From contig NZ_LR733413.1 in assembly GCF_902506345.1 (NCBI RefSeq), positions 1,097,456 through 1,161,455 of the forward strand: a stretch of 64,000 nt of DNA. Reading direction: 5' to 3'. The notes beneath the pieces are model-generated. The model saw nothing but the letters and a program-made list of their open reading frames with translations, was not told the DNA's origin and made no database searches. Shown here one piece after another: positions 1 to 64,000 of the stretch (its first letter is position 1; each line of letters begins with the position of its first letter). Source of the DNA: Flavobacterium sp. 9R (GTDB lineage: Bacteria > Bacteroidota > Bacteroidia > Flavobacteriales > Flavobacteriaceae). Made by a program: the position numbers and the translations under genes.

Positions 1-1
1 A

Positions 2-43
2 ATAATTGACGCAACCTTTTTCGATTATGACAATCTAAGCTAA
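2..43 (+). CDS. Possible 3' tail of an upstream gene
   Basis: The first bases stay open in one frame and read as a short peptide ending in FFDYDNLS before a TAA at 41-43. A hairpin followed by a T run at 155-198 would fit as the terminator of that gene. There are only 13 codons, so no product can be assigned and the frame could be open by chance. Confidence 0.25.
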   Translation: MIDATFFDYDNLS

Positions 44-154
44 GAGATGCAGTTTGTAGTAGGATACAATTGTTACCACAATGACTACTTTGGGCTACAG
101 CTTAAATTGTTTATAATTTGATTTTTTGGTTAATTTCAATTATGACGGCACCTT

Positions 155-198
155 AAAGAGAACTCTAGAGCTTTTGCTTTATTGTTCTCTTTTTTTTA
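155..198 (+). terminator. Hairpin with T run
   Basis: AAAGAGAAC at 155-163 pairs with GTTCTCTTT at 184-192, and further T residues follow. The loop is about 20 bases. It fits an intrinsic terminator for whatever gene lies upstream of the window. Confidence 0.5.
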
Positions 199-229
199 AG
201 ACTATTTACCCAAAAAGTACGGATGTAAC

Positions 230-325
230 CTTTTAGCCCCGGGAGTAGCGGCATCCTTTGCTTTTTTTCTTTAGAAAAGCAAAGATATAGCGAATCACGG
301 GACCATTGATGGCTAAAAAGCCCCA
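230..325 (+). ncRNA. Candidate structured RNA, Flavo-1-like intergenic element
   Basis: CTTTGCTTTT at 256-265 pairs perfectly with AAAAGCAAAG at 275-284. Outside this stem, CCCG near 237-240 can pair with CGGG near 297-300, leaving an internal loop with AGTAGCGGCATCC on one side and GATATAGCGAATCA on the other. A small GGCT-AAAA-AGCC hairpin follows at 311-322. AGCGG...ATCC blocks facing AGCGAA...CGGGA across a variable AT-rich stem recur between genes in flavobacterial genomes and resemble what I recall of the Flavo-1 RNA motif. That identification is from memory of the pattern, and only a covariance search can confirm it. Confidence 0.4.
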
Positions 326-349
326 TTCTTCCTGCTCCTAATACAATGC

Positions 350-1087
350 TTAATTAGGAATTAAATCGCAATACCAAAAGCCATAGTCAAAGGCATCTGA
401 GGCGCTGGTGTCGCAAGCGGTATCGGACGTATCGGTGGTGGCTGGTTTTTCGTATTTTCGGTAGACAACTTCTCCGATTTCAAAATCAATGGGCTGTTTG
501 AACAAAGGACCATCGAAAGTAAAGGTGTGGAATTCGCCGTTTTCGCCACAAACATCGACGTTTTCTGGTAAATCGTTGATGAAATCTTGGTCAATGATGC
601 GGCTCACAAAATTTTTGTCCAAATAGCGTTCGTTGACACAAACGACTATGGTTTTGAATCCTAAATCGATAAATTCTTGAATTAGGTCTTTTGTTGGGAT
701 TTTCCATAACGGGAATACGCCTTTTAAGTCCATCGTGGCGAGTTTGTCCTCGCGGTATTGGCGCAAATCTTCAAGGAAAATATCGCCAAAAATCGAGTGG
801 GTGATGCCTCTGGTTTTGAGTTGGCTCAAAGTTGTAGCTAAGGCATTTTCGTAAACTTCCATCGTGGGCATTTCTGGAATTTCGACGATTTCGAGTGGTA
901 AGCCGATGCTTTCAGCTTGTGAGTGCAGCAATTCAACACGAAGACCGTGCATAGAAACACGTTGGTATTTTTGGTTGACACTCGTCAAAAGACAGTCGAT
1001 TTCGAACTCGGGATTTTGTAGTGTTTTGTATAAAGCAAGTGCAGAGTCTTTGCCGCTGCTCCAGTTAAATAAAGCTTTTGTTTTCAA
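350..1087 (-). CDS. Dph6/DUF71-family ATP-pyrophosphatase (diphthine--ammonia ligase-like)
   Basis: Member of the PP-loop adenine nucleotide alpha-hydrolase family related to eukaryotic and archaeal Dph6. Visible signatures are the N-terminal SGKDSALAL loop that binds ATP pyrophosphate and a conserved CGENGEFHTF block near the C-terminus. Bacteria lack diphthamide, so the true substrate is unknown; an amide or ammonia ligation is the usual inference. There is no ATG before the PP-loop. The TTG at 1087 gives a 245-residue protein beginning KTKALFNWSSGKDS, the usual family start, while a GTG at 1132 would add 15 residues of low-complexity character. The gene stands alone between a structured intergenic element and a divergent aminopeptidase gene. 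Confidence 0.85.
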   Translation of the reverse strand: MKTKALFNWSSGKDSALALYKTLQNPEFEIDCLLTSVNQKYQRVSMHGLRVELLHSQAESIGLPLEIVEIPEMPTMEVYENALATTLSQLKTRGITHSIFGDIFLEDLRQYREDKLATMDLKGVFPLWKIPTKDLIQEFIDLGFKTIVVCVNERYLDKNFVSRIIDQDFINDLPENVDVCGENGEFHTFTFDGPLFKQPIDFEIGEVVYRKYEKPATTDTSDTACDTSASDAFDYGFWYCDLIPN

Positions 1088-1259
1088 TTTGGGGTTTGTT
1101 TTTGTAAGTTGTAAAATTAAGAAAGTAGCCACTAATTACACCAATTGCCACTAATTTTTTATGATTATAATCAAATTACTCGAATTCTAGTACAATCTGT
1201 TGATTTGCTTTAATCGATGATTCTGTGTGGTTATTTTTTTTATTCGTAATTAATCAATT

Positions 1260-1325
1260 AACATTAATAATTCGTGTCATTAAAACACATTTTAATTCGA
1301 GATTCATTAGTGAATTCGTGGCGGA
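1260..1325. repeat. Degenerate AATTCGTG-type intergenic repeat
   Basis: Copies or near copies of the AATTCG(T/A)G word occur at about 1269-1276, 1294-1301 and 1313-1320, between the Dph6-like gene and the aminopeptidase. Such phrases are scattered between genes in many Flavobacterium chromosomes (recalled, not searched). No open reading frame is present. Confidence 0.35.
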
Positions 1326-1389
1326 TATTTTTAAAAGCCGAAGTCCTGTTGTAACTTTGAAATTCAAATCCTATCGAAAATCTGTTTAG

Positions 1390-3453
1390 ATGAAATATAT
1401 TTTTCTTTTTTTAACCTCATTTATTTTTGCACAACAAACGCAATCGGTTGACTTTAAAACAGCTAAGGTTCAATTGTTTGTTAACCCAAAGGATAAAACG
1501 ATTTCGGGTACTGTTACCTATCATTTTAATGTGTTGCGACCCATCGATACGATTAAGATTGATGCGCAAAATATGCAGTTTACCAATGTGAAATTGAACG
1601 ACAAGCCAGTTTCTTTTGTTACCAATGGAAAACAACTGTTGTTAATTTATCCGTTTAAAAAAGGAAAAAAATGGGTGCAGTTTTCTTATGATGCCAAACC
1701 CAAGCAAACCTTGTATTTTATAGGTTCTGAAGAGAACGCCAATTTACAAATTTGGACGCAAGGACAAGGGAAATACACCAGCAATTGGTTTCCGAGTTTT
1801 GATGATGTAAATGAAAAAGTGGTTTTTAACTTGGAGATTGTCTTTGATAAAAACTATCAAGTCATTGCCAATGGAACCTTGAAAGAGAAAATAACGAATG
1901 GCAATAACACTTACTGGCGCTATAGAATGCAAAAGCCTATGAGTTCGTACTTGTTGATGATGGCTATTGGGAGATTTGATAAAAAAACGCAACAATCCAA
2001 TTCTGGCGTGCCTTTAGAATGGTATTATGAACCCAAAGATGCGGTGTTTTTTGAACCTACGTATCGCCATTCGGAGGCTATTTTTAATTTTTTGGAAAAA
2101 GAAATAGGTGTTAAATACCCTTGGGAAAATTACAAGCAGGTGCCCGTTAGAGATTTTTTGTATGCAGGAATGGAGAATACTTCGGCAACCACTTTTTCGA
2201 GTCGGTATGTGGTGGATGCTGTTGGGTTTAACGACCGAAAATATACCAATGTCAATGCGCACGAATTGGCGCATCAGTGGTTTGGTGATTTGGTAACTGC
2301 TGAGAGCAGCAAACATCATTGGTTGCAAGAAGGTTTTGCGACTTATTATGCGCTGTTGGCTGAGAGGGAATTGTACGGTGAAGATTATTTTTATAGTTAT
2401 TTATACGAAAAAGCACAACAACTTAAATTTGCCTCTCGAACGGATACTATTCCGGTGTTGAATGCAAAAGCGAGTTCTTTGACTTTTTACGAAAAAGGGG
2501 CTTGGGCTTTATTTGTTTTGCATCAGAAAATAGGAGATAAGGCTTTTAAAAAAGCAATAAAAAACTACCTCAAGAAGCACGCTTTTCAAACAGTAAATAC
2601 CAATGATTTTTTTGCAGAAATTGAAAAAGTTGCCGCTTTTGATACCAAATTATTTTCTAAAGTATGGCTTGAGGATTATAAGTTCAATGCATTAGAAGCT
2701 AATGATTTACTTAAAAAAAATACAGTTATAAAAATCCAATTGAAACTAGACCAATATCGTAATACTCCTTTTGCAGAAAAGAAAGATTTTTTGATGAAAG
2801 TTTTGCAATCGGATGTCTATTATACGGTCAAAGAAAGTGTAATTTTTCAGCTTCGAAAAGAGTCCTATGAGGATATAAAAGAGTTGTTAGCTGTGGCTAT
2901 GGCGACAAAGAATTGGTCTATCCGACAGAAAATAGCAAACCTATTTTCCAAAGTTCCAGAAGCCTTCAAAGCCGATTATGAAACCTTACTAACAGATGCT
3001 TCTTATCAAACGCAAGAAATAGCATTGTTTCAATTATGGAACAGTTTTGAGAATGACCGAATTCGTTATTTGGACCAAACCAAAAATTGGATAGGTTTTA
3101 ACGATTATAACTTGAGAATTTTATGGTTGGCTTTGGCTTTAAATACGCCCAATTACAATGCAGATACTGCCGCTATGTCCAAAGAATTGATTCAGTATTC
3201 TTCTCTAGATTTTGAAGCGAGTACGCGTCAGAATGCTTTAGAGAGTTTGATTTACTTAGATTTATTTAACACAACTATTTGGAAAAATTTAGCAAATGCT
3301 ACCACGCATCATTTATGGCAATTTTCTAAATTCGCTCGAGATGCCATCCGAAAGCAAATCAAACAAGAAAATAAAAGGAAGGCTTTACAAGAAGTGGCTT
3401 TGAATTTGCCACCAAAAGAACGAGAAATTATCAATAGATTGTTGAACGAGTAA
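1390..3453 (+). CDS. M1-family zinc aminopeptidase
   Basis: A 687-residue secreted metallopeptidase that removes N-terminal amino acids from peptides. A short signal sequence covers about residues 1-14. The exopeptidase signature G260-M-E-N263 is followed by the zinc site H291-E-x-x-H295 and E314, with exact HEXXH-x18-E spacing. The N-terminal half is the beta-rich substrate-anchoring domain, and the C-terminal 300 residues form the helical repeat domain seen in longer M1 enzymes. With the signal peptide it probably acts in the periplasm or is surface-associated, in peptide scavenging. A patatin-like gene starts only 9 bases after its stop, so the two are likely co-transcribed. Confidence 0.95.
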   Translation: MKYIFLFLTSFIFAQQTQSVDFKTAKVQLFVNPKDKTISGTVTYHFNVLRPIDTIKIDAQNMQFTNVKLNDKPVSFVTNGKQLLLIYPFKKGKKWVQFSYDAKPKQTLYFIGSEENANLQIWTQGQGKYTSNWFPSFDDVNEKVVFNLEIVFDKNYQVIANGTLKEKITNGNNTYWRYRMQKPMSSYLLMMAIGRFDKKTQQSNSGVPLEWYYEPKDAVFFEPTYRHSEAIFNFLEKEIGVKYPWENYKQVPVRDFLYAGMENTSATTFSSRYVVDAVGFNDRKYTNVNAHELAHQWFGDLVTAESSKHHWLQEGFATYYALLAERELYGEDYFYSYLYEKAQQLKFASRTDTIPVLNAKASSLTFYEKGAWALFVLHQKIGDKAFKKAIKNYLKKHAFQTVNTNDFFAEIEKVAAFDTKLFSKVWLEDYKFNALEANDLLKKNTVIKIQLKLDQYRNTPFAEKKDFLMKVLQSDVYYTVKESVIFQLRKESYEDIKELLAVAMATKNWSIRQKIANLFSKVPEAFKADYETLLTDASYQTQEIALFQLWNSFENDRIRYLDQTKNWIGFNDYNLRILWLALALNTPNYNADTAAMSKELIQYSSLDFEASTRQNALESLIYLDLFNTTIWKNLANATTHHLWQFSKFARDAIRKQIKQENKRKALQEVALNLPPKEREIINRLLNE

Positions 3454-3462
3454 TAAGCCAAT

Positions 3463-4368
3463 ATGAGGGCATTAGTGATTTCTGGCGGTGGAAGTAAAGG
3501 GGCATTCGCAGGAGGAGTTGCCGAGTTTTTATTGAATATTAAAAAGCAGCACTACGATATGTACATTGGTACTTCAACAGGTAGTTTGCTGATTTCTCAT
3601 TTGGCTGTTGGAAAAGTTGACAAAATCAAAGAGATTTACACTAATGTTGGAATGAGCGATATTTTTAATATCAATCCTTTTAAAATCAAAAAAGAAAGAG
3701 GTTTTACCTCCGTTTCAATCAATCACTTTAATGTTTTGCTTCAATTTCTTAAAAGAAGACGAACATTTGGAGAAAGTAAAAACCTCTTGCATTTCATTCA
3801 AAACAATTTAACTCGCGAAGAGTTTCAAACGCTTAAAGATAGCGAACCCGATGTGGTTATTACTGTGACGAATATTTCAACTAACGCCTCAGAATACAAA
3901 TCCATTCACGAATGTACTTATGAAGAATACTGCGAATGGATTTGGATTTCTTGTAATTATATTCCCTTTATGAGTTTGGTGAAGAAAAACGGTTGTGAAT
4001 ATGGTGACGGTGGTTTTTCTAACTTGGTTCCTATTAATGAAGCTATTGCAAGAGGAGCTACAGAAATTGATGTCATCATCTTGGAATCTGAACATCAATG
4101 CAATCGAATTGGGATTGGAAGAAACCCTTTTTCACTTTTAATAGATATTTTTAGAGTGACTCTTGACCAAATAGAACGCTATGATATTACTTTGGGTAAA
4201 ATGATGGCTTCCATCAAAAATGTACAACTCAACTTGTATTATACCCCCATACAACTTACCGACAATGCCTTAGTATTTGATAGCACTGAAATGCATAAAT
4301 GGTGGAAAATAGGTTTTGATTATGCCCAAAGTAAAAATGAAAACTACAGCGAAATCATTTTACCATAA
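3463..4368 (+). CDS. Patatin-like phospholipase
   Basis: A 301-residue serine acyl hydrolase of the patatin fold. The oxyanion-hole motif GGGSKG is at residues 8-13, the nucleophile elbow G36-T-S38-T-G40 follows, and the catalytic Asp is in the D182-G-G motif, so the Ser-Asp dyad is complete. No signal peptide or transmembrane segment is evident, so it is probably cytoplasmic, hydrolysing phospholipid or other acyl esters. It lies 9 bases downstream of the M1 aminopeptidase. Its last 9 bases overlap the 3' end of the convergent gene at 4360-4881. The substrate cannot be deduced. Confidence 0.92.
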   Translation: MRALVISGGGSKGAFAGGVAEFLLNIKKQHYDMYIGTSTGSLLISHLAVGKVDKIKEIYTNVGMSDIFNINPFKIKKERGFTSVSINHFNVLLQFLKRRRTFGESKNLLHFIQNNLTREEFQTLKDSEPDVVITVTNISTNASEYKSIHECTYEEYCEWIWISCNYIPFMSLVKKNGCEYGDGGFSNLVPINEAIARGATEIDVIILESEHQCNRIGIGRNPFSLLIDIFRVTLDQIERYDITLGKMMASIKNVQLNLYYTPIQLTDNALVFDSTEMHKWWKIGFDYAQSKNENYSEIILP

Positions 4369-4881
4369 ATCACTTACTTCTTGTTTGATAAACGCCAAAG
4401 CCGCGTTACTAGGCGATTGTTTTTCTAACAAATCATTCAAAATCAACTCACGCATTTGATTGGCGTTTTCTATAGATTCTTTTTTGGCAGCCATTCGAAT
4501 CATTTGAATAGTTGCGTTTTTGGCAGTTAAAATAATACTCCAACATTCATCCGACATATACACTTGTTGCGTCAAATTATGTTCGAATTCTTGTTCGATG
4601 TGAGCGATAATCAATTGCTCATAATCATTTTTTTCAGTCGAAATAGGAGCAATGCGAATCAATAACTGATTCAAACTAATGCGTTCCAAGAACAAAGTCA
4701 TACGCTCATACGCCTGTAAGCGTAGAGGCAAAGCCGTTTTTTGAGCTTCTCTATGCAATAAAAAACGACGACGTCCCGCCTCGTCTTTGGTATGTAAATT
4801 AAAAAATTGATAGGCCACCACTCCAGTAATTAGTGAGGGTAAAGTGTAACTAGCTAGTTCAATAATTCTTGTTGCGTCCAT
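4360..4881 (-). CDS. Hypothetical protein with N-terminal membrane anchor
   Basis: A 173-residue protein I do not recognise with certainty. Residues 8-27 are hydrophobic and could anchor it in the membrane. The rest is predicted helical and rich in charged residues, including RRRFLLHREAQKTALPLRLQAYERM, which I would expect in a cytoplasmic helical bundle. A TATTTTTG -7 element lies about 22 bases upstream on the minus strand (4904-4911). The gene is convergent with the patatin gene and overlaps it by 9 bases. Similar single-anchor proteins of unknown role occur across Flavobacteriia. Confidence 0.75.
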   Translation of the reverse strand: MDATRIIELASYTLPSLITGVVAYQFFNLHTKDEAGRRRFLLHREAQKTALPLRLQAYERMTLFLERISLNQLLIRIAPISTEKNDYEQLIIAHIEQEFEHNLTQQVYMSDECWSIILTAKNATIQMIRMAAKKESIENANQMRELILNDLLEKQSPSNAALAFIKQEVSDLW

Positions 4882-4903
4882 AAGTATAATTGGGTTTGGG
4901 GCA

Positions 4904-4911
4904 CAAAAATA
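4904..4911 (-). promoter_or_regulatory. -7 promoter element for the 4360-4881 gene
   Basis: The minus strand reads TATTTTTG, a match to the Bacteroidota -7 consensus TAnnTTTG, 22 bases before the ATG at 4881. No good TTG lies at the -33 distance. Confidence 0.45.
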
Positions 4912-4984
4912 AACTTTTTTGAATTAGAATTGTTTAGTTGCTTAGTTGAATTATTGGTTAATTGGTTGACTAGGTAATCGGTTA

Positions 4985-5240
4985 AACTTTGTACTAAATT
5001 CAGCCACGGATTTTACGGATGCTACGGATTTTTACAGTTGTAAATTTGGTTAAACTTTGCGCTCCTTGCGGTTAATTTTTTTTACAACTAAGAACACAAA
5101 GAAAACACCAAGAAACGCAAAGTTTTGTAATTCTCTTAGCGACCTTCGCGTAAAGCTTTGCGCTCCTTGGGGTTAAGTACTAGACACAAATTCCACAGAT
5201 AGCTACTTATATGTCCTTATTTGTCTTATATGGTTCAAAA
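4985..5240. repeat. Cluster of degenerate interspersed repeats
   Basis: A 21-base word beginning CTTTGCGCTCCTTG and ending GTTAA occurs at 5055-5075 and again at 5156-5176 with one mismatch. AAACTTTGCG (5053-5062) is the exact reverse complement of CGCAAAGTTT (5116-5125), so the block can also fold. Phrases built on CGGATTTTACGGATG lie just upstream (about 5000-5030). These non-coding phrases are common between genes in Flavobacterium (recalled knowledge). Nothing suggests a mobile-element gene. Confidence 0.55.
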
Positions 5241-5343
5241 TAAATAGGTATTTTAAAAAACTGTTATGACTTATATGTTTATATCTAACGGTTAAAATTT
5301 AAATTTTCTTCCTCAATTGATACTCAAAATCATTTGATACCCC

Positions 5344-5351
5344 TATTTTTG
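5344..5351 (+). promoter_or_regulatory. -7 promoter element for the TSUP permease
   Basis: TATTTTTG matches TAnnTTTG and lies 27 bases before the ATG at 5379. It falls downstream of the in-frame TTG at 5334, which argues that the protein starts at 5379. Confidence 0.5.
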
Positions 5352-5378
5352 CCGCAACCAATAAAAAACCACCGCTCA

Positions 5379-6146
5379 ATGGACGTTACCATTTTACTTT
5401 TACTTTGTTTAGCCGCTTTTGCCGCGGGATTTATAGATGCTATAGTAGGAGGAGGTGGACTCATACAAACACCTGTTGGACTCATTCTGTTGCCAAGTCT
5501 TTCAGTCGCGACCGTAATTGGAACCTTAAAAGTACCCGCCTTTAGTGGTACCTCTTTTGCAGCTTTTCAGTACTTGAAGAAAGTGGATTTAAATTGGAAA
5601 TTACTCGGAATTATGATGCTTTTGGCATTTCCTTCTGCGTTTTTGGGTTCGACTTTGCTGACGTATGTGAGCAATGATTTTATGAAACCACTTTTGTTGG
5701 TCGTGCTCTCGTTTTTGGTGGTTTACACTTTTGCCAAGAAAAATTTTGGACAGCAAATAGAAAAAAATATTTCTAATAAACGCCAACTATTCAATGCTGT
5801 TGCCATCAGTTTTGTAGTGGGTCTGTACGACGGATTCATTGGTCCGGGCACTGGAAGTTTCTTGGTTGTGGCGTTTATTGCTATTATGGGATTCGACTTT
5901 TTGCACGCTTCCGCGAATGCGAAAATGGTCAACCTAGCGACCAATTTTGGTTCGATTTGCTTGTTTATGCTTAAAGGCAAAATCATTTGGGCGATTGCGA
6001 TTCCTATGGCTGCTAGTAATGCCCTCGGTGGATGGTTGGGCGCCAAATTGGCTATCAACAAAGGCAATAGTTTTATCCGTATCTTTTTTTTAGTGGTAGT
6101 CATTGGCACCTTAATCCGATTTGCCTACGACGTTTTTTACAAATAA
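5379..6146 (+). CDS. TSUP-family membrane permease (TauE/SafE type)
   Basis: A 255-residue inner-membrane protein with about eight hydrophobic segments. Both halves carry a glycine-rich pore signature: GFIDAIVGGGGLIQTP near the N-terminus and GLYDGFIGPGTGSFL near the middle, the two-fold repeat typical of the TauE/SafE sulfite/sulfonate exporter superfamily. The direction and substrate (sulfite, organosulfonate or another organic anion) cannot be read from sequence. The ATG at 5379 is preferred over the upstream TTG at 5334 because a promoter-like TATTTTTG lies between them. The gene ends 35 bases before the convergent lipoprotein gene with a shared terminator. Confidence 0.9.
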   Translation: MDVTILLLLCLAAFAAGFIDAIVGGGGLIQTPVGLILLPSLSVATVIGTLKVPAFSGTSFAAFQYLKKVDLNWKLLGIMMLLAFPSAFLGSTLLTYVSNDFMKPLLLVVLSFLVVYTFAKKNFGQQIEKNISNKRQLFNAVAISFVVGLYDGFIGPGTGSFLVVAFIAIMGFDFLHASANAKMVNLATNFGSICLFMLKGKIIWAIAIPMAASNALGGWLGAKLAINKGNSFIRIFFLVVVIGTLIRFAYDVFYK

Positions 6147-6173
6147 AAAAAGGAGATGTTTATCTCCTTTTTT
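6145..6173. terminator. Bidirectional terminator
   Basis: GGAGAT/ATCTCC stem with a GTTT loop, flanked by an A run on the left and a T run on the right. It serves both the TSUP gene (+) and the convergent lipoprotein gene (-). Confidence 0.8.
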
Positions 6174-6180
6174 GTGTTAA

Positions 6181-6645
6181 TTATTCTTTACAATCCGTTT
6201 CAGAGAATTTATATTTTACCTTTTCATAATCGATAGGTTGACCTTTTACAAAATACGTTTTCCCTAAATACGTTTCTATTTTGCCATTACCGAGGATGAG
6301 TTCGTTTCCTTTTTTGAGTAGGGCTAAGGGGTTTTTAAAGATCGTTTTGTCAGTAATACCGGAGACATAAGCGTAATCAACTAGTAAGGTGTCTCCGCTA
6401 AATTTCCCGGTGATAGTTCCATCTTTAATAGGAGAGTCAAATTCTTTCATCACCATATTACCGGTGATGGTTCCATCTTTTAGGGTGTTAAGTTTTAAAG
6501 TAACTGTGTCCTTTTCATACACCGCTTGGTAACAAGCTACTTGCAAAGGTGGTTCTTCAATTGCTTTTGAATTGTCTCCTTCTTTTTTGCAACTTGCTAA
6601 TCCCAAACACGAAATGATCATGTAAATCCAAAAATTGTTTTTCAT
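6181..6645 (-). CDS. Small lipoprotein with duplicated KDGTITG motif
   Basis: A 154-residue predicted lipoprotein. The signal sequence ends in the lipobox LASC with the lipidated Cys at residue 19, followed by KKEGDNSK. The mature domain is beta-rich, and KDGTITG occurs twice (residues 56-62 and 74-80), suggesting a short repeated beta-hairpin. It resembles small lipid-anchored beta proteins common in Bacteroidota, but I cannot assign a function. It shares a bidirectional terminator with the TSUP gene and is not clearly in an operon. Confidence 0.85.
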   Translation of the reverse strand: MKNNFWIYMIISCLGLASCKKEGDNSKAIEEPPLQVACYQAVYEKDTVTLKLNTLKDGTITGNMVMKEFDSPIKDGTITGKFSGDTLLVDYAYVSGITDKTIFKNPLALLKKGNELILGNGKIETYLGKTYFVKGQPIDYEKVKYKFSETDCKE

Positions 6646-6764
6646 GTTTTTTATTTTTAGTTGTGGATATTTAGCTCTAATTTACGAAATTTTATCAAAT
6701 TATGGATAGAACTCAATGGGTGATTTTAATTCCAATGCAATATAACCCTTAAAACAAACTCTTA

Positions 6765-6944
6765 ATGAGAACGATTAGCTACATCATAAGTTTGCTACTA
6801 CTAGGCGTTGCCTTTTTTCTATTGTCAGAATATCCAAATTCAGGAAGAATGGGATTAATTGCTGGCGGAATTACCACTATTGGTTTTATGTTGAACTTGA
6901 CAAGTTATTTAAGTCTTAACTCCAAAAAGGAATTCGATAAGTAA
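6765..6944 (+). CDS. Small two-helix membrane protein
   Basis: A 59-residue frame with ATG at 6765 and TAA ending at 6944. It encodes MRTISYIISLLLLGVAFF, a polar SEYPNSGRMG turn, a second hydrophobic helix (GLIAGGITTIGFMLNLTSYL) and a charged KKEFDK tail. The regular membrane-hairpin layout and the strong terminators that follow support it as a real gene. Function is unknown. It is isolated between the lipoprotein gene and the S9 peptidase. Confidence 0.6.
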   Translation: MRTISYIISLLLLGVAFFLLSEYPNSGRMGLIAGGITTIGFMLNLTSYLSLNSKKEFDK

Positions 6945-6978
6945 AAATGATAAGTTCTAAGAAGAGTCTTATCATTTT
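6944..6978 (+). terminator. Hairpin after the small membrane gene
   Basis: AAAATGATAAG (6944-6954) pairs perfectly with CTTATCATTTT (6968-6978), starting at the stop codon of the 59-residue gene. Confidence 0.5.
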
Positions 6979-6987
6979 AGAATAACA

Positions 6988-7035
6988 AAACGCGCTACAC
7001 ACTCAGATAAAATGAGTTGCGTAGCGCGTTTTTTT
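6988..7035. terminator. Extended two-part hairpin, likely terminator
   Basis: AAACGCGCTAC (6988-6998 region) pairs with GTAGCGCGTTT (7021-7031). An inner ACTCA/TGAGT pair extends the stem, and a T run follows. It is much stronger than the neighbouring hairpin and separates the small membrane gene from the convergent S9 peptidase gene. Confidence 0.75.
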
Positions 7036-7129
7036 GGTTTATTTTTTTCCTTTTGTCTTTACAATAGGTAAAATGTTTTTTGTTGCTACAAAAACGTGAC
7101 TAAGGTCGCTAGGTGCTAAGCCATTATTG

Positions 7130-9301
7130 TTATTTCGGTTGAATCAAAAACTCCTTCGGAGGTTGTGCTTGCAGCAAATGAGTTACGAAATAATCCCATC
7201 GTTTGCGCATCATATAAAAAGTGTCTCCACCAAAACCATGACGAGCATTAGGAAAAAGGATAAAATCAAAATCTTTATTGGCTTTTTGTAAAGCTTGAAT
7301 CACCAGATAAGTGTTGTAAGGAGGTACGTTGTCATCCATTCCGCCATGCGCTAATAATAATTTTCCTTTTAAATTTGTAGCAAAATTAGCATTGGCTTGA
7401 TCTTCATAGTTTGATTTTCCGTTGGCATCTTTAGTCAAAAGGCCAATGTATCGTTCACCCCAATCATCTTCATAATTTCGGTTTTCATGATTACCAGATT
7501 CGGAGATTCCTACTTTATAAAACTCAGGATATCTAAATAAGGCTGCCGCTGTAGCATAACCACCACCTGAGTGCCCCCAAATCCCCACTTTGTCTAAATC
7601 CATAAAGGGGTATTTAGTGGCTAATTGCTTCATCCCCGAAATTTGATCTTCTAAAGTGTTATCGGCCATATTGCCATAACAGGCATCGTGGAATGATTTG
7701 GAACGATCTGGATTACAAGTTCCATCAATAATCACGACTACAAAACCTAACTCGGCCAAAGCCTGATGATCACTTCTAGCAGAGAAAAAATTACGACTAC
7801 CTACACCGCCACCTTGAGGTCCAGGATAAATGTAATTAACTACTGGATATTTTTTAGTTGCATCCAAATGAGTAGGAGTAAAGAGCAATCCGTATAAATC
7901 CCATTTGCCATCTCTTGATTTTACTTTGATGGGTTCGGGTGCTTTCCAACCTGTTGCTACTAGTTTTGAGATATCAGCTTTTTCAAGGGTTGCAATTAGT
8001 TTTCCAGTAGCAGCTCTCAACACCGAAACGGGTGCCACATTGGGTTGTGAATAAGTATCGACAAAATAGTCTCCATTCGGTGATAATGAAATGGTGTGGT
8101 TTCCATCCTCTGGAGTAAGCAATTGAAGGTTCTTTCCACTGAAATCAATTCGGTAAAAATGACTAAAATAAGGATTACGACCCGTTTCTCTTCCATTGGC
8201 TTTAAAATAAAGTATACGATTTTTTTCGTCTACTTTCAAAAGTTGGGTCACTACAAAATTTCCCTTGGTAATTTGTGATTTTAATTTACCAGTTTTGGCA
8301 TCATACAGGTACAAATGTCCCCAATCGTCACGTTCACTGTACCAAATGATTTCATTGGAACTTTCTAAATAATGCCAATTTACTTTTCCTTGACCACTTT
8401 CGTATTGTGTAGCCACTTTTTCTTCAAAGATGTCTTTTACAGCTCCTGTTAGTGCATTGGCAATTCTGACTTTGGCTTCTTTATGATCTCGAGAAGTAGA
8501 AACAAAGGCTAATTTTGTTCCGTCAGCATTCCATTCGTTATCATCAAAAGAACCGGAACACGAAATATCATCACATAAGGTTCCTCTTCGTGGATCGGGA
8601 GCCATATTGAAGCGAATAACTTTTGGCGTTTCGACTTCGATAATCACACGCTCAATTTGAATTATTTTTTCATCACCAGGTAGCGGATATTTCCAAGCTT
8701 CTAATTTAGGAGCTCCCACATTGGTTGAAACCAAATACATGTCTTTTACATGACGTTGATCTTGTTGAAAAGTGGCAATTTTTTTAGAATCGGGAGACCA
8801 TAATAAAATAGCTTTGTTGCTATGTTTCCATCCTGCATTATCGGTGGCATAGCCGTAATCTTTTACGCCATCGAAGGTGAGTTGGGTTTCTTTTTGTGAA
8901 GCCAAATCTTTGACCCAAAGATTCCAATCTTTGATAAAAGCGGCTTTTTTGCCGTCTGGAGATTTTACTTCAAAAGGAGTAACTGTATAAGTTGGGGTAG
9001 TAGGAGTGTTGTTTTCAGGAAGTAACGATTTTAAATCTGAGCCTGTTTTTCGAGTGCCATCAACTGTATGGATTACTACTATTTCTTTTCCTTTGAGAGT
9101 AGTATTGTTATACCAAAAATCACCATTGGCTAACCAATTTGGGTTTACGTTGCTATTGAAAACCAATTTATTGGTATTGAATCCTAAATATTTTACCGCT
9201 TGTTCATAATCGGTTTCCGTAAGTGTTTTGTTGCTGTTTTGAGCTTGGACAGAAAAGGTCATAAGCATTGCAACAACAAATAGTAAGCTTTTTTTAGTCA
9301 T
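7130..9301 (-). CDS. Secreted S9-family prolyl oligopeptidase (DPP-IV type)
   Basis: A 723-residue serine peptidase of the dipeptidyl-peptidase IV branch. A signal peptide covers about residues 1-21 (KKSLLFVVAMLMTFSVQAQ). The N-terminal beta-propeller (DPPIV_N) spans roughly 90-460, and the C-terminal alpha/beta-hydrolase domain carries S578 in GHSGGG, D656 in GGMDDNV and H688 in ARHGFGG, a complete triad. It probably releases Xaa-Pro dipeptides in the periplasm or at the surface. The ATG at 9301 is chosen because it begins the signal peptide; an in-frame codon at 9340 would add 13 polar and aromatic residues before it. Confidence 0.93.
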   Translation of the reverse strand: MTKKSLLFVVAMLMTFSVQAQNSNKTLTETDYEQAVKYLGFNTNKLVFNSNVNPNWLANGDFWYNNTTLKGKEIVVIHTVDGTRKTGSDLKSLLPENNTPTTPTYTVTPFEVKSPDGKKAAFIKDWNLWVKDLASQKETQLTFDGVKDYGYATDNAGWKHSNKAILLWSPDSKKIATFQQDQRHVKDMYLVSTNVGAPKLEAWKYPLPGDEKIIQIERVIIEVETPKVIRFNMAPDPRRGTLCDDISCSGSFDDNEWNADGTKLAFVSTSRDHKEAKVRIANALTGAVKDIFEEKVATQYESGQGKVNWHYLESSNEIIWYSERDDWGHLYLYDAKTGKLKSQITKGNFVVTQLLKVDEKNRILYFKANGRETGRNPYFSHFYRIDFSGKNLQLLTPEDGNHTISLSPNGDYFVDTYSQPNVAPVSVLRAATGKLIATLEKADISKLVATGWKAPEPIKVKSRDGKWDLYGLLFTPTHLDATKKYPVVNYIYPGPQGGGVGSRNFFSARSDHQALAELGFVVVIIDGTCNPDRSKSFHDACYGNMADNTLEDQISGMKQLATKYPFMDLDKVGIWGHSGGGYATAAALFRYPEFYKVGISESGNHENRNYEDDWGERYIGLLTKDANGKSNYEDQANANFATNLKGKLLLAHGGMDDNVPPYNTYLVIQALQKANKDFDFILFPNARHGFGGDTFYMMRKRWDYFVTHLLQAQPPKEFLIQPK

Positions 9302-9581
9302 AGTTGATGGATAATAATTGTTTTGGATAAATTTAAACAATTCTGTTTAACTAATATGGTTTTGTTTCTTTTTCAATTTTATAACAATAGCTAAATGGTA
9401 TTTTGATACTAGGTACAAAACCATACTATGAGAATATAATCATGATTGATGAAATGATTTTAATATTAATTTGTATATTTGAACTAATTGATTAACAGTA
9501 TTTTGTGTTTTTTTTAGCATCGTAACACTGCCCAGCAATAATTCATAACCTACATTTTTATTAATACTAAAATAGGTTAGT
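9302..9581. other. Intergenic region between divergent genes
   Basis: AT-rich. A TATATTTG -7 element at 9474-9481 faces right. I see no clear promoter for the S9 gene and no small gene. Confidence 0.4.
9474..9481 (+). promoter_or_regulatory. -7 promoter element for the 9582-11005 pair
   Basis: TATATTTG matches TAnnTTTG and would give a leader of about 95 bases. There is no TTG at the ideal -33 distance. Confidence 0.4.
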
Positions 9582-10430
9582 ATGAAATTATATTTAGTCC
9601 TTTTTTTACTTTTATCTTCACTTGTCACTTTCTCTCAATCTGACGACAAAGACGTACTCAATCTTCTGGATAGTATAAAAGCAATTGACCCAGTTGAAAG
9701 TTTGAATTCTCAGGTTAATCAACTGACTTATGAAATTGGTAAAGCACAAGGAGATTTGAGGAATTTAACGCAAGAATACAAAATGTTGGAGGAATTTTGT
9801 GTGAGACAATATTTATATAGAAAAATAGTTGATCAGCTTGAATTTGGAGTTACACCAGACACATCCGAATTAGATCCGTTTATTACATCAAAAATGCGTA
9901 ATGTTTGGTTAGTTGACGATTGGTCACTCATTGAGATACCACCAACTGGAACTAATTTTCCAATAACAATCTTTATTGATTCATCTAATGATATGAATCC
10001 ATATTTTAATGATTTTCCTGTAAAAGATTTTGGACTCTCAATGTATAATGGTGATGCTATTCTTAAAAAAGCATATCCCAATATTTTCAAAAAGATAAAA
10101 AGTGGAAAAATTGTATTTAAATTCAAGCAATTAGCTCCAATGTTTTTGCAATTTATGGGTGTTCCAAAGCTTCAATTTCCGTCTGACTTATCCAACACTA
10201 AAAAAAAATCTTTAGAAAGTAAACAAAAGTATGCCGATGAGTTACTTGATTGGATTTCTTCTGCTTTAAGTGGCGCAATGAAGTCTGTGGGATATACTTC
10301 AGACGTTCTAGGGGATTATATGAAAATTGAAAAAAAAGCCTACACAAAACCCACGATTGATGAAAAGATTACTTTAAGAATTCAATATATCCAATTTCTC
10401 AAGAAAAAATATGATATGGTATGGAAATGA
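9582..10430 (+). CDS. Secreted protein of unknown function (first of a two-gene unit)
   Basis: A 282-residue protein with a clear signal peptide (KLYLVLFLLLSSLVTFSQ). After it comes a probable coiled-coil or helical segment at about residues 24-75 (LNLLDSIKAIDPVESLNSQVNQLTYEIGK region) and a globular part with several aromatic residues. The C-terminus is lysine-rich. I recognise no family motif. The stop codon overlaps the ATG of the next gene (ATGA at 10427-10430), implying translational coupling and a shared job at the envelope. It has no recognisable enzymatic residues and could be an exported accessory factor. Confidence 0.7.
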   Translation: MKLYLVLFLLLSSLVTFSQSDDKDVLNLLDSIKAIDPVESLNSQVNQLTYEIGKAQGDLRNLTQEYKMLEEFCVRQYLYRKIVDQLEFGVTPDTSELDPFITSKMRNVWLVDDWSLIEIPPTGTNFPITIFIDSSNDMNPYFNDFPVKDFGLSMYNGDAILKKAYPNIFKKIKSGKIVFKFKQLAPMFLQFMGVPKLQFPSDLSNTKKKSLESKQKYADELLDWISSALSGAMKSVGYTSDVLGDYMKIEKKAYTKPTIDEKITLRIQYIQFLKKKYDMVWK

Positions 10431-11005
10431 AATTTAAAAACACATTTTTTTTATTACTAGTATTTTTTGCAAGTGTTGTTAATGTGCAAGCACAAAAAGC
10501 AAATGAATCGAAGGATGATATAGTAACTGAATTCTTATCAACTCATGATTCGATAAAGAAACAAAAGATAACTGTAGAAAGCCCGCCCAAACTGGAATTT
10601 GCGTTGGAAACCCCAACTGGAGATTCAGTACGAGATTCCATACAATTTTTTAGACAGTTAAAACAGTATGATTTTGCCGCTATGCACCAACAGCGAAGCT
10701 TTGCCTGGCAGTTCTATAGTAGTATTATCATTTTTGTTATGGTAATTTTTATTGTAATTATGGGACTAATCTTGTCGTATAAACAATTTAAGCTCACGGA
10801 AATACAAATAAAATCTAATATTTCTAAACCAAAATCTGAAACTATTGATGTAGCATCTGAAAACACCAATATTGAAATTTCACAGACGGGCCTCAAAATC
10901 AATACTGGAGTTATTGGGCTTGCTATTTTATTCCTCTCGCTTGCATTTTTCTTTCTCTATCTTAAGTACGTTTATCAAATTGATGTGATAGAAACGGGAC
11001 ATTAG
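10427..11005 (+). CDS. Membrane protein of unknown function (second of a two-gene unit)
   Basis: A 192-residue protein with an N-terminal signal-like helix (TFFLLLVFFASVVNVQAQ), a polar region of about 70 residues, a strong transmembrane helix at about 102-124 and a second near the C-terminus (about 160-183). The stretch between the helices would face the cytoplasm if the N-terminal domain is periplasmic. The ATG at 10427 is preferred because it overlaps the previous stop as ATGA; an ATG two codons upstream is possible. No family is recognised. Coupling to the secreted protein upstream suggests a membrane partner for it. Confidence 0.7.
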   Translation: MKFKNTFFLLLVFFASVVNVQAQKANESKDDIVTEFLSTHDSIKKQKITVESPPKLEFALETPTGDSVRDSIQFFRQLKQYDFAAMHQQRSFAWQFYSSIIIFVMVIFIVIMGLILSYKQFKLTEIQIKSNISKPKSETIDVASENTNIEISQTGLKINTGVIGLAILFLSLAFFFLYLKYVYQIDVIETGH

Positions 11006-11231
11006 TATTTATATTCTGTTTACATTTTCTCCAATACTATCAATCACCATTAGTAATTTTTTTATTTCATATAAGAAATATCTTAAACTGATTTATCTAC
11101 TATTGCTGGATCTCAAACGCTCAGCATTGAATTTCCATTATTTTGGTTACGCCTTTTTTTTTGTATTCAAAGTCATTACTTTTAAATTTAGTAAATTGTT
11201 GGGAGCCATTCGGAATTCCTACTTAAATCCT

Positions 11232-11239
11232 TATTTTTG
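11232..11239 (+). promoter_or_regulatory. -7 promoter element for the UvrD-type helicase
   Basis: TATTTTTG matches TAnnTTTG, 23 bases before the ATG at 11263. Confidence 0.5.
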
Positions 11240-11262
11240 CCTATCTTTAATAAAAATCATTC

Positions 11263-13596
11263 ATGCATCAATATATCGATCAGCTTAACGAAGCCCAACG
11301 TGAACCAGTACTTCAAAAAGATGGACCAATGATTATCATCGCTGGTGCAGGGTCTGGAAAAACAAGGGTTCTAACCATTCGTATTGCCTATTTAATGCAT
11401 CAAGGAATTGACGCTTTCAATATTTTGTCGTTGACGTTTACCAATAAAGCGGCTCGAGAGATGAAAAATAGAATTTCTCAGATTGTTGGATCTTCTGAAG
11501 CCAAGAATTTATGGATGGGAACCTTTCACTCAGTTTTTGCAAGAATATTGCGTTCAGAATCAGATCATCTGGGCTATCCTTCTAATTTCACGATTTATGA
11601 CTCTCAAGATTCTGCTCGATTGATTTCTGCAATTATTAAAGAAATGCAATTAGATCGTGATATTTATAAACCAAAACAAGTGTTGGGTCGAATTTCGAGT
11701 TATAAGAATAGTTTGGTTACGGTTAAAGCCTATTTTAATAACCCAGAATTGATGGAAGCCGATGCCATGTCGAAAAAACCACGCTTGGGAGAAATTTATC
11801 AACAATACGTTGAACGCTGTTTTAAAGCTGGCGCAATGGATTTTGATGATTTGTTGTTGAAAACCAATGAGTTGTTAACTCGATTCCCAGAGGTTTTGGC
11901 TAAATACCAAAATAGATTTCGATACATACTCGTAGATGAGTACCAAGATACAAATCATTCACAATATCTAATTGTTCGTGCTTTATCAGACAAATTCCAA
12001 AATATATGTGTGGTTGGAGATGACGCACAAAGTATTTATGCTTTTCGAGGTGCCAATATCAATAATATTTTGAATTTTCAAAAAGATTATGAAGGGGTAA
12101 AAACGTTTCGATTGGAACAAAATTATCGTTCTACCCGAAATATTGTAGAGGCCGCCAACACTATCATTGATAAAAATAAAACCAAGTTGGACAAAGTGGT
12201 TTGGACAGCCAATGACTTTGGTCCCAAAATAAAAGTAAATCGCAGTTTAACTGACGCAGAAGAAGGCCGTTTTGTAGCAAGTACTATTTTTGAGCAAAAA
12301 ATGCAAAATCAGTTGCATAACGGTGCTTTTGCCATTTTGTATAGAACAAATGCGCAATCTAGAGCAATGGAAGACGCTTTGAGAAAAAGAGATATTCCGT
12401 ATCGTATTTACGGTGGATTGTCTTTTTATCAAAGGAAAGAAATCAAAGATGTTTTGTGTTATTTACGCTTAGTAATTAATCCAAAAGATGAAGAAGCTTT
12501 GATTCGTGTGATTAATTATCCTGCGAGAGGAATAGGGGATACTACTATCGAAAAGTTGACGATTGCAGCCAATCATTACAAGCGTTCGATTTGGGAAGTC
12601 ATGCAAAATGTAGATAAAATTGATTTGAAATTAAACTCGGGGACAAAACAAAAATTAGCCGATTTTGTGACAATGATTCAGAGTTTTCAAGTCATTAATG
12701 AGAATCAAGATGCTTTCTATATTACCGATCATGTCGCTAAAAAAACAGGCTTGGTTCAAGAATTAAAAAAAGATGCTACTCCAGAAGGAATGGCTAAAAT
12801 TCAGAATATTGAAGAGCTCTTAAACGGTATTAAAGATTTTACCGAAGGGCAAAAAGAAATTGATGGAGCTCGTGGTGCATTGTCTGAATTTATGGAAGAT
12901 GTTGCCTTAGCAACCGATTTAGATAAAGATACCAGCGATGAAGATCGTGTAGCTTTAATGACGATTCACTTAGCAAAAGGATTGGAGTTTCCTCATGTCT
13001 TTGTAGTTGGAATGGAAGAAGATTTGTTTCCAAGTGCCATGAGTATGAGTACTCGAAGTGAATTAGAAGAAGAACGAAGATTGTTTTATGTGGCTTTAAC
13101 ACGTGCAGAGCATCAAGCTTATTTGACTTATGCGCAATCTCGTTATCGTTGGGGAAAACTAACAGATAGCGAACCATCACGATTTATTGAGGAAATTGAT
13201 GGCCAGTATCTAGAGTATTTAACTCCAGCTGAGAGTAATTATCGCTATAAGCCACAAATTGATAGTGATATTTTTGGTGATGTAGATAAATCAAAACTAA
13301 GATTAGCTAAACCCGTTGCAGGTACACCTCCTAAGTATATTACTAGTAATGAGCCAAAACCTGAAGCTGTTATTCGTAAGTTAAAGCCAATGGGAACTTC
13401 AACTTCCTCTGGAAGCACCAATTTGTTTGACAATCAATTAGTGGTTGGAAATGTAGTAATGCATGAACGTTTTGGTAAAGGACAGATTCTAAACTTAGAA
13501 GGAGTTGGAGCAGATAAAAAAGCCGAAATTAAGTTTGAAGTAGGAGGAATTAAGAAATTATTGTTGCGATTCGCAAAATTAGAAGTGATCGGATAA
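11263..13596 (+). CDS. pcrA: UvrD/PcrA-family 3'-5' DNA helicase
   Basis: A 777-residue superfamily 1A helicase. It carries the Q-motif LNEAQREPV at the N-terminus, Walker A AGAGSGKT at residues 27-34, Walker B D225-EYQD229, and the VALMTIHLAKGLEFPHVF and LFYVALTRAE motifs in the C-terminal half. The tail after about residue 670 ends in a small beta-rich domain (VVMHERFGKGQIL), the PcrA-type RNA-polymerase-interacting Tudor-like module. It should act in nucleotide excision repair and removal of blocked polymerases or recombinase filaments. It is a single gene with its own -7 promoter element and is followed by an unrelated YciO-type gene. Confidence 0.95.
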   Translation: MHQYIDQLNEAQREPVLQKDGPMIIIAGAGSGKTRVLTIRIAYLMHQGIDAFNILSLTFTNKAAREMKNRISQIVGSSEAKNLWMGTFHSVFARILRSESDHLGYPSNFTIYDSQDSARLISAIIKEMQLDRDIYKPKQVLGRISSYKNSLVTVKAYFNNPELMEADAMSKKPRLGEIYQQYVERCFKAGAMDFDDLLLKTNELLTRFPEVLAKYQNRFRYILVDEYQDTNHSQYLIVRALSDKFQNICVVGDDAQSIYAFRGANINNILNFQKDYEGVKTFRLEQNYRSTRNIVEAANTIIDKNKTKLDKVVWTANDFGPKIKVNRSLTDAEEGRFVASTIFEQKMQNQLHNGAFAILYRTNAQSRAMEDALRKRDIPYRIYGGLSFYQRKEIKDVLCYLRLVINPKDEEALIRVINYPARGIGDTTIEKLTIAANHYKRSIWEVMQNVDKIDLKLNSGTKQKLADFVTMIQSFQVINENQDAFYITDHVAKKTGLVQELKKDATPEGMAKIQNIEELLNGIKDFTEGQKEIDGARGALSEFMEDVALATDLDKDTSDEDRVALMTIHLAKGLEFPHVFVVGMEEDLFPSAMSMSTRSELEEERRLFYVALTRAEHQAYLTYAQSRYRWGKLTDSEPSRFIEEIDGQYLEYLTPAESNYRYKPQIDSDIFGDVDKSKLRLAKPVAGTPPKYITSNEPKPEAVIRKLKPMGTSTSSGSTNLFDNQLVVGNVVMHERFGKGQILNLEGVGADKKAEIKFEVGGIKKLLLRFAKLEVIG

Positions 13597-13695
13597 AAGC
13601 AGTTAAAAGTTTATAAGAAATTGTACTATTTTTACTTATTAAATCTGTAAATTACTGGTATAAATTCGATTTTTCAAATAAAAACATAATCCGAG

Positions 13696-14316
13696 ATGGC
13701 ACAATTTATTAAAATATACGAAGATAAGCCTAATGAAGCTGCGATTGCGAAAGTAGTTAAAGTACTTCGTGATGGTGGATTAGTCATTTATCCAACAGAT
13801 ACTGTATATGGTTTGGGTTGCGATATAACCAATTCAAGAGCATTAGAGAAAATTGCAAAAATTAAGGGAATCAAATTAGAAAAAGCCAATTGGTCGTTTA
13901 TTTGCCACGATTTGAGTAATCTGTCGGATTATGTCAGACAAATAGATACAGCTACTTTTAAGATTTTAAAAAGAGCTTTGCCTGGTCCCTATACTTTTAT
14001 TTTACCTGGAAATAATAATTTACCAAAAGAATTCAAGAAAAAAACAACCGTTGGAATCAGGGTTCCAGACAATAATATTATTTTAGAATTAGTTAGACAA
14101 TTGGGGAATCCTATTGTTTCTACTTCCATTCGTGATGACGATGATGTTATTGAGTATACAACCGATCCTGAGTTGATTTTTGAAAAATGGCAAAACTTAG
14201 TTGATATTGTGATTGATGGTGGATATGGAGATAATATTGGTTCAACTATTGTGGATTTGTCTGATTATGAGCCAGTTGTTGTAAGGGAAGGAAAAGGGAC
14301 TTTAGATATTTTATAA
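13696..14316 (+). CDS. YciO/Sua5/YrdC-family protein
   Basis: A 206-residue YrdC-fold protein. The N-terminal block LVIYPTDTVYGLGCDI and the PGPYTFILPG and GIRVPDN motifs place it in the Sua5/TsaC/YciO superfamily, whose TsaC members make threonylcarbamoyl-adenylate for the t6A37 tRNA modification. The segment after KIKGIK reads ANWSFICHDLSNLSDYV instead of the KxR...PL active-site pattern of true TsaC, and overall it looks closer to E. coli YciO. It could still provide t6A synthesis if no other paralogue exists. The window alone cannot settle this, so I give no symbol. Confidence 0.88.
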   Translation: MAQFIKIYEDKPNEAAIAKVVKVLRDGGLVIYPTDTVYGLGCDITNSRALEKIAKIKGIKLEKANWSFICHDLSNLSDYVRQIDTATFKILKRALPGPYTFILPGNNNLPKEFKKKTTVGIRVPDNNIILELVRQLGNPIVSTSIRDDDDVIEYTTDPELIFEKWQNLVDIVIDGGYGDNIGSTIVDLSDYEPVVVREGKGTLDIL

Positions 14317-14492
14317 AAGGGAATGGCTTTAATGTCGAATTTTTCTTAAAATATTGAATAAAAACTTTGTTTTTTTGCAATATTTCATATATTTACTACA
14401 ATGATTCTATTGAAATAAATTAAAGCATACAATAGTATGTTATTCTTGATATATTTAATTGGTTATTAAAACAATATTGAGGGTACATAATG

Positions 14493-14518
14493 GGCAGGTC
14501 GAAAGACCTGCCTTTTTT
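14493..14518 (+). terminator. Intrinsic terminator with GAAA tetraloop
   Basis: GGCAGGTC (14493-14500) and GACCTGCC (14505-14512) form a perfect 8-bp stem with a GAAA tetraloop, followed by six T residues. It lies about 175 bases after the YciO-type gene. Confidence 0.85.
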
Positions 14519-14522
14519 GCAT

Positions 14523-14549
14523 AAAAAAAGCGTCTTATAAAGACGCTCT
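14523..14549 (-). terminator. Terminator of the OmpA-type lipoprotein gene
   Basis: AGCGTCTT (14529-14536) pairs with AAGACGCT (14540-14547), and the A run at 14523-14529 reads as a T run on the minus strand just after the stop codon. Confidence 0.8.
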
Positions 14550-14570
14550 TAAATAGTATCGAATAAACAT

Positions 14571-15401
14571 TTATTGTTGTTTCTTCATTTCTTTTTCAAT
14601 CATATCATAGAATTGATCAATTTTAGGTAAAACTACAATTCTTGTTCTTCTATTTTTAGAACGATTCTCAGGTGTGTCATTTTCTACTAATGGAACATAA
14701 GAACTTCTACCTGCAGCGATTAATTGAGCTGGTTTTACACCTAAATCATTAGTTAATACACGAATAATAGAAGTAGAGCGTTTTACACTCAAATCCCAGT
14801 TGTCTAATAAAACTCCATTACTTCTGTAAGGAACATTATCAGTGTGACCTTCAACCATACATTCAAAATCAGGCTTGTCATTTACTACTTTGGCAACTTT
14901 GGCTAACACAGCTTTAGCTTTATCAGTTACTTCATAGCTACCGCTTTTGAATAATAATTTATCAGCAATAGAAATAAAAACAACTCCTTTTTCAACATTA
15001 ATTTCAATATCTGGATCAGAAATTCCAACAGAACTTTTTAAACTAGTCACCAAAGCAAGTGTCACACTGTCTTTTTTGGTTAATGCATCTTGCATTCTAC
15101 TAATTTTTAAATCTTTCTCTTTGATTGTTTCTAAGGCTTTTTCAATGTTTTCAGCTCCTTTTGTAGTAAGAACTGTCATATCTTTTGAAGTATTGATCAA
15201 TAATTGATTCTTCTCTTTCAAACCTTCTACAGTAGCTGCTAAACCTGCTTTCTCTTCTAAGCAAGAGTTCAATTTAACTGTAGCAGAATTTAATAAATCT
15301 TGAGTTTCTTTGTTTTTAGCTTCCAAATCTGTGTACTTTTTCTTGGACACGCAAGAGGTTAACAAAGTTAAAACCGACAAAGCAATTACTATTTTTCTCA
15401 T
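14571..15401 (-). CDS. OmpA-family peptidoglycan-associated lipoprotein
   Basis: A 276-residue outer-membrane lipoprotein. The lipobox LLTSC places the lipidated Cys near residue 17. A long coiled-coil region spans about residues 20-115 (rich in Leu, Glu and Lys), followed by an OmpA/MotB-like peptidoglycan-binding domain of about 130 residues with the signatures VEGHTDN, NWDLSVKRS and AAGRSSYVP. It should tether the outer membrane to peptidoglycan. A TAACTTTG -7 element lies about 25 bases upstream on the minus strand, and a strong terminator follows. The coiled coil is longer than in minimal Pal proteins. Confidence 0.92.
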   Translation of the reverse strand: MRKIVIALSVLTLLTSCVSKKKYTDLEAKNKETQDLLNSATVKLNSCLEEKAGLAATVEGLKEKNQLLINTSKDMTVLTTKGAENIEKALETIKEKDLKISRMQDALTKKDSVTLALVTSLKSSVGISDPDIEINVEKGVVFISIADKLLFKSGSYEVTDKAKAVLAKVAKVVNDKPDFECMVEGHTDNVPYRSNGVLLDNWDLSVKRSTSIIRVLTNDLGVKPAQLIAAGRSSYVPLVENDTPENRSKNRRTRIVVLPKIDQFYDMIEKEMKKQQ

Positions 15402-15425
15402 AATTTTTATTTTAATGATGTTTTA

Positions 15426-15433
15426 CAAAGTTA
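15426..15433 (-). promoter_or_regulatory. -7 promoter element for the OmpA-type lipoprotein gene
   Basis: The minus strand reads TAACTTTG, matching TAnnTTTG, 25 bases before the ATG at 15401. Confidence 0.5.
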
Positions 15434-15472
15434 AATCTTAATATGAATACCTAGGTATAAAATATTGTTAAA

Positions 15473-16459
15473 CTAGCTTTCAAAAACAGTGCCATTCTTA
15501 ATAAAATAAGTATAGACGATGCTATTTACCTTGTAATATGACTTTTTTTGATAAGCTCCTCTCTTTTTAAATTGCTTGCTAAAATACTGATAAAAAGCGA
15601 AATGCGCTTTCAAAATTGCCAAAAAATGTTTAGGCTTACCTTTTGCTAAAAATTGTAGCCCTGCAATTCCATCCAATACCATTCTAAGAAAAAGGGTTTG
15701 GTATAAAGTTGCTTTTGGTAAATTTTTGGTCAACATAAACAATGAATTTCTAAAATTCAATTCTGTTTTTCTTGGATTACCTTGTTGTAATGTTGCTCCT
15801 CCTACGTGGTAAACAACGGAATTTGGAACATATTTTATAATATGACCTAAATTGATGGCTCTCCAACACAAATCGATTTCTTCTTGATGCGCAAAAAAAT
15901 CGGAATCAAATCCGTTTAATTCGTGATAAATTTCTGAGCGAATAAAGAAACAAGCTCCAGATGCCCAAAAAATTTCGATACTATTATCATATTGTCCGTT
16001 ATCTTTTTCAAGCGTATCAAAAATACGTCCTCTGCAAAACGGAAAACCATATTTGTCAATGAAACCACCTGCAGCACCAGCATACTCAAAGTATTCTTTG
16101 TTTTTAAAGTCTAATATTTTGGGTTGGATGATAGCTGTTTTGGGCTCGTTTTTAAACGTTTCGATAATTGGTTGTAACCAATTGGCAGTAACTTCAATAT
16201 CTGAATTTACCAAAGCATACAGATCGGCGTCTACATTCTGTAAAGCTTCGTTGTAGCCCCCAGCAAATCCATAATTGGCTTTATTGATAATGATTTTGAC
16301 TGAGGGAAAATTAGCTTTCACGTAAGCCACAGAATTATCTGTAGATGCATTATCAGCCACATAAATGGTGGCTTCTGGTGAATATTGAATAATCGTTGGA
16401 AGAAATTGTTCTAAAAGAGATTGTCCATTCCAATTAAGTATAACTACGGCTAATTTCAT
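15473..16459 (-). CDS. Family 2 glycosyltransferase
   Basis: A 328-residue GT-A-fold inverting glycosyltransferase with LAVVILNWNGQ at the N-terminus, DNASTDNS in the nucleotide-sugar-binding region, and an LVNSDIEV segment corresponding to the DxD metal site. The C-terminal third has hydrophobic and basic stretches that may associate with the membrane. It resembles rhamnosyl- or galactosyl-transferase-like GT2 enzymes of cell-surface polysaccharide synthesis, but donor and acceptor are not predictable. It follows the HsdR-N-like gene with an 8-base gap, so the two are co-transcribed, although no functional link is obvious. Confidence 0.9.
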   Translation of the reverse strand: MKLAVVILNWNGQSLLEQFLPTIIQYSPEATIYVADNASTDNSVAYVKANFPSVKIIINKANYGFAGGYNEALQNVDADLYALVNSDIEVTANWLQPIIETFKNEPKTAIIQPKILDFKNKEYFEYAGAAGGFIDKYGFPFCRGRIFDTLEKDNGQYDNSIEIFWASGACFFIRSEIYHELNGFDSDFFAHQEEIDLCWRAINLGHIIKYVPNSVVYHVGGATLQQGNPRKTELNFRNSLFMLTKNLPKATLYQTLFLRMVLDGIAGLQFLAKGKPKHFLAILKAHFAFYQYFSKQFKKRGAYQKKSYYKVNSIVYTYFIKNGTVFES

Positions 16460-16467
16460 GGTTGAAT

Positions 16468-16932
16468 TTAAGAAGTTTGTTGAGATATAGGACCATATTC
16501 TGGGATTGATCTTAGGAATTCGTATTTTTCATTTTCGAAATCCATTGTGCAATAATAATGATTCAAACCATTGGTTACCATCAAAAATTGGGATTGTAAT
16601 GTCATATTGTATTGTGCAATTTGATCAAAAGTAGCTTGACTTATAGTGATATGTGGAGCTTTACATTCTATTAATGCGTGAATAGCGCCATTAGGATTAA
16701 AAATTACAATATCATAGCGCTTTCGCAAACCATTAACGTGTAGCACTTTTTCTACATTTATTAAGGATTTTGGGTATTTTTTTTCTTGCATCAAAAATTG
16801 AACTACATGCTGACGTACCCATTCTTCAGGAGTAAGAATGATAAACTTTTTACGTATTTCATCAAAAATAGACACTTTATTTTCGCTATTTTTGAATCGG
16901 AAAGAGTAAGAAGGAAAATTAAGTTCTTGCAT
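16468..16932 (-). CDS. Orphan type I restriction HsdR N-terminal-like domain protein
   Basis: A 154-residue stand-alone protein matching the HSDR_N_2 nuclease-like domain. The segment RYDIVIFNPNG followed by HALIECKAP supplies the D...ExK arrangement of PD-(D/E)xK nucleases. No methylase, specificity or helicase partner lies nearby, so this is not a restriction system. Such single-domain proteins are widespread in Bacteroidota next to housekeeping genes, and their role is unknown. The start at 16932 is supported by a TATTTTTG -7 element only five bases upstream, which would put the transcript start at or near the ATG. Confidence 0.85.
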   Translation of the reverse strand: MQELNFPSYSFRFKNSENKVSIFDEIRKKFIILTPEEWVRQHVVQFLMQEKKYPKSLINVEKVLHVNGLRKRYDIVIFNPNGAIHALIECKAPHITISQATFDQIAQYNMTLQSQFLMVTNGLNHYYCTMDFENEKYEFLRSIPEYGPISQQTS

Positions 16933-16936
16933 ACTG

Positions 16937-16944
16937 CAAAAATA
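16937..16944 (-). promoter_or_regulatory. -7 promoter element for the HsdR-N-like gene
   Basis: The minus strand reads TATTTTTG immediately upstream of the ATG at 16932, implying a leaderless or very short leader. It sits inside the possible N-terminal extension to 16992 and argues against that start. Confidence 0.45.
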
Positions 16945-17024
16945 TAAAATTGTTTTAGGTTTTGAGTCTAAAGTTTCACGTTGTTGAAACAAGGCCTGAA
17001 ATTAGAAACTCGAATAAAAATAGA

Positions 17025-18029
17025 ATGGACGAAGTAATAAAGATTGTTAACGATATAAAAGCTGGAAATATTAAACCTATTTATTTTTTAATGGGTGAAG
17101 AACCTTATTATATTGATAAACTATCTGATTATATTGAGGAAACAATTTTAACCGAAGAGGAAAAAGGATTTAATCAAACGGTTTTGTATGGTCGTGATGT
17201 TTCTGTAGAAGATATTGTAAGTACCGCCAAGCGTTATCCAATGATGGCAGAACGTCAAGTGGTGATTGTAAAAGAAGCTCAAGAACTTTCGAGAACCATT
17301 GATAAGTTAGAAAGCTATGCCGAAAATCCAATGCCTACAACCGTTTTGGTGTTTTGTTACAAGTATAAAACACTAGATAAACGAAAAAAAGTCACCAAAG
17401 TTTTGGCTAAAAATGGTTTGGTGTACGAAAGCAAGAAATTGTATGAAAACCAAGTTGGAGATTGGATTAAAAGAGTATTGGCAGGAAAAAAATACGCTAT
17501 CGAACCCAAAGCTTCAGCGATGTTGGTCGAATTTTTAGGTACCGATTTGAGCAGAATCAACAATGAGCTTGAAAAACTTAAAATCATATTGCCTGCTGGA
17601 AGTACCATTACAGCGCATCATATTGAGGAGAATATAGGTTTAAGTAAAGATTTTAATGTTTTTGAATTTCGAAAAGCGATTGGAGAAAGGAATCAACTAA
17701 AAGCGTATACCATTGCCGAGAATTTTGCACAAAATCCCAAAGACAATCCCTTAGTAATGACAACAGGATTGATTTTTAGTTTTTTTGTGCAACTACTCAA
17801 ATATCATGGATTGAAAGATAAAAATCCAAAAAATGTAGCGGCTGTATTAGGTGTTAATCCATATTTCTTAAAAGATTATGATGTGGCGGTTAAAAATTAT
17901 CCGATGAGAAAAGTTAGCCAAATTGTTGGCTCTTTACGAGATATCGATGTAAAAAGCAAAGGAGTAGGAGCCAATGCACTTTCGAATGGTGACTTGCTAA
18001 AAGAAATGTTGTATAAAATTTTCAATTAA
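17025..18029 (+). CDS. holA: DNA polymerase III delta subunit
   Basis: A 334-residue clamp-loader subunit that opens the beta clamp. The N-terminal AAA+-like domain contains IKPIYFLMGEEPYYIDKL, the typical HolA opening, and the central region has FLGTDLSRINNELEKL followed by the helical collar domain at the C-terminus. It lacks a functional Walker A, as expected for delta. The ATG at 17025 starts MDEVIKIV; an earlier in-frame start at 16962 would add 21 residues that overlap the divergent HsdR-N gene region. The pullulanase gene begins 6 bases after the stop. Confidence 0.92.
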   Translation: MDEVIKIVNDIKAGNIKPIYFLMGEEPYYIDKLSDYIEETILTEEEKGFNQTVLYGRDVSVEDIVSTAKRYPMMAERQVVIVKEAQELSRTIDKLESYAENPMPTTVLVFCYKYKTLDKRKKVTKVLAKNGLVYESKKLYENQVGDWIKRVLAGKKYAIEPKASAMLVEFLGTDLSRINNELEKLKIILPAGSTITAHHIEENIGLSKDFNVFEFRKAIGERNQLKAYTIAENFAQNPKDNPLVMTTGLIFSFFVQLLKYHGLKDKNPKNVAAVLGVNPYFLKDYDVAVKNYPMRKVSQIVGSLRDIDVKSKGVGANALSNGDLLKEMLYKIFN

Positions 18030-18035
18030 GTACAT

Positions 18036-20054
18036 ATGACTACTTTATTAAAAAATATCATTTTGAGTATTGGATTACTTTTAATGATGCCCTGGGCTAA
18101 AGCTCAAAATTCTAAAACGAATACTATAAAATACACCTCATTTGATGCTTATCCAGTGTATTTAAAAGAGGATTTAGGGATTACTTATTCTCCCCAAAAG
18201 ACGATTTTAAAGCTGTGGAGTCCTAATGCTGAAGAAGTTCAGTTACATCTTTATGCAAAAGGCAATGGAGGCAATGCTATTGCTACAAAAAATTTAACTT
18301 ACGAAACCAAGACAGGTGTTTGGGTAATCGAATTAAAAGGAGATTACCATAATATCTATTACACTTTACAAGCAAAAAATGAAGGTAAATGGTCTAAAGA
18401 AATGCCCGATCCTTACGCCAAAGGAGTTGGGGTTAACGGTAACCGTGGGCTAATTTTTAATCCAAAAAGTATAAATCCAACAGATTGGAAAAAGGACAAA
18501 CAGCCTGAACTGAAATCTGTTGCTGATATTGTTTTATATGAAGCTCACGTTCGTGATTTTTCTATAGATCCCTCTTCAGGTATCAAAAACAAAGGTAAAT
18601 TTCTTGGTTTAACAGAAACCAACACTAAAAATAGTTATGGCGAAAGTACTGGATTAGATCATCTAAAAGAATTGGGAATTACCCATCTTCATTTGCTTCC
18701 AGTTTTTGATTACAAATCTATTGACGAAGCTACTTTAGATAAGCCACAATACAATTGGGGGTACGATCCACAAAATTATAATGCTCTAGAAGGTTCTTAT
18801 GCAACCGATCCTTTTGATGGGTTGGTGAGGATTAAAGAATATAAAGAAATGGTGCTTGCGTTGCATCAAGCCAATATTCGATTGGTGATGGATGTAGTAT
18901 ATAATCACACTAGCTCCACTGATATTTTTGACCAATTGGTTCCAGGTTATTATTACAGAAATTGGACTGATGGTAAACGTTCCGATGCTTCGGCTTGTGG
19001 AAATGAATTTGCTTCTGACAGAATTATGGCGCGTCAATTCATGCTTTCATCGCTAAAATATTGGGTAAAGGAACATCACGTTGGTGGTTTTCGCTTTGAT
19101 TTGATGGCTATTCATGACATCGAAACTATGAATTTGATTTCAAAAGAACTCAAAAAAATTGACCCCACCATTTTCTTGTACGGAGAAGGCTGGACGGCAG
19201 GAGATTCACCACTTCCTTTCGAGAAAAGAGCCTTGAAAAACCATGTGAAGCAGTTGAATGATATCGCCGTTTTTTCAGATGATATAAGAGATGGGGTAAA
19301 AGGACATTGGTCTAATGTTGAAGATAAAGGATTTGTAAGTGGGAATAAAAATCTCAAAGAAATAGTAGAATTTGGTATCGTTGCTTCTACTAATCATCCA
19401 CAAATAAAGTATGATAAAAGCAGAAGTTATGCACAGTTTCCATATGCTGATAACCCAACTAAAGTTATTGGTTATGTTTCTTGCCACGATAATAATACTT
19501 TGTTTGATAAGCTAAAAATTGCCAATCCTACTGCTTCTGAAAAAGAATTGGTGGTAATGGATAAATTGGCGAATACTATTGTTTTGACTTCTCAAAGTAT
19601 TCCTTTTTTGCATATGGGTGTTGAAATGAAACGTACTAAAAAAGGAGTTGAGAATTCCTATAATTCCCCAGATAGTATTAACAAAATCGATTGGAATTGG
19701 AAACATGAAAACAAAGAATTGTATCACTATTATAAAAATTTAGTAGCACTTCGTAAAGCGCATCCCGCTTTTAAAATGACTACAGAAAAAATGATACAAC
19801 AGCATTTGGATTTTTTAAGTACAAATGATCCTCTATTAGTAGGCTATACATTAAAAAATTATGCCAATGGTGATGCTTGGAAAAATATAAGAGTATATTA
19901 TAATGGTGATACTGTTGAAAAAACAAGTGCATTGGAAGGAACTTGGACAATTTCTTGTAATGGTGAAGCAATTTCTCTAAAATCAGGGGAGAATACTCAA
20001 AATCAAACCGTCACTATACCTGCTCATAGCGCAATGATTTTATATCAGGAATAA
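18036..20054 (+). CDS. pulA: Secreted type I pullulanase
   Basis: A 672-residue GH13 debranching enzyme that cleaves alpha-1,6 bonds in pullulan and branched glucans. A signal peptide covers about residues 1-24. An N-terminal CBM48-like beta domain precedes the catalytic barrel, which has the pullulanase signature YNWGYDP (239-245), DVVYNHT, the nucleophile D355 in GFRFDLM and the acid/base E384 in YGEGWT. A C-terminal beta domain closes the protein. Unlike cytoplasmic Firmicutes pullulanases it carries a signal peptide, so it acts in the periplasm or outside. It is co-directional with holA but functionally unrelated. No SusC/SusD pair lies nearby. Confidence 0.95.
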   Translation: MTTLLKNIILSIGLLLMMPWAKAQNSKTNTIKYTSFDAYPVYLKEDLGITYSPQKTILKLWSPNAEEVQLHLYAKGNGGNAIATKNLTYETKTGVWVIELKGDYHNIYYTLQAKNEGKWSKEMPDPYAKGVGVNGNRGLIFNPKSINPTDWKKDKQPELKSVADIVLYEAHVRDFSIDPSSGIKNKGKFLGLTETNTKNSYGESTGLDHLKELGITHLHLLPVFDYKSIDEATLDKPQYNWGYDPQNYNALEGSYATDPFDGLVRIKEYKEMVLALHQANIRLVMDVVYNHTSSTDIFDQLVPGYYYRNWTDGKRSDASACGNEFASDRIMARQFMLSSLKYWVKEHHVGGFRFDLMAIHDIETMNLISKELKKIDPTIFLYGEGWTAGDSPLPFEKRALKNHVKQLNDIAVFSDDIRDGVKGHWSNVEDKGFVSGNKNLKEIVEFGIVASTNHPQIKYDKSRSYAQFPYADNPTKVIGYVSCHDNNTLFDKLKIANPTASEKELVVMDKLANTIVLTSQSIPFLHMGVEMKRTKKGVENSYNSPDSINKIDWNWKHENKELYHYYKNLVALRKAHPAFKMTTEKMIQQHLDFLSTNDPLLVGYTLKNYANGDAWKNIRVYYNGDTVEKTSALEGTWTISCNGEAISLKSGENTQNQTVTIPAHSAMILYQE

Positions 20055-20085
20055 GAATTTTGTTCCAAAATCTATAAAAAATAAC

Positions 20086-20093
20086 GATATTTG
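20086..20093 (+). promoter_or_regulatory. Near-consensus -7 promoter element
   Basis: GATATTTG differs from TAnnTTTG at its first base and lies 32 bases before the 60-residue membrane protein gene. TTG occurs at 20060-20062, a slightly long spacing of 23. Confidence 0.3.
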
Positions 20094-20124
20094 CAGTTCC
20101 GAAAAAAAATAAAATACCACGATT

Positions 20125-20307
20125 ATGGGAATGAATAAAAATACCATCTTAGGATGGGCTACATTTATAATGATTTTAATGGGATTATTACTTATAGCAT
20201 TGGGGGCTTTTCGCTACAGAGACGTATCTGGATGGGGATTTGCAGCGGTTGGAATTGGATTTTTAGCCAATGCTTGGGTTTTTAGCTCTTTGAAAGGACG
20301 TGTATAA
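20125..20307 (+). CDS. Small two-helix membrane protein (CAL67264-like)
   Basis: A 60-residue protein with two transmembrane helices (about 8-28 and 38-56) joined by a short polar turn RYRDVSGWG, and a basic SLKGRV end. It matches my memory of the flavobacterial family named after Gramella CAL67264, which is often found beside EttA. The gene ends 25 bases before ettA, so the two are likely co-transcribed. Function is unknown; conserved linkage to a ribosome-associated ATPase may be coincidental. Confidence 0.8.
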   Translation: MGMNKNTILGWATFIMILMGLLLIALGAFRYRDVSGWGFAAVGIGFLANAWVFSSLKGRV

Positions 20308-20332
20308 AACAATAAACAAATAAACTTAAAAT

Positions 20333-22027
20333 ATGTCAGACGATAAGAAGGTCATTTTCTCGATGCAGAAATTGAGCAAAACCTATCAAGGTGCAGATAA
20401 ACCGGTATTAAAAAACATCTATTTGAGTTTCTTTTATGGAGCCAAAATTGGTATTTTGGGTCTTAATGGCTCTGGTAAATCTTCTCTTTTAAAAATTATT
20501 GCTGGAGTTGATAAAAATTATCAAGGGGATGTTGTTTTTCAACCTGGCTATACCGTTGGTTATTTAGAGCAAGAACCAATTTTGGATGATTCCAAAACAG
20601 TAATTGAGATTGTTCGTGAAGGAGTTGCTGAAACTATGGCAGTTCTTGAAGAATACAACCAAATCAATGACTTGTTTGGTCTTGAAGAAAACTATTCTGA
20701 TCCAGACAAAATGGACAAGTTAATGGATCGTCAAGCTGCTTTACAAGACAAAATCGATGCTTTAGGTGCTTGGGAAATCGATACCAAATTAGAGATCGCC
20801 ATGGATGCTTTACGTACTCCTGAAGGTGATACACCAATCAAAAATCTTTCAGGTGGAGAGCGTCGTCGTGTAGCTTTATGTCGTTTGTTATTACAGCAAC
20901 CAGATGTATTGCTTTTAGATGAGCCAACCAACCACTTAGATGCCGAATCTGTATTGTGGTTAGAACAACATTTAGCACAATATGCAGGAACTGTAATTGC
21001 AGTGACACACGACCGTTATTTCTTGGATAATGTGGCAGGTTGGATTTTGGAATTAGATCGTGGAGAAGGTATTCCTTGGAAAGGAAACTATTCTTCTTGG
21101 TTGGATCAAAAATCGAATCGTATGGCTCAAGAAGAAAAAGTGGCTTCTAAACGTAGAAAGACTTTAGAGCGTGAGTTGGACTGGGTACGTCAAGGTGCAA
21201 AAGGTCGTCAAACCAAGCAAAAAGCGCGTTTGCAGAACTACGACAAACTTTTGAATGAAGACCAAAAACAATTAGATGAAAAATTAGAAATCTATATTCC
21301 AAATGGTCCTCGTTTAGGAACTAATGTGATTGAAGCGAAAAATGTTGCCAAAGCTTTTGGAGAAAAGCTTTTATACGACAACTTGAACTTTACTTTGCCT
21401 CAAGCAGGAATTGTTGGAATTATCGGTCCGAATGGAGCTGGTAAATCAACTATTTTCAAAATGATTATGGGTGAACAACAAACGGATAGCGGTGAATTTA
21501 CTGTTGGAGAAACCGTAAAAATCGCTTATGTTGACCAATCGCATTCAAATATAGATCCAAATAAATCGATTTGGGAAAATTTTGCCGATGGACAAGAATT
21601 GATTATGATGGGGGGTAAGCAAGTGAATTCTAGAGCTTATTTGTCACGTTTCAACTTTGGAGGGGGCGAGCAAAACAAGAAAGTATCAATGCTTTCTGGT
21701 GGAGAACGCAATCGCTTACACCTAGCGATGACTTTGAAAGAAGAAGGTAACGTTTTGCTTTTAGATGAGCCTACGAATGATTTGGACGTAAATACGTTAC
21801 GTGCACTTGAAGAAGGTTTAGAGAATTTTGCTGGTTGTGCCGTAGTTATTTCGCACGATAGATGGTTCTTAGATAGAATTTGTACACACATTTTAGCGTT
21901 TGAAGGCGATTCAGAAGTGTATTTCTTCGAAGGTAGTTTCTCTGATTATGAAGAAAACAAAAAGAAACGTTTAGGTGGCGATTTGACCCCAAAACGTTTG
22001 AAATACAGAAAATTGATTAGAGGATAA
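20333..22027 (+). CDS. ettA: Energy-dependent translational throttle protein EttA
   Basis: A 564-residue ABC-F ATPase with two nucleotide-binding domains and no membrane segments. NBD1 has GLNGSGKS (43-50), LSGGERRRV and LDEPTNHLD. A basic inter-domain linker (KRRKTLERELDWVRQGAKGRQ) contains the P-site tRNA-interaction motif region. NBD2 has GPNGAGKST, LSGGERNRLH and LDEPTNDLD. It binds the ribosomal E site and gates entry into elongation according to ADP/ATP. The length matches EttA rather than Uup or antibiotic-resistance ABC-F proteins. A strong terminator follows. Confidence 0.95.
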   Translation: MSDDKKVIFSMQKLSKTYQGADKPVLKNIYLSFFYGAKIGILGLNGSGKSSLLKIIAGVDKNYQGDVVFQPGYTVGYLEQEPILDDSKTVIEIVREGVAETMAVLEEYNQINDLFGLEENYSDPDKMDKLMDRQAALQDKIDALGAWEIDTKLEIAMDALRTPEGDTPIKNLSGGERRRVALCRLLLQQPDVLLLDEPTNHLDAESVLWLEQHLAQYAGTVIAVTHDRYFLDNVAGWILELDRGEGIPWKGNYSSWLDQKSNRMAQEEKVASKRRKTLERELDWVRQGAKGRQTKQKARLQNYDKLLNEDQKQLDEKLEIYIPNGPRLGTNVIEAKNVAKAFGEKLLYDNLNFTLPQAGIVGIIGPNGAGKSTIFKMIMGEQQTDSGEFTVGETVKIAYVDQSHSNIDPNKSIWENFADGQELIMMGGKQVNSRAYLSRFNFGGGEQNKKVSMLSGGERNRLHLAMTLKEEGNVLLLDEPTNDLDVNTLRALEEGLENFAGCAVVISHDRWFLDRICTHILAFEGDSEVYFFEGSFSDYEENKKKRLGGDLTPKRLKYRKLIRG

Positions 22028-22048
22028 AACTAATCAACAATTTTTTCA

Positions 22049-22087
22049 ATCCACTATCTACTCTTGAAGTAGGTAGTGGATTTTTTT
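22049..22087 (+). terminator. Terminator of ettA
   Basis: ATCCACTATCTAC pairs (one mismatch) with GTAGGTAGTGGAT across a short CTTGAA-type loop, followed by seven T residues. Confidence 0.85.
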
Positions 22088-22241
22088 ATGCTGATATTTT
22101 ATTTTCTATTGTAAAAAATATTTCGTTTTTAATTAATAGTTTTTTCTTATTTTGGTAAAGTATTTATTTAGAACTCAATAAAGAAAATGTTTGGTGATTG
22201 ATACTAATGAGTTCAAAGAAAATAAATCCTCAGTTTAATTT

Positions 22242-22784
22242 ATGATTATAGCAAATTTACCCAAACAACCGCCATTATTTATTTCCTATTTGAAGGTGGG
22301 TAAATTGTTGTATTATTCTTTGATTCTTTTTGTTCTTGAAGCTTGGTTTTATGGTGTGCAATTGCGCTATGCTTTGTTACATCAAGGTTTGTTGTTAATC
22401 ATTTTATGGATAGCATGTTTCTTGTTCTCCTTTTTCCATATTTTTTTGGTCTTAGCGGATGGTTGGTCTCGTTTTCAAAACTATAAAAGAGCCAAAGATC
22501 AGTTTTTTATCCACGGATTTAACAGACGTATTTGTGATACCTATATCATCTCAAAATGCCAACGGATGGCTGCACTCGTAGCTGCTGAAGAGTTAGGATT
22601 GGAAAAACAAGTAATGGAATATTATACACAAAAAGGAGTAAAATGGTATCATTTTATCCCTTATTTTATGGTAAATGATCCTTTGTTTCTATTTAAAAAG
22701 AAGTTTTGGAATCGTACTTTTTTGGAACCAAGTTATCGTTCTAAGTTTAATTTCAACACAATCCAAATGAACATTTCGCAATAA
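22242..22784 (+). CDS. Membrane protein of unknown function, first gene of an ABC exporter operon
   Basis: A 180-residue protein with two to three hydrophobic helices in the first 75 residues (YYSLILFVLEAWFYG and GLLLIILWIACFLFSFFHIFL) and a soluble basic C-terminal part. I do not recognise the family. Its TAA overlaps the start of the ABC ATPase gene by one base (TAATG at 22782-22786), which points to translational coupling and a role in the same export complex, perhaps as an accessory or immunity component. A near-consensus TATTTTGG lies upstream. Confidence 0.72.
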   Translation: MIIANLPKQPPLFISYLKVGKLLYYSLILFVLEAWFYGVQLRYALLHQGLLLIILWIACFLFSFFHIFLVLADGWSRFQNYKRAKDQFFIHGFNRRICDTYIISKCQRMAALVAAEELGLEKQVMEYYTQKGVKWYHFIPYFMVNDPLFLFKKKFWNRTFLEPSYRSKFNFNTIQMNISQ

Positions 22785-23626
22785 TGGATGTACAAAATAT
22801 TTACAAATCGTATGGTAATTTAGAAGTACTTCGCGGGGTTTCTATGCATTGTGCACCAGGTGAAATGGTTGGTTTGTTGGGGGCCAATGGTGCAGGAAAG
22901 ACAACTTTATTCAAAATTATTTTTGGACTCATTCAACCAGATAGTGGGACGGTAACCTTGCCTCAACATCACGCAAAACCATTGGGTGGAATTATCGAAA
23001 AGCCAGGTCTTTATGAATACCTTTCAGCGGCAGAAAATATCAAGTTGTTTGCTGGTTTGCAAGGGATAAAAGCGACCACTGCTTTTGTTAATGAATGCCT
23101 TTTACAAGTGGGACTTGATGCTAAACGTAAAGATCCTGTAAGTCGTTTTTCAATGGGAATGAAGCAAAGGTTGGCTATTGCAATAGCATTGTTAAATCAG
23201 CCAGCGGTTTTGGTTTTAGATGAACCTTTTAATGGGTTAGACCCAGTAGGAGTGGCTGCTTTGCGTGATTTGATATTAGAGCTCTGTGAAGAAAAAAAAC
23301 TAGCCATTATTTTATCCTCTCATATCACTGAAGAATTGGCCAAATGCTGCCACCGTTTGTATGTGCTCAAAGGTGGTGAAATGATTCACAGTGGTCCTAC
23401 CCAAGACATTCTTTCAACTCATACCATTGGATATGCTCTGTATGGAAAAGGAATAAGTAGTGCACAAGCCCTAAAAAACTATTCATTCAAGATACGAGGT
23501 CAAATGGTGTGGGTAGCCATTGACTCAGATAAAATTAGCAAACTACTGCAAGATTTACTTATTGAAGGTATTAGTGTAGAATCTTGTATTCCTGATTACA
23601 GTATGAAAGAACTTTTTGAAATATAG
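22784..23626 (+). CDS. ABC transporter ATP-binding protein
   Basis: A 280-residue nucleotide-binding subunit of a two-component ABC exporter. It has Walker A GANGAGKTT near residues 33-41, signature FSMGMKQRL, Walker B VLVLDEPFNGLDP and switch His in SSHITEE. The C-terminal extension after about residue 215 is typical of NatA/CcmA-like or bacteriocin-export ATPases. It starts on the last base of the upstream gene and ends 2 bases before the permease gene. The substrate is unknown. Confidence 0.92.
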   Translation: MDVQNIYKSYGNLEVLRGVSMHCAPGEMVGLLGANGAGKTTLFKIIFGLIQPDSGTVTLPQHHAKPLGGIIEKPGLYEYLSAAENIKLFAGLQGIKATTAFVNECLLQVGLDAKRKDPVSRFSMGMKQRLAIAIALLNQPAVLVLDEPFNGLDPVGVAALRDLILELCEEKKLAIILSSHITEELAKCCHRLYVLKGGEMIHSGPTQDILSTHTIGYALYGKGISSAQALKNYSFKIRGQMVWVAIDSDKISKLLQDLLIEGISVESCIPDYSMKELFEI

Positions 23627-23628
23627 GT

Positions 23629-24462
23629 ATGATGTGGCAGTTAATGAGAATTGAATGGTTTAAACTTTTTAAACAGCAAAGAACCTATTGGGCATTGGCC
23701 GCCATTTTGATCATCGAAGGATTGGTTTTGGTGGGAGCTTATTTTCAAGGGACAGAAATCATAGAATTGTTATTGGAAAACCTTCGAAAATCCTTTTATT
23801 TTAAAGGAAAACTGTTGAATGGTAATCTAATGATTTATCTGTTATTGAATACACTTTGGTTTCATTTGCCTTTGATTTTGATGATTTTGGTATCTGGAAT
23901 GATGACCACAGAATATAAAGACAAAACACTTCAAGCTACCTTTTTGCAACCTGTGAAAAAAGTGAGTTTTATCCTGTCTAAATATTTGGTTGCATTGCAA
24001 CTAACGATTCTTGTTTTGTCTTTTCTTGCTTTAACTTCTGTTTTGCTGTCTAATATGCTTTTTGGACAAGGTGATTTGATTGTGTATTTAGAATCACTTA
24101 ATTTTTTCACTAATGAAGAAGCGAAGGAGCGTATTCTTTTTGCCTTTATTTCTGGAGGTTTTTCAATGTTGTTTTATACAGTGGTGAGTATGACATTGGC
24201 AATCATTATAAAAGAAGCCACAGCCACTTGGATTGCGGCTACTTTTTTTCTGGTTTTTACTAATTTATTGCTAAAAATAGATTTAAATTCTACTTTCTTA
24301 AACCAGTGGGCTTATGTAAAACTAATTGACAGTTGGCAATACTTTTTTTATCCTGAAGTGGAATGGGAGCAAGTAAGTTTTAATACTGTTTTATTGTTCA
24401 TTTATACAGTAGCAACGGCACTTTTTGGTAGTTATTTATTCATTAAAAAAGACCTAGAATAA
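23629..24462 (+). CDS. ABC transporter permease
   Basis: A 277-residue ABC-2-type permease with about six transmembrane helices. It opens with the amphipathic MRIEWFKLFKQQRTYW elbow common to ABC2_membrane proteins, followed by helices near 20-40, 75-95, 110-135, 165-185, 190-210 and 250-270. It forms a transport complex with the ATPase just upstream. Its stop overlaps the start of the LolA-like gene by one base (TAATG), so all four genes of the cluster are coupled. Confidence 0.9.
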   Translation: MMWQLMRIEWFKLFKQQRTYWALAAILIIEGLVLVGAYFQGTEIIELLLENLRKSFYFKGKLLNGNLMIYLLLNTLWFHLPLILMILVSGMMTTEYKDKTLQATFLQPVKKVSFILSKYLVALQLTILVLSFLALTSVLLSNMLFGQGDLIVYLESLNFFTNEEAKERILFAFISGGFSMLFYTVVSMTLAIIIKEATATWIAATFFLVFTNLLLKIDLNSTFLNQWAYVKLIDSWQYFFYPEVEWEQVSFNTVLLFIYTVATALFGSYLFIKKDLE

Positions 24463-25121
24463 TGCAGAAGTATTTTTTCATTGCCCTTTTTGTCATTACT
24501 AGCTTTACTTGTTTTTCACAACAAATAGACAAAGATTTTTTGTTGTTAAAGCAACGAATGGATTCTGTATCTTCTTTCACTGCGAAATTGGTCTTGGACG
24601 TTGATATTTCTTTTATTAATATGCCAACAAAGCAAGCAACATTAAACTATAATCGTGGTAAGAGAATGAAAATTGATGCAAAAGATTTTGTGCTTTTGCC
24701 CAAAAGAGGATTGGATTTTTCACTTAACAGTCTAACGGAATATCCTTATATCACTGTTGATAGGGGAAAAGAAGTAAAAAACGGCAGACTCTGTAAAGTC
24801 CTTAACATTATTCCCACAGATCCTAAAGCCGATTTTTCGATAGCTACTGTATGGTTGGACCAAAAAGCGAAACGTTTGCATACCACTGAAATCAATACCA
24901 AAAAAGATGGCGCGTATCAAATGGCGTTGGAGTATCAAAAAGCAAAAGACGTTTTACCTCAAAAAGTTGAAGTGAGTTTTGAAATTGAAAAATTAAAAAT
25001 TCCCGTTAATTTTCTAGGAAAAGGTTCTTCCATTGACCGTAAAAAGATGAAAGCTACTGCTGTTAAAAAAGGTAAAATATACCTATTATTGAGTTATGCT
25101 TCCATAAAAATGGCTGTTTAA
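24462..25121 (+). CDS. LolA-like periplasmic protein
   Basis: A 219-residue exported protein. A signal peptide (KYFFIALFVITSFTCFS) is followed by a domain that begins DFLLLKQRMDSVSSFTAKL and runs as an antiparallel beta sheet, resembling the outer-membrane lipoprotein carrier LolA and similar cradle-shaped proteins. The resemblance is in pattern, not in a diagnostic motif. As the last gene of a coupled ABC exporter operon it may accept a hydrophobic or lipidated substrate from the permease. The housekeeping lolA of the organism may lie elsewhere. Confidence 0.75.
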   Translation: MQKYFFIALFVITSFTCFSQQIDKDFLLLKQRMDSVSSFTAKLVLDVDISFINMPTKQATLNYNRGKRMKIDAKDFVLLPKRGLDFSLNSLTEYPYITVDRGKEVKNGRLCKVLNIIPTDPKADFSIATVWLDQKAKRLHTTEINTKKDGAYQMALEYQKAKDVLPQKVEVSFEIEKLKIPVNFLGKGSSIDRKKMKATAVKKGKIYLLLSYASIKMAV

Positions 25122-25167
25122 CATCTTCTGAAGATTTGCTTTATTTCCGAATAGAAAATAGTTTAGT

Positions 25168-25389
25168 TTAATCTTTCATTTTTGGTTGATCTTCATACCA
25201 ATCATTAAAGGTTTTCGAGGTAGTAGTCATACTTTTCAGTACTCGATACACCATCAAAACAATTAAAAAATTACCAATTATGAACAAAATATTCATAATC
25301 GTAAAAGAAGTTTCAAATTGACAAAAGGCAATTGTGAAAATTAAAAATGAAACAGTTATTACTCCAGTTAAAAAGGCTAAGTTTTTCAT
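25168..25389 (-). CDS. Small membrane protein of unknown function
   Basis: A 73-residue protein with two hydrophobic helices (about 4-24 and 30-52) and a polar tail SKTFNDWYEDQPKMKD. The regular layout and the acidic WYEDQP tail look like a real small flavobacterial membrane protein. It is convergent with the ABC exporter operon and 141 bases before the MsbA-type gene stop. Function is not predictable. Confidence 0.65.
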   Translation of the reverse strand: MKNLAFLTGVITVSFLIFTIAFCQFETSFTIMNILFIIGNFLIVLMVYRVLKSMTTTSKTFNDWYEDQPKMKD

Positions 25390-25530
25390 TTTGTTACAAA
25401 TTAAAAATGTTATCGTTGCGTTGATTTTAACGAATCAAAATTCGTATAATCAATTGTTTTTCAAGTGATAACATTTGTTAATTTGTAGTGAAATTTTTAA
25501 ATCGAAATATAAACCTTTTTTGAAGTTTTT

Positions 25531-27315
25531 TTAGAAATCGCTAAACTGCAGGTTGCTTAAATTTTTATAAATACCATTATCTATGGCAATCAATTCTTGA
25601 TGGGTTCCTTTTTCGGTAATTTGTCCTTGATCTAAAACCAAAATTTGATCCGCACTACGAATCGTTGATAAACGGTGCGCAATAATGATGCTTGTTCTTC
25701 CTTCCATTAAAATCTCAAGAGCTTCTTGGACTAATTTTTCACTTTCGCTATCTAAAGATGAAGTGGCTTCATCCAAAATCAAAATACTTGGGTTTTTTAG
25801 CAATGCTCTTGCGATAGCAATTCGCTGTCTTTGACCTCCAGAAAGTTTAATTCCTCTTTCTCCGACCACAGTTTCAAATTGTTCTGGGAAACCTTGAATG
25901 AATTGTAGCGCGTTGGCTTGTTTAGCGGCCAACATAATTTCTTCTTCGGTAGCATTGGGTTTACCGTAAGCAATATTTTCTTTAATGGTTCCTCCAAACA
26001 AAATTACATCTTGAGGAACAATGCTCATATTGCCACGTAAAGCTTCCAAATCATAATCCAGCATATTTTTGTTGTCAATGGTAATACTACCTCCTGTAGT
26101 GTCATAAAAGCGCAATAACAAAGAGGCAATAGTAGATTTTCCAGCGCCACTTGGCCCAACAATAGCAATTTTTTGACCTGATAAGGCGGTAAAACTTATT
26201 TCTTTTAAGACTTGAATTTCTTTACGAGAAGGGTAGGTGAAGGCAACATTTTCGAATGATACATCTCCTTTTATTTTTGGAAAATTTTGATTTTCTGTGC
26301 TATTGATTTTTTCTGGAATTTCTTCTAATAATTCAAAAACACGTTCGGTAGCACCAATGGCTTTTTGCATTTGCGCATACAATTCGGCAATGCCACCAGA
26401 GGAAGCACCAACATAACTCGAATAAAGAATAAAGGTGAATAATTCACCAACAGTGATTTCGCCAGCAATGCTTAATTGTACACCATACCAAACTACGGCT
26501 ACTATTGTTCCGAACAAACAAACAATAATAAAAGAAGCAAAATAACCGCGCAATTGTCCACCTTTTATAGCCACTTTTACGACTTCTCTAATTTTTGTAG
26601 TGTAGCGTTCAATTTCATACCATTCGTTGGCAAAGGCTTTTACTATGCTAATGCCTTGCATTGTTTCTTCAACTACAACTTGGCTTTCAGCTACTTGATC
26701 TTGAACTTTTTTAGAATATTTACGAATAAATCTACCGAAAAACACTGCAGCAACACCAACTAGCGGAACAACAGAAATCATCATTATAGTCAACTTGATA
26801 TTGATACTAGCCAACATCACAAAACTTCCTATAATCAGAATGAATTGACGCAAAAATTCGGCAATGGTCGTGGTTAGGGTGTCTTGAATTTGACTAATAT
26901 CGTTGCTGATTCGGCTGTTCAATTCGCCTACACGTTTCTGAGAGAAAAAAGACATTGGTAATTTGACCAAATTCTTATACAATGCTAATCTTACATTAGC
27001 CAAAGTATTTTCGGTAAAATTTACGAAAAGTGACAATCTAAAAAAAGAAAAAACAGATTGTAGAATTAGCACTAATCCTAATCCTAATGCAATTTGATTA
27101 GCCAAACCGCTATCTTTTTTATTAACACAGTCTACCAACATTCCCATAAACTTAGGGAAAGCTAGTGCTGTTACACTTGTTAGTAAAAGGAATAATAATC
27201 CGAGGTAAAATTTCCAAGTATTTTTGCCTGCATATTTGAAAATAATTTTGGCTTTGTTTATTGAAGAGGCCGTGATTTTAGCTTTTGGTAAATCGTTTTC
27301 TTTAAATCTTCCCAT
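25531..27315 (-). CDS. MsbA-type ABC exporter (fused membrane and ATPase domains)
   Basis: A 594-residue half-transporter with six transmembrane helices in roughly residues 30-330 and a C-terminal NBD. The NBD shows Walker A GPSGAGKST, signature LSGGQRQRIAIARALL and Walker B ILILDEATSSLDSE, followed by switch His in IIAHRLST. It resembles the lipid A flippase MsbA and multidrug exporters, and the substrate cannot be told from sequence. It has its own promoter at 27334-27363 with ideal -33/-7 spacing. Confidence 0.92.
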   Translation of the reverse strand: MGRFKENDLPKAKITASSINKAKIIFKYAGKNTWKFYLGLLFLLLTSVTALAFPKFMGMLVDCVNKKDSGLANQIALGLGLVLILQSVFSFFRLSLFVNFTENTLANVRLALYKNLVKLPMSFFSQKRVGELNSRISNDISQIQDTLTTTIAEFLRQFILIIGSFVMLASINIKLTIMMISVVPLVGVAAVFFGRFIRKYSKKVQDQVAESQVVVEETMQGISIVKAFANEWYEIERYTTKIREVVKVAIKGGQLRGYFASFIIVCLFGTIVAVVWYGVQLSIAGEITVGELFTFILYSSYVGASSGGIAELYAQMQKAIGATERVFELLEEIPEKINSTENQNFPKIKGDVSFENVAFTYPSRKEIQVLKEISFTALSGQKIAIVGPSGAGKSTIASLLLRFYDTTGGSITIDNKNMLDYDLEALRGNMSIVPQDVILFGGTIKENIAYGKPNATEEEIMLAAKQANALQFIQGFPEQFETVVGERGIKLSGGQRQRIAIARALLKNPSILILDEATSSLDSESEKLVQEALEILMEGRTSIIIAHRLSTIRSADQILVLDQGQITEKGTHQELIAIDNGIYKNLSNLQFSDF

Positions 27316-27333
27316 TGGTTTTTATTTATGTTT

Positions 27334-27363
27334 CAAATGTACCATTCTGAAAATGGAATTCAA
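27334..27363 (-). promoter_or_regulatory. Promoter of the MsbA-type gene
   Basis: On the minus strand TTG (27363-27361) is followed after exactly 19 bases by TACATTTG (27341-27334), matching the Flavobacterium consensus TTG-N17-21-TAnnTTTG. The -7 element lies 19 bases before the ATG at 27315. Confidence 0.7.
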
Positions 27364-27458
27364 AAAAATAATGGACTTACTGTTTAAAACTAAATTGCTG
27401 TACGTGAGGTTTTAATAGAATTAGGTTTGATTTTTTTGATTTTTTTTAAAAAAAAGTC

Positions 27459-27488
27459 TTGCAAATACGAATTCTAGCTGTATATTTG
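27459..27488 (+). promoter_or_regulatory. Promoter of tRNA-Val
   Basis: TTG at 27459-27461, 19 bases, then TATATTTG at 27481-27488. The tRNA begins 12 bases later. This is one of the cleanest promoter matches in the window. Confidence 0.75.
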
Positions 27489-27499
27489 CACACGCAATA

Positions 27500-27574
27500 G
27501 GGCGATTAGCTCAGCTGGTTCAGAGCACCTCGTTTACACCGAGGGGGTCGGGGGTTCGAACCCCTCATCGCCCA
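27500..27574 (+). tRNA. tRNA-Val (anticodon TAC)
   Basis: The 7-bp acceptor stem GGGCGAT/ATCGCCC encloses a D arm, the anticodon arm CCTCG-TTTACAC-CGAGG with anticodon TAC (reads GTA and GTG Val codons), and the T arm GGGGG-TTCGAAC-CCC with a conserved TTCGA. The discriminator base is A at 27574, and CCA is not encoded. A consensus promoter lies immediately upstream and a terminator follows. Confidence 0.97.
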
Positions 27575-27586
27575 CAGATTTTAATA

Positions 27587-27620
27587 AACTCCAAAGTCAA
27601 TAGATTTTGGAGTTTTTTTT
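27587..27620 (+). terminator. Terminator of tRNA-Val
   Basis: AACTCCAAA (27587-27595) pairs with TTTGGAGTT (27606-27614), followed by a T run. Confidence 0.85.
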
Positions 27621-27677
27621 GGAAAGCTCTCAAGTTTCTTGGACTTTACTTTTTATGAAGATCAATAAAATGTTTGC

Positions 27678-28364
27678 TTAGTTTTTTTGAAATCTCTTTT
27701 GGTTGATTGGCTGTACTAAAATTAACTCATTGTGTCTTTCGATTCTTGGGATGGAGTTGATTTTGAATTTAGTGTTTTTAAAACCTTCAATAAATTTTTT
27801 ATTTCTAGTATTGTCGGTTTCGTTAAGTGTCATTGTGTTAAAAAGTATGTAGCCGCCGTCTTTTAAAAGCGATAAAGTTTTGTCTCTAAAATAAGGTTCA
27901 AATAAAAAATTAGGCATTTGAAGATCTTCAAAAACATCAATGATAATCAAATTGTATTGATCTTTGCATTTCAAAACAAAATCGAGAGCATCTTGTATTT
28001 TTATTTCTAGATTAGGAATTTGGTCAAGTTGGAAGTAAGAATTTGCAACTTCAATTATTTCTTTATCAATTTCAACACCTGTAATTTGTCCTTTAAAATC
28101 GATTTCATTAACTAATGTTTTAATTACACTGCCTCCAGCCACACCAAGGACTAAAATAGTATCCATAGATTGAATGGTATTGAAACCAATTTTTCGAAGT
28201 CCTATTCTAAGGATGCGCTGCAAACTACCATAGGAATAGTTTGTGTTTTCAGAATCAATCAGTAGCTCACCATTAGTCCATGTAACTTCAATGCTTTTGC
28301 TAACAGATGATTTCGATTTGTAAATATTTATAGGGATAAGGTAACTAAAAAGTTTTTTTAGCAT
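27678..28364 (-). CDS. Spermidine-synthase-like methyltransferase-fold protein
   Basis: A 228-residue Rossmann-fold protein of the spermidine synthase/methyltransferase superfamily. It shows ILVLGVAGGSVIKTL (motif I), GVEIDKEIIEVAN (the acidic residue binding the cofactor ribose) and an LIIIDVFED segment where the aminopropyltransferase catalytic Asp lies. It is shorter than SpeE (about 285 residues) and lacks most of the N-terminal beta domain, so true aminopropyl transfer is uncertain. It diverges from the PlsC-type gene with overlapping promoters. Its link to the polyamine genes at 37826-40281 is speculative. Confidence 0.8.
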   Translation of the reverse strand: MLKKLFSYLIPINIYKSKSSVSKSIEVTWTNGELLIDSENTNYSYGSLQRILRIGLRKIGFNTIQSMDTILVLGVAGGSVIKTLVNEIDFKGQITGVEIDKEIIEVANSYFQLDQIPNLEIKIQDALDFVLKCKDQYNLIIIDVFEDLQMPNFLFEPYFRDKTLSLLKDGGYILFNTMTLNETDNTRNKKFIEGFKNTKFKINSIPRIERHNELILVQPINQKRFQKN

Positions 28365-28381
28365 TTCAAATTAAATTTATT

Positions 28382-28389
28382 CAAAAATA
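28382..28389 (-). promoter_or_regulatory. -7 promoter element for the spermidine-synthase-like gene
   Basis: The minus strand reads TATTTTTG, 18 bases before the ATG at 28364. CAA at 28413-28415 would give a -33 TTG at 23 bases, slightly long. Confidence 0.45.
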
Positions 28390-28428
28390 CCATTTTAATC
28401 ATTTATTTTGCTCAATATTTATAAAACA

Positions 28429-28980
28429 ATGAAAAAGCAAATTTATAAGTGGATCTTTTTTGACCTAATGGGCTGGAAGATTGTTGGTGGTATCGAAAAT
28501 GAGGTCAAAAAGTGTGTTATGATGGTAATGCCACACACTAGTAATCACGATTTTTATTTAGGTGTTTTTACAAGAGGTATCGTTGGTTTAGAAATGAATT
28601 GGATTGGCAAAAAAGAGCTTTTTACGTTTCCGTTTAATTATTATTTTAGATATATGGGAGGTGAACCCTTAGACAGAAGTGGAGGGTTGAATAAAGTTGA
28701 TGCCATAGCTTCTATATTTAAAAGAAGAGATGAATTTCGTTTAGCGGTTGCTCCAGAAGGAACTCGTAAAAAAGTATCTCAATTGAAAACGGGTTTTTAT
28801 TATATAGCTCTAAAGGCAGGAGTGCCTATTGTTCCAGTAGCATTTGATTTTGGAAAAAAAGAAGTAAATTTAGGGGAACCATTTTTTCCAACTTCTAATT
28901 ATGAAGCTGACTTGAATGAGTTAAAAAAACACTTCGTTGGAGTAGAAGGAAAAATTCCAACAAATGGATATGATTGGTAA
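28429..28980 (+). CDS. PlsC-type 1-acylglycerol-3-phosphate acyltransferase
   Basis: A 183-residue acyltransferase with the catalytic H36-x4-D41 motif in MPHTSNHD, a phosphate-binding MGGEPLDRSGG block and the APEGTRKK motif near residue 107. It transfers acyl chains in phospholipid or aminolipid synthesis at the inner membrane. It is shorter than classical PlsC and closer to small flavobacterial homologues. The ATG at 28429 is chosen; the in-frame TTG at 28408 lies within a TTATTTTG promoter-like stretch. Confidence 0.9.
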   Translation: MKKQIYKWIFFDLMGWKIVGGIENEVKKCVMMVMPHTSNHDFYLGVFTRGIVGLEMNWIGKKELFTFPFNYYFRYMGGEPLDRSGGLNKVDAIASIFKRRDEFRLAVAPEGTRKKVSQLKTGFYYIALKAGVPIVPVAFDFGKKEVNLGEPFFPTSNYEADLNELKKHFVGVEGKIPTNGYDW

Positions 28981-29005
28981 TTAGTTTTTTCTTCTTTTAA
29001 AAACA

Positions 29006-29437
29006 TTAATCTTGTTCGTATACTTTGAAAGAACCATTCTTGTAAAAAAAGATAATTTTTTCAATTTGTTGTTTTGAAGTACTACTTATTGAAAAGTTTG
29101 TCGGTACTTCATTTGTCGCGTTTTCTTCTTGAATTTTAGATTTTTCTTTTTCTGATCCAGAAGGATTGGGTAGAATAGGAGGTGTATGATTTTCTATATT
29201 TGAATTTTGTTCATCAGGAAAACTGCCTTTTCCAATTAGAAGCCAATATAGATTTACCTCCGGAAATTCTTCTACTATTTTTAAAACAAAGTCCAAACTA
29301 GGTTTGTTTCTACCAGAAAGGAGGTGAGACAAACTAGATCTTTGTACGCCAATTCTATCGGCAAAAGTAGCCGCATTCATACTGTAATAGTCAAGGATAT
29401 ATTCTAGTCTTTTAATGAAAATATCTAAGTTTACCAT
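29006..29437 (-). CDS. XRE-family helix-turn-helix regulator
   Basis: A 143-residue DNA-binding protein. The N-terminal HTH_3 domain spans about residues 5-62, with MNAATFADRIGVQRSSLSHL forming the helix-turn-helix and NLYWLLIGKGSFP at its end, similar to phage-repressor-like regulators of Flavobacteriia. The C-terminal part is low in hydrophobicity and rich in Glu, Lys and Ser, with no recognised ligand domain. It is divergent from an M14 peptidase. A TTACA-N2-TGTAA palindrome covers its own -7 element and a second covers the -33 region of the peptidase promoter, so autoregulation and control of the peptidase are plausible. Confidence 0.9.
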   Translation of the reverse strand: MVNLDIFIKRLEYILDYYSMNAATFADRIGVQRSSLSHLLSGRNKPSLDFVLKIVEEFPEVNLYWLLIGKGSFPDEQNSNIENHTPPILPNPSGSEKEKSKIQEENATNEVPTNFSISSTSKQQIEKIIFFYKNGSFKVYEQD

Positions 29438-29464
29438 TGTGAATTATTTTGACAGTATGAGTCT

Positions 29465-29476
29465 TTACAAATGTAA
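29465..29476. promoter_or_regulatory. Candidate operator TTACA-AA-TGTAA
   Basis: A palindrome with 5-bp arms that overlaps the XRE gene's -7 element (29468-29475). A matching palindrome lies at the divergent promoter (29685-29696). Confidence 0.45.
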
Positions 29477-29497
29477 TTAATTGTTCTCATAAAACAA
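29468..29497 (-). promoter_or_regulatory. Promoter of the XRE regulator
   Basis: On the minus strand TTG (29497-29495) is followed after 19 bases by TACATTTG (29475-29468), about 31 bases before the ATG at 29437. This is an ideal match to the Flavobacterium promoter consensus. Confidence 0.7.
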
Positions 29498-29566
29498 ATT
29501 AAGCATATTAATAGTGACTAATAGTTTAATATTTATTAAAATTTTAATTTAGATAATAGTATTTAA

Positions 29567-29601
29567 TAAATTGATTATTTAATATATTAAATTGATTATT
29601 T
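29567..29601. repeat. 14-base direct repeat with 21-base period
   Basis: TAAATTGATTATTT occurs at 29567-29580 and 29588-29601, between the divergent XRE and M14 genes. A period of 21 bp is two helical turns, so both copies face the same side of the DNA. The region is otherwise simple AT-rich sequence. Confidence 0.4.
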
Positions 29602-29684
29602 GTGTATTTTATTGTTCTCTTACGATTTGATGGAAATTGAATAGTTTTAATTGTATGATTGTATTTTAAAAAAAAAATAATAGT

Positions 29685-29696
29685 TTACAATTGTAA
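29685..29696. promoter_or_regulatory. Candidate operator TTACA-AT-TGTAA
   Basis: A perfect 12-bp palindrome that overlaps the -33 TTG (29691-29693) of the M14 peptidase promoter. It shares the same arms as the palindrome on the XRE promoter. Confidence 0.45.
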
Positions 29697-29717
29697 TTTT
29701 AAAGATGTATATTTTTG
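29691..29717 (+). promoter_or_regulatory. Promoter of the M14 peptidase
   Basis: TTG at 29691-29693, 16 bases, then TATTTTTG at 29710-29717, 20 bases before the ATG at 29737. It favours that start over an upstream in-frame codon at 29659. Confidence 0.55.
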
Positions 29718-29736
29718 TAAAACAAAAAATAAAAAT

Positions 29737-30891
29737 ATGGAAGCGTTAGATTTATTCCTCAATTTTAAGGAACAATCGGTACAAGGAAGGTATTTGACTT
29801 TGGAAGCAATTTTGCCAATTCTAAAAAAACATAATACAAATAATCAAGTTAAACACGTAGGCAACTCTGTTCAAGAAAGGCCAATATATAGCTATCAAAT
29901 TGGTACAGGAAAGACAAAAATCTTTTTATGGTCTCAGATGCACGGTAATGAAAGCACGACCACAAAAGCACTTTTGGATTTTATTACTCTTTTGAATAGC
30001 GAAACGGAGTTGGCAAAAATGCTTTTGGAGGCCTTCACTTTTTTGGCTATTCCAATTTTAAATCCTGATGGAGCATATTTGTATACTCGTGAAAATGCCA
30101 ATAAAGTTGATTTAAATAGAGATGCTCAAGACTTGACGCAGCCTGAAAGTTTAGTTTTGAGAGGTGTTTTTGAGGTTTTTCAGCCAGATTATTGTTTTAA
30201 TCTTCATGATCAAAGAACAATTTTTGGAGTTGCTGATTCTGGAAAGCCAGCAACTGTGTCTTTTTTAGCTCCTTCTTATAATGAAGAAAGAGATATTAAT
30301 GCAACAAGACTTGATGCTATTAGAGTTATAAACAATATTAATAGCGTTTTACAAAATTATATTCCAGGGCAAGTGGGGCGTTTTGATGATTCTTTTAATA
30401 TTAATTGTATTGGCGATACGTTTCAAAGTTTGGGTGTTCCGACAATTTTGTTTGAAGCAGGGCATTTTCCTGACGATTATTTACGTGAAGAAACGAGAAA
30501 GTATATCTTCATTTCTTTACTCGTGAGTTTTGCTACACTTTTCGAAAACGATGTAGTTGATAATGAAATAAGTCAATATTTGAATATTCCTCAAAATAAA
30601 GTGGTTTTTTATGATTTTATGTATAAAAATATCAAAATAAATTATGATGGTAATGAAATTATAACGAATTTTGCTGTTCAATATAAGGAAGAATTGATTG
30701 ATGGGAAAGTAAATTTTAAAGCTTACATCGCAGCAATCGATAATTTAGACTCTTATTTTGGTCATTACGAATATGATGCACAAGGTGCTTTGTATTCAGA
30801 CAACCAAGGTAATTTGCCTAAAGTTAATCAAATAGCCGATTTTTCATTGGATGACACGGTTGTTTTTGTTAATGGAATGATTAAAGTTTAA
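29737..30891 (+). CDS. M14-family zinc carboxypeptidase
   Basis: A 384-residue metallopeptidase. Zinc ligands are H69 and E72 in QMHGNES and H157 in NLHDQRT, with DLNRD before the last and the catalytic E240 in LFEAGH. The C-terminal 100 residues form an extra domain found in flavobacterial M14 proteins. No signal peptide is visible from the ATG at 29737, so it may be cytoplasmic, perhaps a murein-peptide or other peptide processing enzyme. It is divergent from an XRE regulator that may control it. Confidence 0.9.
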   Translation: MEALDLFLNFKEQSVQGRYLTLEAILPILKKHNTNNQVKHVGNSVQERPIYSYQIGTGKTKIFLWSQMHGNESTTTKALLDFITLLNSETELAKMLLEAFTFLAIPILNPDGAYLYTRENANKVDLNRDAQDLTQPESLVLRGVFEVFQPDYCFNLHDQRTIFGVADSGKPATVSFLAPSYNEERDINATRLDAIRVINNINSVLQNYIPGQVGRFDDSFNINCIGDTFQSLGVPTILFEAGHFPDDYLREETRKYIFISLLVSFATLFENDVVDNEISQYLNIPQNKVVFYDFMYKNIKINYDGNEIITNFAVQYKEELIDGKVNFKAYIAAIDNLDSYFGHYEYDAQGALYSDNQGNLPKVNQIADFSLDDTVVFVNGMIKV

Positions 30892-30919
30892 TTTTTTTAT
30901 CAAAATATTGATTTTTTCT

Positions 30920-30927
30920 TATATTTG
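30920..30927 (+). promoter_or_regulatory. -7 promoter element for the Lrp/AsnC regulator
   Basis: TATATTTG matches TAnnTTTG, 42 bases before the ATG at 30970. Confidence 0.5.
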
Positions 30928-30969
30928 TAGACATTCTTGCCTTAAAACAGTAATATTAATTAAAGAATT

Positions 30970-31449
30970 ATGAGTAAATTTCGTTTGGATGAAGTAGATC
31001 ATCAAATTTTAGATATGTTGATTGACAACACAAGAGTTCCTTTCACCGATATCGCAAAAAAATTATTAATTTCTGCAGGTACAGTACATGTAAGAGTTAA
31101 AAAAATGGAAGATGCTGGTATTATCATGGGATCTTCTTTGGTATTGGATTATGATAAATTGGGTTACTCATTTATCGCTTATGTTGGTGTATTTTTAAAT
31201 AATACTTCTCAAACTAAATTTGTTTTAGAGCGTATTAATGAAATCCCATTTGTAACGGTAGCTTCTGTAACTACGGGTAAATTTAATATTTTTTGCAAGA
31301 TTAGAGCAAAAGATACTAAACACGCAAAAGATGTTATCTTCATGATTGATGATATCGATGGTGTATACAGAACAGAAACAATGATTTCATTAGAAGAAAG
31401 TATCAATGATAAGAAGCGTTTAATGCATACCATCTTTAAGGAGATGTAA
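30970..31449 (+). CDS. Lrp/AsnC-family transcriptional regulator
   Basis: A 159-residue regulator. The N-terminal winged HTH (FRLDEVDHQILDMLIDNTRV..FTDIAKKLLISAGTVHVRVKKME) is followed by a C-terminal RAM domain (about residues 68-145) that binds amino acids or other small effectors and forms octamers. It has its own -7 promoter element and a terminator, so it is monocistronic. The target genes are unknown; the adjacent M14 peptidase and PEP carboxylase are possible but unproven. Confidence 0.92.
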   Translation: MSKFRLDEVDHQILDMLIDNTRVPFTDIAKKLLISAGTVHVRVKKMEDAGIIMGSSLVLDYDKLGYSFIAYVGVFLNNTSQTKFVLERINEIPFVTVASVTTGKFNIFCKIRAKDTKHAKDVIFMIDDIDGVYRTETMISLEESINDKKRLMHTIFKEM

Positions 31450-31475
31450 TGACTTGATTGCTATATTTTTAATAT

Positions 31476-31505
31476 AACCTCAAGTTGATTCTTGGGGTTT
31501 TTTTA
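31476..31505 (+). terminator. Terminator of the Lrp/AsnC gene
   Basis: AACCTCAAG pairs with CTTGGGGTT (one G-T pair) around a TTGATT loop, followed by seven T residues. Confidence 0.8.
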
Positions 31506-31641
31506 TGAAAAAATAATTTAAACGAATCAAAATAGCCGCTTACTGTTACATTAGTAGCTGATAATGATTTTTGATGTTATATTTTTATTTTTTTCACCAT
31601 ACAAACCAACTATTAAGCCAAAATAAACAACTAAATTAATT

Positions 31642-34227
31642 ATGTATACCCTCCCAAAAATTGAACGATTCAATAGAGATGTTTTGTCTAAATATCATAT
31701 ATATAATAGTGTTTTTATAACATTACCTTTTGATTCTGTGGACAACACTGGAGTTTTACTTCCTTTGTTTACAGATATTTGTGAAAAAGGTTTCAAGAAA
31801 CAACAAACTCCAAAAGAAATTGTAGATTTTTTCTCTGCTAAATATTTAAACAACGCTACAGAGGATGAAGCTATCGATTTAATGTTTCGTTTCATTCAGT
31901 ATATAGAGAGACAAATTGTACTGTTTGATGCAATTGAAGATGCAGCTTTTTCTTCAGTAAATAATATGGAAGGAAGGGGTTCATTGCGTGATATTAAGGA
32001 GAAAACAGATGCTAAAAACAAGCAAAAAGAACTAATTGCTTTTTTAGAAAACTTTAATGTACGTACTGTATTGACAGCTCACCCTACACAGTTCTATCCA
32101 GGTCCTGTTTTGGGAATAATTAATGATTTAACAGCTGCAATTAGAGAAAATGATCTTATTCAAATTAAGCAGTTATTAGCGCAACTAGGTAAAACACCAT
32201 TTATTCAAAACGAAAAGCCTAATCCGTTTGATGAAGCAATTAGTTTGATTTGGTATCTAGAAAATGTGTTTTATAATACATCTGGAGAGATGATTCATTA
32301 TTTAGAAAAAAATGTCTTTGATGGAACGACTATTCAAAATCCATTAATAAAACTTGGTTTTTGGCCAGGAGGAGATAGAGATGGAAATCCATTTGTTACT
32401 ACTGAAATTACTATTAAAGTAGCTGAGCGTTTAAGAACTTCAATTTTAAAGTGCTACTATTTTGAAATTAGAAATTTAAAACGAAAACTTACTTTCTCTG
32501 GAGTTGATGTGTTGATTTCTGAATTAGAGCAAAAATTATATCGTTCTGTTTTTTATTCCAAAGGGGAAATTTTTATCACTTTAGAAGAATTCAAGGAGCA
32601 AATACATAAAATCAAAACCATCATTATTGAACAACATCAATCATTGTATTTAGATGATTTGGAAGCCTTATTGATACGTGTAAATTTATTCGGATTTCAT
32701 TTCGCCACTTTAGATATTAGACAAAACAGCAAAATACATGATGCAGTTTTTAAAGATGTCGTGAATTTTTATTTAAAGTCAAATACTGAAGTTTTTCCTG
32801 ATAACTATTTTACTCTTTCTGAGCAGGAAAAATTTGAAGTACTTGAAAATGTTAGTGGTGATTTAGATCCAAATGTTTTTGATAATGTCATCACAAGACA
32901 AACATTAGAATCAATACAAGCTGTGAAAACTATTCAAGTAAACAATGGAGAATTTGGTGCCAATCGATATATTATTAGTAATAACGAAAGTGCATTGAAT
33001 GTTCTAGAAACATTTGCTTTGATAAAATTAAGCAATTGGGAAGAAGCAACTATTGATATTATTCCGCTTTTTGAGTCTGTTGACGATTTGCAACATGCTC
33101 ATGAAATTATGGAGAAATTATACACCAATGCCTCTTATGCTGCACATTTAAAACGAAGAGGAAACAAGCAAACCATAATGTTAGGCTTTTCTGATGGAAC
33201 AAAAGATGGTGGTTATTTAATGGCGAATTGGAGTATTTATAAAGCAAAAGAAGCCCTTACTGAAATCTCCAGAAAATATGATGTTCAGGCTATATTTTTT
33301 GATGGTAGAGGTGGACCTCCTGCTCGTGGTGGTGGAAAAACGCATAAGTTTTATGCTTCGTTAGGTCCTCAAATTGAAAATAAAGAAATCCAGATTACGA
33401 TTCAAGGGCAAACCATTAGCTCAAATTTTGGAACCTTAGATTCTTGTCGATATAATTTAGAAAACCTTTTGAGTGCTGGAGTGACCAATCAGGTATTTAA
33501 TAATACCAAAAACAAGTTATCTCAGGAAGATAAAGCAATATTGGATAAAATGTCTGAATTAGGATATGAAAAATACTTGAGTTTTAAGAATCATCCTAAG
33601 TTTATACCGTATTTGGAGCAAATGAGTACTTTAAAATACTATGCAAAAACAAATATTGGAAGTCGTCCTTCTAAGCGAAGCACATCCGAGAATTTAGAAT
33701 TTAGTGACTTGAGAGCAATTCCTTTCGTGGGTTCTTGGAGTCAATTGAAACAAAATGTTCCTGGTTTTTTTGGAGTGGGTACCGCTTTGAAGTATTTCGA
33801 AGATAATAACGAATGGGATAAAGTTAATAATCTATATAAAAATTCATTATTTGTAAAAACATTATTGGAAAATAGTATGATGTCTTTGGCAAAATCATTT
33901 TTTCCTTTAACAGCTTATATGCGAAAAGACCCAGAGTTTGGTGAGTTTTGGCAAATCATTTACGATGAATTTTTAGAAACAAAACGTTTGTTGTTGAAAA
34001 TTGCAGGGCATAAAGACCTTATGGAAAATTATCCTGATGGTAAAGCTTCAATAGATATGAGAGAGCGTATTGTATTGCCGCTCTTAACGATACAGCAATA
34101 TGCTTTATTAAGAATTAACGAATTGAACAAAGCGACTCAACCTAATGATGAACTTATTAAGGTTTATGAAAAAATAGTAACTAGATCTCTTTTCGGAAAT
34201 ACAAACGCGAGTAGAAACTCTGCTTAA
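31642..34227 (+). CDS. ppc: Phosphoenolpyruvate carboxylase
   Basis: An 861-residue enzyme that carboxylates PEP with bicarbonate to oxaloacetate, replenishing the TCA cycle. The catalytic His H147 is in LTAHPTQ, and the mobile glycine loop FDGRGGPPARGGG begins at residue 554. The length is slightly below the usual 880-960, in keeping with shorter Bacteroidota forms. A DinB-like gene begins 10 bases after the stop. Confidence 0.95.
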   Translation: MYTLPKIERFNRDVLSKYHIYNSVFITLPFDSVDNTGVLLPLFTDICEKGFKKQQTPKEIVDFFSAKYLNNATEDEAIDLMFRFIQYIERQIVLFDAIEDAAFSSVNNMEGRGSLRDIKEKTDAKNKQKELIAFLENFNVRTVLTAHPTQFYPGPVLGIINDLTAAIRENDLIQIKQLLAQLGKTPFIQNEKPNPFDEAISLIWYLENVFYNTSGEMIHYLEKNVFDGTTIQNPLIKLGFWPGGDRDGNPFVTTEITIKVAERLRTSILKCYYFEIRNLKRKLTFSGVDVLISELEQKLYRSVFYSKGEIFITLEEFKEQIHKIKTIIIEQHQSLYLDDLEALLIRVNLFGFHFATLDIRQNSKIHDAVFKDVVNFYLKSNTEVFPDNYFTLSEQEKFEVLENVSGDLDPNVFDNVITRQTLESIQAVKTIQVNNGEFGANRYIISNNESALNVLETFALIKLSNWEEATIDIIPLFESVDDLQHAHEIMEKLYTNASYAAHLKRRGNKQTIMLGFSDGTKDGGYLMANWSIYKAKEALTEISRKYDVQAIFFDGRGGPPARGGGKTHKFYASLGPQIENKEIQITIQGQTISSNFGTLDSCRYNLENLLSAGVTNQVFNNTKNKLSQEDKAILDKMSELGYEKYLSFKNHPKFIPYLEQMSTLKYYAKTNIGSRPSKRSTSENLEFSDLRAIPFVGSWSQLKQNVPGFFGVGTALKYFEDNNEWDKVNNLYKNSLFVKTLLENSMMSLAKSFFPLTAYMRKDPEFGEFWQIIYDEFLETKRLLLKIAGHKDLMENYPDGKASIDMRERIVLPLLTIQQYALLRINELNKATQPNDELIKVYEKIVTRSLFGNTNASRNSA

Positions 34228-34237
34228 TTTTTTAATT

Positions 34238-34753
34238 ATGAATTCAAATCAGTTACCAGTTAATGAGTATTCAAAATTTCAAGCTACTTATATCAATGCA
34301 GCTATGAATGTAGAATTAATCGATGAATTAGAAATTTCATTACACGATTTCATTCGATTTGTCCAAAATATCCCTATGGATAAATTTGATTATCGTTATG
34401 CAGAAGGTAAGTGGACGATAAAAGAAATAATTCAGCATATCATTGATTCTGAAAGAGTTTTCAGTTATCGCGCTTTGCGAATTTCTAGAAATGACAAAAC
34501 ACCTTTGCCAGGTTTTGACGAAAATAATTATGTAGATAATACCAATGCTAACAAAAGAGGTTTGCAGGAATTACTTACCGAATTATCAGCTGTTCGTCAT
34601 GCTACTTTGTTGTTGTTCAAAAGTTTTTCTGATGAACAATTGGCTAGGATAGGTATAGCTTCCGAAAATGAAATTTCGGTTCGAGCCATTGGTTTTATTA
34701 TTATCGGACATCAAAAGCACCATCAAAAAGTGTTCGAAGAGCGATATTTATAA
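34238..34753 (+). CDS. DinB/YfiT-family four-helix-bundle protein
   Basis: A 171-residue DinB_2-type protein. Metal-ligand histidines are visible in EIIQHIIDSE and in GHQKHHQKV near the C-terminus, the three-His pattern of the DinB superfamily. Members include bacillithiol and other thiol S-transferases and damage-inducible proteins, and the activity here is unknown. It is probably co-transcribed with ppc. Its last six bases overlap the 3' end of the convergent glycosylase gene. Confidence 0.9.
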   Translation: MNSNQLPVNEYSKFQATYINAAMNVELIDELEISLHDFIRFVQNIPMDKFDYRYAEGKWTIKEIIQHIIDSERVFSYRALRISRNDKTPLPGFDENNYVDNTNANKRGLQELLTELSAVRHATLLLFKSFSDEQLARIGIASENEISVRAIGFIIIGHQKHHQKVFEERYL

Positions 34754-35236
34754 ATGGCTCAAAATCAAAGACCACTCGTTTAATTTTTTTTCGAATGTCA
34801 TTGTGTTTGCGGGACTTGTAGAAGGCATTACATAATACGTAATGCCTTTTATTTGTCCATATTTTTTATAGAAAAACTGATAAGCTGTTTTTCCATTGAA
34901 TAGAAGTGTTGTAATTTTTGGATGTTCGTTTAAAAAAGTATCAAAATCATTTATTTCTTGATTTTTGATAGCAATGTCTAAACTTCCTTTTCGCTCGCAA
35001 TTTCGAACCACATCCCAGAGTCCAATTCGATTTTGAAGTAAAAAATCTACTTTGTTTTTATAACAATCGGGTACGACCGCATTATTGAATATTGTACAAA
35101 TGATTTTCCAAAATTGATTATGTTTGTTTCCGTAATATTCAACTTTTTCTAACGATTTTATCCCAGGAATAGAACCTAAAATTAGGATTTCAGTTGTAGC
35201 ATCTACAATTGGAGCAAAGGAAGCAATTGTTGTCAT
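34748..35236 (-). CDS. Uracil-DNA/deoxyinosine glycosylase family protein
   Basis: A 162-residue protein of the uracil-DNA glycosylase superfamily, closest to the family 6 hypoxanthine/deoxyinosine glycosylases. The N-terminal GSIPGIKS is a motif 1 variant, and the MPSTSPAN segment matches motif 2. It would remove deaminated bases and start base excision repair. Its ATG overlaps the recQ stop as ATGA, so it is translationally coupled to recQ. The neighbouring helicase supports a repair role. Confidence 0.88.
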   Translation of the reverse strand: MTTIASFAPIVDATTEILILGSIPGIKSLEKVEYYGNKHNQFWKIICTIFNNAVVPDCYKNKVDFLLQNRIGLWDVVRNCERKGSLDIAIKNQEINDFDTFLNEHPKITTLLFNGKTAYQFFYKKYGQIKGITYYVMPSTSPANTMTFEKKLNEWSLILSHL

Positions 35237-37338
35237 TCTTGATTTTCTTTTTCAATAATGGCAAGTGCTAATCTTATTTTGTCATAAGGAACTTGTTCTT
35301 CAAAATAGTCAAAATATGGCTTTAAAGCATTTGGTGATTCAAGTTTGGTTTTAGCTTCTTTAATGTTGCTAATTTCTTCAGTGCTGATGTAACTTTCAAT
35401 ATCAATTGGATGTCCATCGAGATAAAGTTTTGCTAAATGTGACGCAATAGTGCTAACACCTAAGTTTCTTTTAGTTGCAATCATATCCACACTTAAACCA
35501 GACTGAAACAATGCTAATGTTTCTTTGTATGTAGTAGATTCTTTTTTGGTTTTTGTTGTTTTATTTTTTTGGAACTCAATAATTGTCTTTATAAAGATAT
35601 CTCCATATTTTTCCAATTTTGCTTTTCCGACTCCATCTATTGCTAAAAATTCTGAATCACTCATGGGTCGTTGATTTTCTAATTGTCTTAGCGTTGCATC
35701 GTTAAAAATTACGTAAGCAGGAACTTCTTCTTCTTTAGCCAGTTCAGAACGTAGTTTTCTTAAAATTTCAAATAAAGAATTGGTTGCTGTTTTCGGACTA
35801 CGTTCCTTAGTCTCTGTTTTAGTTTTTTCAATTTTTTGTACAGTGGTTAGTTGTACCTTTTCTCCTTCGAATAATACTTTTTTTGCCAAAGGAGTTAATT
35901 TGATTTTGTTTTGTTGGTGAAAAGCAATTTCGCAAAAACCAAGATTTATCAATTGGATAATGTATTGATTCCAATCGTACCAAGAAATATCAATTCCAAT
36001 TCCATATGTTTTTAAAAACTGATACTCTTTGTCATAAATAGAAGTATTTTTTGAGCCTCGCAAAAAGTCAACAATTACCGCTAGTGGTTCTGATTCTTTC
36101 AATCTTGCTATAGCAGACAAGGCTTTTTGAGCAATAATGGTTCCATTAAAAAAAGCGGGAGGATTTTTGCAAATATCACAGTTTCCACAATTTTCAGAAA
36201 CCAATTCACCAAAATAAGAGAGCAAAATTTTTCTTCTACAACTTAAAGCATCTGCATATTGTTTCATTCGCTCCAATTTAGCCAATTGTACTTCGGCATT
36301 TGAACCTTCAGAAGCAAATTTTTGCAACTGAATCATATCACCATAGCTTTCAAACAAAATCGTTTCTGAAGGTAAACCATCTCTTCCGGCACGACCAATT
36401 TCTTGGTAATATCCTTCAATATTTTTGGGTAGGTTGTAGTGAATAACCCAGCGAACATTTGATTTGTCAATACCCATTCCAAAAGCGATGGTAGCACAGA
36501 CTACTTGACATTCATCATTAATAAAAGCATCTTGTACTGTTGAACGTGTACGATTATCCAACCCAGCGTGATATGCACTTACTTTAATTCCTGTTTTTTG
36601 AAGCTTTTCAGCAAGTTCTTCGGTAGTCTTTCTGCTTAAGCAATAAATAATTCCCGATTCATTTGGTTTTGTATCTATAAAATCAATGATTTGTTTGACG
36701 CGATCCAAAGCAGGTCTCACTTCTAGGCTTAAATTTTTCCTATCAAAAGAAGCCACAAAAGTTTTAGGATTAACCAAATTCAATTGATCTGAAATGTCAG
36801 TTCTAGTAGCTTTGTCGGCTGTGGCAGTCAAGGCTAAAATTGGAGTAGAGGGGAAGCGGTTTTTTAAATACCCTAAATTCGTGTAAGCTGGTCTGAAATC
36901 ATGACCCCAAGCCGAAATACAATGCGCTTCGTCAATTGCAATAAGACTGATTGTGAGTTTATTGAATGCATTGTCTAAATAGGAAAGGCTTTCAGGAGCT
37001 ATATAAACGAGTTTAAATTCGTTATTCTGTAAAGCATCGATATAAAATTGTTGTTCATCTGAAGATTGGCTACTATTTATAAAACATGCTTTGATTCCGT
37101 TTGCTTTTAAGCTATCTACTTGATCTTTCATTAAAGCGATTAACGGAGAAATAACAATGGTAGTTCCCGGTAAAACAAGTGCTGGTAGCTGAAAACAAAT
37201 AGATTTTCCTCCACCAGTAGGCATAATCGCAAGTGTGTCTTGTCCAGATAAAATACAATTGATAATTTCTTCTTGGTTGGGTCTAAACTTTTCAAACCCA
37301 AAATTCTCTTTGAGAGTGGCGTGTAAATTAATTGTCAT
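35233..37338 (-). CDS. recQ: ATP-dependent DNA helicase RecQ
   Basis: A 701-residue RecQ helicase. Walker A TGGGKS is at residues 41-46 and the DEAH box at 136-139. The zinc-binding cysteines are in ALSCRRK and ENCGNCDIC (about 365-390), followed by a winged-helix RQC domain and an HRDC domain (about 525-590, IFNDATLRQL). The C-terminus adds a helix-turn-helix module (SGLSVDMIATKRNLGVSTIA), the RQC-associated HTH_40 type. It unwinds DNA 3'-5' in recombination repair. The glycosylase gene is coupled downstream. Confidence 0.95.
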   Translation of the reverse strand: MTINLHATLKENFGFEKFRPNQEEIINCILSGQDTLAIMPTGGGKSICFQLPALVLPGTTIVISPLIALMKDQVDSLKANGIKACFINSSQSSDEQQFYIDALQNNEFKLVYIAPESLSYLDNAFNKLTISLIAIDEAHCISAWGHDFRPAYTNLGYLKNRFPSTPILALTATADKATRTDISDQLNLVNPKTFVASFDRKNLSLEVRPALDRVKQIIDFIDTKPNESGIIYCLSRKTTEELAEKLQKTGIKVSAYHAGLDNRTRSTVQDAFINDECQVVCATIAFGMGIDKSNVRWVIHYNLPKNIEGYYQEIGRAGRDGLPSETILFESYGDMIQLQKFASEGSNAEVQLAKLERMKQYADALSCRRKILLSYFGELVSENCGNCDICKNPPAFFNGTIIAQKALSAIARLKESEPLAVIVDFLRGSKNTSIYDKEYQFLKTYGIGIDISWYDWNQYIIQLINLGFCEIAFHQQNKIKLTPLAKKVLFEGEKVQLTTVQKIEKTKTETKERSPKTATNSLFEILRKLRSELAKEEEVPAYVIFNDATLRQLENQRPMSDSEFLAIDGVGKAKLEKYGDIFIKTIIEFQKNKTTKTKKESTTYKETLALFQSGLSVDMIATKRNLGVSTIASHLAKLYLDGHPIDIESYISTEEISNIKEAKTKLESPNALKPYFDYFEEQVPYDKIRLALAIIEKENQE

Positions 37339-37373
37339 TTTGGCTTATATTTATATTTGAAGTATAAATGTAT

Positions 37374-37404
37374 AAAAAAAGGAGCTCTTGTTATGAGCTC
37401 CTTT
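37374..37404 (-). terminator. Terminator after the acidic protein gene
   Basis: GGAGCTC (37381-37387) pairs with GAGCTCC (37395-37401), and the A run at 37374-37380 reads as a T run on the minus strand. Confidence 0.85.
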
Positions 37405-37421
37405 GTATTTTTTGGAGAAAT

Positions 37422-37817
37422 CTAATCTTCGTCATCCTCATCGTCCTCGTCAGCAACATCAGTGTCACCATCTTCATCGTCCTCAGGATCTAAGTCTGGT
37501 TTGTCTAAATTATCATCTTCATCGTCATCATCAGAAACAGCATCGTCATCATCTAATTCTAAACCACTAATTGGAGTAACAACTGCATCGATATCTTCGT
37601 CGTCATCAAAGTTTTCTATACGATCTGCAAGTTTAGTGCTTACCTTAACAAGGTAAATAGTGTCTTCTGTTCGTACTTCAACTGCTTCAACTAATTCATT
37701 TTTAGCATTTCTGAAACGAATTACATCCGAATCATCATACCCGTCAGGAAATTTCTCAACTAAAAGATTTAAAATTTCGTTAGTTAGCTTGGCGTAATCA
37801 ACAATTACTCTTTTCAT
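37422..37817 (-). CDS. Conserved protein with long acidic tail
   Basis: A 131-residue protein in two parts. The first 70 residues form a compact alpha/beta region (VIVDYAKLTNEILNLLVEKFPDGYDDSDVIRF). The remaining 60 are almost entirely Asp and Glu with few other residues and are probably disordered. Homologues in Flavobacteriia are sometimes labelled DNA primase, which I think is a propagated error since no primase motif is visible. The acidic tail could bind basic proteins or metal ions, but the function is unknown. It follows the DHS-like gene by 8 bases and is probably its co-transcript. Confidence 0.82.
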   Translation of the reverse strand: MKRVIVDYAKLTNEILNLLVEKFPDGYDDSDVIRFRNAKNELVEAVEVRTEDTIYLVKVSTKLADRIENFDDDEDIDAVVTPISGLELDDDDAVSDDDDEDDNLDKPDLDPEDDEDGDTDVADEDDEDDED

Positions 37818-37825
37818 AAAATATT

Positions 37826-38797
37826 CTATAAATCTAACAAATAAGCAAAAATTAATGGTGCTACAATAGTAGCATCCGACTCAATTATAAATTTTGGAGT
37901 GTTTATATCTAATTTACCCCAAGTGATTTTTTCATTAGGTACAGCACCAGAATAGGAACCATAACTTGTTGTTGAGTCAGAAATTTGACAGAAATAACTC
38001 CAAAATGGCACATCGTGCATTTCCATATCTTGGTACAACATTGGTACTACACAGATTGGGAAATCTCCTGCGATTCCACCTCCGATTTGGAAAAATCCAA
38101 TTCCGTTAGACGAATTTTTAGAATACCAATCAGCTAAGAAAGTCATGTACTCAATACCAGACTTCATAGTTGAGGCTTTCAATTCTCCTTTTATTACGTA
38201 AGAAGCAAAAATATTACCCATAGTACTATCTTCCCATCCTGGCACAATAATAGGTAAATTTTTCTCAGCAGCAGCATACATCCAGCTGTCTTTTAAGTCA
38301 ATTTCGTAATATTCTTCCAAGACTCCAGAAAGCAACATTTTATACATGAACTCATGAGGAAAATAGCGTTCTCCTTTGTCGTCAGCATCTTTCCAAATTT
38401 TGTAGATGTGCTTTTGTAAACGACGAAATGCTTCATGCTCGGGAATACAAGTGTCAGTCACACGATTTAATCCTCTCTCTAGCAAATCCCACTCATCTTG
38501 TGGAGTTAAATCGCGATAGTGAGGAACTCTTTCGTAATGTGAGTGAGCTACTAAGTTCATTATATCTTCTTCAAGATTTGCTCCTGTACAAGAAATAATT
38601 TGAACTTTATCTTGGCGAATAATTTCGGCAAATATTTTTCCTATTTCGGCGGTACTCATTGCACCCGCCATACTTACCAACATTTTGGCTCCATTGGCTA
38701 ATTGCTGCTCATAAGCTTTTGCAGCATCAACTAAGGATGCAGAGTTGAAATGCAAATAATGCTTTTCAATAAACTGACTGATAGGTCCTTTACTCAT
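37826..38797 (-). CDS. Deoxyhypusine-synthase-like protein (possible homospermidine synthase)
   Basis: A 323-residue NAD-dependent enzyme of the DHS family. The active-site lysine is kept as K295 in NEKITWGKL, aligning with the EAVSWGK motif of DHS, and the NAD-binding VSMAGAMSTAEI and CTGANLEEDI blocks are present. Bacteria have no eIF5A, and bacterial DHS homologues are thought to act on polyamines. Flavobacterium contains sym-homospermidine as a major polyamine, so I infer a role in making it from putrescine. Arginine decarboxylase lies directly upstream in the same orientation. The ATG at 38797 is preferred over the TTG two codons earlier. Confidence 0.88.
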   Translation of the reverse strand: MSKGPISQFIEKHYLHFNSASLVDAAKAYEQQLANGAKMLVSMAGAMSTAEIGKIFAEIIRQDKVQIISCTGANLEEDIMNLVAHSHYERVPHYRDLTPQDEWDLLERGLNRVTDTCIPEHEAFRRLQKHIYKIWKDADDKGERYFPHEFMYKMLLSGVLEEYYEIDLKDSWMYAAAEKNLPIIVPGWEDSTMGNIFASYVIKGELKASTMKSGIEYMTFLADWYSKNSSNGIGFFQIGGGIAGDFPICVVPMLYQDMEMHDVPFWSYFCQISDSTTSYGSYSGAVPNEKITWGKLDINTPKFIIESDATIVAPLIFAYLLDL

Positions 38798-38816
38798 TTT
38801 CAAATAGTTAGAGTGT

Positions 38817-38824
38817 CAAAAATA
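38817..38824 (-). promoter_or_regulatory. -7 promoter element for the DHS-like gene
   Basis: The minus strand reads TATTTTTG, 20 bases before the ATG at 38797. It overlaps the left arm of the inverted repeat at 38821-38851. Confidence 0.4.
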
Positions 38825-38851
38825 GTAAAATTGATTTATATTTTTACTATT
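38821..38851. repeat. 10-bp perfect inverted repeat between polyamine genes
   Basis: AATAGTAAAA (38821-38830) and TTTTACTATT (38842-38851) are exact reverse complements around an 11-base loop. The repeat sits between the arginine decarboxylase stop and the DHS-like start and overlaps a -7 element. It could be a weak terminator, an attenuator or an operator. Confidence 0.5.
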
Positions 38852-38880
38852 TATAAGTTTGACATTAATTAAAATTATGT

Positions 38881-40281
38881 TTATTTTTTTCCGTATCCTA
38901 AAATTTTTAATACATCTTCAGAAGTTTGCTGTTCTGAAAAAACTTCTGTAGCTAAAATACCATTTTCGTCTCTATCTATCAGAATATGTTTAGGTTGCGG
39001 AATTAGGCAGTGATGCAAACCTCCATAACCACCGATGGTTTCTTGATAAGCTCCTGTATTAAAGAAACCAATATAAAGTGGTTTTTCTTTATTGTATTTT
39101 GGCAAATAAATGGCGTTCATATTTTGCTCAGAGTTGTAATAGTCATCACTATCACAAGTCATTCCTCCGAGTAAAACTCTTTCGTAAGTATCATTCCAAC
39201 GGTTGATGGCTAACATAATAAAACGCTTATTAATCGCCCAAGTATCTGGTAAAGTTGTGATAAATGAAGAGTCAATCATGTTCCATTTTTCTCTATCATT
39301 TTGTTGCTTCTGATACAATACTTGATAAATGGCACCTCCACTTTCTCCTACAGTAAAGGAACCAAACTCTGTGAAAATATTTGGCACATCTACTTCGGCT
39401 TCTTCGCAAGCAATTTTAATCTGATTGATAATTTCATCAATCATATACTGATAATCGTATTCGAAAGTCAGTGAATTTTTGATTGGGAAACCACCGCCAA
39501 TGTTCAATCCATCTAAAGTTGGGCATTCTTTTTTAAGAGCTACATATACTTTAATACACTTTACTAGTTCATTCCAGTAATAAGCATTATCGTTAATCCC
39601 AGTATTAATAAAAAAGTGCAACATTTTGAGTTCCAATTTTTTATTCTCTTTGATTTCTTTCTTGTAGAAAGGAACTATGTTTTTATAACCAATTCCTAAT
39701 CTAGAGGTATAGAATTCAAATTTAGGCTCTTCCTCGGCTGCAATACGAATTCCTATTTTGAACTTGTTTTTTATTTGCGATTGCAACAAATCCAATTCTT
39801 CGAAATTATCGATAATTGGAATGGTATTTTTATGACCATTATTAATCAATCGAGCAATGTTTTCAACGTATTGGTCTCTTTTGAAACCATTACAAATTAC
39901 GTAAGTACTTTTGTTGATTTTTCCATTTTCTAGCAAATTTTCAACAATATTAATATCAAATGCAGAAGATGTTTCTATGTGAATGTTGTTCTTAAAAGCT
40001 TCATTCATTATGTACTCAAAATGGGAACTTTTAGTGCAATAACAGTAATAGTATTTTGCCTCATATTTGTTTTTTTCCATCGATTTACGAAACCAACTTT
40101 TGGCTTTGTTTATGTTGTTGGAAATTTGAGGTAAATAGGTGAATTTTAATGGCGTGCCATATTTTTCTACTAATTTCATCAAATCAATATTGTGAAACTG
40201 TAGATTGTCCTTATTTAATTTAAATTCTTCCTGAGGGAAATAGTATGTTTGATTGATTAAGTCGGAATATTTTGTATTCAT
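38881..40281 (-). CDS. Arginine decarboxylase, PLP fold III
   Basis: A 466-residue decarboxylase of the ornithine/arginine decarboxylase fold-III group. The PLP lysine is K84 in YCTKSSH, the glycine-rich phosphate-binding loop is GLNIGGGFP, and the C-terminal TCDSDD motif supplies the catalytic Cys and Asp. It should convert arginine to agmatine. It is much shorter than E. coli SpeA (about 660 residues) and lacks its extra insertions, as usual for the flavobacterial form. The family assignment is firm, but substrate specificity (arginine versus a related diamino acid) is inferred. A DHS-like gene follows, and no agmatinase lies between or beside them. Confidence 0.88.
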   Translation of the reverse strand: MNTKYSDLINQTYYFPQEEFKLNKDNLQFHNIDLMKLVEKYGTPLKFTYLPQISNNINKAKSWFRKSMEKNKYEAKYYYCYCTKSSHFEYIMNEAFKNNIHIETSSAFDINIVENLLENGKINKSTYVICNGFKRDQYVENIARLINNGHKNTIPIIDNFEELDLLQSQIKNKFKIGIRIAAEEEPKFEFYTSRLGIGYKNIVPFYKKEIKENKKLELKMLHFFINTGINDNAYYWNELVKCIKVYVALKKECPTLDGLNIGGGFPIKNSLTFEYDYQYMIDEIINQIKIACEEAEVDVPNIFTEFGSFTVGESGGAIYQVLYQKQQNDREKWNMIDSSFITTLPDTWAINKRFIMLAINRWNDTYERVLLGGMTCDSDDYYNSEQNMNAIYLPKYNKEKPLYIGFFNTGAYQETIGGYGGLHHCLIPQPKHILIDRDENGILATEVFSEQQTSEDVLKILGYGKK

Positions 40282-40336
40282 TAGTTTTGAATATTTATAG
40301 AAATTAATTAAGCATTTAAACTAAATCAATTGCTGT

Positions 40337-40516
40337 TCAAACTCTAATGTTAGCGTACCTAATCTGTAGTTTTTCGTTTTCTGTTTTTATGTATTGAAAA
40401 GGATCAAAATTAAAGCAACCAATCATAGTATAAAAACGGTGGAAAGATTTAATTAAAAATCGTTCTTGTTTGTTTTTATCCCCTTTGTTGTTGCTATTTT
40501 TTTGATTTTTTTTCAT
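40337..40516 (-). CDS. Possible 59-residue small protein
   Basis: A frame from ATG at 40516 to 40337 gives a basic N-terminus (MKKNQKNSNNKGDKNKQERF) and a moderately hydrophobic C-terminal half. A TACATTTG -7 element ends only 5 bases upstream, so it would be almost leaderless. The residue composition is unconvincing, and the stretch may instead be a long 5' leader of the arginine decarboxylase gene. Confidence 0.25.
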   Translation of the reverse strand: MKKNQKNSNNKGDKNKQERFLIKSFHRFYTMIGCFNFDPFQYIKTENEKLQIRYANIRV

Positions 40517-40521
40517 CGATG

Positions 40522-40553
40522 CAAATGTAAAAAATAATATATACGCAATGCAA
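40522..40553 (-). promoter_or_regulatory. Promoter upstream of the arginine decarboxylase gene
   Basis: On the minus strand TTG (40553-40551) is followed after 21 bases by TACATTTG (40529-40522). Transcription from it would give the decarboxylase a leader of about 235 bases, or start a small frame at 40516. Confidence 0.6.
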
Positions 40554-40574
40554 TGCTTTTTATTAAAAAAAAGA

Positions 40575-41642
40575 TTAAGATTTGTAATCTTCGAAGGCTT
40601 CAAGAATCAATTCGTTTTCAACCAATTGATTTATTTTTATGGCTCCGATACCTTCAATTAAGGCGAATTGAATGGTTCCGTATTCATTTTTCTTGTCGTG
40701 AATCAATAATTCTAAGATTGGATCAAGATCATTTTCTTCAAAAACAATTTTATCGTAGATACTATTTATCGTTTGTTTTATTTGTTGGTATTCGGTTGTT
40801 GAAATTAGCCCTTTTTTCAATGAAATAAAACTTTCTAAAATCATTCCTATCGCGATAGCTTCACCGTGTAGTAAAGTCGTTTTGTCTTTGCTTTCAAGGA
40901 AATAACTTTCTATGGCGTGTCCCAAAGTATGACCGAAATTTAAAGCTTTTCGGATACCTTTTTCAGTAGGGTCTTGCATTACAATCTCGTTTTTGATAGC
41001 TACAGAACGATGAATAAGAACATCAAAATCAGCAAAATCAATCGAAGTTAGGTCTAAAAACTTTTCCCAATAGTCTTTGTCATAAATTAATCCGTGTTTT
41101 AGCATCTCGGCGAGACCTGAACGCATTTCGCTTTGAGAAAGCGTTTCAAGATAAGCAGTGTCGATTAACACCATTTTTGGTACATTAATTACTCCAATTT
41201 GATTTTTTAGATTACCTAAATCTACACCGTTTTTTCCGCCCACAGAAGCGTCTACCATAGATAAAAGCGTTGTTGGAACATGAATAAAGTCAACACCTCG
41301 CTTGAAAGTTGAAGCAACAAAACCGCCCAAATCAGTCACTACGCCACCACCAACATTAATTACTAACGATTTTCTATCAGCACCTAATTCGGTCAATACA
41401 TTCCAAATTTCAATACACGTTTCTATGTTTTTATTTATCTCTCCAGCTTCAAATTCAACGATTTCTATTGTCAAATCTGTTTCTAGATAAGGTAAAAACT
41501 TTGGCAAACAGCTATCGGTAGTATTGCTATCAACGATGATAAAAAGATTAGAATATTTGTTTTCTTTCAAAAAAAGATTCAAATGTTCATAAGCGTTTTC
41601 ATTAAAATAAATAGGGTAGTTGTTGGCTGTAATAGTTTGCAT
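40575..41642 (-). CDS. aroB: 3-dehydroquinate synthase
   Basis: A 355-residue NAD- and Zn-dependent enzyme of the shikimate pathway that converts DAHP to 3-dehydroquinate. It has the NAD-binding VINVGGGVVTDLGGFVASTFKRGV block, the substrate-binding VDASVGGKNGVD and ALNFGHTLGHAIE with Zn-ligand histidines. The ATG at 41642 is preferred to the TTG three codons earlier. It is divergent from proline dehydrogenase. The polyamine genes lie downstream but are probably transcribed from their own promoter at 40522-40553. Confidence 0.95.
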   Translation of the reverse strand: MQTITANNYPIYFNENAYEHLNLFLKENKYSNLFIIVDSNTTDSCLPKFLPYLETDLTIEIVEFEAGEINKNIETCIEIWNVLTELGADRKSLVINVGGGVVTDLGGFVASTFKRGVDFIHVPTTLLSMVDASVGGKNGVDLGNLKNQIGVINVPKMVLIDTAYLETLSQSEMRSGLAEMLKHGLIYDKDYWEKFLDLTSIDFADFDVLIHRSVAIKNEIVMQDPTEKGIRKALNFGHTLGHAIESYFLESKDKTTLLHGEAIAIGMILESFISLKKGLISTTEYQQIKQTINSIYDKIVFEENDLDPILELLIHDKKNEYGTIQFALIEGIGAIKINQLVENELILEAFEDYKS

Positions 41643-41707
41643 AATTTTCAAATTATTTGAGTAGCAAAATAAGGCAATTTTTAGTTAATAGAATTCAAAA
41701 CTCTAGC

Positions 41708-41715
41708 TATATTTG
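41708..41715 (+). promoter_or_regulatory. -7 promoter element for proline dehydrogenase
   Basis: TATATTTG matches TAnnTTTG, 19 bases before the ATG at 41735. Confidence 0.5.
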
Positions 41716-41734
41716 CATTAAAATTTAACAAATA

Positions 41735-42904
41735 ATGAAAAATATATTCAATAATACACAAGTTGCCTTTGCTTTAAAAAGTGATACAGAACTAGATAGA
41801 GCTTATTTTTTGTTTAAAATGATTGCTAGTGAACCCTTGGTTAGAATTGGTACAGCGGTTACAAATTTTGCTATTAAAGCTAATTTACCAGTAGAAAGCT
41901 TGATTAGAGCTACTGTTTTTGATCATTTTTGTGGAGGTGTTAATGAAAACGATTGTTTGACGGTTGTTGATAAAATGTATACCAAAGGAGTTTCTTCTGT
42001 TTTGGATTATTCTGTTGAAGGAAAAGAAGAAGAGGAGCAATTTGATGCTGCTTTAAAAATGACTTTAAAGACTATTGAATTTGCTAAGGAAAGACTTGCC
42101 ATTCCTTTTGCTGTGTTTAAACCTACTGGTTTAGGGCGATTGGCTTTGTATGAAAAATTAGGTGAGAAAAAGCCTTTGACAGATGAAGAAACTATAGAAT
42201 GGAATAAAGTTGTTGAACGATTTGATGCTGTTTGTAAAGAAGCTTACATTAAAGATGTCGCTTTACTTATTGATGCTGAAGAAAGCTGGATGCAAGATGT
42301 AGCAGATGATTTGGTTACCGATATGATGCGTAAATACAACAAAGAAAAAGCGATTATTTTCAATACATTACAAATGTACCGCTGGGATCGTTTGGATTAT
42401 TTGAAGAAAATACACGAAGAAGCTAAACGCGATCAGTTTTTTATTGGAATGAAATTAGTTCGTGGTGCTTATATGGAAAAAGAAAATCTTCGTGCTCAAG
42501 AAATGAATTATCCAACGCCTATTTGTGCGTCAAAAGAAGCATCTGATGAGAATTATGATGCGGCGGTGACCTATATGATGGAGCATTTAGATAGTATGTC
42601 GATTTTTGCAGGAACTCATAACGAATTGAGTACTTATAAATTGATGGAATTGATGGAGAAAAAGGGTATCAAAAGCAATGATAACCGAATCTGGTTTGGT
42701 CAATTGTATGGAATGAGCGATAACATCAGTTACAATCTTGCCGAAAACGGATTTAATGTTGCTAAATATTTACCTTTTGGTCCAGTTAAAGACGTGATGC
42801 CGTACTTAATTAGACGTGCAGAAGAAAATACATCTGTGGCTGGACAAACCAGTCGTGAATTGTCGATGATAAAAGCAGAGCGAAAAAGAAGAAAAGAAAA
42901 ATAA
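41735..42904 (+). CDS. Proline dehydrogenase
   Basis: A 389-residue FAD-linked proline dehydrogenase of the monofunctional type, oxidising proline to pyrroline-5-carboxylate at the inner membrane. The barrel core shows FKPTGLGR, LLIDAEESW, FNTLQMYRWD and KLVRGAYMEKE, with a C-terminal FGQLYGMSDNIS and YLPFGPVKDVMPYLIRRAEEN that contacts proline and FAD. No P5C dehydrogenase is fused or adjacent, unlike PutA. A consensus -7 element and a clear terminator show it is monocistronic. Confidence 0.93.
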   Translation: MKNIFNNTQVAFALKSDTELDRAYFLFKMIASEPLVRIGTAVTNFAIKANLPVESLIRATVFDHFCGGVNENDCLTVVDKMYTKGVSSVLDYSVEGKEEEEQFDAALKMTLKTIEFAKERLAIPFAVFKPTGLGRLALYEKLGEKKPLTDEETIEWNKVVERFDAVCKEAYIKDVALLIDAEESWMQDVADDLVTDMMRKYNKEKAIIFNTLQMYRWDRLDYLKKIHEEAKRDQFFIGMKLVRGAYMEKENLRAQEMNYPTPICASKEASDENYDAAVTYMMEHLDSMSIFAGTHNELSTYKLMELMEKKGIKSNDNRIWFGQLYGMSDNISYNLAENGFNVAKYLPFGPVKDVMPYLIRRAEENTSVAGQTSRELSMIKAERKRRKEK

Positions 42905-42919
42905 TTCATTCAAAACAAG

Positions 42920-42942
42920 AAGTGGTGCAAACCACTTTTTTT
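42920..42942 (+). terminator. Terminator of proline dehydrogenase
   Basis: AAGTGGT and ACCACTT form a 7-bp stem with a GCAA tetraloop, followed by a T run. Confidence 0.85.
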
Positions 42943-43003
42943 GTAGTTCGCATTGCAATGATGGTTATAATGGAGGCTAATTTTTTTTAAAAAGGAAATA
43001 TCT

Positions 43004-43011
43004 TATATTTG
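43004..43011 (+). promoter_or_regulatory. -7 promoter element, likely for fabG
   Basis: TATATTTG matches TAnnTTTG and would give fabG a leader of about 145 bases. I see no other gene in the leader. Confidence 0.4.
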
Positions 43012-43162
43012 GCACTCCAAAAATACTTTTGATACTTACCTATTAAAAGATAAGATTATATAGTTCTTGAAAATAATTAATCTTTTGAAAGTGAAATCAG
43101 CTTTTTCTAAAAATAAGAAGAAATTGAGTGAACCATTTTCGAAAAACAAATATTGACTAAAA

Positions 43163-43909
43163 ATGAAATTACTAGAAGGAAAAGTTGCCATAATTACTGG
43201 TGCAAGTCGTGGAATTGGAAAAGGAATAGCTGAAGTTTTTGCAAAAAACGGAGCTAATGTTGCTTTTACATATAGTTCATCTGTTGCTTCTGCAGAAGCT
43301 TTAGAAAATGAATTGAACGCAATGGGAATCAAAGCAAAAGGCTATCAGTCTAATGCAGCTGATTTTGAAGAAGCACAAAAATTTGTTGATGCTGTTTTGG
43401 CTGATTTTGGAACAGTTGACATTTTGATTAACAACGCTGGAATCACAAAAGACAATTTGTTAATGCGTATGTCTGAAGCTGATTTTGATTTAGTTATCGA
43501 TGTGAATTTGAAGTCGGTTTTCAATATGACAAAAGCGATTCAAAAAACATTTTTAAAACAACGTTCAGGTTCTATCATCAATATTAGTTCTGTTGTTGGT
43601 GTTTCAGGTAATGCTGGTCAAGCCAATTATGCTGCGTCTAAAGCAGGTGCTATAGGATTTACTAAGTCTGTAGCATTGGAGTTAGGGTCAAGAAACATTC
43701 GTTGTAATGCTATTGCTCCAGGTTTTATCGAAACTGAAATGACTGCAAAATTAAGTGAAGATGTAGTAAAAGGTTGGAGAGAAGGTATTCCATTGAAACG
43801 CGGAGGTTCTACTGAGGATGTTGCCAATGCTTGCTTGTTCTTAGCTTCAGATATGAGTGCTTATATTACAGGTCAAGTATTGAACGTTTGTGGTGGAATG
43901 CTTACCTAG
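43163..43909 (+). CDS. fabG: 3-oxoacyl-ACP reductase
   Basis: A 248-residue short-chain dehydrogenase. The cofactor motif TGASRGIG is near residues 12-19 and NNAG near 90. The catalytic triad is S143, Y156 and K160 in the YAASK block. The PGFIETEMT loop and C-terminal ITGQVLNVCGGM fit FabG, which reduces beta-ketoacyl-ACP with NADPH in fatty acid elongation. It is not clustered with other fab genes here, so a specialised SDR role is possible, but overall similarity to FabG is strong. Confidence 0.92.
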   Translation: MKLLEGKVAIITGASRGIGKGIAEVFAKNGANVAFTYSSSVASAEALENELNAMGIKAKGYQSNAADFEEAQKFVDAVLADFGTVDILINNAGITKDNLLMRMSEADFDLVIDVNLKSVFNMTKAIQKTFLKQRSGSIINISSVVGVSGNAGQANYAASKAGAIGFTKSVALELGSRNIRCNAIAPGFIETEMTAKLSEDVVKGWREGIPLKRGGSTEDVANACLFLASDMSAYITGQVLNVCGGMLT

Positions 43910-43913
43910 AAAA

Positions 43914-43956
43914 AGTATTCAGTATTCAGATTTTAGTATTCAGTATTGAATCTGAA
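43914..43956. repeat. AGTATTCAG micro-repeat and hairpin
   Basis: AGTATTCAG occurs at 43914-43922, 43921-43929 and 43935-43943, just after fabG. TTCAGATT (43925-43932) pairs with AATCTGAA (43949-43956), so the repeat block can fold, possibly as a weak terminator without a T run. Confidence 0.45.
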
Positions 43957-44002
43957 AACAACTCAGAATATTGATAGAATATGTTACAATTATAATTAAA
44001 AT

Positions 44003-46030
44003 ATGACAACAAACACCCTTCTATTACTGATTCTTTCAATAGTTATAGCTGCTGTTTTGTCGTATTTTCAATACCTATATAAAGCCAAAAGTCAATCTAA
44101 AGTGTATTGGCTTTTGGCTTTTTTGCGTTTTGCTTCGATTTTTGGTTTTCTATTGTTATTGATAAATCCTATCATCAGTAGAACAGAATTAGAAATTATC
44201 AAAACACCATTGCCTATCGTTGTAGATAATTCTAGCTCAATTTCTTTTTTGAAAGCTAATGCACAAGCCGAAAAAGTTTATGAAGCATTGGTTTCCAATA
44301 AAGACTTGCAAAATAAATTTGAGGTGCAACCCTTTTTGTTTGATGCAACTTTGCAACCATCAGATACCTTTAATTTTAAAGGAAAACAAACACAGTTGGA
44401 TGTTGTAGCTAAAGATTTGATGAATTTGAATAAAAATCTTCGTTACCCCACAGTGTTGCTTACAGATGGAAACCAAACTTCTGGAGATGACTATGTTTAT
44501 AGTTTTGATTCAGAAAACAGTGTTTTTCCAGTAGTTCTGGGGGACACCACTGCTGTTTTTGATTTAAAAATCAGCCAGTTGAATGTTAATAAATATGCAT
44601 TTTACAAGAATAAATTCCCAGTAGAAGTTTTTGTTCAATATTCTGGAAAGCGTTTGAATGCGGCTAATTTTTCAATTTCAGAAGGAAAAAACACGATTTT
44701 AAAACAAGCTGTAAGTTTTACTGCTGGACAAAGAACCGCGACAGTTACCGTTTTTTTACCTGCTGATAAAATTGGCTTGCATTTATTCAAAGCCAACATC
44801 ACTGCTGGTGTAAAAGAAAAAAACAATTACAATAACACCAAGAATTTTGCTGTTGAAGTATTGGACCAAAAAACAACTGTTGGATTGGTTTCGGCAATTA
44901 ATCATCCTGATTTAAGTGCTTTTAAACGTGCTATTGAAACTAATGCACAACGTAAAGTAAGTATTGTTAAGCTACAAGAAATCAAATCATTGTCGGATTA
45001 TAATATTTTGATTTTCTACCAACCCAATGCAAGTTTCAAATCTATTTTTGATAGTGCTAAAGCCGCAGGTATTAATACATTAGTTGTTACAGGAATGACT
45101 ACAGATTTTATTTTTTTGAATCAACAACAAAATGATTTGGATTTTAAAGTCACCAATCAGAAAGAAGATTTCTTACCGTCATTCAATACAAAATTCAATT
45201 TGTTTGCTTTGGATAATATAGGTTTTGACAATTTTCCTCCCTTGGCACATCCTTTTGGTACCATTACCGCGAAAGAGAATGTTACGGTTTTACTTTCTTC
45301 CAAAATACGAAGTATAGATACAGGTTTGCCTTTGTTAGCATTTACTGAAGTAGGAGGTAAACGAGCTGCGTATTTGTTAGGAGAAAATAGCTGGAAATGG
45401 CGATTACAATCTCACGTGGACCAGCAATCATTTGAAAAATATGATGTTTTTATCGATAAAACCATTCAGTTTTTAGCTTCTAATAGTTCAAAAAAATCTT
45501 TAGTTGTTACTCACGAAAATTTTTATAATTCAGGAGAGGCAATTGCTATTACCGCTCAGTTTTTTAATAAAAATTATGAGTTTGATGACAATGCACGACT
45601 AACTATTTCTGTAACAAACGTAAAAAATAAGCAAACCAAAAATTATGATTTGCTTAAAGGAACCAATGCTTATCAAGTCAATTTAGATGGACTTTCCGCT
45701 GGAAGTTATACCTTTACTGTAAAAGAATTGAATACCAAAACCAGTTATTCAGGGCGTTTTGAAATTCTAGATTTTGATATCGAAAAACAATTTGTTGCTC
45801 CTGATTATACCAAATTATCACAATTAGCTGAGCAAACTAAAGGAAAAGTGTTCCTTCCTTCACAAGTTGAACAATTGATACAACAATTGCTTGCAGATGA
45901 ATCGTACAAAGCGATTGAAAAAGAAAATGTCATCAAATCACCTTTGATTGATTGGATTTGGCTTTTAATTTTGATTGCACTTTGTTTAACATCAGAATGG
46001 TTTGTGCGTAAATATCACGGGCTATTATAG
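44003..46030 (+). CDS. BatA/VWA-like membrane protein
   Basis: A 675-residue envelope protein. Two N-terminal transmembrane helices (about 5-22 and 37-56) precede a periplasmic region with a VVDNSSS sequence at about 73-79, which fits the DxSxS metal-site motif of von Willebrand A domains. A TVLLTDGNQTSGDD segment follows at the position of a later VWA motif. Two beta-sandwich-like regions then precede a C-terminal helix at about 648-666. It resembles the large VWA-containing membrane proteins of the Bat (aerotolerance) type, but the rest of a Bat operon is not present. The function is not established. Confidence 0.8.
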   Translation: MTTNTLLLLILSIVIAAVLSYFQYLYKAKSQSKVYWLLAFLRFASIFGFLLLLINPIISRTELEIIKTPLPIVVDNSSSISFLKANAQAEKVYEALVSNKDLQNKFEVQPFLFDATLQPSDTFNFKGKQTQLDVVAKDLMNLNKNLRYPTVLLTDGNQTSGDDYVYSFDSENSVFPVVLGDTTAVFDLKISQLNVNKYAFYKNKFPVEVFVQYSGKRLNAANFSISEGKNTILKQAVSFTAGQRTATVTVFLPADKIGLHLFKANITAGVKEKNNYNNTKNFAVEVLDQKTTVGLVSAINHPDLSAFKRAIETNAQRKVSIVKLQEIKSLSDYNILIFYQPNASFKSIFDSAKAAGINTLVVTGMTTDFIFLNQQQNDLDFKVTNQKEDFLPSFNTKFNLFALDNIGFDNFPPLAHPFGTITAKENVTVLLSSKIRSIDTGLPLLAFTEVGGKRAAYLLGENSWKWRLQSHVDQQSFEKYDVFIDKTIQFLASNSSKKSLVVTHENFYNSGEAIAITAQFFNKNYEFDDNARLTISVTNVKNKQTKNYDLLKGTNAYQVNLDGLSAGSYTFTVKELNTKTSYSGRFEILDFDIEKQFVAPDYTKLSQLAEQTKGKVFLPSQVEQLIQQLLADESYKAIEKENVIKSPLIDWIWLLILIALCLTSEWFVRKYHGLL

Positions 46031-46059
46031 TTTTAAATGGACTTTTTTAAATGTAACAG

Positions 46060-46956
46060 ATGGATTTTAGGCTAAAAGTATTTTATACCGTAGCAATTCG
46101 ACTTAATTTTACTAAGGCGGCAGCGGAATTGTATATCAGTCAGCCAGCCGTTTCAAAACACATTCAAGAACTGGAAGAAACCTACAAAACGAAGCTTTTT
46201 GAACGAAATGGTTCTAAAATTGCTTTAACGGCAGCGGGTCATCTCTTGTTACAACATACCAAATCTATATTTGATATTTATCGTGAGATTGAGTTTGATA
46301 TGAGCTCTTTTGTGACGAAACGCCAAGGATTATTGAGACTTGGAGCAAGCACAACACTTTCGCAATATGTTATTTCTCCAATTTTAGCACAATTTCACAA
46401 AAAAGAAAAAGGAATAAGTATTCATTTGACTAATGGCAATACAGAGCAAATTGAAAACGCATTAATCAATAAGGAAATTGAAGTTGGAGTAGTAGAAGGG
46501 CAGTCTAAAAATCAGTCGATTAAATATGTTCCTTTTTTGAAAGATGAATTGGTATTGGTTTGTAGAGCCAATCATCCTTTGGCACAAACTAATGAAATCG
46601 CTATTGCGACCTTAAAAACACTTCGTTTGGTAACTCGTGAAAGAGGTTCTGGAACACTTGAAGTTATTGAATATGCCCTAAAACAACGAAATGTCAAATT
46701 ATCCGATTTGCAAATCGAGATGCAATTAGGTAGTACAGAAAGTATTAAGTCTTATTTATTGCATTCGGATTGTTTTGCTTTTATATCGATTCACGCTGTT
46801 TCTAAAGAATTGAAAAACAAAGAATTAACTGTTTTTGATGTAGAAGATTTAATTATCGAACGATTCTTCTATAGCATCACTTTAGTTGGAAAATCCGATA
46901 CTTTATCGGAATTGTTCATTCGGAATATTTCAGACTATTATAACTTGTCGTTATAG
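46060..46956 (+). CDS. LysR-family transcriptional regulator
   Basis: A 298-residue LysR regulator with an N-terminal winged HTH (FYTVAIRLNFTKAAAELYISQPAVSKHI) and a periplasmic-binding-protein-like effector domain from about residue 90. It lies 74 bases upstream of the YeiH-type gene in the same direction. In E. coli the LysR regulator YeiE and the exporter YeiH are also neighbours, so control of the exporter is likely. The effector may be a sulfur anion, by analogy only. Confidence 0.92.
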   Translation: MDFRLKVFYTVAIRLNFTKAAAELYISQPAVSKHIQELEETYKTKLFERNGSKIALTAAGHLLLQHTKSIFDIYREIEFDMSSFVTKRQGLLRLGASTTLSQYVISPILAQFHKKEKGISIHLTNGNTEQIENALINKEIEVGVVEGQSKNQSIKYVPFLKDELVLVCRANHPLAQTNEIAIATLKTLRLVTRERGSGTLEVIEYALKQRNVKLSDLQIEMQLGSTESIKSYLLHSDCFAFISIHAVSKELKNKELTVFDVEDLIIERFFYSITLVGKSDTLSELFIRNISDYYNLSL

Positions 46957-47030
46957 TCAATTGTATTTTGGTATTGGCTTTTTAAATGCATTCGTCAGAC
47001 CTTTGTAAAGTAATTTTAAACTACTTTACG

Positions 47031-48011
47031 ATGGATACTACATCAAAACATAGCGCTGTTTCACCCACACACTTTTTAAATCTTTCTAGAACGAATCAAC
47101 AAATTCTTTTTGTTCTACTCTTAATAGTTTGTTTAACTTTTTCTGTGTCACCACCCATTGCATTACTTCTGGGGTTATTAATAGCGAATCTTTCAGGGCA
47201 TCCTTTTTTGCATTTAAATCATAAAGCGACTTCAGTTTTATTGCAATTATCCGTTATCGGACTAGGTTTCGGGATGAACTTACACAGTGCTATAGCAGCT
47301 GGAAAAGAAGGATTAGTTTTTACTATTGTATCTATTTTTTCTACTTTATTTCTAGGGATTCTTTTAGGTAAATGGCTTGGAATTGATAAAAAGATAGCAC
47401 ATTTAATTTCTTGTGGTACAGCAATCTGCGGAGGAAGCGCCATTGCAGCCATAGCGCCTGTAGTGGAGTCTAAAGAAAATCAGACTTCAGTAGCTCTCGG
47501 AGTTATTTTTATTTTAAACTCTGTGGCTTTGTTTTTGTTTCCTGTTATTGGACATTGGTTACAATTGTCGCAAAACGAATTTGGATTGTGGTGTGCTATT
47601 GCAATACACGATACGAGTTCTGTTGTTGGTGCTGCTAATAAATTTGGTGCAGAAGCACTGCAAGTCGCAACTACGGTAAAATTAGCTAGAGCTTTGTGGA
47701 TAATTCCTATAGCCATTGGTTCTTCTTATTTATTTAAAAATGGAAAAAAGAAAGTAACCATTCCGTATTTTATCTTCTTATTTATCTTGGCTTTGGTTGT
47801 AAATACTTATGTTCCAGCCGTTGCTACAGTAGCTCCATTTTTGGTATCGGTATCAAAAGTTGGTTTAACTATCACTCTCTTTTTAATAGGAGCGGGGCTT
47901 AACTATACAAGTTTAAAGCAAGTTGGAATCAAACCTTTATTGCAAGGGATTCTATTGTGGGGTTTTATCGCTGGAATGGCTTTATTGGTAATTATGAATT
48001 ATGCTCATTAA
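47031..48011 (+). CDS. YeiH-family putative sulfate exporter
   Basis: A 326-residue inner-membrane protein with about ten transmembrane helices. The conserved SCGTAICGGSAIAAIAPV and IHDTSSVVGAANKFG segments identify the UPF0324/YeiH (Cons_hypoth698) family. Members are called sulfate exporters by homology, but the substrate is not proven. The ATG at 47031 is preferred over the one at 46986, which adds a polar stretch. The last 20 bases overlap the convergent DUF1275 gene. Confidence 0.9.
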   Translation: MDTTSKHSAVSPTHFLNLSRTNQQILFVLLLIVCLTFSVSPPIALLLGLLIANLSGHPFLHLNHKATSVLLQLSVIGLGFGMNLHSAIAAGKEGLVFTIVSIFSTLFLGILLGKWLGIDKKIAHLISCGTAICGGSAIAAIAPVVESKENQTSVALGVIFILNSVALFLFPVIGHWLQLSQNEFGLWCAIAIHDTSSVVGAANKFGAEALQVATTVKLARALWIIPIAIGSSYLFKNGKKKVTIPYFIFLFILALVVNTYVPAVATVAPFLVSVSKVGLTITLFLIGAGLNYTSLKQVGIKPLLQGILLWGFIAGMALLVIMNYAH

Positions 48012-48768
48012 TTTTTTTATTCCATTCATAACGTTCCAAATAGGAGTTTTTCTTTCGATTGAGGTAATAAATTTTTAATCGAAAATAGTCATAAAACAAA
48101 GCAATTAATAAAAACAAGCAGCCTAAAAAAAGGGTTTTTAATGCTATAATTTGGTACAACAAGCCACCCACAAAACAACCCAAGAAAAATAAAGTGATAA
48201 TGGATACTCTCAGAAAGATGTTTCTTTTGAGTTTTTTCTTTTCTTCAATTTGGGTGTAAAAAAACAATTGAGACAATTCTATACCCAAATCTGTAAACAA
48301 ACCCGTTAGATGTGTTGTTCTTACGGTTGATTGCGAAATTCGAGTTACTAAGGCATTTTGAAGTCCCATTGCAAAAAGCAACGTAAAGGCAATTATTTTC
48401 CCCTGAAGGTTTGTCGCATCAGCTGAGCCTCCGAATAATCCAATAATGAATAATAAAACAATTTCTATCGATAACGGAATGACGTGCGAGAATTCAGGTT
48501 TCGTCTTAGTCATTAATTCTACAATAAAATTTGAAGTAAAAGCTCCTAGTAGAAAGAAAAGAATGAATACAAAAAAAGCAAATGCTGCCAAGTATTGATG
48601 TTCCATTATTTGCTCAGAAAAGTAGGCGAAATGTCCTGTTACATTTGTGGTGAGTACTTGAATTTCGAGTACTCCAGTTACATTTACAACTCCAGCCACA
48701 AAAGATAGTAGGGTTGCTAGTCGTAAATTATGACTGAATGTTCTACTTTTTCCTTGGTGGCGAAACAT
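47992..48768 (-). CDS. DUF1275 (YoaK-like) membrane protein
   Basis: A 258-residue protein with about six transmembrane helices. It has the DUF1275 opening LLSFVAGVVNVTGVLEIQVLTTNVTGHF and a central MGLQNALVTRISQSTVRTTHLTGLFTDLG block. The role is unknown. A TAAATTTG -7 element lies about 15 bases upstream on the minus strand. It overlaps the convergent YeiH gene by 20 bases at the 3' ends. Confidence 0.9.
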   Translation of the reverse strand: MFRHQGKSRTFSHNLRLATLLSFVAGVVNVTGVLEIQVLTTNVTGHFAYFSEQIMEHQYLAAFAFFVFILFFLLGAFTSNFIVELMTKTKPEFSHVIPLSIEIVLLFIIGLFGGSADATNLQGKIIAFTLLFAMGLQNALVTRISQSTVRTTHLTGLFTDLGIELSQLFFYTQIEEKKKLKRNIFLRVSIITLFFLGCFVGGLLYQIIALKTLFLGCLFLLIALFYDYFRLKIYYLNRKKNSYLERYEWNKKINEHNS

Positions 48769-48782
48769 AGTTTGATTTTTAT

Positions 48783-48790
48783 CAAATTTA
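48783..48790 (-). promoter_or_regulatory. -7 promoter element for the DUF1275 gene
   Basis: The minus strand reads TAAATTTG, matching TAnnTTTG, 15 bases before the ATG at 48768. Confidence 0.4.
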
Positions 48791-48808
48791 CAATAAACCC
48801 TTCAGAAA

Positions 48809-50905
48809 TCATTCTTTTTGATATTGCTTATTTTTTAATATTTCTGAGCAAGTTTGATAGTAAGCAATGGTTTCATTGATGAGTTTTTGGTTTGGATTTT
48901 TTAATATAATTTCGTCATAATGCGATTCATAAACCTTCGGAACATTTGAATTCAGAATCATTTTTAAATCGAATTGCTTTACTTTTTGTTTGGGAGACAA
49001 AATAGTTAATACTTGCTCTTTTATTAGACCTAAATCCTGATAAGTAGCTATGAAAGCTCTTGGTTGATAGTTAGGTTGTAGTACGTTTTGTCCATAAAAT
49101 TTACTTTGGTAGTCAAAATGCAATACACCAAAAAGAGTTGGCATAATGTCAATTTGAGACATCAGTTGGGTGTATTTTACAGCTTTTGGTTTACTCGGAT
49201 TGTAGATAAAAGCTGGAATTCTGTATTTATCTAATGGCAATTCAATTTTTCCAGCGCTAGAAGCACAATGGTCGGATACAATTACAAAAATGGTGTTGGT
49301 AAACCAAGACTGTTTTTTTGCCATTGCAAAAAATTGTCGCAAGGCATAATCCGTATATTTTACGCCGCCTTCACGAGATTTAGCATCTCCTGGAATATCA
49401 ATTTTATTATTCGGATAGGTAAAAGGCCTGTGGTTACTAACAGTCATCCAATGTGAAAAGAAGGGTTTTCCTGTTTTTGCATCAGCATTAATAGTTTGAA
49501 TCGCTTTTTTTGCCATATCCTCATCGCAAACGCCCCATACATTGGCGAAGCTAATTTCACTTTGAGTAAATGTTTTTTTATCAATAATGTTATACCCATT
49601 TCCTCCAAAAAAAGATTCCATATTATCAAAGAAAGCGTCTCCGCCATACAAATAATTTACTTTGTATCCTTTCTTTTTAAAAATTGAAGCTGTAGTAAAC
49701 TTATTTTTATTGTCTTTCCTCTTTACGACACTTTCACCAGCTGTTGGTGGCAAACAAAGTGTCAAAGCTTCTAAGCCTCTTACAGTTCTATTGCCCACTG
49801 CATACATATTGGTAAATTCTAAGCTTTTATCAGCCAAGCTATCCAAGAATGGGGTGATGTTCTTTTCATTACCGTATCGCTTCATAAAATCTGCACTTAG
49901 ACTTTCTATGGTAATAAGCACCACATTTTTTTTAATTTCTAAACTGTCAGAAGTAACAGTTCTCTGAGTAGTTGTTCCTTTAATTTCTGGTAGTAAATTG
50001 TGTAATAGGGTATATGCTTGGTTATTTGGCAATGTTTTGTAAAACTTAAAATAATCCAATTCACTGTTCATAAATGCCAAATAGAACTTGTAAATTCCGT
50101 TAGATTGTAGTTCATTGGTGAAAATATTGGTCGAATTTTCTTTTTTTGCTAAAGTAGGAATTGCCCAAAACGAAAGCGCAAACAAGCTCAAGTAAACCAA
50201 AGACAGACTTATTTTTTCTTTGAAAGTAGGAAGCTTAGCCAAATAACTTTTGGTTCTTTTAACAATGAAAAAAGTAATGCCTCCAACTACTATAAATAAA
50301 GCGGTAAAAATAGGAATCACAGGATACGATTCCATAATGTTGCCAATTACTTCATTGGTATAAATCAAATAATTGACTGCAATAAAGTTGTATTTTACTC
50401 CAAATTCATTCCAAAAAAAGTATTCGCTGATACCGTTTTGTAAAAGCAGTAAAACATATAAAAAGATAACAAAACTAAACATCCACAAGCGCAAACGCTC
50501 ACGGTATTGAGGTAAAAATAAATACAAACCAAAGAATACGGTCTTAATTCCAACAAAGGTGATTCCAATTTTGGGTAAAGCGCCACCGTATTCATCCAAA
50601 ATAGTATTTACTAACGTTACATAACCTAATAAAGAGAGAAGTAATCCAAAAATGATATAACCATAAGGCTTATTGTATTTTGAATTGGAAATAAAAATCA
50701 AATAGAGCCACAGAAATCCACTGGCTATAATAAATACAAACACATCAGAACAAAGTCCTAGTCCATAAATTTTAATTACTTCTAGAAAAGTAAAAGAACT
50801 TTGTGTAATGGGATGAACCATCAAAACAGTTCTCAACACAAAACTAATACTAAGATAAAAAAGAGATAAGTAGTAAAACAGGGAAAGTTTTTTAAAAAAA
50901 GGCAT
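48809..50905 (-). CDS. Membrane sulfatase/LTA-synthase-type enzyme
   Basis: A 698-residue inner-membrane enzyme of the alkaline phosphatase superfamily. Five N-terminal transmembrane helices lie within about residues 5-270 and are followed by a large periplasmic domain. That domain has the metal-site ITIESLSADFM, the nucleophile-type threonine in GNRTVRGLEA and the metal-binding VSDHCASS. It resembles lipoteichoic-acid synthases and phosphoethanolamine or phosphoglycerol transferases. A Gram-negative Bacteroidota would not make lipoteichoic acid, so transfer to a glycan, lipid or lipid A is more likely. Its start lies about 48 bases from the TTAAG array of the divergent thioredoxin operon, which could influence it. 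Confidence 0.88.
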   Translation of the reverse strand: MPFFKKLSLFYYLSLFYLSISFVLRTVLMVHPITQSSFTFLEVIKIYGLGLCSDVFVFIIASGFLWLYLIFISNSKYNKPYGYIIFGLLLSLLGYVTLVNTILDEYGGALPKIGITFVGIKTVFFGLYLFLPQYRERLRLWMFSFVIFLYVLLLLQNGISEYFFWNEFGVKYNFIAVNYLIYTNEVIGNIMESYPVIPIFTALFIVVGGITFFIVKRTKSYLAKLPTFKEKISLSLVYLSLFALSFWAIPTLAKKENSTNIFTNELQSNGIYKFYLAFMNSELDYFKFYKTLPNNQAYTLLHNLLPEIKGTTTQRTVTSDSLEIKKNVVLITIESLSADFMKRYGNEKNITPFLDSLADKSLEFTNMYAVGNRTVRGLEALTLCLPPTAGESVVKRKDNKNKFTTASIFKKKGYKVNYLYGGDAFFDNMESFFGGNGYNIIDKKTFTQSEISFANVWGVCDEDMAKKAIQTINADAKTGKPFFSHWMTVSNHRPFTYPNNKIDIPGDAKSREGGVKYTDYALRQFFAMAKKQSWFTNTIFVIVSDHCASSAGKIELPLDKYRIPAFIYNPSKPKAVKYTQLMSQIDIMPTLFGVLHFDYQSKFYGQNVLQPNYQPRAFIATYQDLGLIKEQVLTILSPKQKVKQFDLKMILNSNVPKVYESHYDEIILKNPNQKLINETIAYYQTCSEILKNKQYQKE

Positions 50906-50952
50906 TCTATATTATTTTTATTCAAAATTATACTTGTCTTGCTGCAATTGGT

Positions 50953-51017
50953 TTAAGATTCATTTAAGATTGACTTAAGATTTGCTTAAAGTAAACTAAA
51001 ATTAAGATTCCCTTAAA
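50953..51017. promoter_or_regulatory. TTAAG box array, candidate response-regulator sites
   Basis: TTAAG or TTAA(A) boxes start at 50953, 50964, 50975 and 50986, exactly 11 bases apart, then at 51002 and 51013, again 11 apart. The wider consensus is YTTAAGAT. One box per helical turn in direct orientation is typical of OmpR-family regulator binding sites. The array lies 71 bases before the thioredoxin start at 51088. A near-consensus TGAGTTTG (51034-51041) follows and could be the -7 element. On the other side a TAATTTTG (50923-50930, minus) faces the sulfatase gene. Confidence 0.6.
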
Positions 51018-51087
51018 ATAAGTAACAACAAGTTGAGTTTGACTATAAATATAATACTTTTACTTTATGAATTTAACAAATGTTTAT

Positions 51088-51525
51088 ATGAAGAATGCAA
51101 TGCTACTTTTATTTCTTTTTTTGACCGCAAGTGGTTTTTCTCAAAACTGGAGAACCAATTTTGATGAAGCAAAAGCAGAAGCTACCAAAGAGGACAAAAA
51201 TATCGTTTTGGTATTTTCTGGTTCTGATTGGTGTGCGCCTTGTATGAAGTTAGATAATGTAGTTTGGAAATCAGAAGCCTTCAAACAAGAAGCAGAAAAA
51301 AATTGGGTCATTTATAAAGCCGATTTTCCGAAGAAAAAAGCCAATCAATTGGCACCCGATTTAACCGCTGCTAATCAAAAATTAGCCGAAAAATACAATC
51401 GTGGCGGAAGTTTTCCTTTGGTTGTATTGCTTGATAAAACTGGAAAAGTTTTAGGAATGACGGGTTTTAAAAATGTTCCTGCCAATGATTATATACAATT
51501 AATTCATTCGTTAGAGAAAAAATGA
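51088..51525 (+). CDS. Periplasmic thioredoxin-family protein
   Basis: A 145-residue exported thioredoxin-fold protein. A signal peptide (KNAMLLLFLFLTASGFSQ) is followed by the redox motif C49-A-P-C52 in GSDWCAPCMK. It probably reduces disulfides in the periplasm, possibly to mature the cysteine-containing DUF4266 lipoprotein encoded two genes downstream. An ATG at 51067 would add seven residues. Its last four bases overlap the ApbE gene, and six TTAAG boxes lie upstream. It is the first gene of an apparent six-gene unit. Confidence 0.9.
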   Translation: MKNAMLLLFLFLTASGFSQNWRTNFDEAKAEATKEDKNIVLVFSGSDWCAPCMKLDNVVWKSEAFKQEAEKNWVIYKADFPKKKANQLAPDLTAANQKLAEKYNRGGSFPLVVLLDKTGKVLGMTGFKNVPANDYIQLIHSLEKK

Positions 51526-52502
51526 GAAACGTAACTCTTATATTCCTGTTGACATCCATTTTCGCTTTTGGGCAAGTGACCCACAAGCGAAAATTGTATA
51601 TGCTAGGAAGTCCTTTTGAAATGACTGTCGTTGCTAAAGATACCATTCAAGGCAACATTTTTATTGATATGGCGGTTGCCGAAGTGAAGCGCATTGAAAA
51701 TCTAATTTCAGATTGGATTCCAACGACGCAAATATCTCAGGTCAGTAAAAATTCGGGAATTCAACCTGTAAAAGTTGATAAGGAAGTCTATGATTTGGTA
51801 GAACGTGCTATAAAAGTATCACAGCTAACTTCGGGAGCTTTTGATATTTCTTATGCTTCGATGGATAAAATTTGGAAATTCGACGGAAGTATGAAGGCTA
51901 TGCCAACTCCCGAAGCTATCAAACAATCTGTGGCTAGAATTGGCTATCAAAAAATTGTTTTAGATGCCAAAGCACAGACTATTTATTTGAAGGAAAAAGG
52001 AATGAAATTAGGTCTAGGTGGTATTGGTCAAGGCTATATTGCAGATAAAATCAAAGATTTATTGCTATCAAAAGGCTGTACCTCTGGAATTGTAAATGTA
52101 TCGGGCGATATTAACGCTTGGGGCTATCAAACGACAGGTAAACCTTGGACAGTCGCCATTGTTAACCCAATGAATAAAAATAAAGTATTTGCTACTTTCC
52201 CTCTCGAGAATAGTTCGGTGGAGACTTCGGGTAGTTACGAAAAATTTGTGGTTTTTGACGGCAAACGCTATTCTCATATTATCGACCCTAGAACGGGTTA
52301 TCCAGCACAAGGGGTGGTGAGTGTTTCTGTTTTTGCTAAACAAACTGAAATTGCGGATGCTCTTGCTACTGGGATTTTTGTTTTGGGAGTTGATGTAGGC
52401 TTGAACTTAGTCAACCAGCTAAAAGGCATTGGATGTATAATTGTTGACGATAAAGGGGAAATACATACCTCTAAAAATATTGATATTAAAAAATTTAACT
52501 AA
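51522..52502 (+). CDS. apbE: FAD:protein FMN transferase
   Basis: A 326-residue ApbE-type flavin transferase with an N-terminal signal sequence (RNVTLIFLLTSIFAFG). The FAD/Mg-site segments GLGGIGQGYIADKIK, NVSGDINAWG and HIIDPRTGYPAQG are intact, followed by ADALATGIFVLG. It attaches FMN through a phosphoester to a Thr or Ser in exported proteins. It overlaps the thioredoxin gene by four bases and the DUF4266 gene by one, so it belongs to this cluster. Its likely substrate is an exported neighbour; the DUF3570 protein has an SSGAS stretch. Confidence 0.95.
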   Translation: MRNVTLIFLLTSIFAFGQVTHKRKLYMLGSPFEMTVVAKDTIQGNIFIDMAVAEVKRIENLISDWIPTTQISQVSKNSGIQPVKVDKEVYDLVERAIKVSQLTSGAFDISYASMDKIWKFDGSMKAMPTPEAIKQSVARIGYQKIVLDAKAQTIYLKEKGMKLGLGGIGQGYIADKIKDLLLSKGCTSGIVNVSGDINAWGYQTTGKPWTVAIVNPMNKNKVFATFPLENSSVETSGSYEKFVVFDGKRYSHIIDPRTGYPAQGVVSVSVFAKQTEIADALATGIFVLGVDVGLNLVNQLKGIGCIIVDDKGEIHTSKNIDIKKFN

Positions 52503-52711
52503 TGAAAAAATTACTTTTTGCTAGTGTACTAGTAGCCGCTTTACAATCTTGTACTTCTGTAAAAGAATATGAAAAAGTAGCTATAAATGACCCTGATATG
52601 AAGCTTGCTGCAAGAGCATCAGAACGTTACGAAACCACTTTTCAGGTCTACAGAGAAGCTTCTGCTGGGGCTAATGGAGGAAAAACTGGTGGTGGTTGTG
52701 GATGCAACTAA
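52502..52711 (+). CDS. DUF4266 small lipoprotein with CGC tail
   Basis: A 69-residue predicted lipoprotein with lipobox ALQSC (lipidated Cys17). The mature part has a helical KEYEKVAINDPDMKLAARASERYETTFQ region and ends in a glycine-rich tail with two cysteines (C66 and C68) in GGGCGCN. The tail could bind a metal or take part in thiol exchange with the thioredoxin two genes upstream. It matches the DUF4266 family, which occurs next to DUF3570 and ApbE in many Proteobacteria and Bacteroidota (recalled). The TAA/ATG overlap with apbE shows coupling. Confidence 0.88.
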   Translation: MKKLLFASVLVAALQSCTSVKEYEKVAINDPDMKLAARASERYETTFQVYREASAGANGGKTGGGCGCN

Positions 52712-52747
52712 ATCCTCAAAATAATTTATTTAATTGAAATATAGATA

Positions 52748-54064
52748 ATGAAAAAAGCCTTATCCATTCTATTACTGAGTATTGTTTTCTTTGCCAATGG
52801 GCAACAGAAAGACACTACAGCAGTTGGATTTAAGAAAAGAGTATTAGAAACTACCGAAGTTGATTTCTTGTTAAGCTATTACAAACAAGATGGGATACAT
52901 TCAGCTGTTTCTGGTGGTAGCGGAACCGAAAACTTGACAGATATTACGGCTGCAATAGTGGTAGCAATGCCATTAAGCGATGATGAAGTACTTACGGCTG
53001 ACATAGGTATTTCTGCTTATTCATCTGCATCATCAAGTAATATTAATCCTTTTGATAGTAATACACCAAACCCTTGGCAATCTAGTTCGGGAGCATCGCA
53101 ATCAGACCAATTGACCAGTTTGGCTCTATCGTATTCTGCAAGTTCTGATGATAGAAACACAATTTGGAATGCACACGTTTCTGGTTCGGTGGAATATGAT
53201 TATTCTTCTATTGGATTTGGTGGTGGAGTTACCAAAGAATTTAATGATAAAAATACTGAAGTAAGCCTTTCTGCCAGTGCGTATTTGGATACGTGGAAAC
53301 CTATTTATCCGAAAGAATTACAGGATTATAAAAATAATGGAGATAATTTGAACGGTGGAATATTTGATTATTTTACCATTACTGGAAATACAGCTTATAA
53401 TCCGAGTCAATTCGAATTCCATAAGGATAAGAAAAGAAATTCTTATTCTGTATCGTTAAGTTTGTCGCAAGTGATTAACAAAAAATTGCAAGCTTCGGTG
53501 TTTTTGGATGTGTTACAACAACAAGGTTTGCTATCTACGCCGTATCAAAGGGTGTATTTCAAAGATGTGGCAGCTTCCTTTATCAATAATTTTCAGTTGG
53601 CCAATGATATTGAACGCCTACCAGATTCAAGATTCAAATTACCCATAGGAGCAAGGTTGCATTATTACATCAATGAACGCTTTGTGTTGCGAACCTATTA
53701 TCGATTCTATTCTGATAACTGGGGAATACAATCACATACCGCTAGTATTGAATTGCCAATCAAGCTAACGGATCGCTTTACGGTTTTTCCTATGTATCGT
53801 TATTATACACAAACGGCTTCAGACTATTTTGCACCTATCAATACGCATTTATCAACGGATCAATACTACACCTCAGATTTTGATTTGTCAGCTTTTGATG
53901 CCAATCAGTATGGATTTGGGGTCAATTATACCGATATTTTTACAGGAGCAAAAATTTGGAAATTTGGCTTGAAAAATATTGATTTTAGATACAATCATTA
54001 CGATAGGAGTGATGGTTTGAAAGCTGATATCGTTTCACTTGGGTTCAAGTTTTTAATGCAATAA
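52748..54064 (+). CDS. DUF3570 outer-membrane beta-barrel protein
   Basis: A 438-residue protein with a signal peptide (KKALSILLLSIVFFANG) and alternating-hydrophobicity beta strands to the end (FKFLMQ), fitting an outer-membrane beta-barrel of the DUF3570 family. Residues 112-117 read SSSGAS, similar to the xxSGA(T/S) acceptor sequence used by ApbE; this is suggestive only. Conserved pairing with DUF4266 and ApbE points to a flavin- or metal-linked envelope function. It ends 2 bases before the response regulator gene. Confidence 0.88.
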   Translation: MKKALSILLLSIVFFANGQQKDTTAVGFKKRVLETTEVDFLLSYYKQDGIHSAVSGGSGTENLTDITAAIVVAMPLSDDEVLTADIGISAYSSASSSNINPFDSNTPNPWQSSSGASQSDQLTSLALSYSASSDDRNTIWNAHVSGSVEYDYSSIGFGGGVTKEFNDKNTEVSLSASAYLDTWKPIYPKELQDYKNNGDNLNGGIFDYFTITGNTAYNPSQFEFHKDKKRNSYSVSLSLSQVINKKLQASVFLDVLQQQGLLSTPYQRVYFKDVAASFINNFQLANDIERLPDSRFKLPIGARLHYYINERFVLRTYYRFYSDNWGIQSHTASIELPIKLTDRFTVFPMYRYYTQTASDYFAPINTHLSTDQYYTSDFDLSAFDANQYGFGVNYTDIFTGAKIWKFGLKNIDFRYNHYDRSDGLKADIVSLGFKFLMQ

Positions 54065-54066
54065 CT

Positions 54067-54729
54067 ATGAAAATTCTTATTGTAGAAGACGAAGTTGGAA
54101 TTGCTGATTTTCTCAAACAAGGTTTAGAAGAAGAGGGCTATTCAGTATTAGTAGCTTACGATGGCGAAGCAGGTTTAGCCTTGGCTTTGCAGCAAAAAGT
54201 AAACGTTATTTTATTGGATTGGATGCTGCCAAAAATGCACGGAATAGACATTTGTAAAGCCATTCGAAAAGCCAATATTCAAACGCCTATTTTATTTTTG
54301 ACTGCTAGAGATACCGTACAAGAAACGATAGAAGGTTTGAAAGCTGGAGCGAATGATTACATCAAAAAACCTTTTAGTTTTGATGAATTAATTGAACGAA
54401 TTAAAATTCATTTTAGAAATACAGCTTCCAATGACCTATTGGTTTTAGGCAACATCAGCATTGATCCTTCCAAACATCAAGTGCTGCTGGGCGATCAAGA
54501 AGTTAATCTTACGCAACGCGAATATGAATTATTAGTATATTTAATCAAAAATAAAGGAAAGGTTTGTACTCGAAATCAAATCATTGAGGACGTTTGGGAT
54601 ATTCATTTTGAATACGATACAGGAGTTATTGATGTTTTTATGAACGCCATCCGAAAAAAACTCAATCTGAACAAAGAAGAAGATCTCATCAAAACCATTC
54701 GTGGCGTTGGCTATATTGCTAATGATTAA
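54067..54729 (+). CDS. OmpR-family response regulator
   Basis: A 220-residue regulator. The receiver domain has the acidic pocket VEDE near residue 8, phosphoacceptor D51 in LLDWMLP, a conserved T at LFLTAR and K in IKKPF. The C-terminal winged-helix DNA-binding domain spans about 125-220 (LTQREYELLVYLIKNKG). Homologues are often called CusR/CopR-like for metal response. I infer that it binds the TTAAG arrays at 50953-51017 and 56107-56144. It lies 12 bases before the kinase gene. Confidence 0.93.
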   Translation: MKILIVEDEVGIADFLKQGLEEEGYSVLVAYDGEAGLALALQQKVNVILLDWMLPKMHGIDICKAIRKANIQTPILFLTARDTVQETIEGLKAGANDYIKKPFSFDELIERIKIHFRNTASNDLLVLGNISIDPSKHQVLLGDQEVNLTQREYELLVYLIKNKGKVCTRNQIIEDVWDIHFEYDTGVIDVFMNAIRKKLNLNKEEDLIKTIRGVGYIAND

Positions 54730-54741
54730 TTTCACATAAAT

Positions 54742-56121
54742 ATGTTTTCATTTTCATACAAAGACAGAATTGCCTTTAACTATATTTTGAGCACTGGGCT
54801 CTTAATTTCTGTCGTTTTCATTGTGATTTATCAAAGTATGAAATACAATGTGAACACGCATATCAATGAAGACATTCAAACTGAGGTTCAAAAGCATTTA
54901 GAAGAAATAGAAATCGATCGCAACAATACCTATTTAATTCAAGTCGATCAATGGCGTGCGAGAGAGCACAACACTGTAAATGTTAACCCTGTTTTTGTAC
55001 AGTTTTTTGATATCAATAATCAATTAATTGACAAATCTCCCAATTTAAAAGGGCTTCAGCTCAAGATGTATAAAGCTCCTTTTGACAACAAATTTATTGA
55101 TACATATCTCAACAAAAAGCCCATTCGTCAGATTCAAGTTCCGCTGTATGACGAACAGAAAATTGTAGGTCATCTGTTTGTAGCAATGTCATTAGATGAT
55201 GCGCAAATGATTTTGAATAATTTACGCAATACTCTTTTTGTTTCTTTTCCTTTAATACTCATCTTGCTTTTCCTGATTGCTCGATTGATTGCAGGTCGAA
55301 GCATAAAACCTGTCACCGCCATTACTGAAACGTCTAGTAACATTACAAAAGACAACCTAAAAGGACGCATCGTTTTACCTCAAAACAAAGATGAACTCTA
55401 CACGCTTTCCAAAACAATAAATGATTTGCTGGATCGAATAGAAAATGCCGTAGAGCGAGAAAAACAATTTACTTCGGATGCTTCACACGAATTAAGAACG
55501 CCGCTAACGGTTTTGAAAGGTACTTTGGAAGTATTGATACGAAAACCGAGAACACAAGCAGAATACGAAGAAAAAATTGCATACAGTATTAAAGAAGTCA
55601 ATCGTGTAAATAACTTGGTGGATCAATTATTGTTATTGGCGCGTTTCGAAAATCAAAAACAACAATTAAAAATTGAAAAGGTGTATTTGAACGCATTGAT
55701 TTTGGATACTTTGACGATGTATTCAGAGAAGATAAAATCAAAGAAAACAACCGTTGTTAGTGAATTTACTGCTGATTATTACATTGAATCCGATCATTAT
55801 TTAGTAGCGATAATTATTGGAAACATTATCAGTAACGCCATCAAGTATTCTGGAGAAAATACTGTGGTCACAATTGATTTGAATAAAGACGAAAAAGGCA
55901 CCCACTGCATCATTACCGACCAAGGAATTGGTATAGCCAAAGCCGATTTGGATAAAATTTACAACCCTTTTTATCGTTCAAATGCTACAAATCATCCTAC
56001 GATAAAAGGCTCTGGATTAGGACTTTCTATAGTGAAACGAATTGCAGAATTACTCCCTATGGATATCGAAATTTTTAGTGAAACTGGCAAGGGAACTAAA
56101 GTAGTCTTAAGTTTTCATTAA
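54742..56121 (+). CDS. HAMP-domain sensor histidine kinase
   Basis: A 459-residue sensor kinase. Transmembrane helices at about 15-32 and 163-185 enclose a periplasmic sensor of about 130 residues. A HAMP linker, the dimerisation domain with H249 in DASHELRTP and an ATPase domain (N-box NIISNAIKYS, G boxes DQGIGI and GSGLGLSIV) follow. It phosphorylates the response regulator just upstream. The periplasmic sensor lacks an obvious His-rich metal site, so the signal is unknown. The last bases of the gene contain the first TTAAG box of the downstream array. Confidence 0.93.
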   Translation: MFSFSYKDRIAFNYILSTGLLISVVFIVIYQSMKYNVNTHINEDIQTEVQKHLEEIEIDRNNTYLIQVDQWRAREHNTVNVNPVFVQFFDINNQLIDKSPNLKGLQLKMYKAPFDNKFIDTYLNKKPIRQIQVPLYDEQKIVGHLFVAMSLDDAQMILNNLRNTLFVSFPLILILLFLIARLIAGRSIKPVTAITETSSNITKDNLKGRIVLPQNKDELYTLSKTINDLLDRIENAVEREKQFTSDASHELRTPLTVLKGTLEVLIRKPRTQAEYEEKIAYSIKEVNRVNNLVDQLLLLARFENQKQQLKIEKVYLNALILDTLTMYSEKIKSKKTTVVSEFTADYYIESDHYLVAIIIGNIISNAIKYSGENTVVTIDLNKDEKGTHCIITDQGIGIAKADLDKIYNPFYRSNATNHPTIKGSGLGLSIVKRIAELLPMDIEIFSETGKGTKVVLSFH

Positions 56122-56144
56122 TCTCTTTTTAAGCCGTTCTTAAG
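56107..56144. promoter_or_regulatory. TTAAG box array before the efflux operon
   Basis: TTAAG at 56107, TTAAT at 56118, TTAAG at 56129 and TTAAG at 56140 are spaced exactly 11 bases apart. The last box ends 21 bases before the -7 element TACTTTTG at 56166-56173, where a -33 element would be. This layout fits direct activation by the response regulator encoded just upstream. Confidence 0.6.
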
Positions 56145-56165
56145 ATATTTCATATATTTACCACT

Positions 56166-56173
56166 TACTTTTG
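56166..56173 (+). promoter_or_regulatory. -7 promoter element for the efflux operon
   Basis: TACTTTTG matches TAnnTTTG, 40 bases before the ATG at 56214. No TTG lies at -33, and a TTAAG box occupies that position. Confidence 0.6.
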
Positions 56174-56213
56174 TACCAAAGCTTGATGCTGTAACCATTT
56201 GAAGTAGTTGGAT

Positions 56214-56615
56214 ATGTCTGTCAAAAAAATAACGACCCTTTTATTTCTATTTGTTTTTGTGTATTCCAACACAGAAATAGGGCAGTTATTCAAAATTCCC
56301 AATTTGTATCAGCATTATTTAGAGCATCAAAATCACAACCAAGAACAAGCCTTTTCGTTTATCGATTTTACCATCAGTCACTACAATAATCTAAACAAAC
56401 ACGCCGATACCGATGGTCACGACAAGCACGAAAACTTACCTTTCAAAAGTCAAACCATCAATCTCGATACGGTTGTCTTGGCTTTTGAGGAACCTCAATC
56501 TATTTTTACTTTAAAAAATCCTATACGAGTAGTTGTAAATCAATCACTTCCGATTTACAAAGAATGGTATATTTCTAATGTATTTAGTTCAATTTGGCAA
56601 CCGCCTAAACTAGTT
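56214..56615 (+). CDS. His-rich small exported protein linked to RND efflux
   Basis: A protein of about 134 residues with a signal-like hydrophobic N-terminus (KKITTLLFLFVFVYSN) followed by a histidine-rich region: HYLEHQNHNQ, ISHYNNLNKHADTDGHDKHENLPFK. It ends in SIWQPPK, a tail I recall from small proteins placed before CzcA-type genes in Bacteroidota. The histidines probably bind Zn, Co, Ni or Cu in the periplasm, as a sponge or sensor. The ATG at 56214 is preferred to the in-frame TTG at 56208. It is the first gene after the second TTAAG array. Confidence 0.82.
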
Positions 56616-56716
56616 TAAAATTATCTTTATCGTTACTTATCTTTTTTGATAATTACTTTTTTACTGAATTATTGGTGTTCTAATGATTCTAAACGTATAA
56701 TTTTTAATTTACTAGT

Positions 56717-59700
56717 ATGCTAAATAAAATCATAGCATTTTCTATCCAAAACAAACTCATTGTATTATTGTTTACTTTGAGCGTGTTTGGTTTCGGATTG
56801 TTCTCTGTATTCCAAATTTCTATTGGCGCTGTGCCTGACGTGACCAACAATCAAGTGCAAGTGATTACCACTTCACGCAATCTTTCAACTCAAGATATTG
56901 AGCAATTTATTACGTATCCTGTCGAGATTGAAATGGCTAATTTGCCGGGCGTAAAAGAAATTCGTTCTATTTCAAAATTCGGTTTATCGGTCGTAACGAT
57001 TGTTTTTGATGACGATTTGGGAACGTATTTGCCTCGTCAATTAATCGCTGAAAAAATAAAAGCGGCTTCCGAAAAAATCCCCGAAGGTTTTGGTACACCC
57101 GAAATGGGACCGATTACCACTGGATTGGGCGAAATTTACCAATACACTTTGGAGGTAAAACCTCAGTTTAAAAACAACTATTCCATAACCGATTTGAGAA
57201 CGATTCAGGATTGGATTGTGAAACGACAATTGTCTGGAATTAATGGGGTGGTCGAAATCAATACTTGGGGTGGTTATTTAAAACAATACGAAATCAGTAT
57301 TCGTCCTTCGGAATTAAAGGCGATGAATTGTAGCTTGACTGAAATTTTTACCGCTTTAGAGAAGAATAACAGCATTGCAGGTGGGGCTTATATCGAAAAA
57401 ACGAATCAAAGTTATTTCATTCGTGGCGAAGGAAAAGTCAATAGCATTCAGGATATTGAAAACATTGTGGTTAAAAACACCAATGGTCTTCCCGTTTTGA
57501 TTAAAAATATTGCGAAAGTACAATTTGGTCACGCCAATCGTTTTGGAGCGATTACAGGAAATGGAGAAGGAGAGAAGGTACTCGGACAAGTGATGATGCT
57601 TAAAGGAGCGAACTCTAAGCAAGTCATTAGTGATGTCAAAGACAGAGTAGCCGAAATCCAAAAATCACTACCAGAAGGAGTCTATATCAATGGTTTTTTA
57701 GAACGTAGTGAATTGGTTGGGAAAACCACCTTTACGGTAGCCGAGAATTTAATTTTAGGCTGTTTGATTGTAATCTTTGTGGTGGTTTTATTGCTTGGTA
57801 ATTGGCGTTCTGGATTGGTCGTAGCTTCGGTGATTCCGTTGTGTTTGCTATTTGCCATTTCGTTTATGAATATTTTCGGAATCGATGCCAATTTGATGAG
57901 CTTAGGCGCCATTGATTTTGGAATTATTATCGATGGAGCTGTAATCATAGTGGAGTTCATTGCCTTTCAAATCGCCCAAAATTCGGCACATTTGGCAGGA
58001 TTAAACAAAGAAAATCGTCAAATTGAAATTGACCAAATCACCTATAAAAGCGCTTCCAAAATGATGAATTCTGCCATTTTTGGTCAGTTAATCATTCTGA
58101 TTGTTTTCATTCCGATTTTGTCTTTGTCAAGCATCGAAGGAAAAATGTTTAAACCGATGGCTATGACGTTTAGCTTTGCTTTATTGGGCGCGATGATTTT
58201 CTGTTTTACTTATGTTCCTGTTGTGGCTTCGATGTTTTTAAAACCAACAAGAGAAAATCCAAACTCGATTTCAGAGAAGCTCATCCGAAAATTAAATTCT
58301 TGGTATCTGCCTTCAATTACTTGGGCTTTGGGAAATACCAAAAAAGTATTGTACGGAGCACTAGCGTTGTTGGTGTTTTCGGGTGTTTTATTTAGTACTA
58401 TGGGAGGTGAATTTATTCCCACCTTAGACGAAGGAGATTTTGTGATTCAACCCGTTTTAAAAACAGGAACTTCTTTGACCAAAACCATCGAAACCACTAC
58501 TAAAATGGAGAAAATTATTTTGAAAAATTTCCCAGAAGTAGAGCAAGTCGTATCTAGAATTGGTGCTGCCGAAGTCCCAACCGACCCAATGTCGATGGAG
58601 GAAAGTGATATTATTGTGAAACTAAAACCAAAGTCGGAATGGGTTTCTGCCAGTTCCAAAGATGAATTGGCCGATAAGATAAAAGAAGCATTAAACGCCC
58701 AAATTCCAAATATGGAAATCGAGTTTACACAACCTATTGAGATGCGTTTTAATGAGTTGATTTCTGGAACCCGTTCTGATGTGGCGATTAAGATTTTCGG
58801 AACCGATTTGGATGTTTTAGCCCGAAAAGCACACGAGATTGAGCGCGCTATCAAAAAAGTTCCTGGAGCTTCGGATGTTATTATAGAAAAAACCGAAGGT
58901 TTACCTCAAATGTACGTGCAATATGACCGTTCCAAAATTGCGCGCTACGGTTTAAATATTGAAGATTTGAACGATGCCATCGCGCTGAGCTTCGCTGGAA
59001 AAGTAGTGGGAAATGTGTTTGAAGGCGAAAAACGATTCGATATGGTGATTCGTTTAGACCAAACCAACAGAAAAAGTATTGAGGACTTGAAAAACTTATA
59101 TGTTACGGTTCCCAATGGAGCTCAAATCCCGTTGAATGAGTTGGCTACCATTGAATATGCTGAAGGCCCTGCCAAAATATCGCGTGACAATACTAACCGA
59201 CGCATTGTAGTTGGAATTAACGTTCGTAATAGAGATTTACAAAGTGTAGTGACCGATATTCAAAAAATTGTAGATACGCAAATTAAGTTACCTGCGGGTT
59301 ATTATGTGCAATACGGCGGACAATTCGAAAATTTAGAAAGTGCCAAAGCCCGATTGCTTATTGCCGTTCCTATCGCTTTATTGTTGATATTTATACTGTT
59401 GCATTTTGCTTTTGGCTCAATGAAAGAAGCTTTGATGGTGTATTCGGCAATTCCGTTATCGGCAGTGGGAGGAATTTTATTATTGTGGATTCGTGATTTG
59501 CCTTTTAGTATTTCGGCGGGAGTTGGTTTTATCGCTCTTTTTGGTATCGCTGTGTTGAATGGTATTGTGTTGATTGAACACTTTAAAGAACTAAAACATC
59601 AAGGAATGACCGATATGAATGCCTTAATTTTGAAAGGAACAACCGACCGTTTGCGTCCAGTGCTATTGACAGCCGCCGCCGCTGCTTTAGGTTTTTTACC

Positions 59701-61051
59701 AATGGCGATTTCGTCGTCGGCAGGAGCAGAGGTACAACGTCCTTTGGCCACGGTAGTAATTGGGGGACTTTTTACAGCTACGGTTTTGACCTTAATTGTG
59801 TTGCCGATTTTATTTAAAGTTTTTGATTCAAAAGAATTCAAAAGACCCAAATTGAAAAAAGTCAAAAAGCACCTAACTGCTATTTTACTTTTGTTGGCTA
59901 GTAGTTTTGGATTTGCTCAAAACGCCAATATGTCACGAGAAGCGGTAATAACCAAAGCTCTTGAAAACAACAAAGGCATTAAAGCTGCAGCATTGCAAGT
60001 CAATAAAATGCAAGAAAATATCAAAAGCAGTTTTACCTTCGAAAAAACCAATGTGTATTATTCGTATGACCAAAATAATTTGGCCTTGAACAATCTACCG
60101 CTAAAAGTTTTTGGAGTGCAGCAACGCTTTTTGTTTCCTACCGTTTATGGCGTACAAAAGAAAGCGAATACCTCAGAATTTGAGAAAGAGAAGGCCAATT
60201 ATGAACTTCAAAAAAATAAACTTTCACTGCAAGTATACAAAACCTATGAGCAAATCGTGTATTGGCAACATCAGGAGCGCTTGTATTCTTATTTGGATAG
60301 TTTGTACCAGAATTTTTCTAAAGCCAGCGACCGTCGTTTCGAATTGGGAGAAACTAATTATTTAGAAAAAATTACAGCACAATCGAAATACAGACAAATT
60401 AAAACCAAACTCACCCAAATTAATTTTGAGAAAAAAGCACAATACGAATCCTTGCAAGCTTTGGTGCAATCCGACGAAAAAATAAGCATTCTTGAGAAAG
60501 AATTAGCACCAATGGCTACTTTGGATACTACATCAAATAAAGCTATTCATACTGCTTATTTAGAAAGTATTAGCAAAATGTACAAATCTCAAATTAGCTT
60601 GCAAAAACAACATTGGCTACCCGATTTGAATTTGGAATATTTTCAGGGACGAAATAACGGTCTGTCGCAATCTTTGTATGGTTTTCAAGTGGGTATTGCG
60701 GTTCCTATTTTATTCTCTGGAAATGTTTCTAAAACCAAAGTAGCACAACTAGAATCGCAAAGTTGGGAAGAGCAAAAGCTTAATCAAGAACAAAAAATGA
60801 CGCAATTTATCCGTCAACAGCAAAATGAAATTGCCAAGTACCAAGAAAGTATCAATTATTACAACGCCACTGGGAAAAAATTATCTGAGGAAATCATCAA
60901 AGTGGCGAATAGCAGTTATAAAAATGGTGAAATTGATTTTTTTCAATACATTCAGAGTTTAGAAAATGCGTTGTCTATAAAAATAGAATATGTAGAAGCT
61001 GTGCTGCAATTCAACAGCAATCAATTAGAATTACACTACCTTAATTATTAG
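56717..61051 (+). CDS. Fused CzcA-type RND pump and CzcC/TolC-type outer-membrane channel
   Basis: A 1444-residue fusion. Residues 1-1035 form an HME-RND pump with about twelve transmembrane helices. The proton-relay motif in TM4, SLGAIDFGIIIDGAVIIVEF, has D400, D406 and E413, matching the D402/D408/E415 spacing of CzcA and not CusA, so divalent Zn/Co/Cd (or Ni) efflux is more likely than monovalent Cu/Ag. A hydrophobic LTAILLLLASSFGFAQ segment at about 1053-1068 looks like an internal signal peptide. The remaining 375 residues are a TolC-like outer-membrane efflux protein. Such pump-channel fusions are common in Bacteroidota; cleavage after FGFA would release the channel. Confidence 0.95.
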   Translation: MLNKIIAFSIQNKLIVLLFTLSVFGFGLFSVFQISIGAVPDVTNNQVQVITTSRNLSTQDIEQFITYPVEIEMANLPGVKEIRSISKFGLSVVTIVFDDDLGTYLPRQLIAEKIKAASEKIPEGFGTPEMGPITTGLGEIYQYTLEVKPQFKNNYSITDLRTIQDWIVKRQLSGINGVVEINTWGGYLKQYEISIRPSELKAMNCSLTEIFTALEKNNSIAGGAYIEKTNQSYFIRGEGKVNSIQDIENIVVKNTNGLPVLIKNIAKVQFGHANRFGAITGNGEGEKVLGQVMMLKGANSKQVISDVKDRVAEIQKSLPEGVYINGFLERSELVGKTTFTVAENLILGCLIVIFVVVLLLGNWRSGLVVASVIPLCLLFAISFMNIFGIDANLMSLGAIDFGIIIDGAVIIVEFIAFQIAQNSAHLAGLNKENRQIEIDQITYKSASKMMNSAIFGQLIILIVFIPILSLSSIEGKMFKPMAMTFSFALLGAMIFCFTYVPVVASMFLKPTRENPNSISEKLIRKLNSWYLPSITWALGNTKKVLYGALALLVFSGVLFSTMGGEFIPTLDEGDFVIQPVLKTGTSLTKTIETTTKMEKIILKNFPEVEQVVSRIGAAEVPTDPMSMEESDIIVKLKPKSEWVSASSKDELADKIKEALNAQIPNMEIEFTQPIEMRFNELISGTRSDVAIKIFGTDLDVLARKAHEIERAIKKVPGASDVIIEKTEGLPQMYVQYDRSKIARYGLNIEDLNDAIALSFAGKVVGNVFEGEKRFDMVIRLDQTNRKSIEDLKNLYVTVPNGAQIPLNELATIEYAEGPAKISRDNTNRRIVVGINVRNRDLQSVVTDIQKIVDTQIKLPAGYYVQYGGQFENLESAKARLLIAVPIALLLIFILLHFAFGSMKEALMVYSAIPLSAVGGILLLWIRDLPFSISAGVGFIALFGIAVLNGIVLIEHFKELKHQGMTDMNALILKGTTDRLRPVLLTAAAAALGFLPMAISSSAGAEVQRPLATVVIGGLFTATVLTLIVLPILFKVFDSKEFKRPKLKKVKKHLTAILLLLASSFGFAQNANMSREAVITKALENNKGIKAAALQVNKMQENIKSSFTFEKTNVYYSYDQNNLALNNLPLKVFGVQQRFLFPTVYGVQKKANTSEFEKEKANYELQKNKLSLQVYKTYEQIVYWQHQERLYSYLDSLYQNFSKASDRRFELGETNYLEKITAQSKYRQIKTKLTQINFEKKAQYESLQALVQSDEKISILEKELAPMATLDTTSNKAIHTAYLESISKMYKSQISLQKQHWLPDLNLEYFQGRNNGLSQSLYGFQVGIAVPILFSGNVSKTKVAQLESQSWEEQKLNQEQKMTQFIRQQQNEIAKYQESINYYNATGKKLSEEIIKVANSSYKNGEIDFFQYIQSLENALSIKIEYVEAVLQFNSNQLELHYLNY

Positions 61052-61060
61052 TTTATCAAT

Positions 61061-62176
61061 ATGAAAAAACACCTGTATATATTAGTTTTTACACTCCTGT
61101 TAATCGGCTGCAAAAAAGAAGAAACTACACCTGCAACAACAGAAGACGATGGTTTGGTCAGAGTTACTCAGGCTCAATTTCAATCCGCTGGAATGGTCAT
61201 TAGCAACCCTGTAATGAAAGATTTTGACGAAACCATAAAAGTGTCTGGCAAGATTGATGTTCCGCCTCAAAATAGAGCAAAAGTCACCACTTTTATTGGG
61301 GGTTATGTCAAAAGCACACAACTTTTGGTGGGAGACAGAGTTCGTAAAGGACAACCTTTGCTAACTCTTGAAAATACTGCATTTATTGATATTCAGAAAG
61401 AATATTTAGAAGTAGCCGAGCAGTTAAAGTATCTTAAATCGGAATTTGTTCGACAAAAGACATTGTATGACGAAAAAATAACCTCACAAAAGAACTATTT
61501 CAAGGCTGAAAGCGAGTACAAAAGAGCTTTGGCAACCTATCAGAGTTTGAAACAAAAACTGATTTTGATGCATATTAGCCCTGTTCAGGTGGAGAAAGGT
61601 AAATTCACCTCGGTAATAACTATTTACGCTCCCATTTCTGGAGATATTGTAATTATGAATGCCAATGTGGGGATGCTGATGAATCCTGAAGATGTGATTT
61701 TGGAAATTGTAGATACAGACCACTTGCATTTAGAATTAGCTGTGTTTGAAAAAGATATTTTGAAAGTAACTAAAGGGCAAAAAATCAAATTTACTGTTCC
61801 TGAAGCGACTAAGGAAGTGTTTAATGCAGAAGTGCATTTGGTAGGGAAATCAATTGAAGGAAATGACAGAACCATCAATGTTCACGGACATTTAGAAGAT
61901 GAATCCAAGCAAAAATTACTCACAGGTATGTTTGTAGAAGCGGCTATTATTTTTGATACTAAAAAAGGCTTAGCGGTACCTTCTGAAGCCATTATGAAAG
62001 AGAACAACAAGCATTATGTTTTTGCTTTGGTTACCAATAAAAATGGATATGCCTTCAAGAAATTAGCCGTATCTTTAGGAGAACAAAACGAGGATTTTAG
62101 TGAAATACTTCCAAATTCTTCCATCAACGCTTCTACTAAAATTTTGACCAAAGGCGTTTTTGATTTAGCAGAATAA
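61061..62176 (+). CDS. Periplasmic adaptor subunit of RND efflux (CzcB/CusB type)
   Basis: A 371-residue membrane-fusion lipoprotein. The lipobox LLIGC gives a lipidated Cys near residue 17. The lipoyl-like domain (GGYVKSTQLLVGDRVRKGQPL), the alpha-hairpin (EYLEVAEQLKYLKSEFVRQK) and the beta-barrel (LHLELAVFEKDILKV) follow in the usual order. It links the inner-membrane pump to the outer-membrane channel. It lies 9 bases after the fused pump gene, completing a tripartite efflux system. Confidence 0.93.
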   Translation: MKKHLYILVFTLLLIGCKKEETTPATTEDDGLVRVTQAQFQSAGMVISNPVMKDFDETIKVSGKIDVPPQNRAKVTTFIGGYVKSTQLLVGDRVRKGQPLLTLENTAFIDIQKEYLEVAEQLKYLKSEFVRQKTLYDEKITSQKNYFKAESEYKRALATYQSLKQKLILMHISPVQVEKGKFTSVITIYAPISGDIVIMNANVGMLMNPEDVILEIVDTDHLHLELAVFEKDILKVTKGQKIKFTVPEATKEVFNAEVHLVGKSIEGNDRTINVHGHLEDESKQKLLTGMFVEAAIIFDTKKGLAVPSEAIMKENNKHYVFALVTNKNGYAFKKLAVSLGEQNEDFSEILPNSSINASTKILTKGVFDLAE

Positions 62177-62201
62177 AAAAATTAACTTAAAAATAAAACT
62201 T

Positions 62202-62681
62202 ATGAATGAAGCACATTTGCACCTAGTGGTGAACCATTTTCCTATTATCGGGACGATTTTAGGATTAGGAATTTTAGTGGTTGGGTTGTTGTTAAAAAAC
62301 AATTCGGTCAAGAATACGGCATTTTTTCTGTTTATTGTAGCAGCTATTTTTGCTGCAGTGAGTATGGCAACCGGAGAAGGAGCAGAGGAATTGGTTGAGG
62401 ATATGCCTACTATTGGTCACGATATTATTCACGAACACGAAGAAATGGCGGAAAAACTAGCCATTGCATTGTATGTATTAGCAGTTACTTCTTTAGCCGG
62501 TTTGTATTTGAATTACAAAAAATCAGCTAAATCGGTTTTGGTAACTTATGTAGCGCTTGTTATTGCTGTGGTAGCCGTATTTTTGGGACAACAAACTGGA
62601 ACAACAGGTGGAGAGATTCGTCATACAGAGATAAGATCAGTAGCGATTCCTGCTGATGTTCAAATGGAAGACAAGGATTAA
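62202..62681 (+). CDS. Small four-helix membrane protein of the efflux cluster
   Basis: A 159-residue protein with four transmembrane helices (about 8-28, 36-56, 83-103 and 111-131). The N-terminal MNEAHLHLVVNHFPIIG carries histidines arranged as in DUF2231-type proteins, which are thought to bind heme or metal. Conserved HDIIHEHEEM lies in a loop. The C-terminal tail is polar. It follows the adaptor gene by 25 bases and is probably the last gene of the efflux operon. Function is not established. Confidence 0.8.
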   Translation: MNEAHLHLVVNHFPIIGTILGLGILVVGLLLKNNSVKNTAFFLFIVAAIFAAVSMATGEGAEELVEDMPTIGHDIIHEHEEMAEKLAIALYVLAVTSLAGLYLNYKKSAKSVLVTYVALVIAVVAVFLGQQTGTTGGEIRHTEIRSVAIPADVQMEDKD

Positions 62682-62700
62682 TTTTAATTGTATACTAACG

Positions 62701-62738
62701 AAAAAAAAAGGATGTCATTAGTTTGACATCCTTTTTTT
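62701..62738. terminator. Bidirectional terminator
   Basis: GGATGTCA (62710-62717) pairs with TGACATCC (62724-62731), flanked by an A run and a T run. It ends the efflux operon (+) and the AAE-type gene (-). Confidence 0.88.
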
Positions 62739-62765
62739 ATTGAAATTGAAATAAATAGATTTGGA

Positions 62766-64000
62766 TTAACTCGCAAAGAGTAAAATAAGCAATTGCGCGA
62801 CCAGAATTCGACTAATAGTTACCAGAGGATAAACGGTAGCATACGATTGATTAGGGATATCAGAATCTAAGTATTTGGTGCTAAAAGCTAAGGCTGCAGG
62901 ATCAGTATAAGCGCCACTCATTATCCCCACCATTTGATAAAAATTGAGCTTGAAAACAAAACGACTGATAAGTACCAAGAGCGTCAATGGAATAAAAGTG
63001 ATAAAACAGCCATAGTAAATCCACATCCAACCATTGTTTGCTACAAAATTTTCATAAAAACCGTGCCCCGCTTTGATTCCAACTGCTGCAAAGAACATAC
63101 AAATTCCTAAATCTTTCATAAAGTGAATGGCTCCGTTGTTGATATACGAGTGAATCACCCCAACACCACCATATCTACTGATAAACAAAGCTGCCAAAAG
63201 CGGTCCAGCTGCCAAACCTAATTTTAAAGGAACGGGTAAGGAAGGAATTACAATTGGAATAGAACCAATGATTAATCCAAAAATTAAACCGCCAAACAAA
63301 GAAAGAAAATCGGGTTCTAGCAATATTTTCTTAGAGTTTCCAATGATTTTTTCGGCTTCCTGAATAGCTTCTTTGTTACCGACTACCATCAAAGTATCGC
63401 CATAGAATAATTCCAATGAAGGTTGTGCTAAAATTTCTAATCCAGAACGAATAACACGAGTAACTTTTACGTCATATTGATTGTATAAATCCAATTCGGC
63501 CAATGTTTTATGAATAGCTGTTTTGTGAGTCACACTAAGAATTTTTGTAGTCACATCTTCTTCTGATTCAATAAACAAATCTGTTGAAATTTTACCAACC
63601 ACATCAATAAAGGTGTTGATGTCTTTCTGTTTTGCTACTACCATTAAAACGTCTTTGGCTTTTATAACAGAATCCAATGAAGGTGAGTAAACGACTTTAG
63701 TTCCGCTTTGTTTTTGTCTTGAAATGATAACATTATCAATGTGAAATTCTTTGAATACTTGTTTGAAAGTTTTACCTATTACCTCCGATTTTGTGACCCT
63801 ACATTTTTGACGAACAATAGCATTCTCGTGGTCTTTATTCTTCTTTTTGAGTAAGATGACCTCTTTTTCAAGGTCAATTTTCAAGGCATTTTTGGCAACT
63901 ATAATAAGCAGAATAATTCCAAAAACTCCAATCGGGTAGGTGATGGCATAAGCAATCGCTGGATCAGAAAAATGATCAGCCGGTAGATTCAATTGCTTTT
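62766..64000 (-). CDS. AAE-family transporter with TrkA-C domains (5' end outside window)
   Basis: At least 411 codons of an aspartate:alanine-exchanger (AAE) type transporter. The frame is open through the window edge (codons before the TTG at 63992 read Lys and Gln), so the start lies to the right. It has a hydrophobic N-terminal segment, two RCK_C/TrkA-C regulatory domains (about residues 45-220 of the visible part), then a second transmembrane half with KLGLAAGPLLAALFISRYGG and GIMSGAYTDPAALAF. Full AAE proteins are about 530-560 residues, so roughly 120-150 are missing. The substrate is not determined. Confidence 0.9.
   Translation of the reverse strand, partial: KQLNLPADHFSDPAIAYAITYPIGVFGIILLIIVAKNALKIDLEKEVILLKKKNKDHENAIVRQKCRVTKSEVIGKTFKQVFKEFHIDNVIISRQKQSGTKVVYSPSLDSVIKAKDVLMVVAKQKDINTFIDVVGKISTDLFIESEEDVTTKILSVTHKTAIHKTLAELDLYNQYDVKVTRVIRSGLEILAQPSLELFYGDTLMVVGNKEAIQEAEKIIGNSKKILLEPDFLSLFGGLIFGLIIGSIPIVIPSLPVPLKLGLAAGPLLAALFISRYGGVGVIHSYINNGAIHFMKDLGICMFFAAVGIKAGHGFYENFVANNGWMWIYYGCFITFIPLTLLVLISRFVFKLNFYQMVGIMSGAYTDPAALAFSTKYLDSDIPNQSYATVYPLVTISRILVAQLLILLFAS

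Follow-up and report, generated by a model that had tools for sequence, protein, structure and literature searches.

A predicted phase-locked operator upstream of a metal-efflux operon in Flavobacterium sp. 9R and its relatives

In a 64,000-nt window of the Flavobacterium sp. 9R genome (contig NZ_LR733413.1), four CTTAAG-type boxes, here called array 2, stand in phase with a -7 element upstream of a metal-efflux operon. Array 2 is, in our judgment, very likely the operator of the efflux promoter, read by the adjacent response regulator (RR) through class II activation. The properties computed were the boxes themselves, their period, their phase lock, their co-occurrence with the RR across the class, and their absence beside other regulators of the genome. 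The features of the two-component block and the efflux operon, all on the plus strand, are:

54067 to 54729, plus strand: OmpR/PhoB-family response regulator (RR), the proposed reader of the boxes, encoded between the two arrays
54742 to 56121, plus strand: sensor histidine kinase, with profile matches to HAMP, HisKA and HATPase_c
56106 to 56111, plus strand: box 1, CTTAAG, at -60 from the T of TACTTTTG, within kinase codons
56117 to 56122, plus strand: box 2, ATTAAT, weak, at -49, overlapping the kinase stop codon
56128 to 56133, plus strand: box 3, TTTAAG, at -38, first member of the conserved core pair
56139 to 56144, plus strand: box 4, CTTAAG, at -27, second member of that pair, near the place expected for a -33 element
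56166 to 56173, plus strand: -7 element TACTTTTG, of the TAnnTTTG type (consensus from a passage of PMC7366714)
56214 to 56618, plus strand: small ORF that opens the efflux operon; by eye it is His-rich and looks exported; 90% identical in genome G402
56717 to 61051, plus strand: RND pump of the CusA/CzcA family with a fused TolC-like outer membrane efflux domain, 1444 aa
61061 to 62176, plus strand: periplasmic adaptor (RND_mfp, HlyD_D23/CusB-type)
62202 to 62681, plus strand: DUF2231-like membrane protein (26.2 bits, just below the Pfam cut-off of 26.4)

The 6-mers CTTAAG, ATTAAT, TTTAAG and CTTAAG start at 56106, 56117, 56128 and 56139, giving a period of 11 bp, and box 4 is separated from TACTTTTG by 21 bases. 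The original prediction of four TTAAG boxes at 56107, 56118, 56129 and 56140 was thus right in position and period, except that box 2 reads TTAAT; it had also put the last box 21 bases before the -7 element, as the positions 56139-56144 and 56166-56173 bear out, and the first boxes inside the 3' end of the kinase gene, whose end at 56121 is indeed overlapped by boxes 1 and 2. Direct repeats with a period of about 11 bp are what an operator of the OmpR/PhoB family would be expected to contain. TACTTTTG agrees with TAnnTTTG, the -7 form of Bacteroidota primary-sigma promoters, and a TAnnTTTG with a box upstream was found in 26 of 31 Flavobacterium efflux promoters. A further claim, that the last box replaces the -33 element, is favored by the position of box 4 and by the finding that a TTG 20-25 bp before the TA occurs in none of these 26 promoters (1/30 if TAnnTTTA is also allowed), and this part of the support is weak, since F. 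johnsoniae lacks an evident -33 motif anyway (a passage of PMC7366714). Both the site position and the missing upstream TTG would fit a class II promoter, in which the activator would also touch sigma.

We then measured phase as the distance from each box start to the T of TAnnTTTG. Among Flavobacterium efflux promoters (26 usable of 31), 61 of 63 NTTAAG boxes start at 27, 38, 49 or 60 bp, and among those of other genera (10 usable of 14), 20 of 21 boxes start at 38 or 49 bp. The anchored consensus agrees (an 85% identity filter leaves 19/23 and 10/10 sequences), and the other genera add weaker TTTAG and CTTAG at 27 and 16. The strong pair thus slid by exactly one 11-bp turn between clades (N32 vs. 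N21) while keeping its helix face. In the wider class, only 6 of 16 ortholog loci have a (T/C)AnnTTT(G/A) element exactly in register, as do 5 of 14 distant named loci; the species are related, and these counts are not independent. The register counts support the original proposal that the boxes are in phase with the -7 element of what would be a regulated metal-efflux promoter. They also bear on an alternative that we regard as unlikely, namely that the RR occupies the array chiefly as a repressor or to set a threshold, with the -38 and -27 boxes blocking polymerase until the kinase changes state. The boxes overlap the -33 region, a geometry that may also serve repression, and the computations are neutral on the sign of control. 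However, a whole-turn slide with the phase kept (21 vs. 32 bp) fits contact between an activator and polymerase, and the missing TTG suggests a promoter needing help, even though an evident -33 is generally lacking in the genus.

The boxes do not look like accidental repeats. Across the genome (3,580,589 bases, 16 contigs), the pattern TTAAGN6TTAAGN6TTAAG with at most one mismatch has six overlapping matches, all of them in array 2 or in a second array, array 1, and the two arrays form the two ends of one two-component block. Because the same pattern read backwards also gives five matches in the genome, the location of the matches is more telling than their raw number. In 20 simulated 64-kb strands (third-order Markov), no stretch reached at least 14/15 over three boxes or at least 17/20 over four, and we ruled out chance on these simulations together with the genome-wide rarity.

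Could the repeats instead lack a regulatory role and simply follow from the C-terminal kinase codons and the AT-rich sequence? Box 1 does cover Leu-Ser codons of the kinase, and TTAAG occurs in the last 36 nt of 21/31 kinases with efflux genes next and also of 9/31 other kinases, without a pump or small ORF directly after, so that box 1 is partly coding-derived. Coding alone was nevertheless rejected on this comparison of kinase ends, and we give the idea hardly any credence: boxes 3 and 4 stand 3' of the kinase stop codon, the phase lock to the -7 element and the rarity in the genome count against it, and at six loci of other genera (L047-L050, L055 and L060), where the pump gene starts 271-424 bp after the kinase, a pair is nevertheless present a short way upstream of the pump. 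At six further loci (L197, L198, L200, L205, L222 and L231), a box supplies the last kinase codons and continues into the stop codon (Leu-Lys-stop, CTTAAGTAG or CTTAAGTAA), which looks as though selection on the operator had shaped the kinase tail there.

The RR at 54067-54729 is very probably the reader of the boxes, since three sets of counts, from ortholog loci, from co-occurrence and from named orthologs, link the core pair to it. At class level, RR ortholog loci from nine other families (3.1-3.7 kb, searched within 1.5 kb of the RR) contain the core TTAAG-N5-CTTAAG with at most one mismatch in 16/16 cases and exactly in 14, compared to 1.1 expected from shuffles and 1 for the reversed pattern. 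Three of these genomes are 58-64% GC, where TTAAG is rare; one locus (L295) has as its sole match a pair with one mismatch, about 1 kb away from the RR. The core was found at 0/9 other receiver-domain loci of the 9R genome, five of which encode full-length OmpR-type regulators. The recognition-helix residues IDVxxNxxRKKL are invariant in 18/18 RR orthologs.

Judged from the best 7-10 scored candidates per genome, the RR ortholog is present in 206/299 Flavobacterium genomes (E <= 1e-70) and has a patchy distribution beyond them, in 18/299 family genomes and 22/395 class genomes (E <= 1e-60). In the 299 Flavobacterium genomes, core-pair-N21-TAnnTTTG has 81 matches in 70 genomes, 68 of them with the RR (reversed pattern, 2). 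Seventeen of these matches were set aside post hoc by sequence pattern as one repeated family; the ORF was checked in 4 of the 17, and all four lie inside an ORF of ~405 aa. A conserved stretch inside this ORF, which starts with MRLHRNLVFT (L235, L236, L240 and L262), mimics a box pair, N21 and a -7 element, and we took it to be a coding look-alike. The remaining 64 matches fall in 61 genomes, 60 of which carry the RR (Fisher p 2e-10). Once the set-aside family is left out, only 60 of the 206 RR-containing Flavobacterium genomes have the exact N21 pattern, and many lack a pump beside the kinase. The corresponding core-pair-N32-TAnnTTTG pattern was found in 13/18 family genomes with the RR vs. 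5/281 without it (299 genomes, p 4e-15; reversed pattern, 1). Both p-values overstate the association, as related species are not independent. In 29 Flavobacterium RR loci of 3.6 kb, the core occurs in 17 (2.0 expected) and the reversed pattern in 6.

Of 80 named loci, 14 were also scanned as distant orthologs and 53 as controls with other RRs. The core is present in 12/14 distant orthologs, compared to 5/53 controls, many of them probably GC-rich, with none in register. In all nine orthologs with an identity of 55% or more (records of Dysgonomonas, Dyadobacter (two), Hymenobacter, Algoriphagus, Crocinitomix, Melioribacteraceae (two) and Calditrichota), the core lies upstream of the RR at a distance of about 200 bp or less; those below 55% have mostly weak pairs or none. 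Flanks were fetched for 60 of the 206 RR-containing Flavobacterium genomes plus G127 and G000, hand-picked for best hits and long contigs. The family figures on box phase, anchored consensus and promoter elements come from L045-L060, leaving out L061 (a 54% partial match) and L062 (a 46% paralog), and L099 yielded no RR. The box pair also stands before the RR gene in other genera, which suggests RR autoregulation there from a nearly leaderless transcript; at L046 and L047 (others by eye), this pair lies 32 bp from a CAnnTTTG that is a few bases before the ATG.

If another OmpR-type RR or some other factor read the boxes, the link to the RR at 54067-54729 would be one of operon linkage only. 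G402 (L282), the sole genome without the RR among the 61 with the N21 pattern, fits that possibility: it has kept array 2 and the pump, the block of sulfatase, redox, RR and kinase genes is gone from beside the pump, and its best RR match is only 35% identical, with no close ortholog. We nonetheless consider a different reader quite improbable. The contrast between 16/16 ortholog loci, GC-rich genomes included, and 0/9 other receiver-domain loci speaks against it, as do both co-occurrence tests, and the divergent G127 paralog (46% identical, L062) offers no more than a pair with one mismatch some 1.1 kb upstream. G402 itself looks like a deletion that left a kinase remnant before the array.

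Profile searches place the proteins of the block in known families. The RR scores 110.7 bits against the receiver domain PF00072 and 86.6 bits against the winged-helix Trans_reg_C domain PF00486, both above cut-off, which places it in the OmpR/PhoB family. The best of its NCBIfam hits shown is the heavy-metal RR subfamily TIGR01387, at 215.5 bits and below the cut-off of 279.2; against the PmrA equivalog NF007928, it scores 153.2 bits (cut-off, 330). The best NCBIfam model of the kinase, cztS_silS_copS, gives 224 bits and likewise falls below its cut-off of 292.55. The pump belongs to the HME-RND family (TIGR00914, 1173.9 bits; cut-off, 701.45), with pump and outer-membrane domain in one 1444-aa polypeptide that has an internal signal-like stretch, and fused ORFs of 1441-1453 aa recur among the listed relatives. 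The small ORF at 56214-56618 has no Pfam or NCBIfam match; it is listed from a TTG at 56208, and the start shared with G402 is the ATG at 56214. At L180, L181, L186, L189 and L220, a 372-aa protein replaces the pump after the kinase, and in both cases tested (L181 and L186) it is of the VIT1 family (PF01988). Because a VIT1-family protein takes this position in some relatives, the signal could be Fe or Mn just as plausibly as Zn, Co, Ni or Cu.

At the other end of the block, array 1 lies between a sulfatase-fold gene and a redox operon:

48809 to 50905, minus strand: membrane protein with a Pfam Sulfatase domain; NCBIfam hits of the phosphoglycerol transferase I and LtaS-like types far below cut-off
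50923 to 50930, minus strand: -7 element TAATTTTG, facing the sulfatase-fold gene
50952 to 50990, minus strand: array 1 boxes CTTAAA, CTTAAA, CTTAAG and TTTAAG, at -27, -38, -49 and -60
51001 to 51017, probably inverted: box pair ATTAAG-N5-CTTAAA before the redox operon
51055 to 51062, plus strand: -7-like element TACTTTTA of the redox operon, with a TTG 22 bp upstream
51067 to 54064, plus strand: redox genes for a thioredoxin-like protein, ApbE, DUF4266 (52502-52711) and DUF3570

Four of the six boxes here read on the minus strand and lie 60, 49, 38 and 27 bp from TAATTTTG, a register identical to that of array 2, so the divergent sulfatase-fold gene at 48809-50905 is a predicted target. In the sulfatase-gene promoters of relatives (35 usable of 40), 68 of 92 boxes are in phase. 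We therefore rejected array 1 as simply the array of the redox promoter: its four boxes face the sulfatase-fold gene in register with TAATTTTG. The original prediction, in which one regulator controls the redox genes and the pump, stands in so far as both arrays appear to be under one regulator, with a candidate RR encoded between them; its assignment of array 1 to the redox genes does not hold in the main, as the four boxes would belong to the sulfatase promoter and the pair at 51001 and 51012 alone fronts the redox operon.

This redox pair lies 54 and 43 bp from TACTTTTA, about half a turn off the array register. An alternative element, TACTTTAT at 51061, would put the pair in register (49 and 60 bp) and was discarded, being a poor -7 element, with the relatives favoring 43 or 44 bp. 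In Flavobacterium redox (Trx) promoters, the distance to the nearest box is 43 bp in 9/17 and 44 bp in 1/17; these are the 17 usable promoters (TAnnTTT[GA]) of 38, and three of the loci, the window included, are near-identical relatives. Where a spacer carries an orientation cue, redox pairs read as inverted in 5/5 cases without an adjacent sulfatase gene and in 18/18 with one, the latter count including the sulfatase array. The cue reads forward at other-genera pump promoters (11/11) and at sulfatase promoters (19/19); in Flavobacterium pump promoters, only one spacer carries it. In G505, whose RR is 99% identical, the fetched stretch lacks the sulfatase gene and the 190 nt ahead of the thioredoxin gene lack the four array 1 boxes, while the redox pair is retained. 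A separate geometry at the redox operon, with an inverted pair at 43 and 54 bp, is suggestive only, and control of this operon by the same RR is plausible. More tentatively, and with the odds rather against it, forward boxes at 27+11k bp may be class II sites (pump and sulfatase) and the inverted 43/54 pair may give a different redox response, such that one signal would have three outputs set by geometry, in a code kept across Bacteroidota and into the Melioribacteraceae and Calditrichota records.

The sulfatase-fold enzyme EptA is a target of the enterobacterial regulator PmrA, a likeness to the sulfatase-fold gene here. The Salmonella PmrA box given in a passage of PMC3973317 is CTTAAG-N5-XTTAAT, bound head to tail, and PmrA/BasR shares with our system the CTTAAG half-site, the 5-bp spacer and head-to-tail binding of the OmpR/PhoB type. 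Our core TTTAAG-N5-CTTAAG matches in half-site and spacing, and boxes 1 and 2 (CTTAAG-N5-ATTAAT) fit the PmrA box. In contrast to PmrA, the RR here scores far below the PmrA model (153.2 bits vs. 330), and there are four phased boxes with a Bacteroidota -7 element; a metal RND pump and a sulfatase-fold gene would be the targets, perhaps joined by a flavinylation cluster. CusR, CzcR, SilR and CopR resemble this system in their family model (TIGR01387, the best among those of NCBIfam) and in an adjoining CztS-like kinase and HME-RND pump, whereas the RR here scores under the cut-off of that family. CusR has a site of another sequence, which resembles an inverted repeat. At PhoB class II promoters, as here, direct repeats occupy the position of the upstream core promoter element. 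PhoB differs in box sequence and type of sigma factor, and the whole-turn sliding between clades sets the system here apart. The acidic transactivation loop of PhoB faces sigma, according to a passage of PMC3973317; the corresponding RR loop, DIHFEYDTG, has acidic residues that are mostly kept or similarly replaced in orthologs.

By gene content, the operon at 51067-54064 is a DUF3570 flavinylation cluster, with ApbE, DUF3570, DUF4266 and thioredoxin-like genes together; all four genes occur in the clusters described in PMC8238504. Passages of that paper count 25 clusters with a VIT1 gene nearby, as in some relatives here, and name no two-component regulator or RND pump with the clusters. In the open-licence literature covered (titles, abstract starts and passages), we found no description of the motif, its regulator or a link between the pump and the flavinylation cluster; the direct repeat in tolC in a passage of PMC10197871 is unrelated.

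We propose that activation of the neighboring kinase would lead to phosphorylation of the RR, whose dimers would bind the CTTAAG-type boxes head to tail, with one DNA-binding domain per 11-bp turn. By analogy with PmrA and PhoB, RR on the strong pair at -38 and -27 would take over the role of the -33 element and, in class II activation, recruit to TACTTTTG the RNA polymerase that contains the primary sigma factor of the Bacteroidota. From a start site expected near 56177-56180, transcription would cover the small ORF, the fused RND pump, the adaptor and the DUF2231-like gene. Binding, its dependence on phosphorylation, activation over repression, the start site and the metal signal are what we infer here.

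To our knowledge, promoters at which the Bacteroidota primary sigma factor depends on an activator are poorly defined. As far as sequence comparison can tell, the phase-locked operator design extends well beyond this genome, and relatives tend to keep the phase between boxes and promoter though the repeats slide by whole turns. Array 2 offers a compact promoter with exact geometry, a candidate regulator and natural variants (whole-turn slides and deletions) across many genera, and G402 is a natural test case for the fate of an orphan array. The predicted regulon would link an extracytosolic flavinylation cluster to metal efflux and to a sulfatase-fold envelope enzyme, and may thereby provide a testable clue to the purpose of that cluster.
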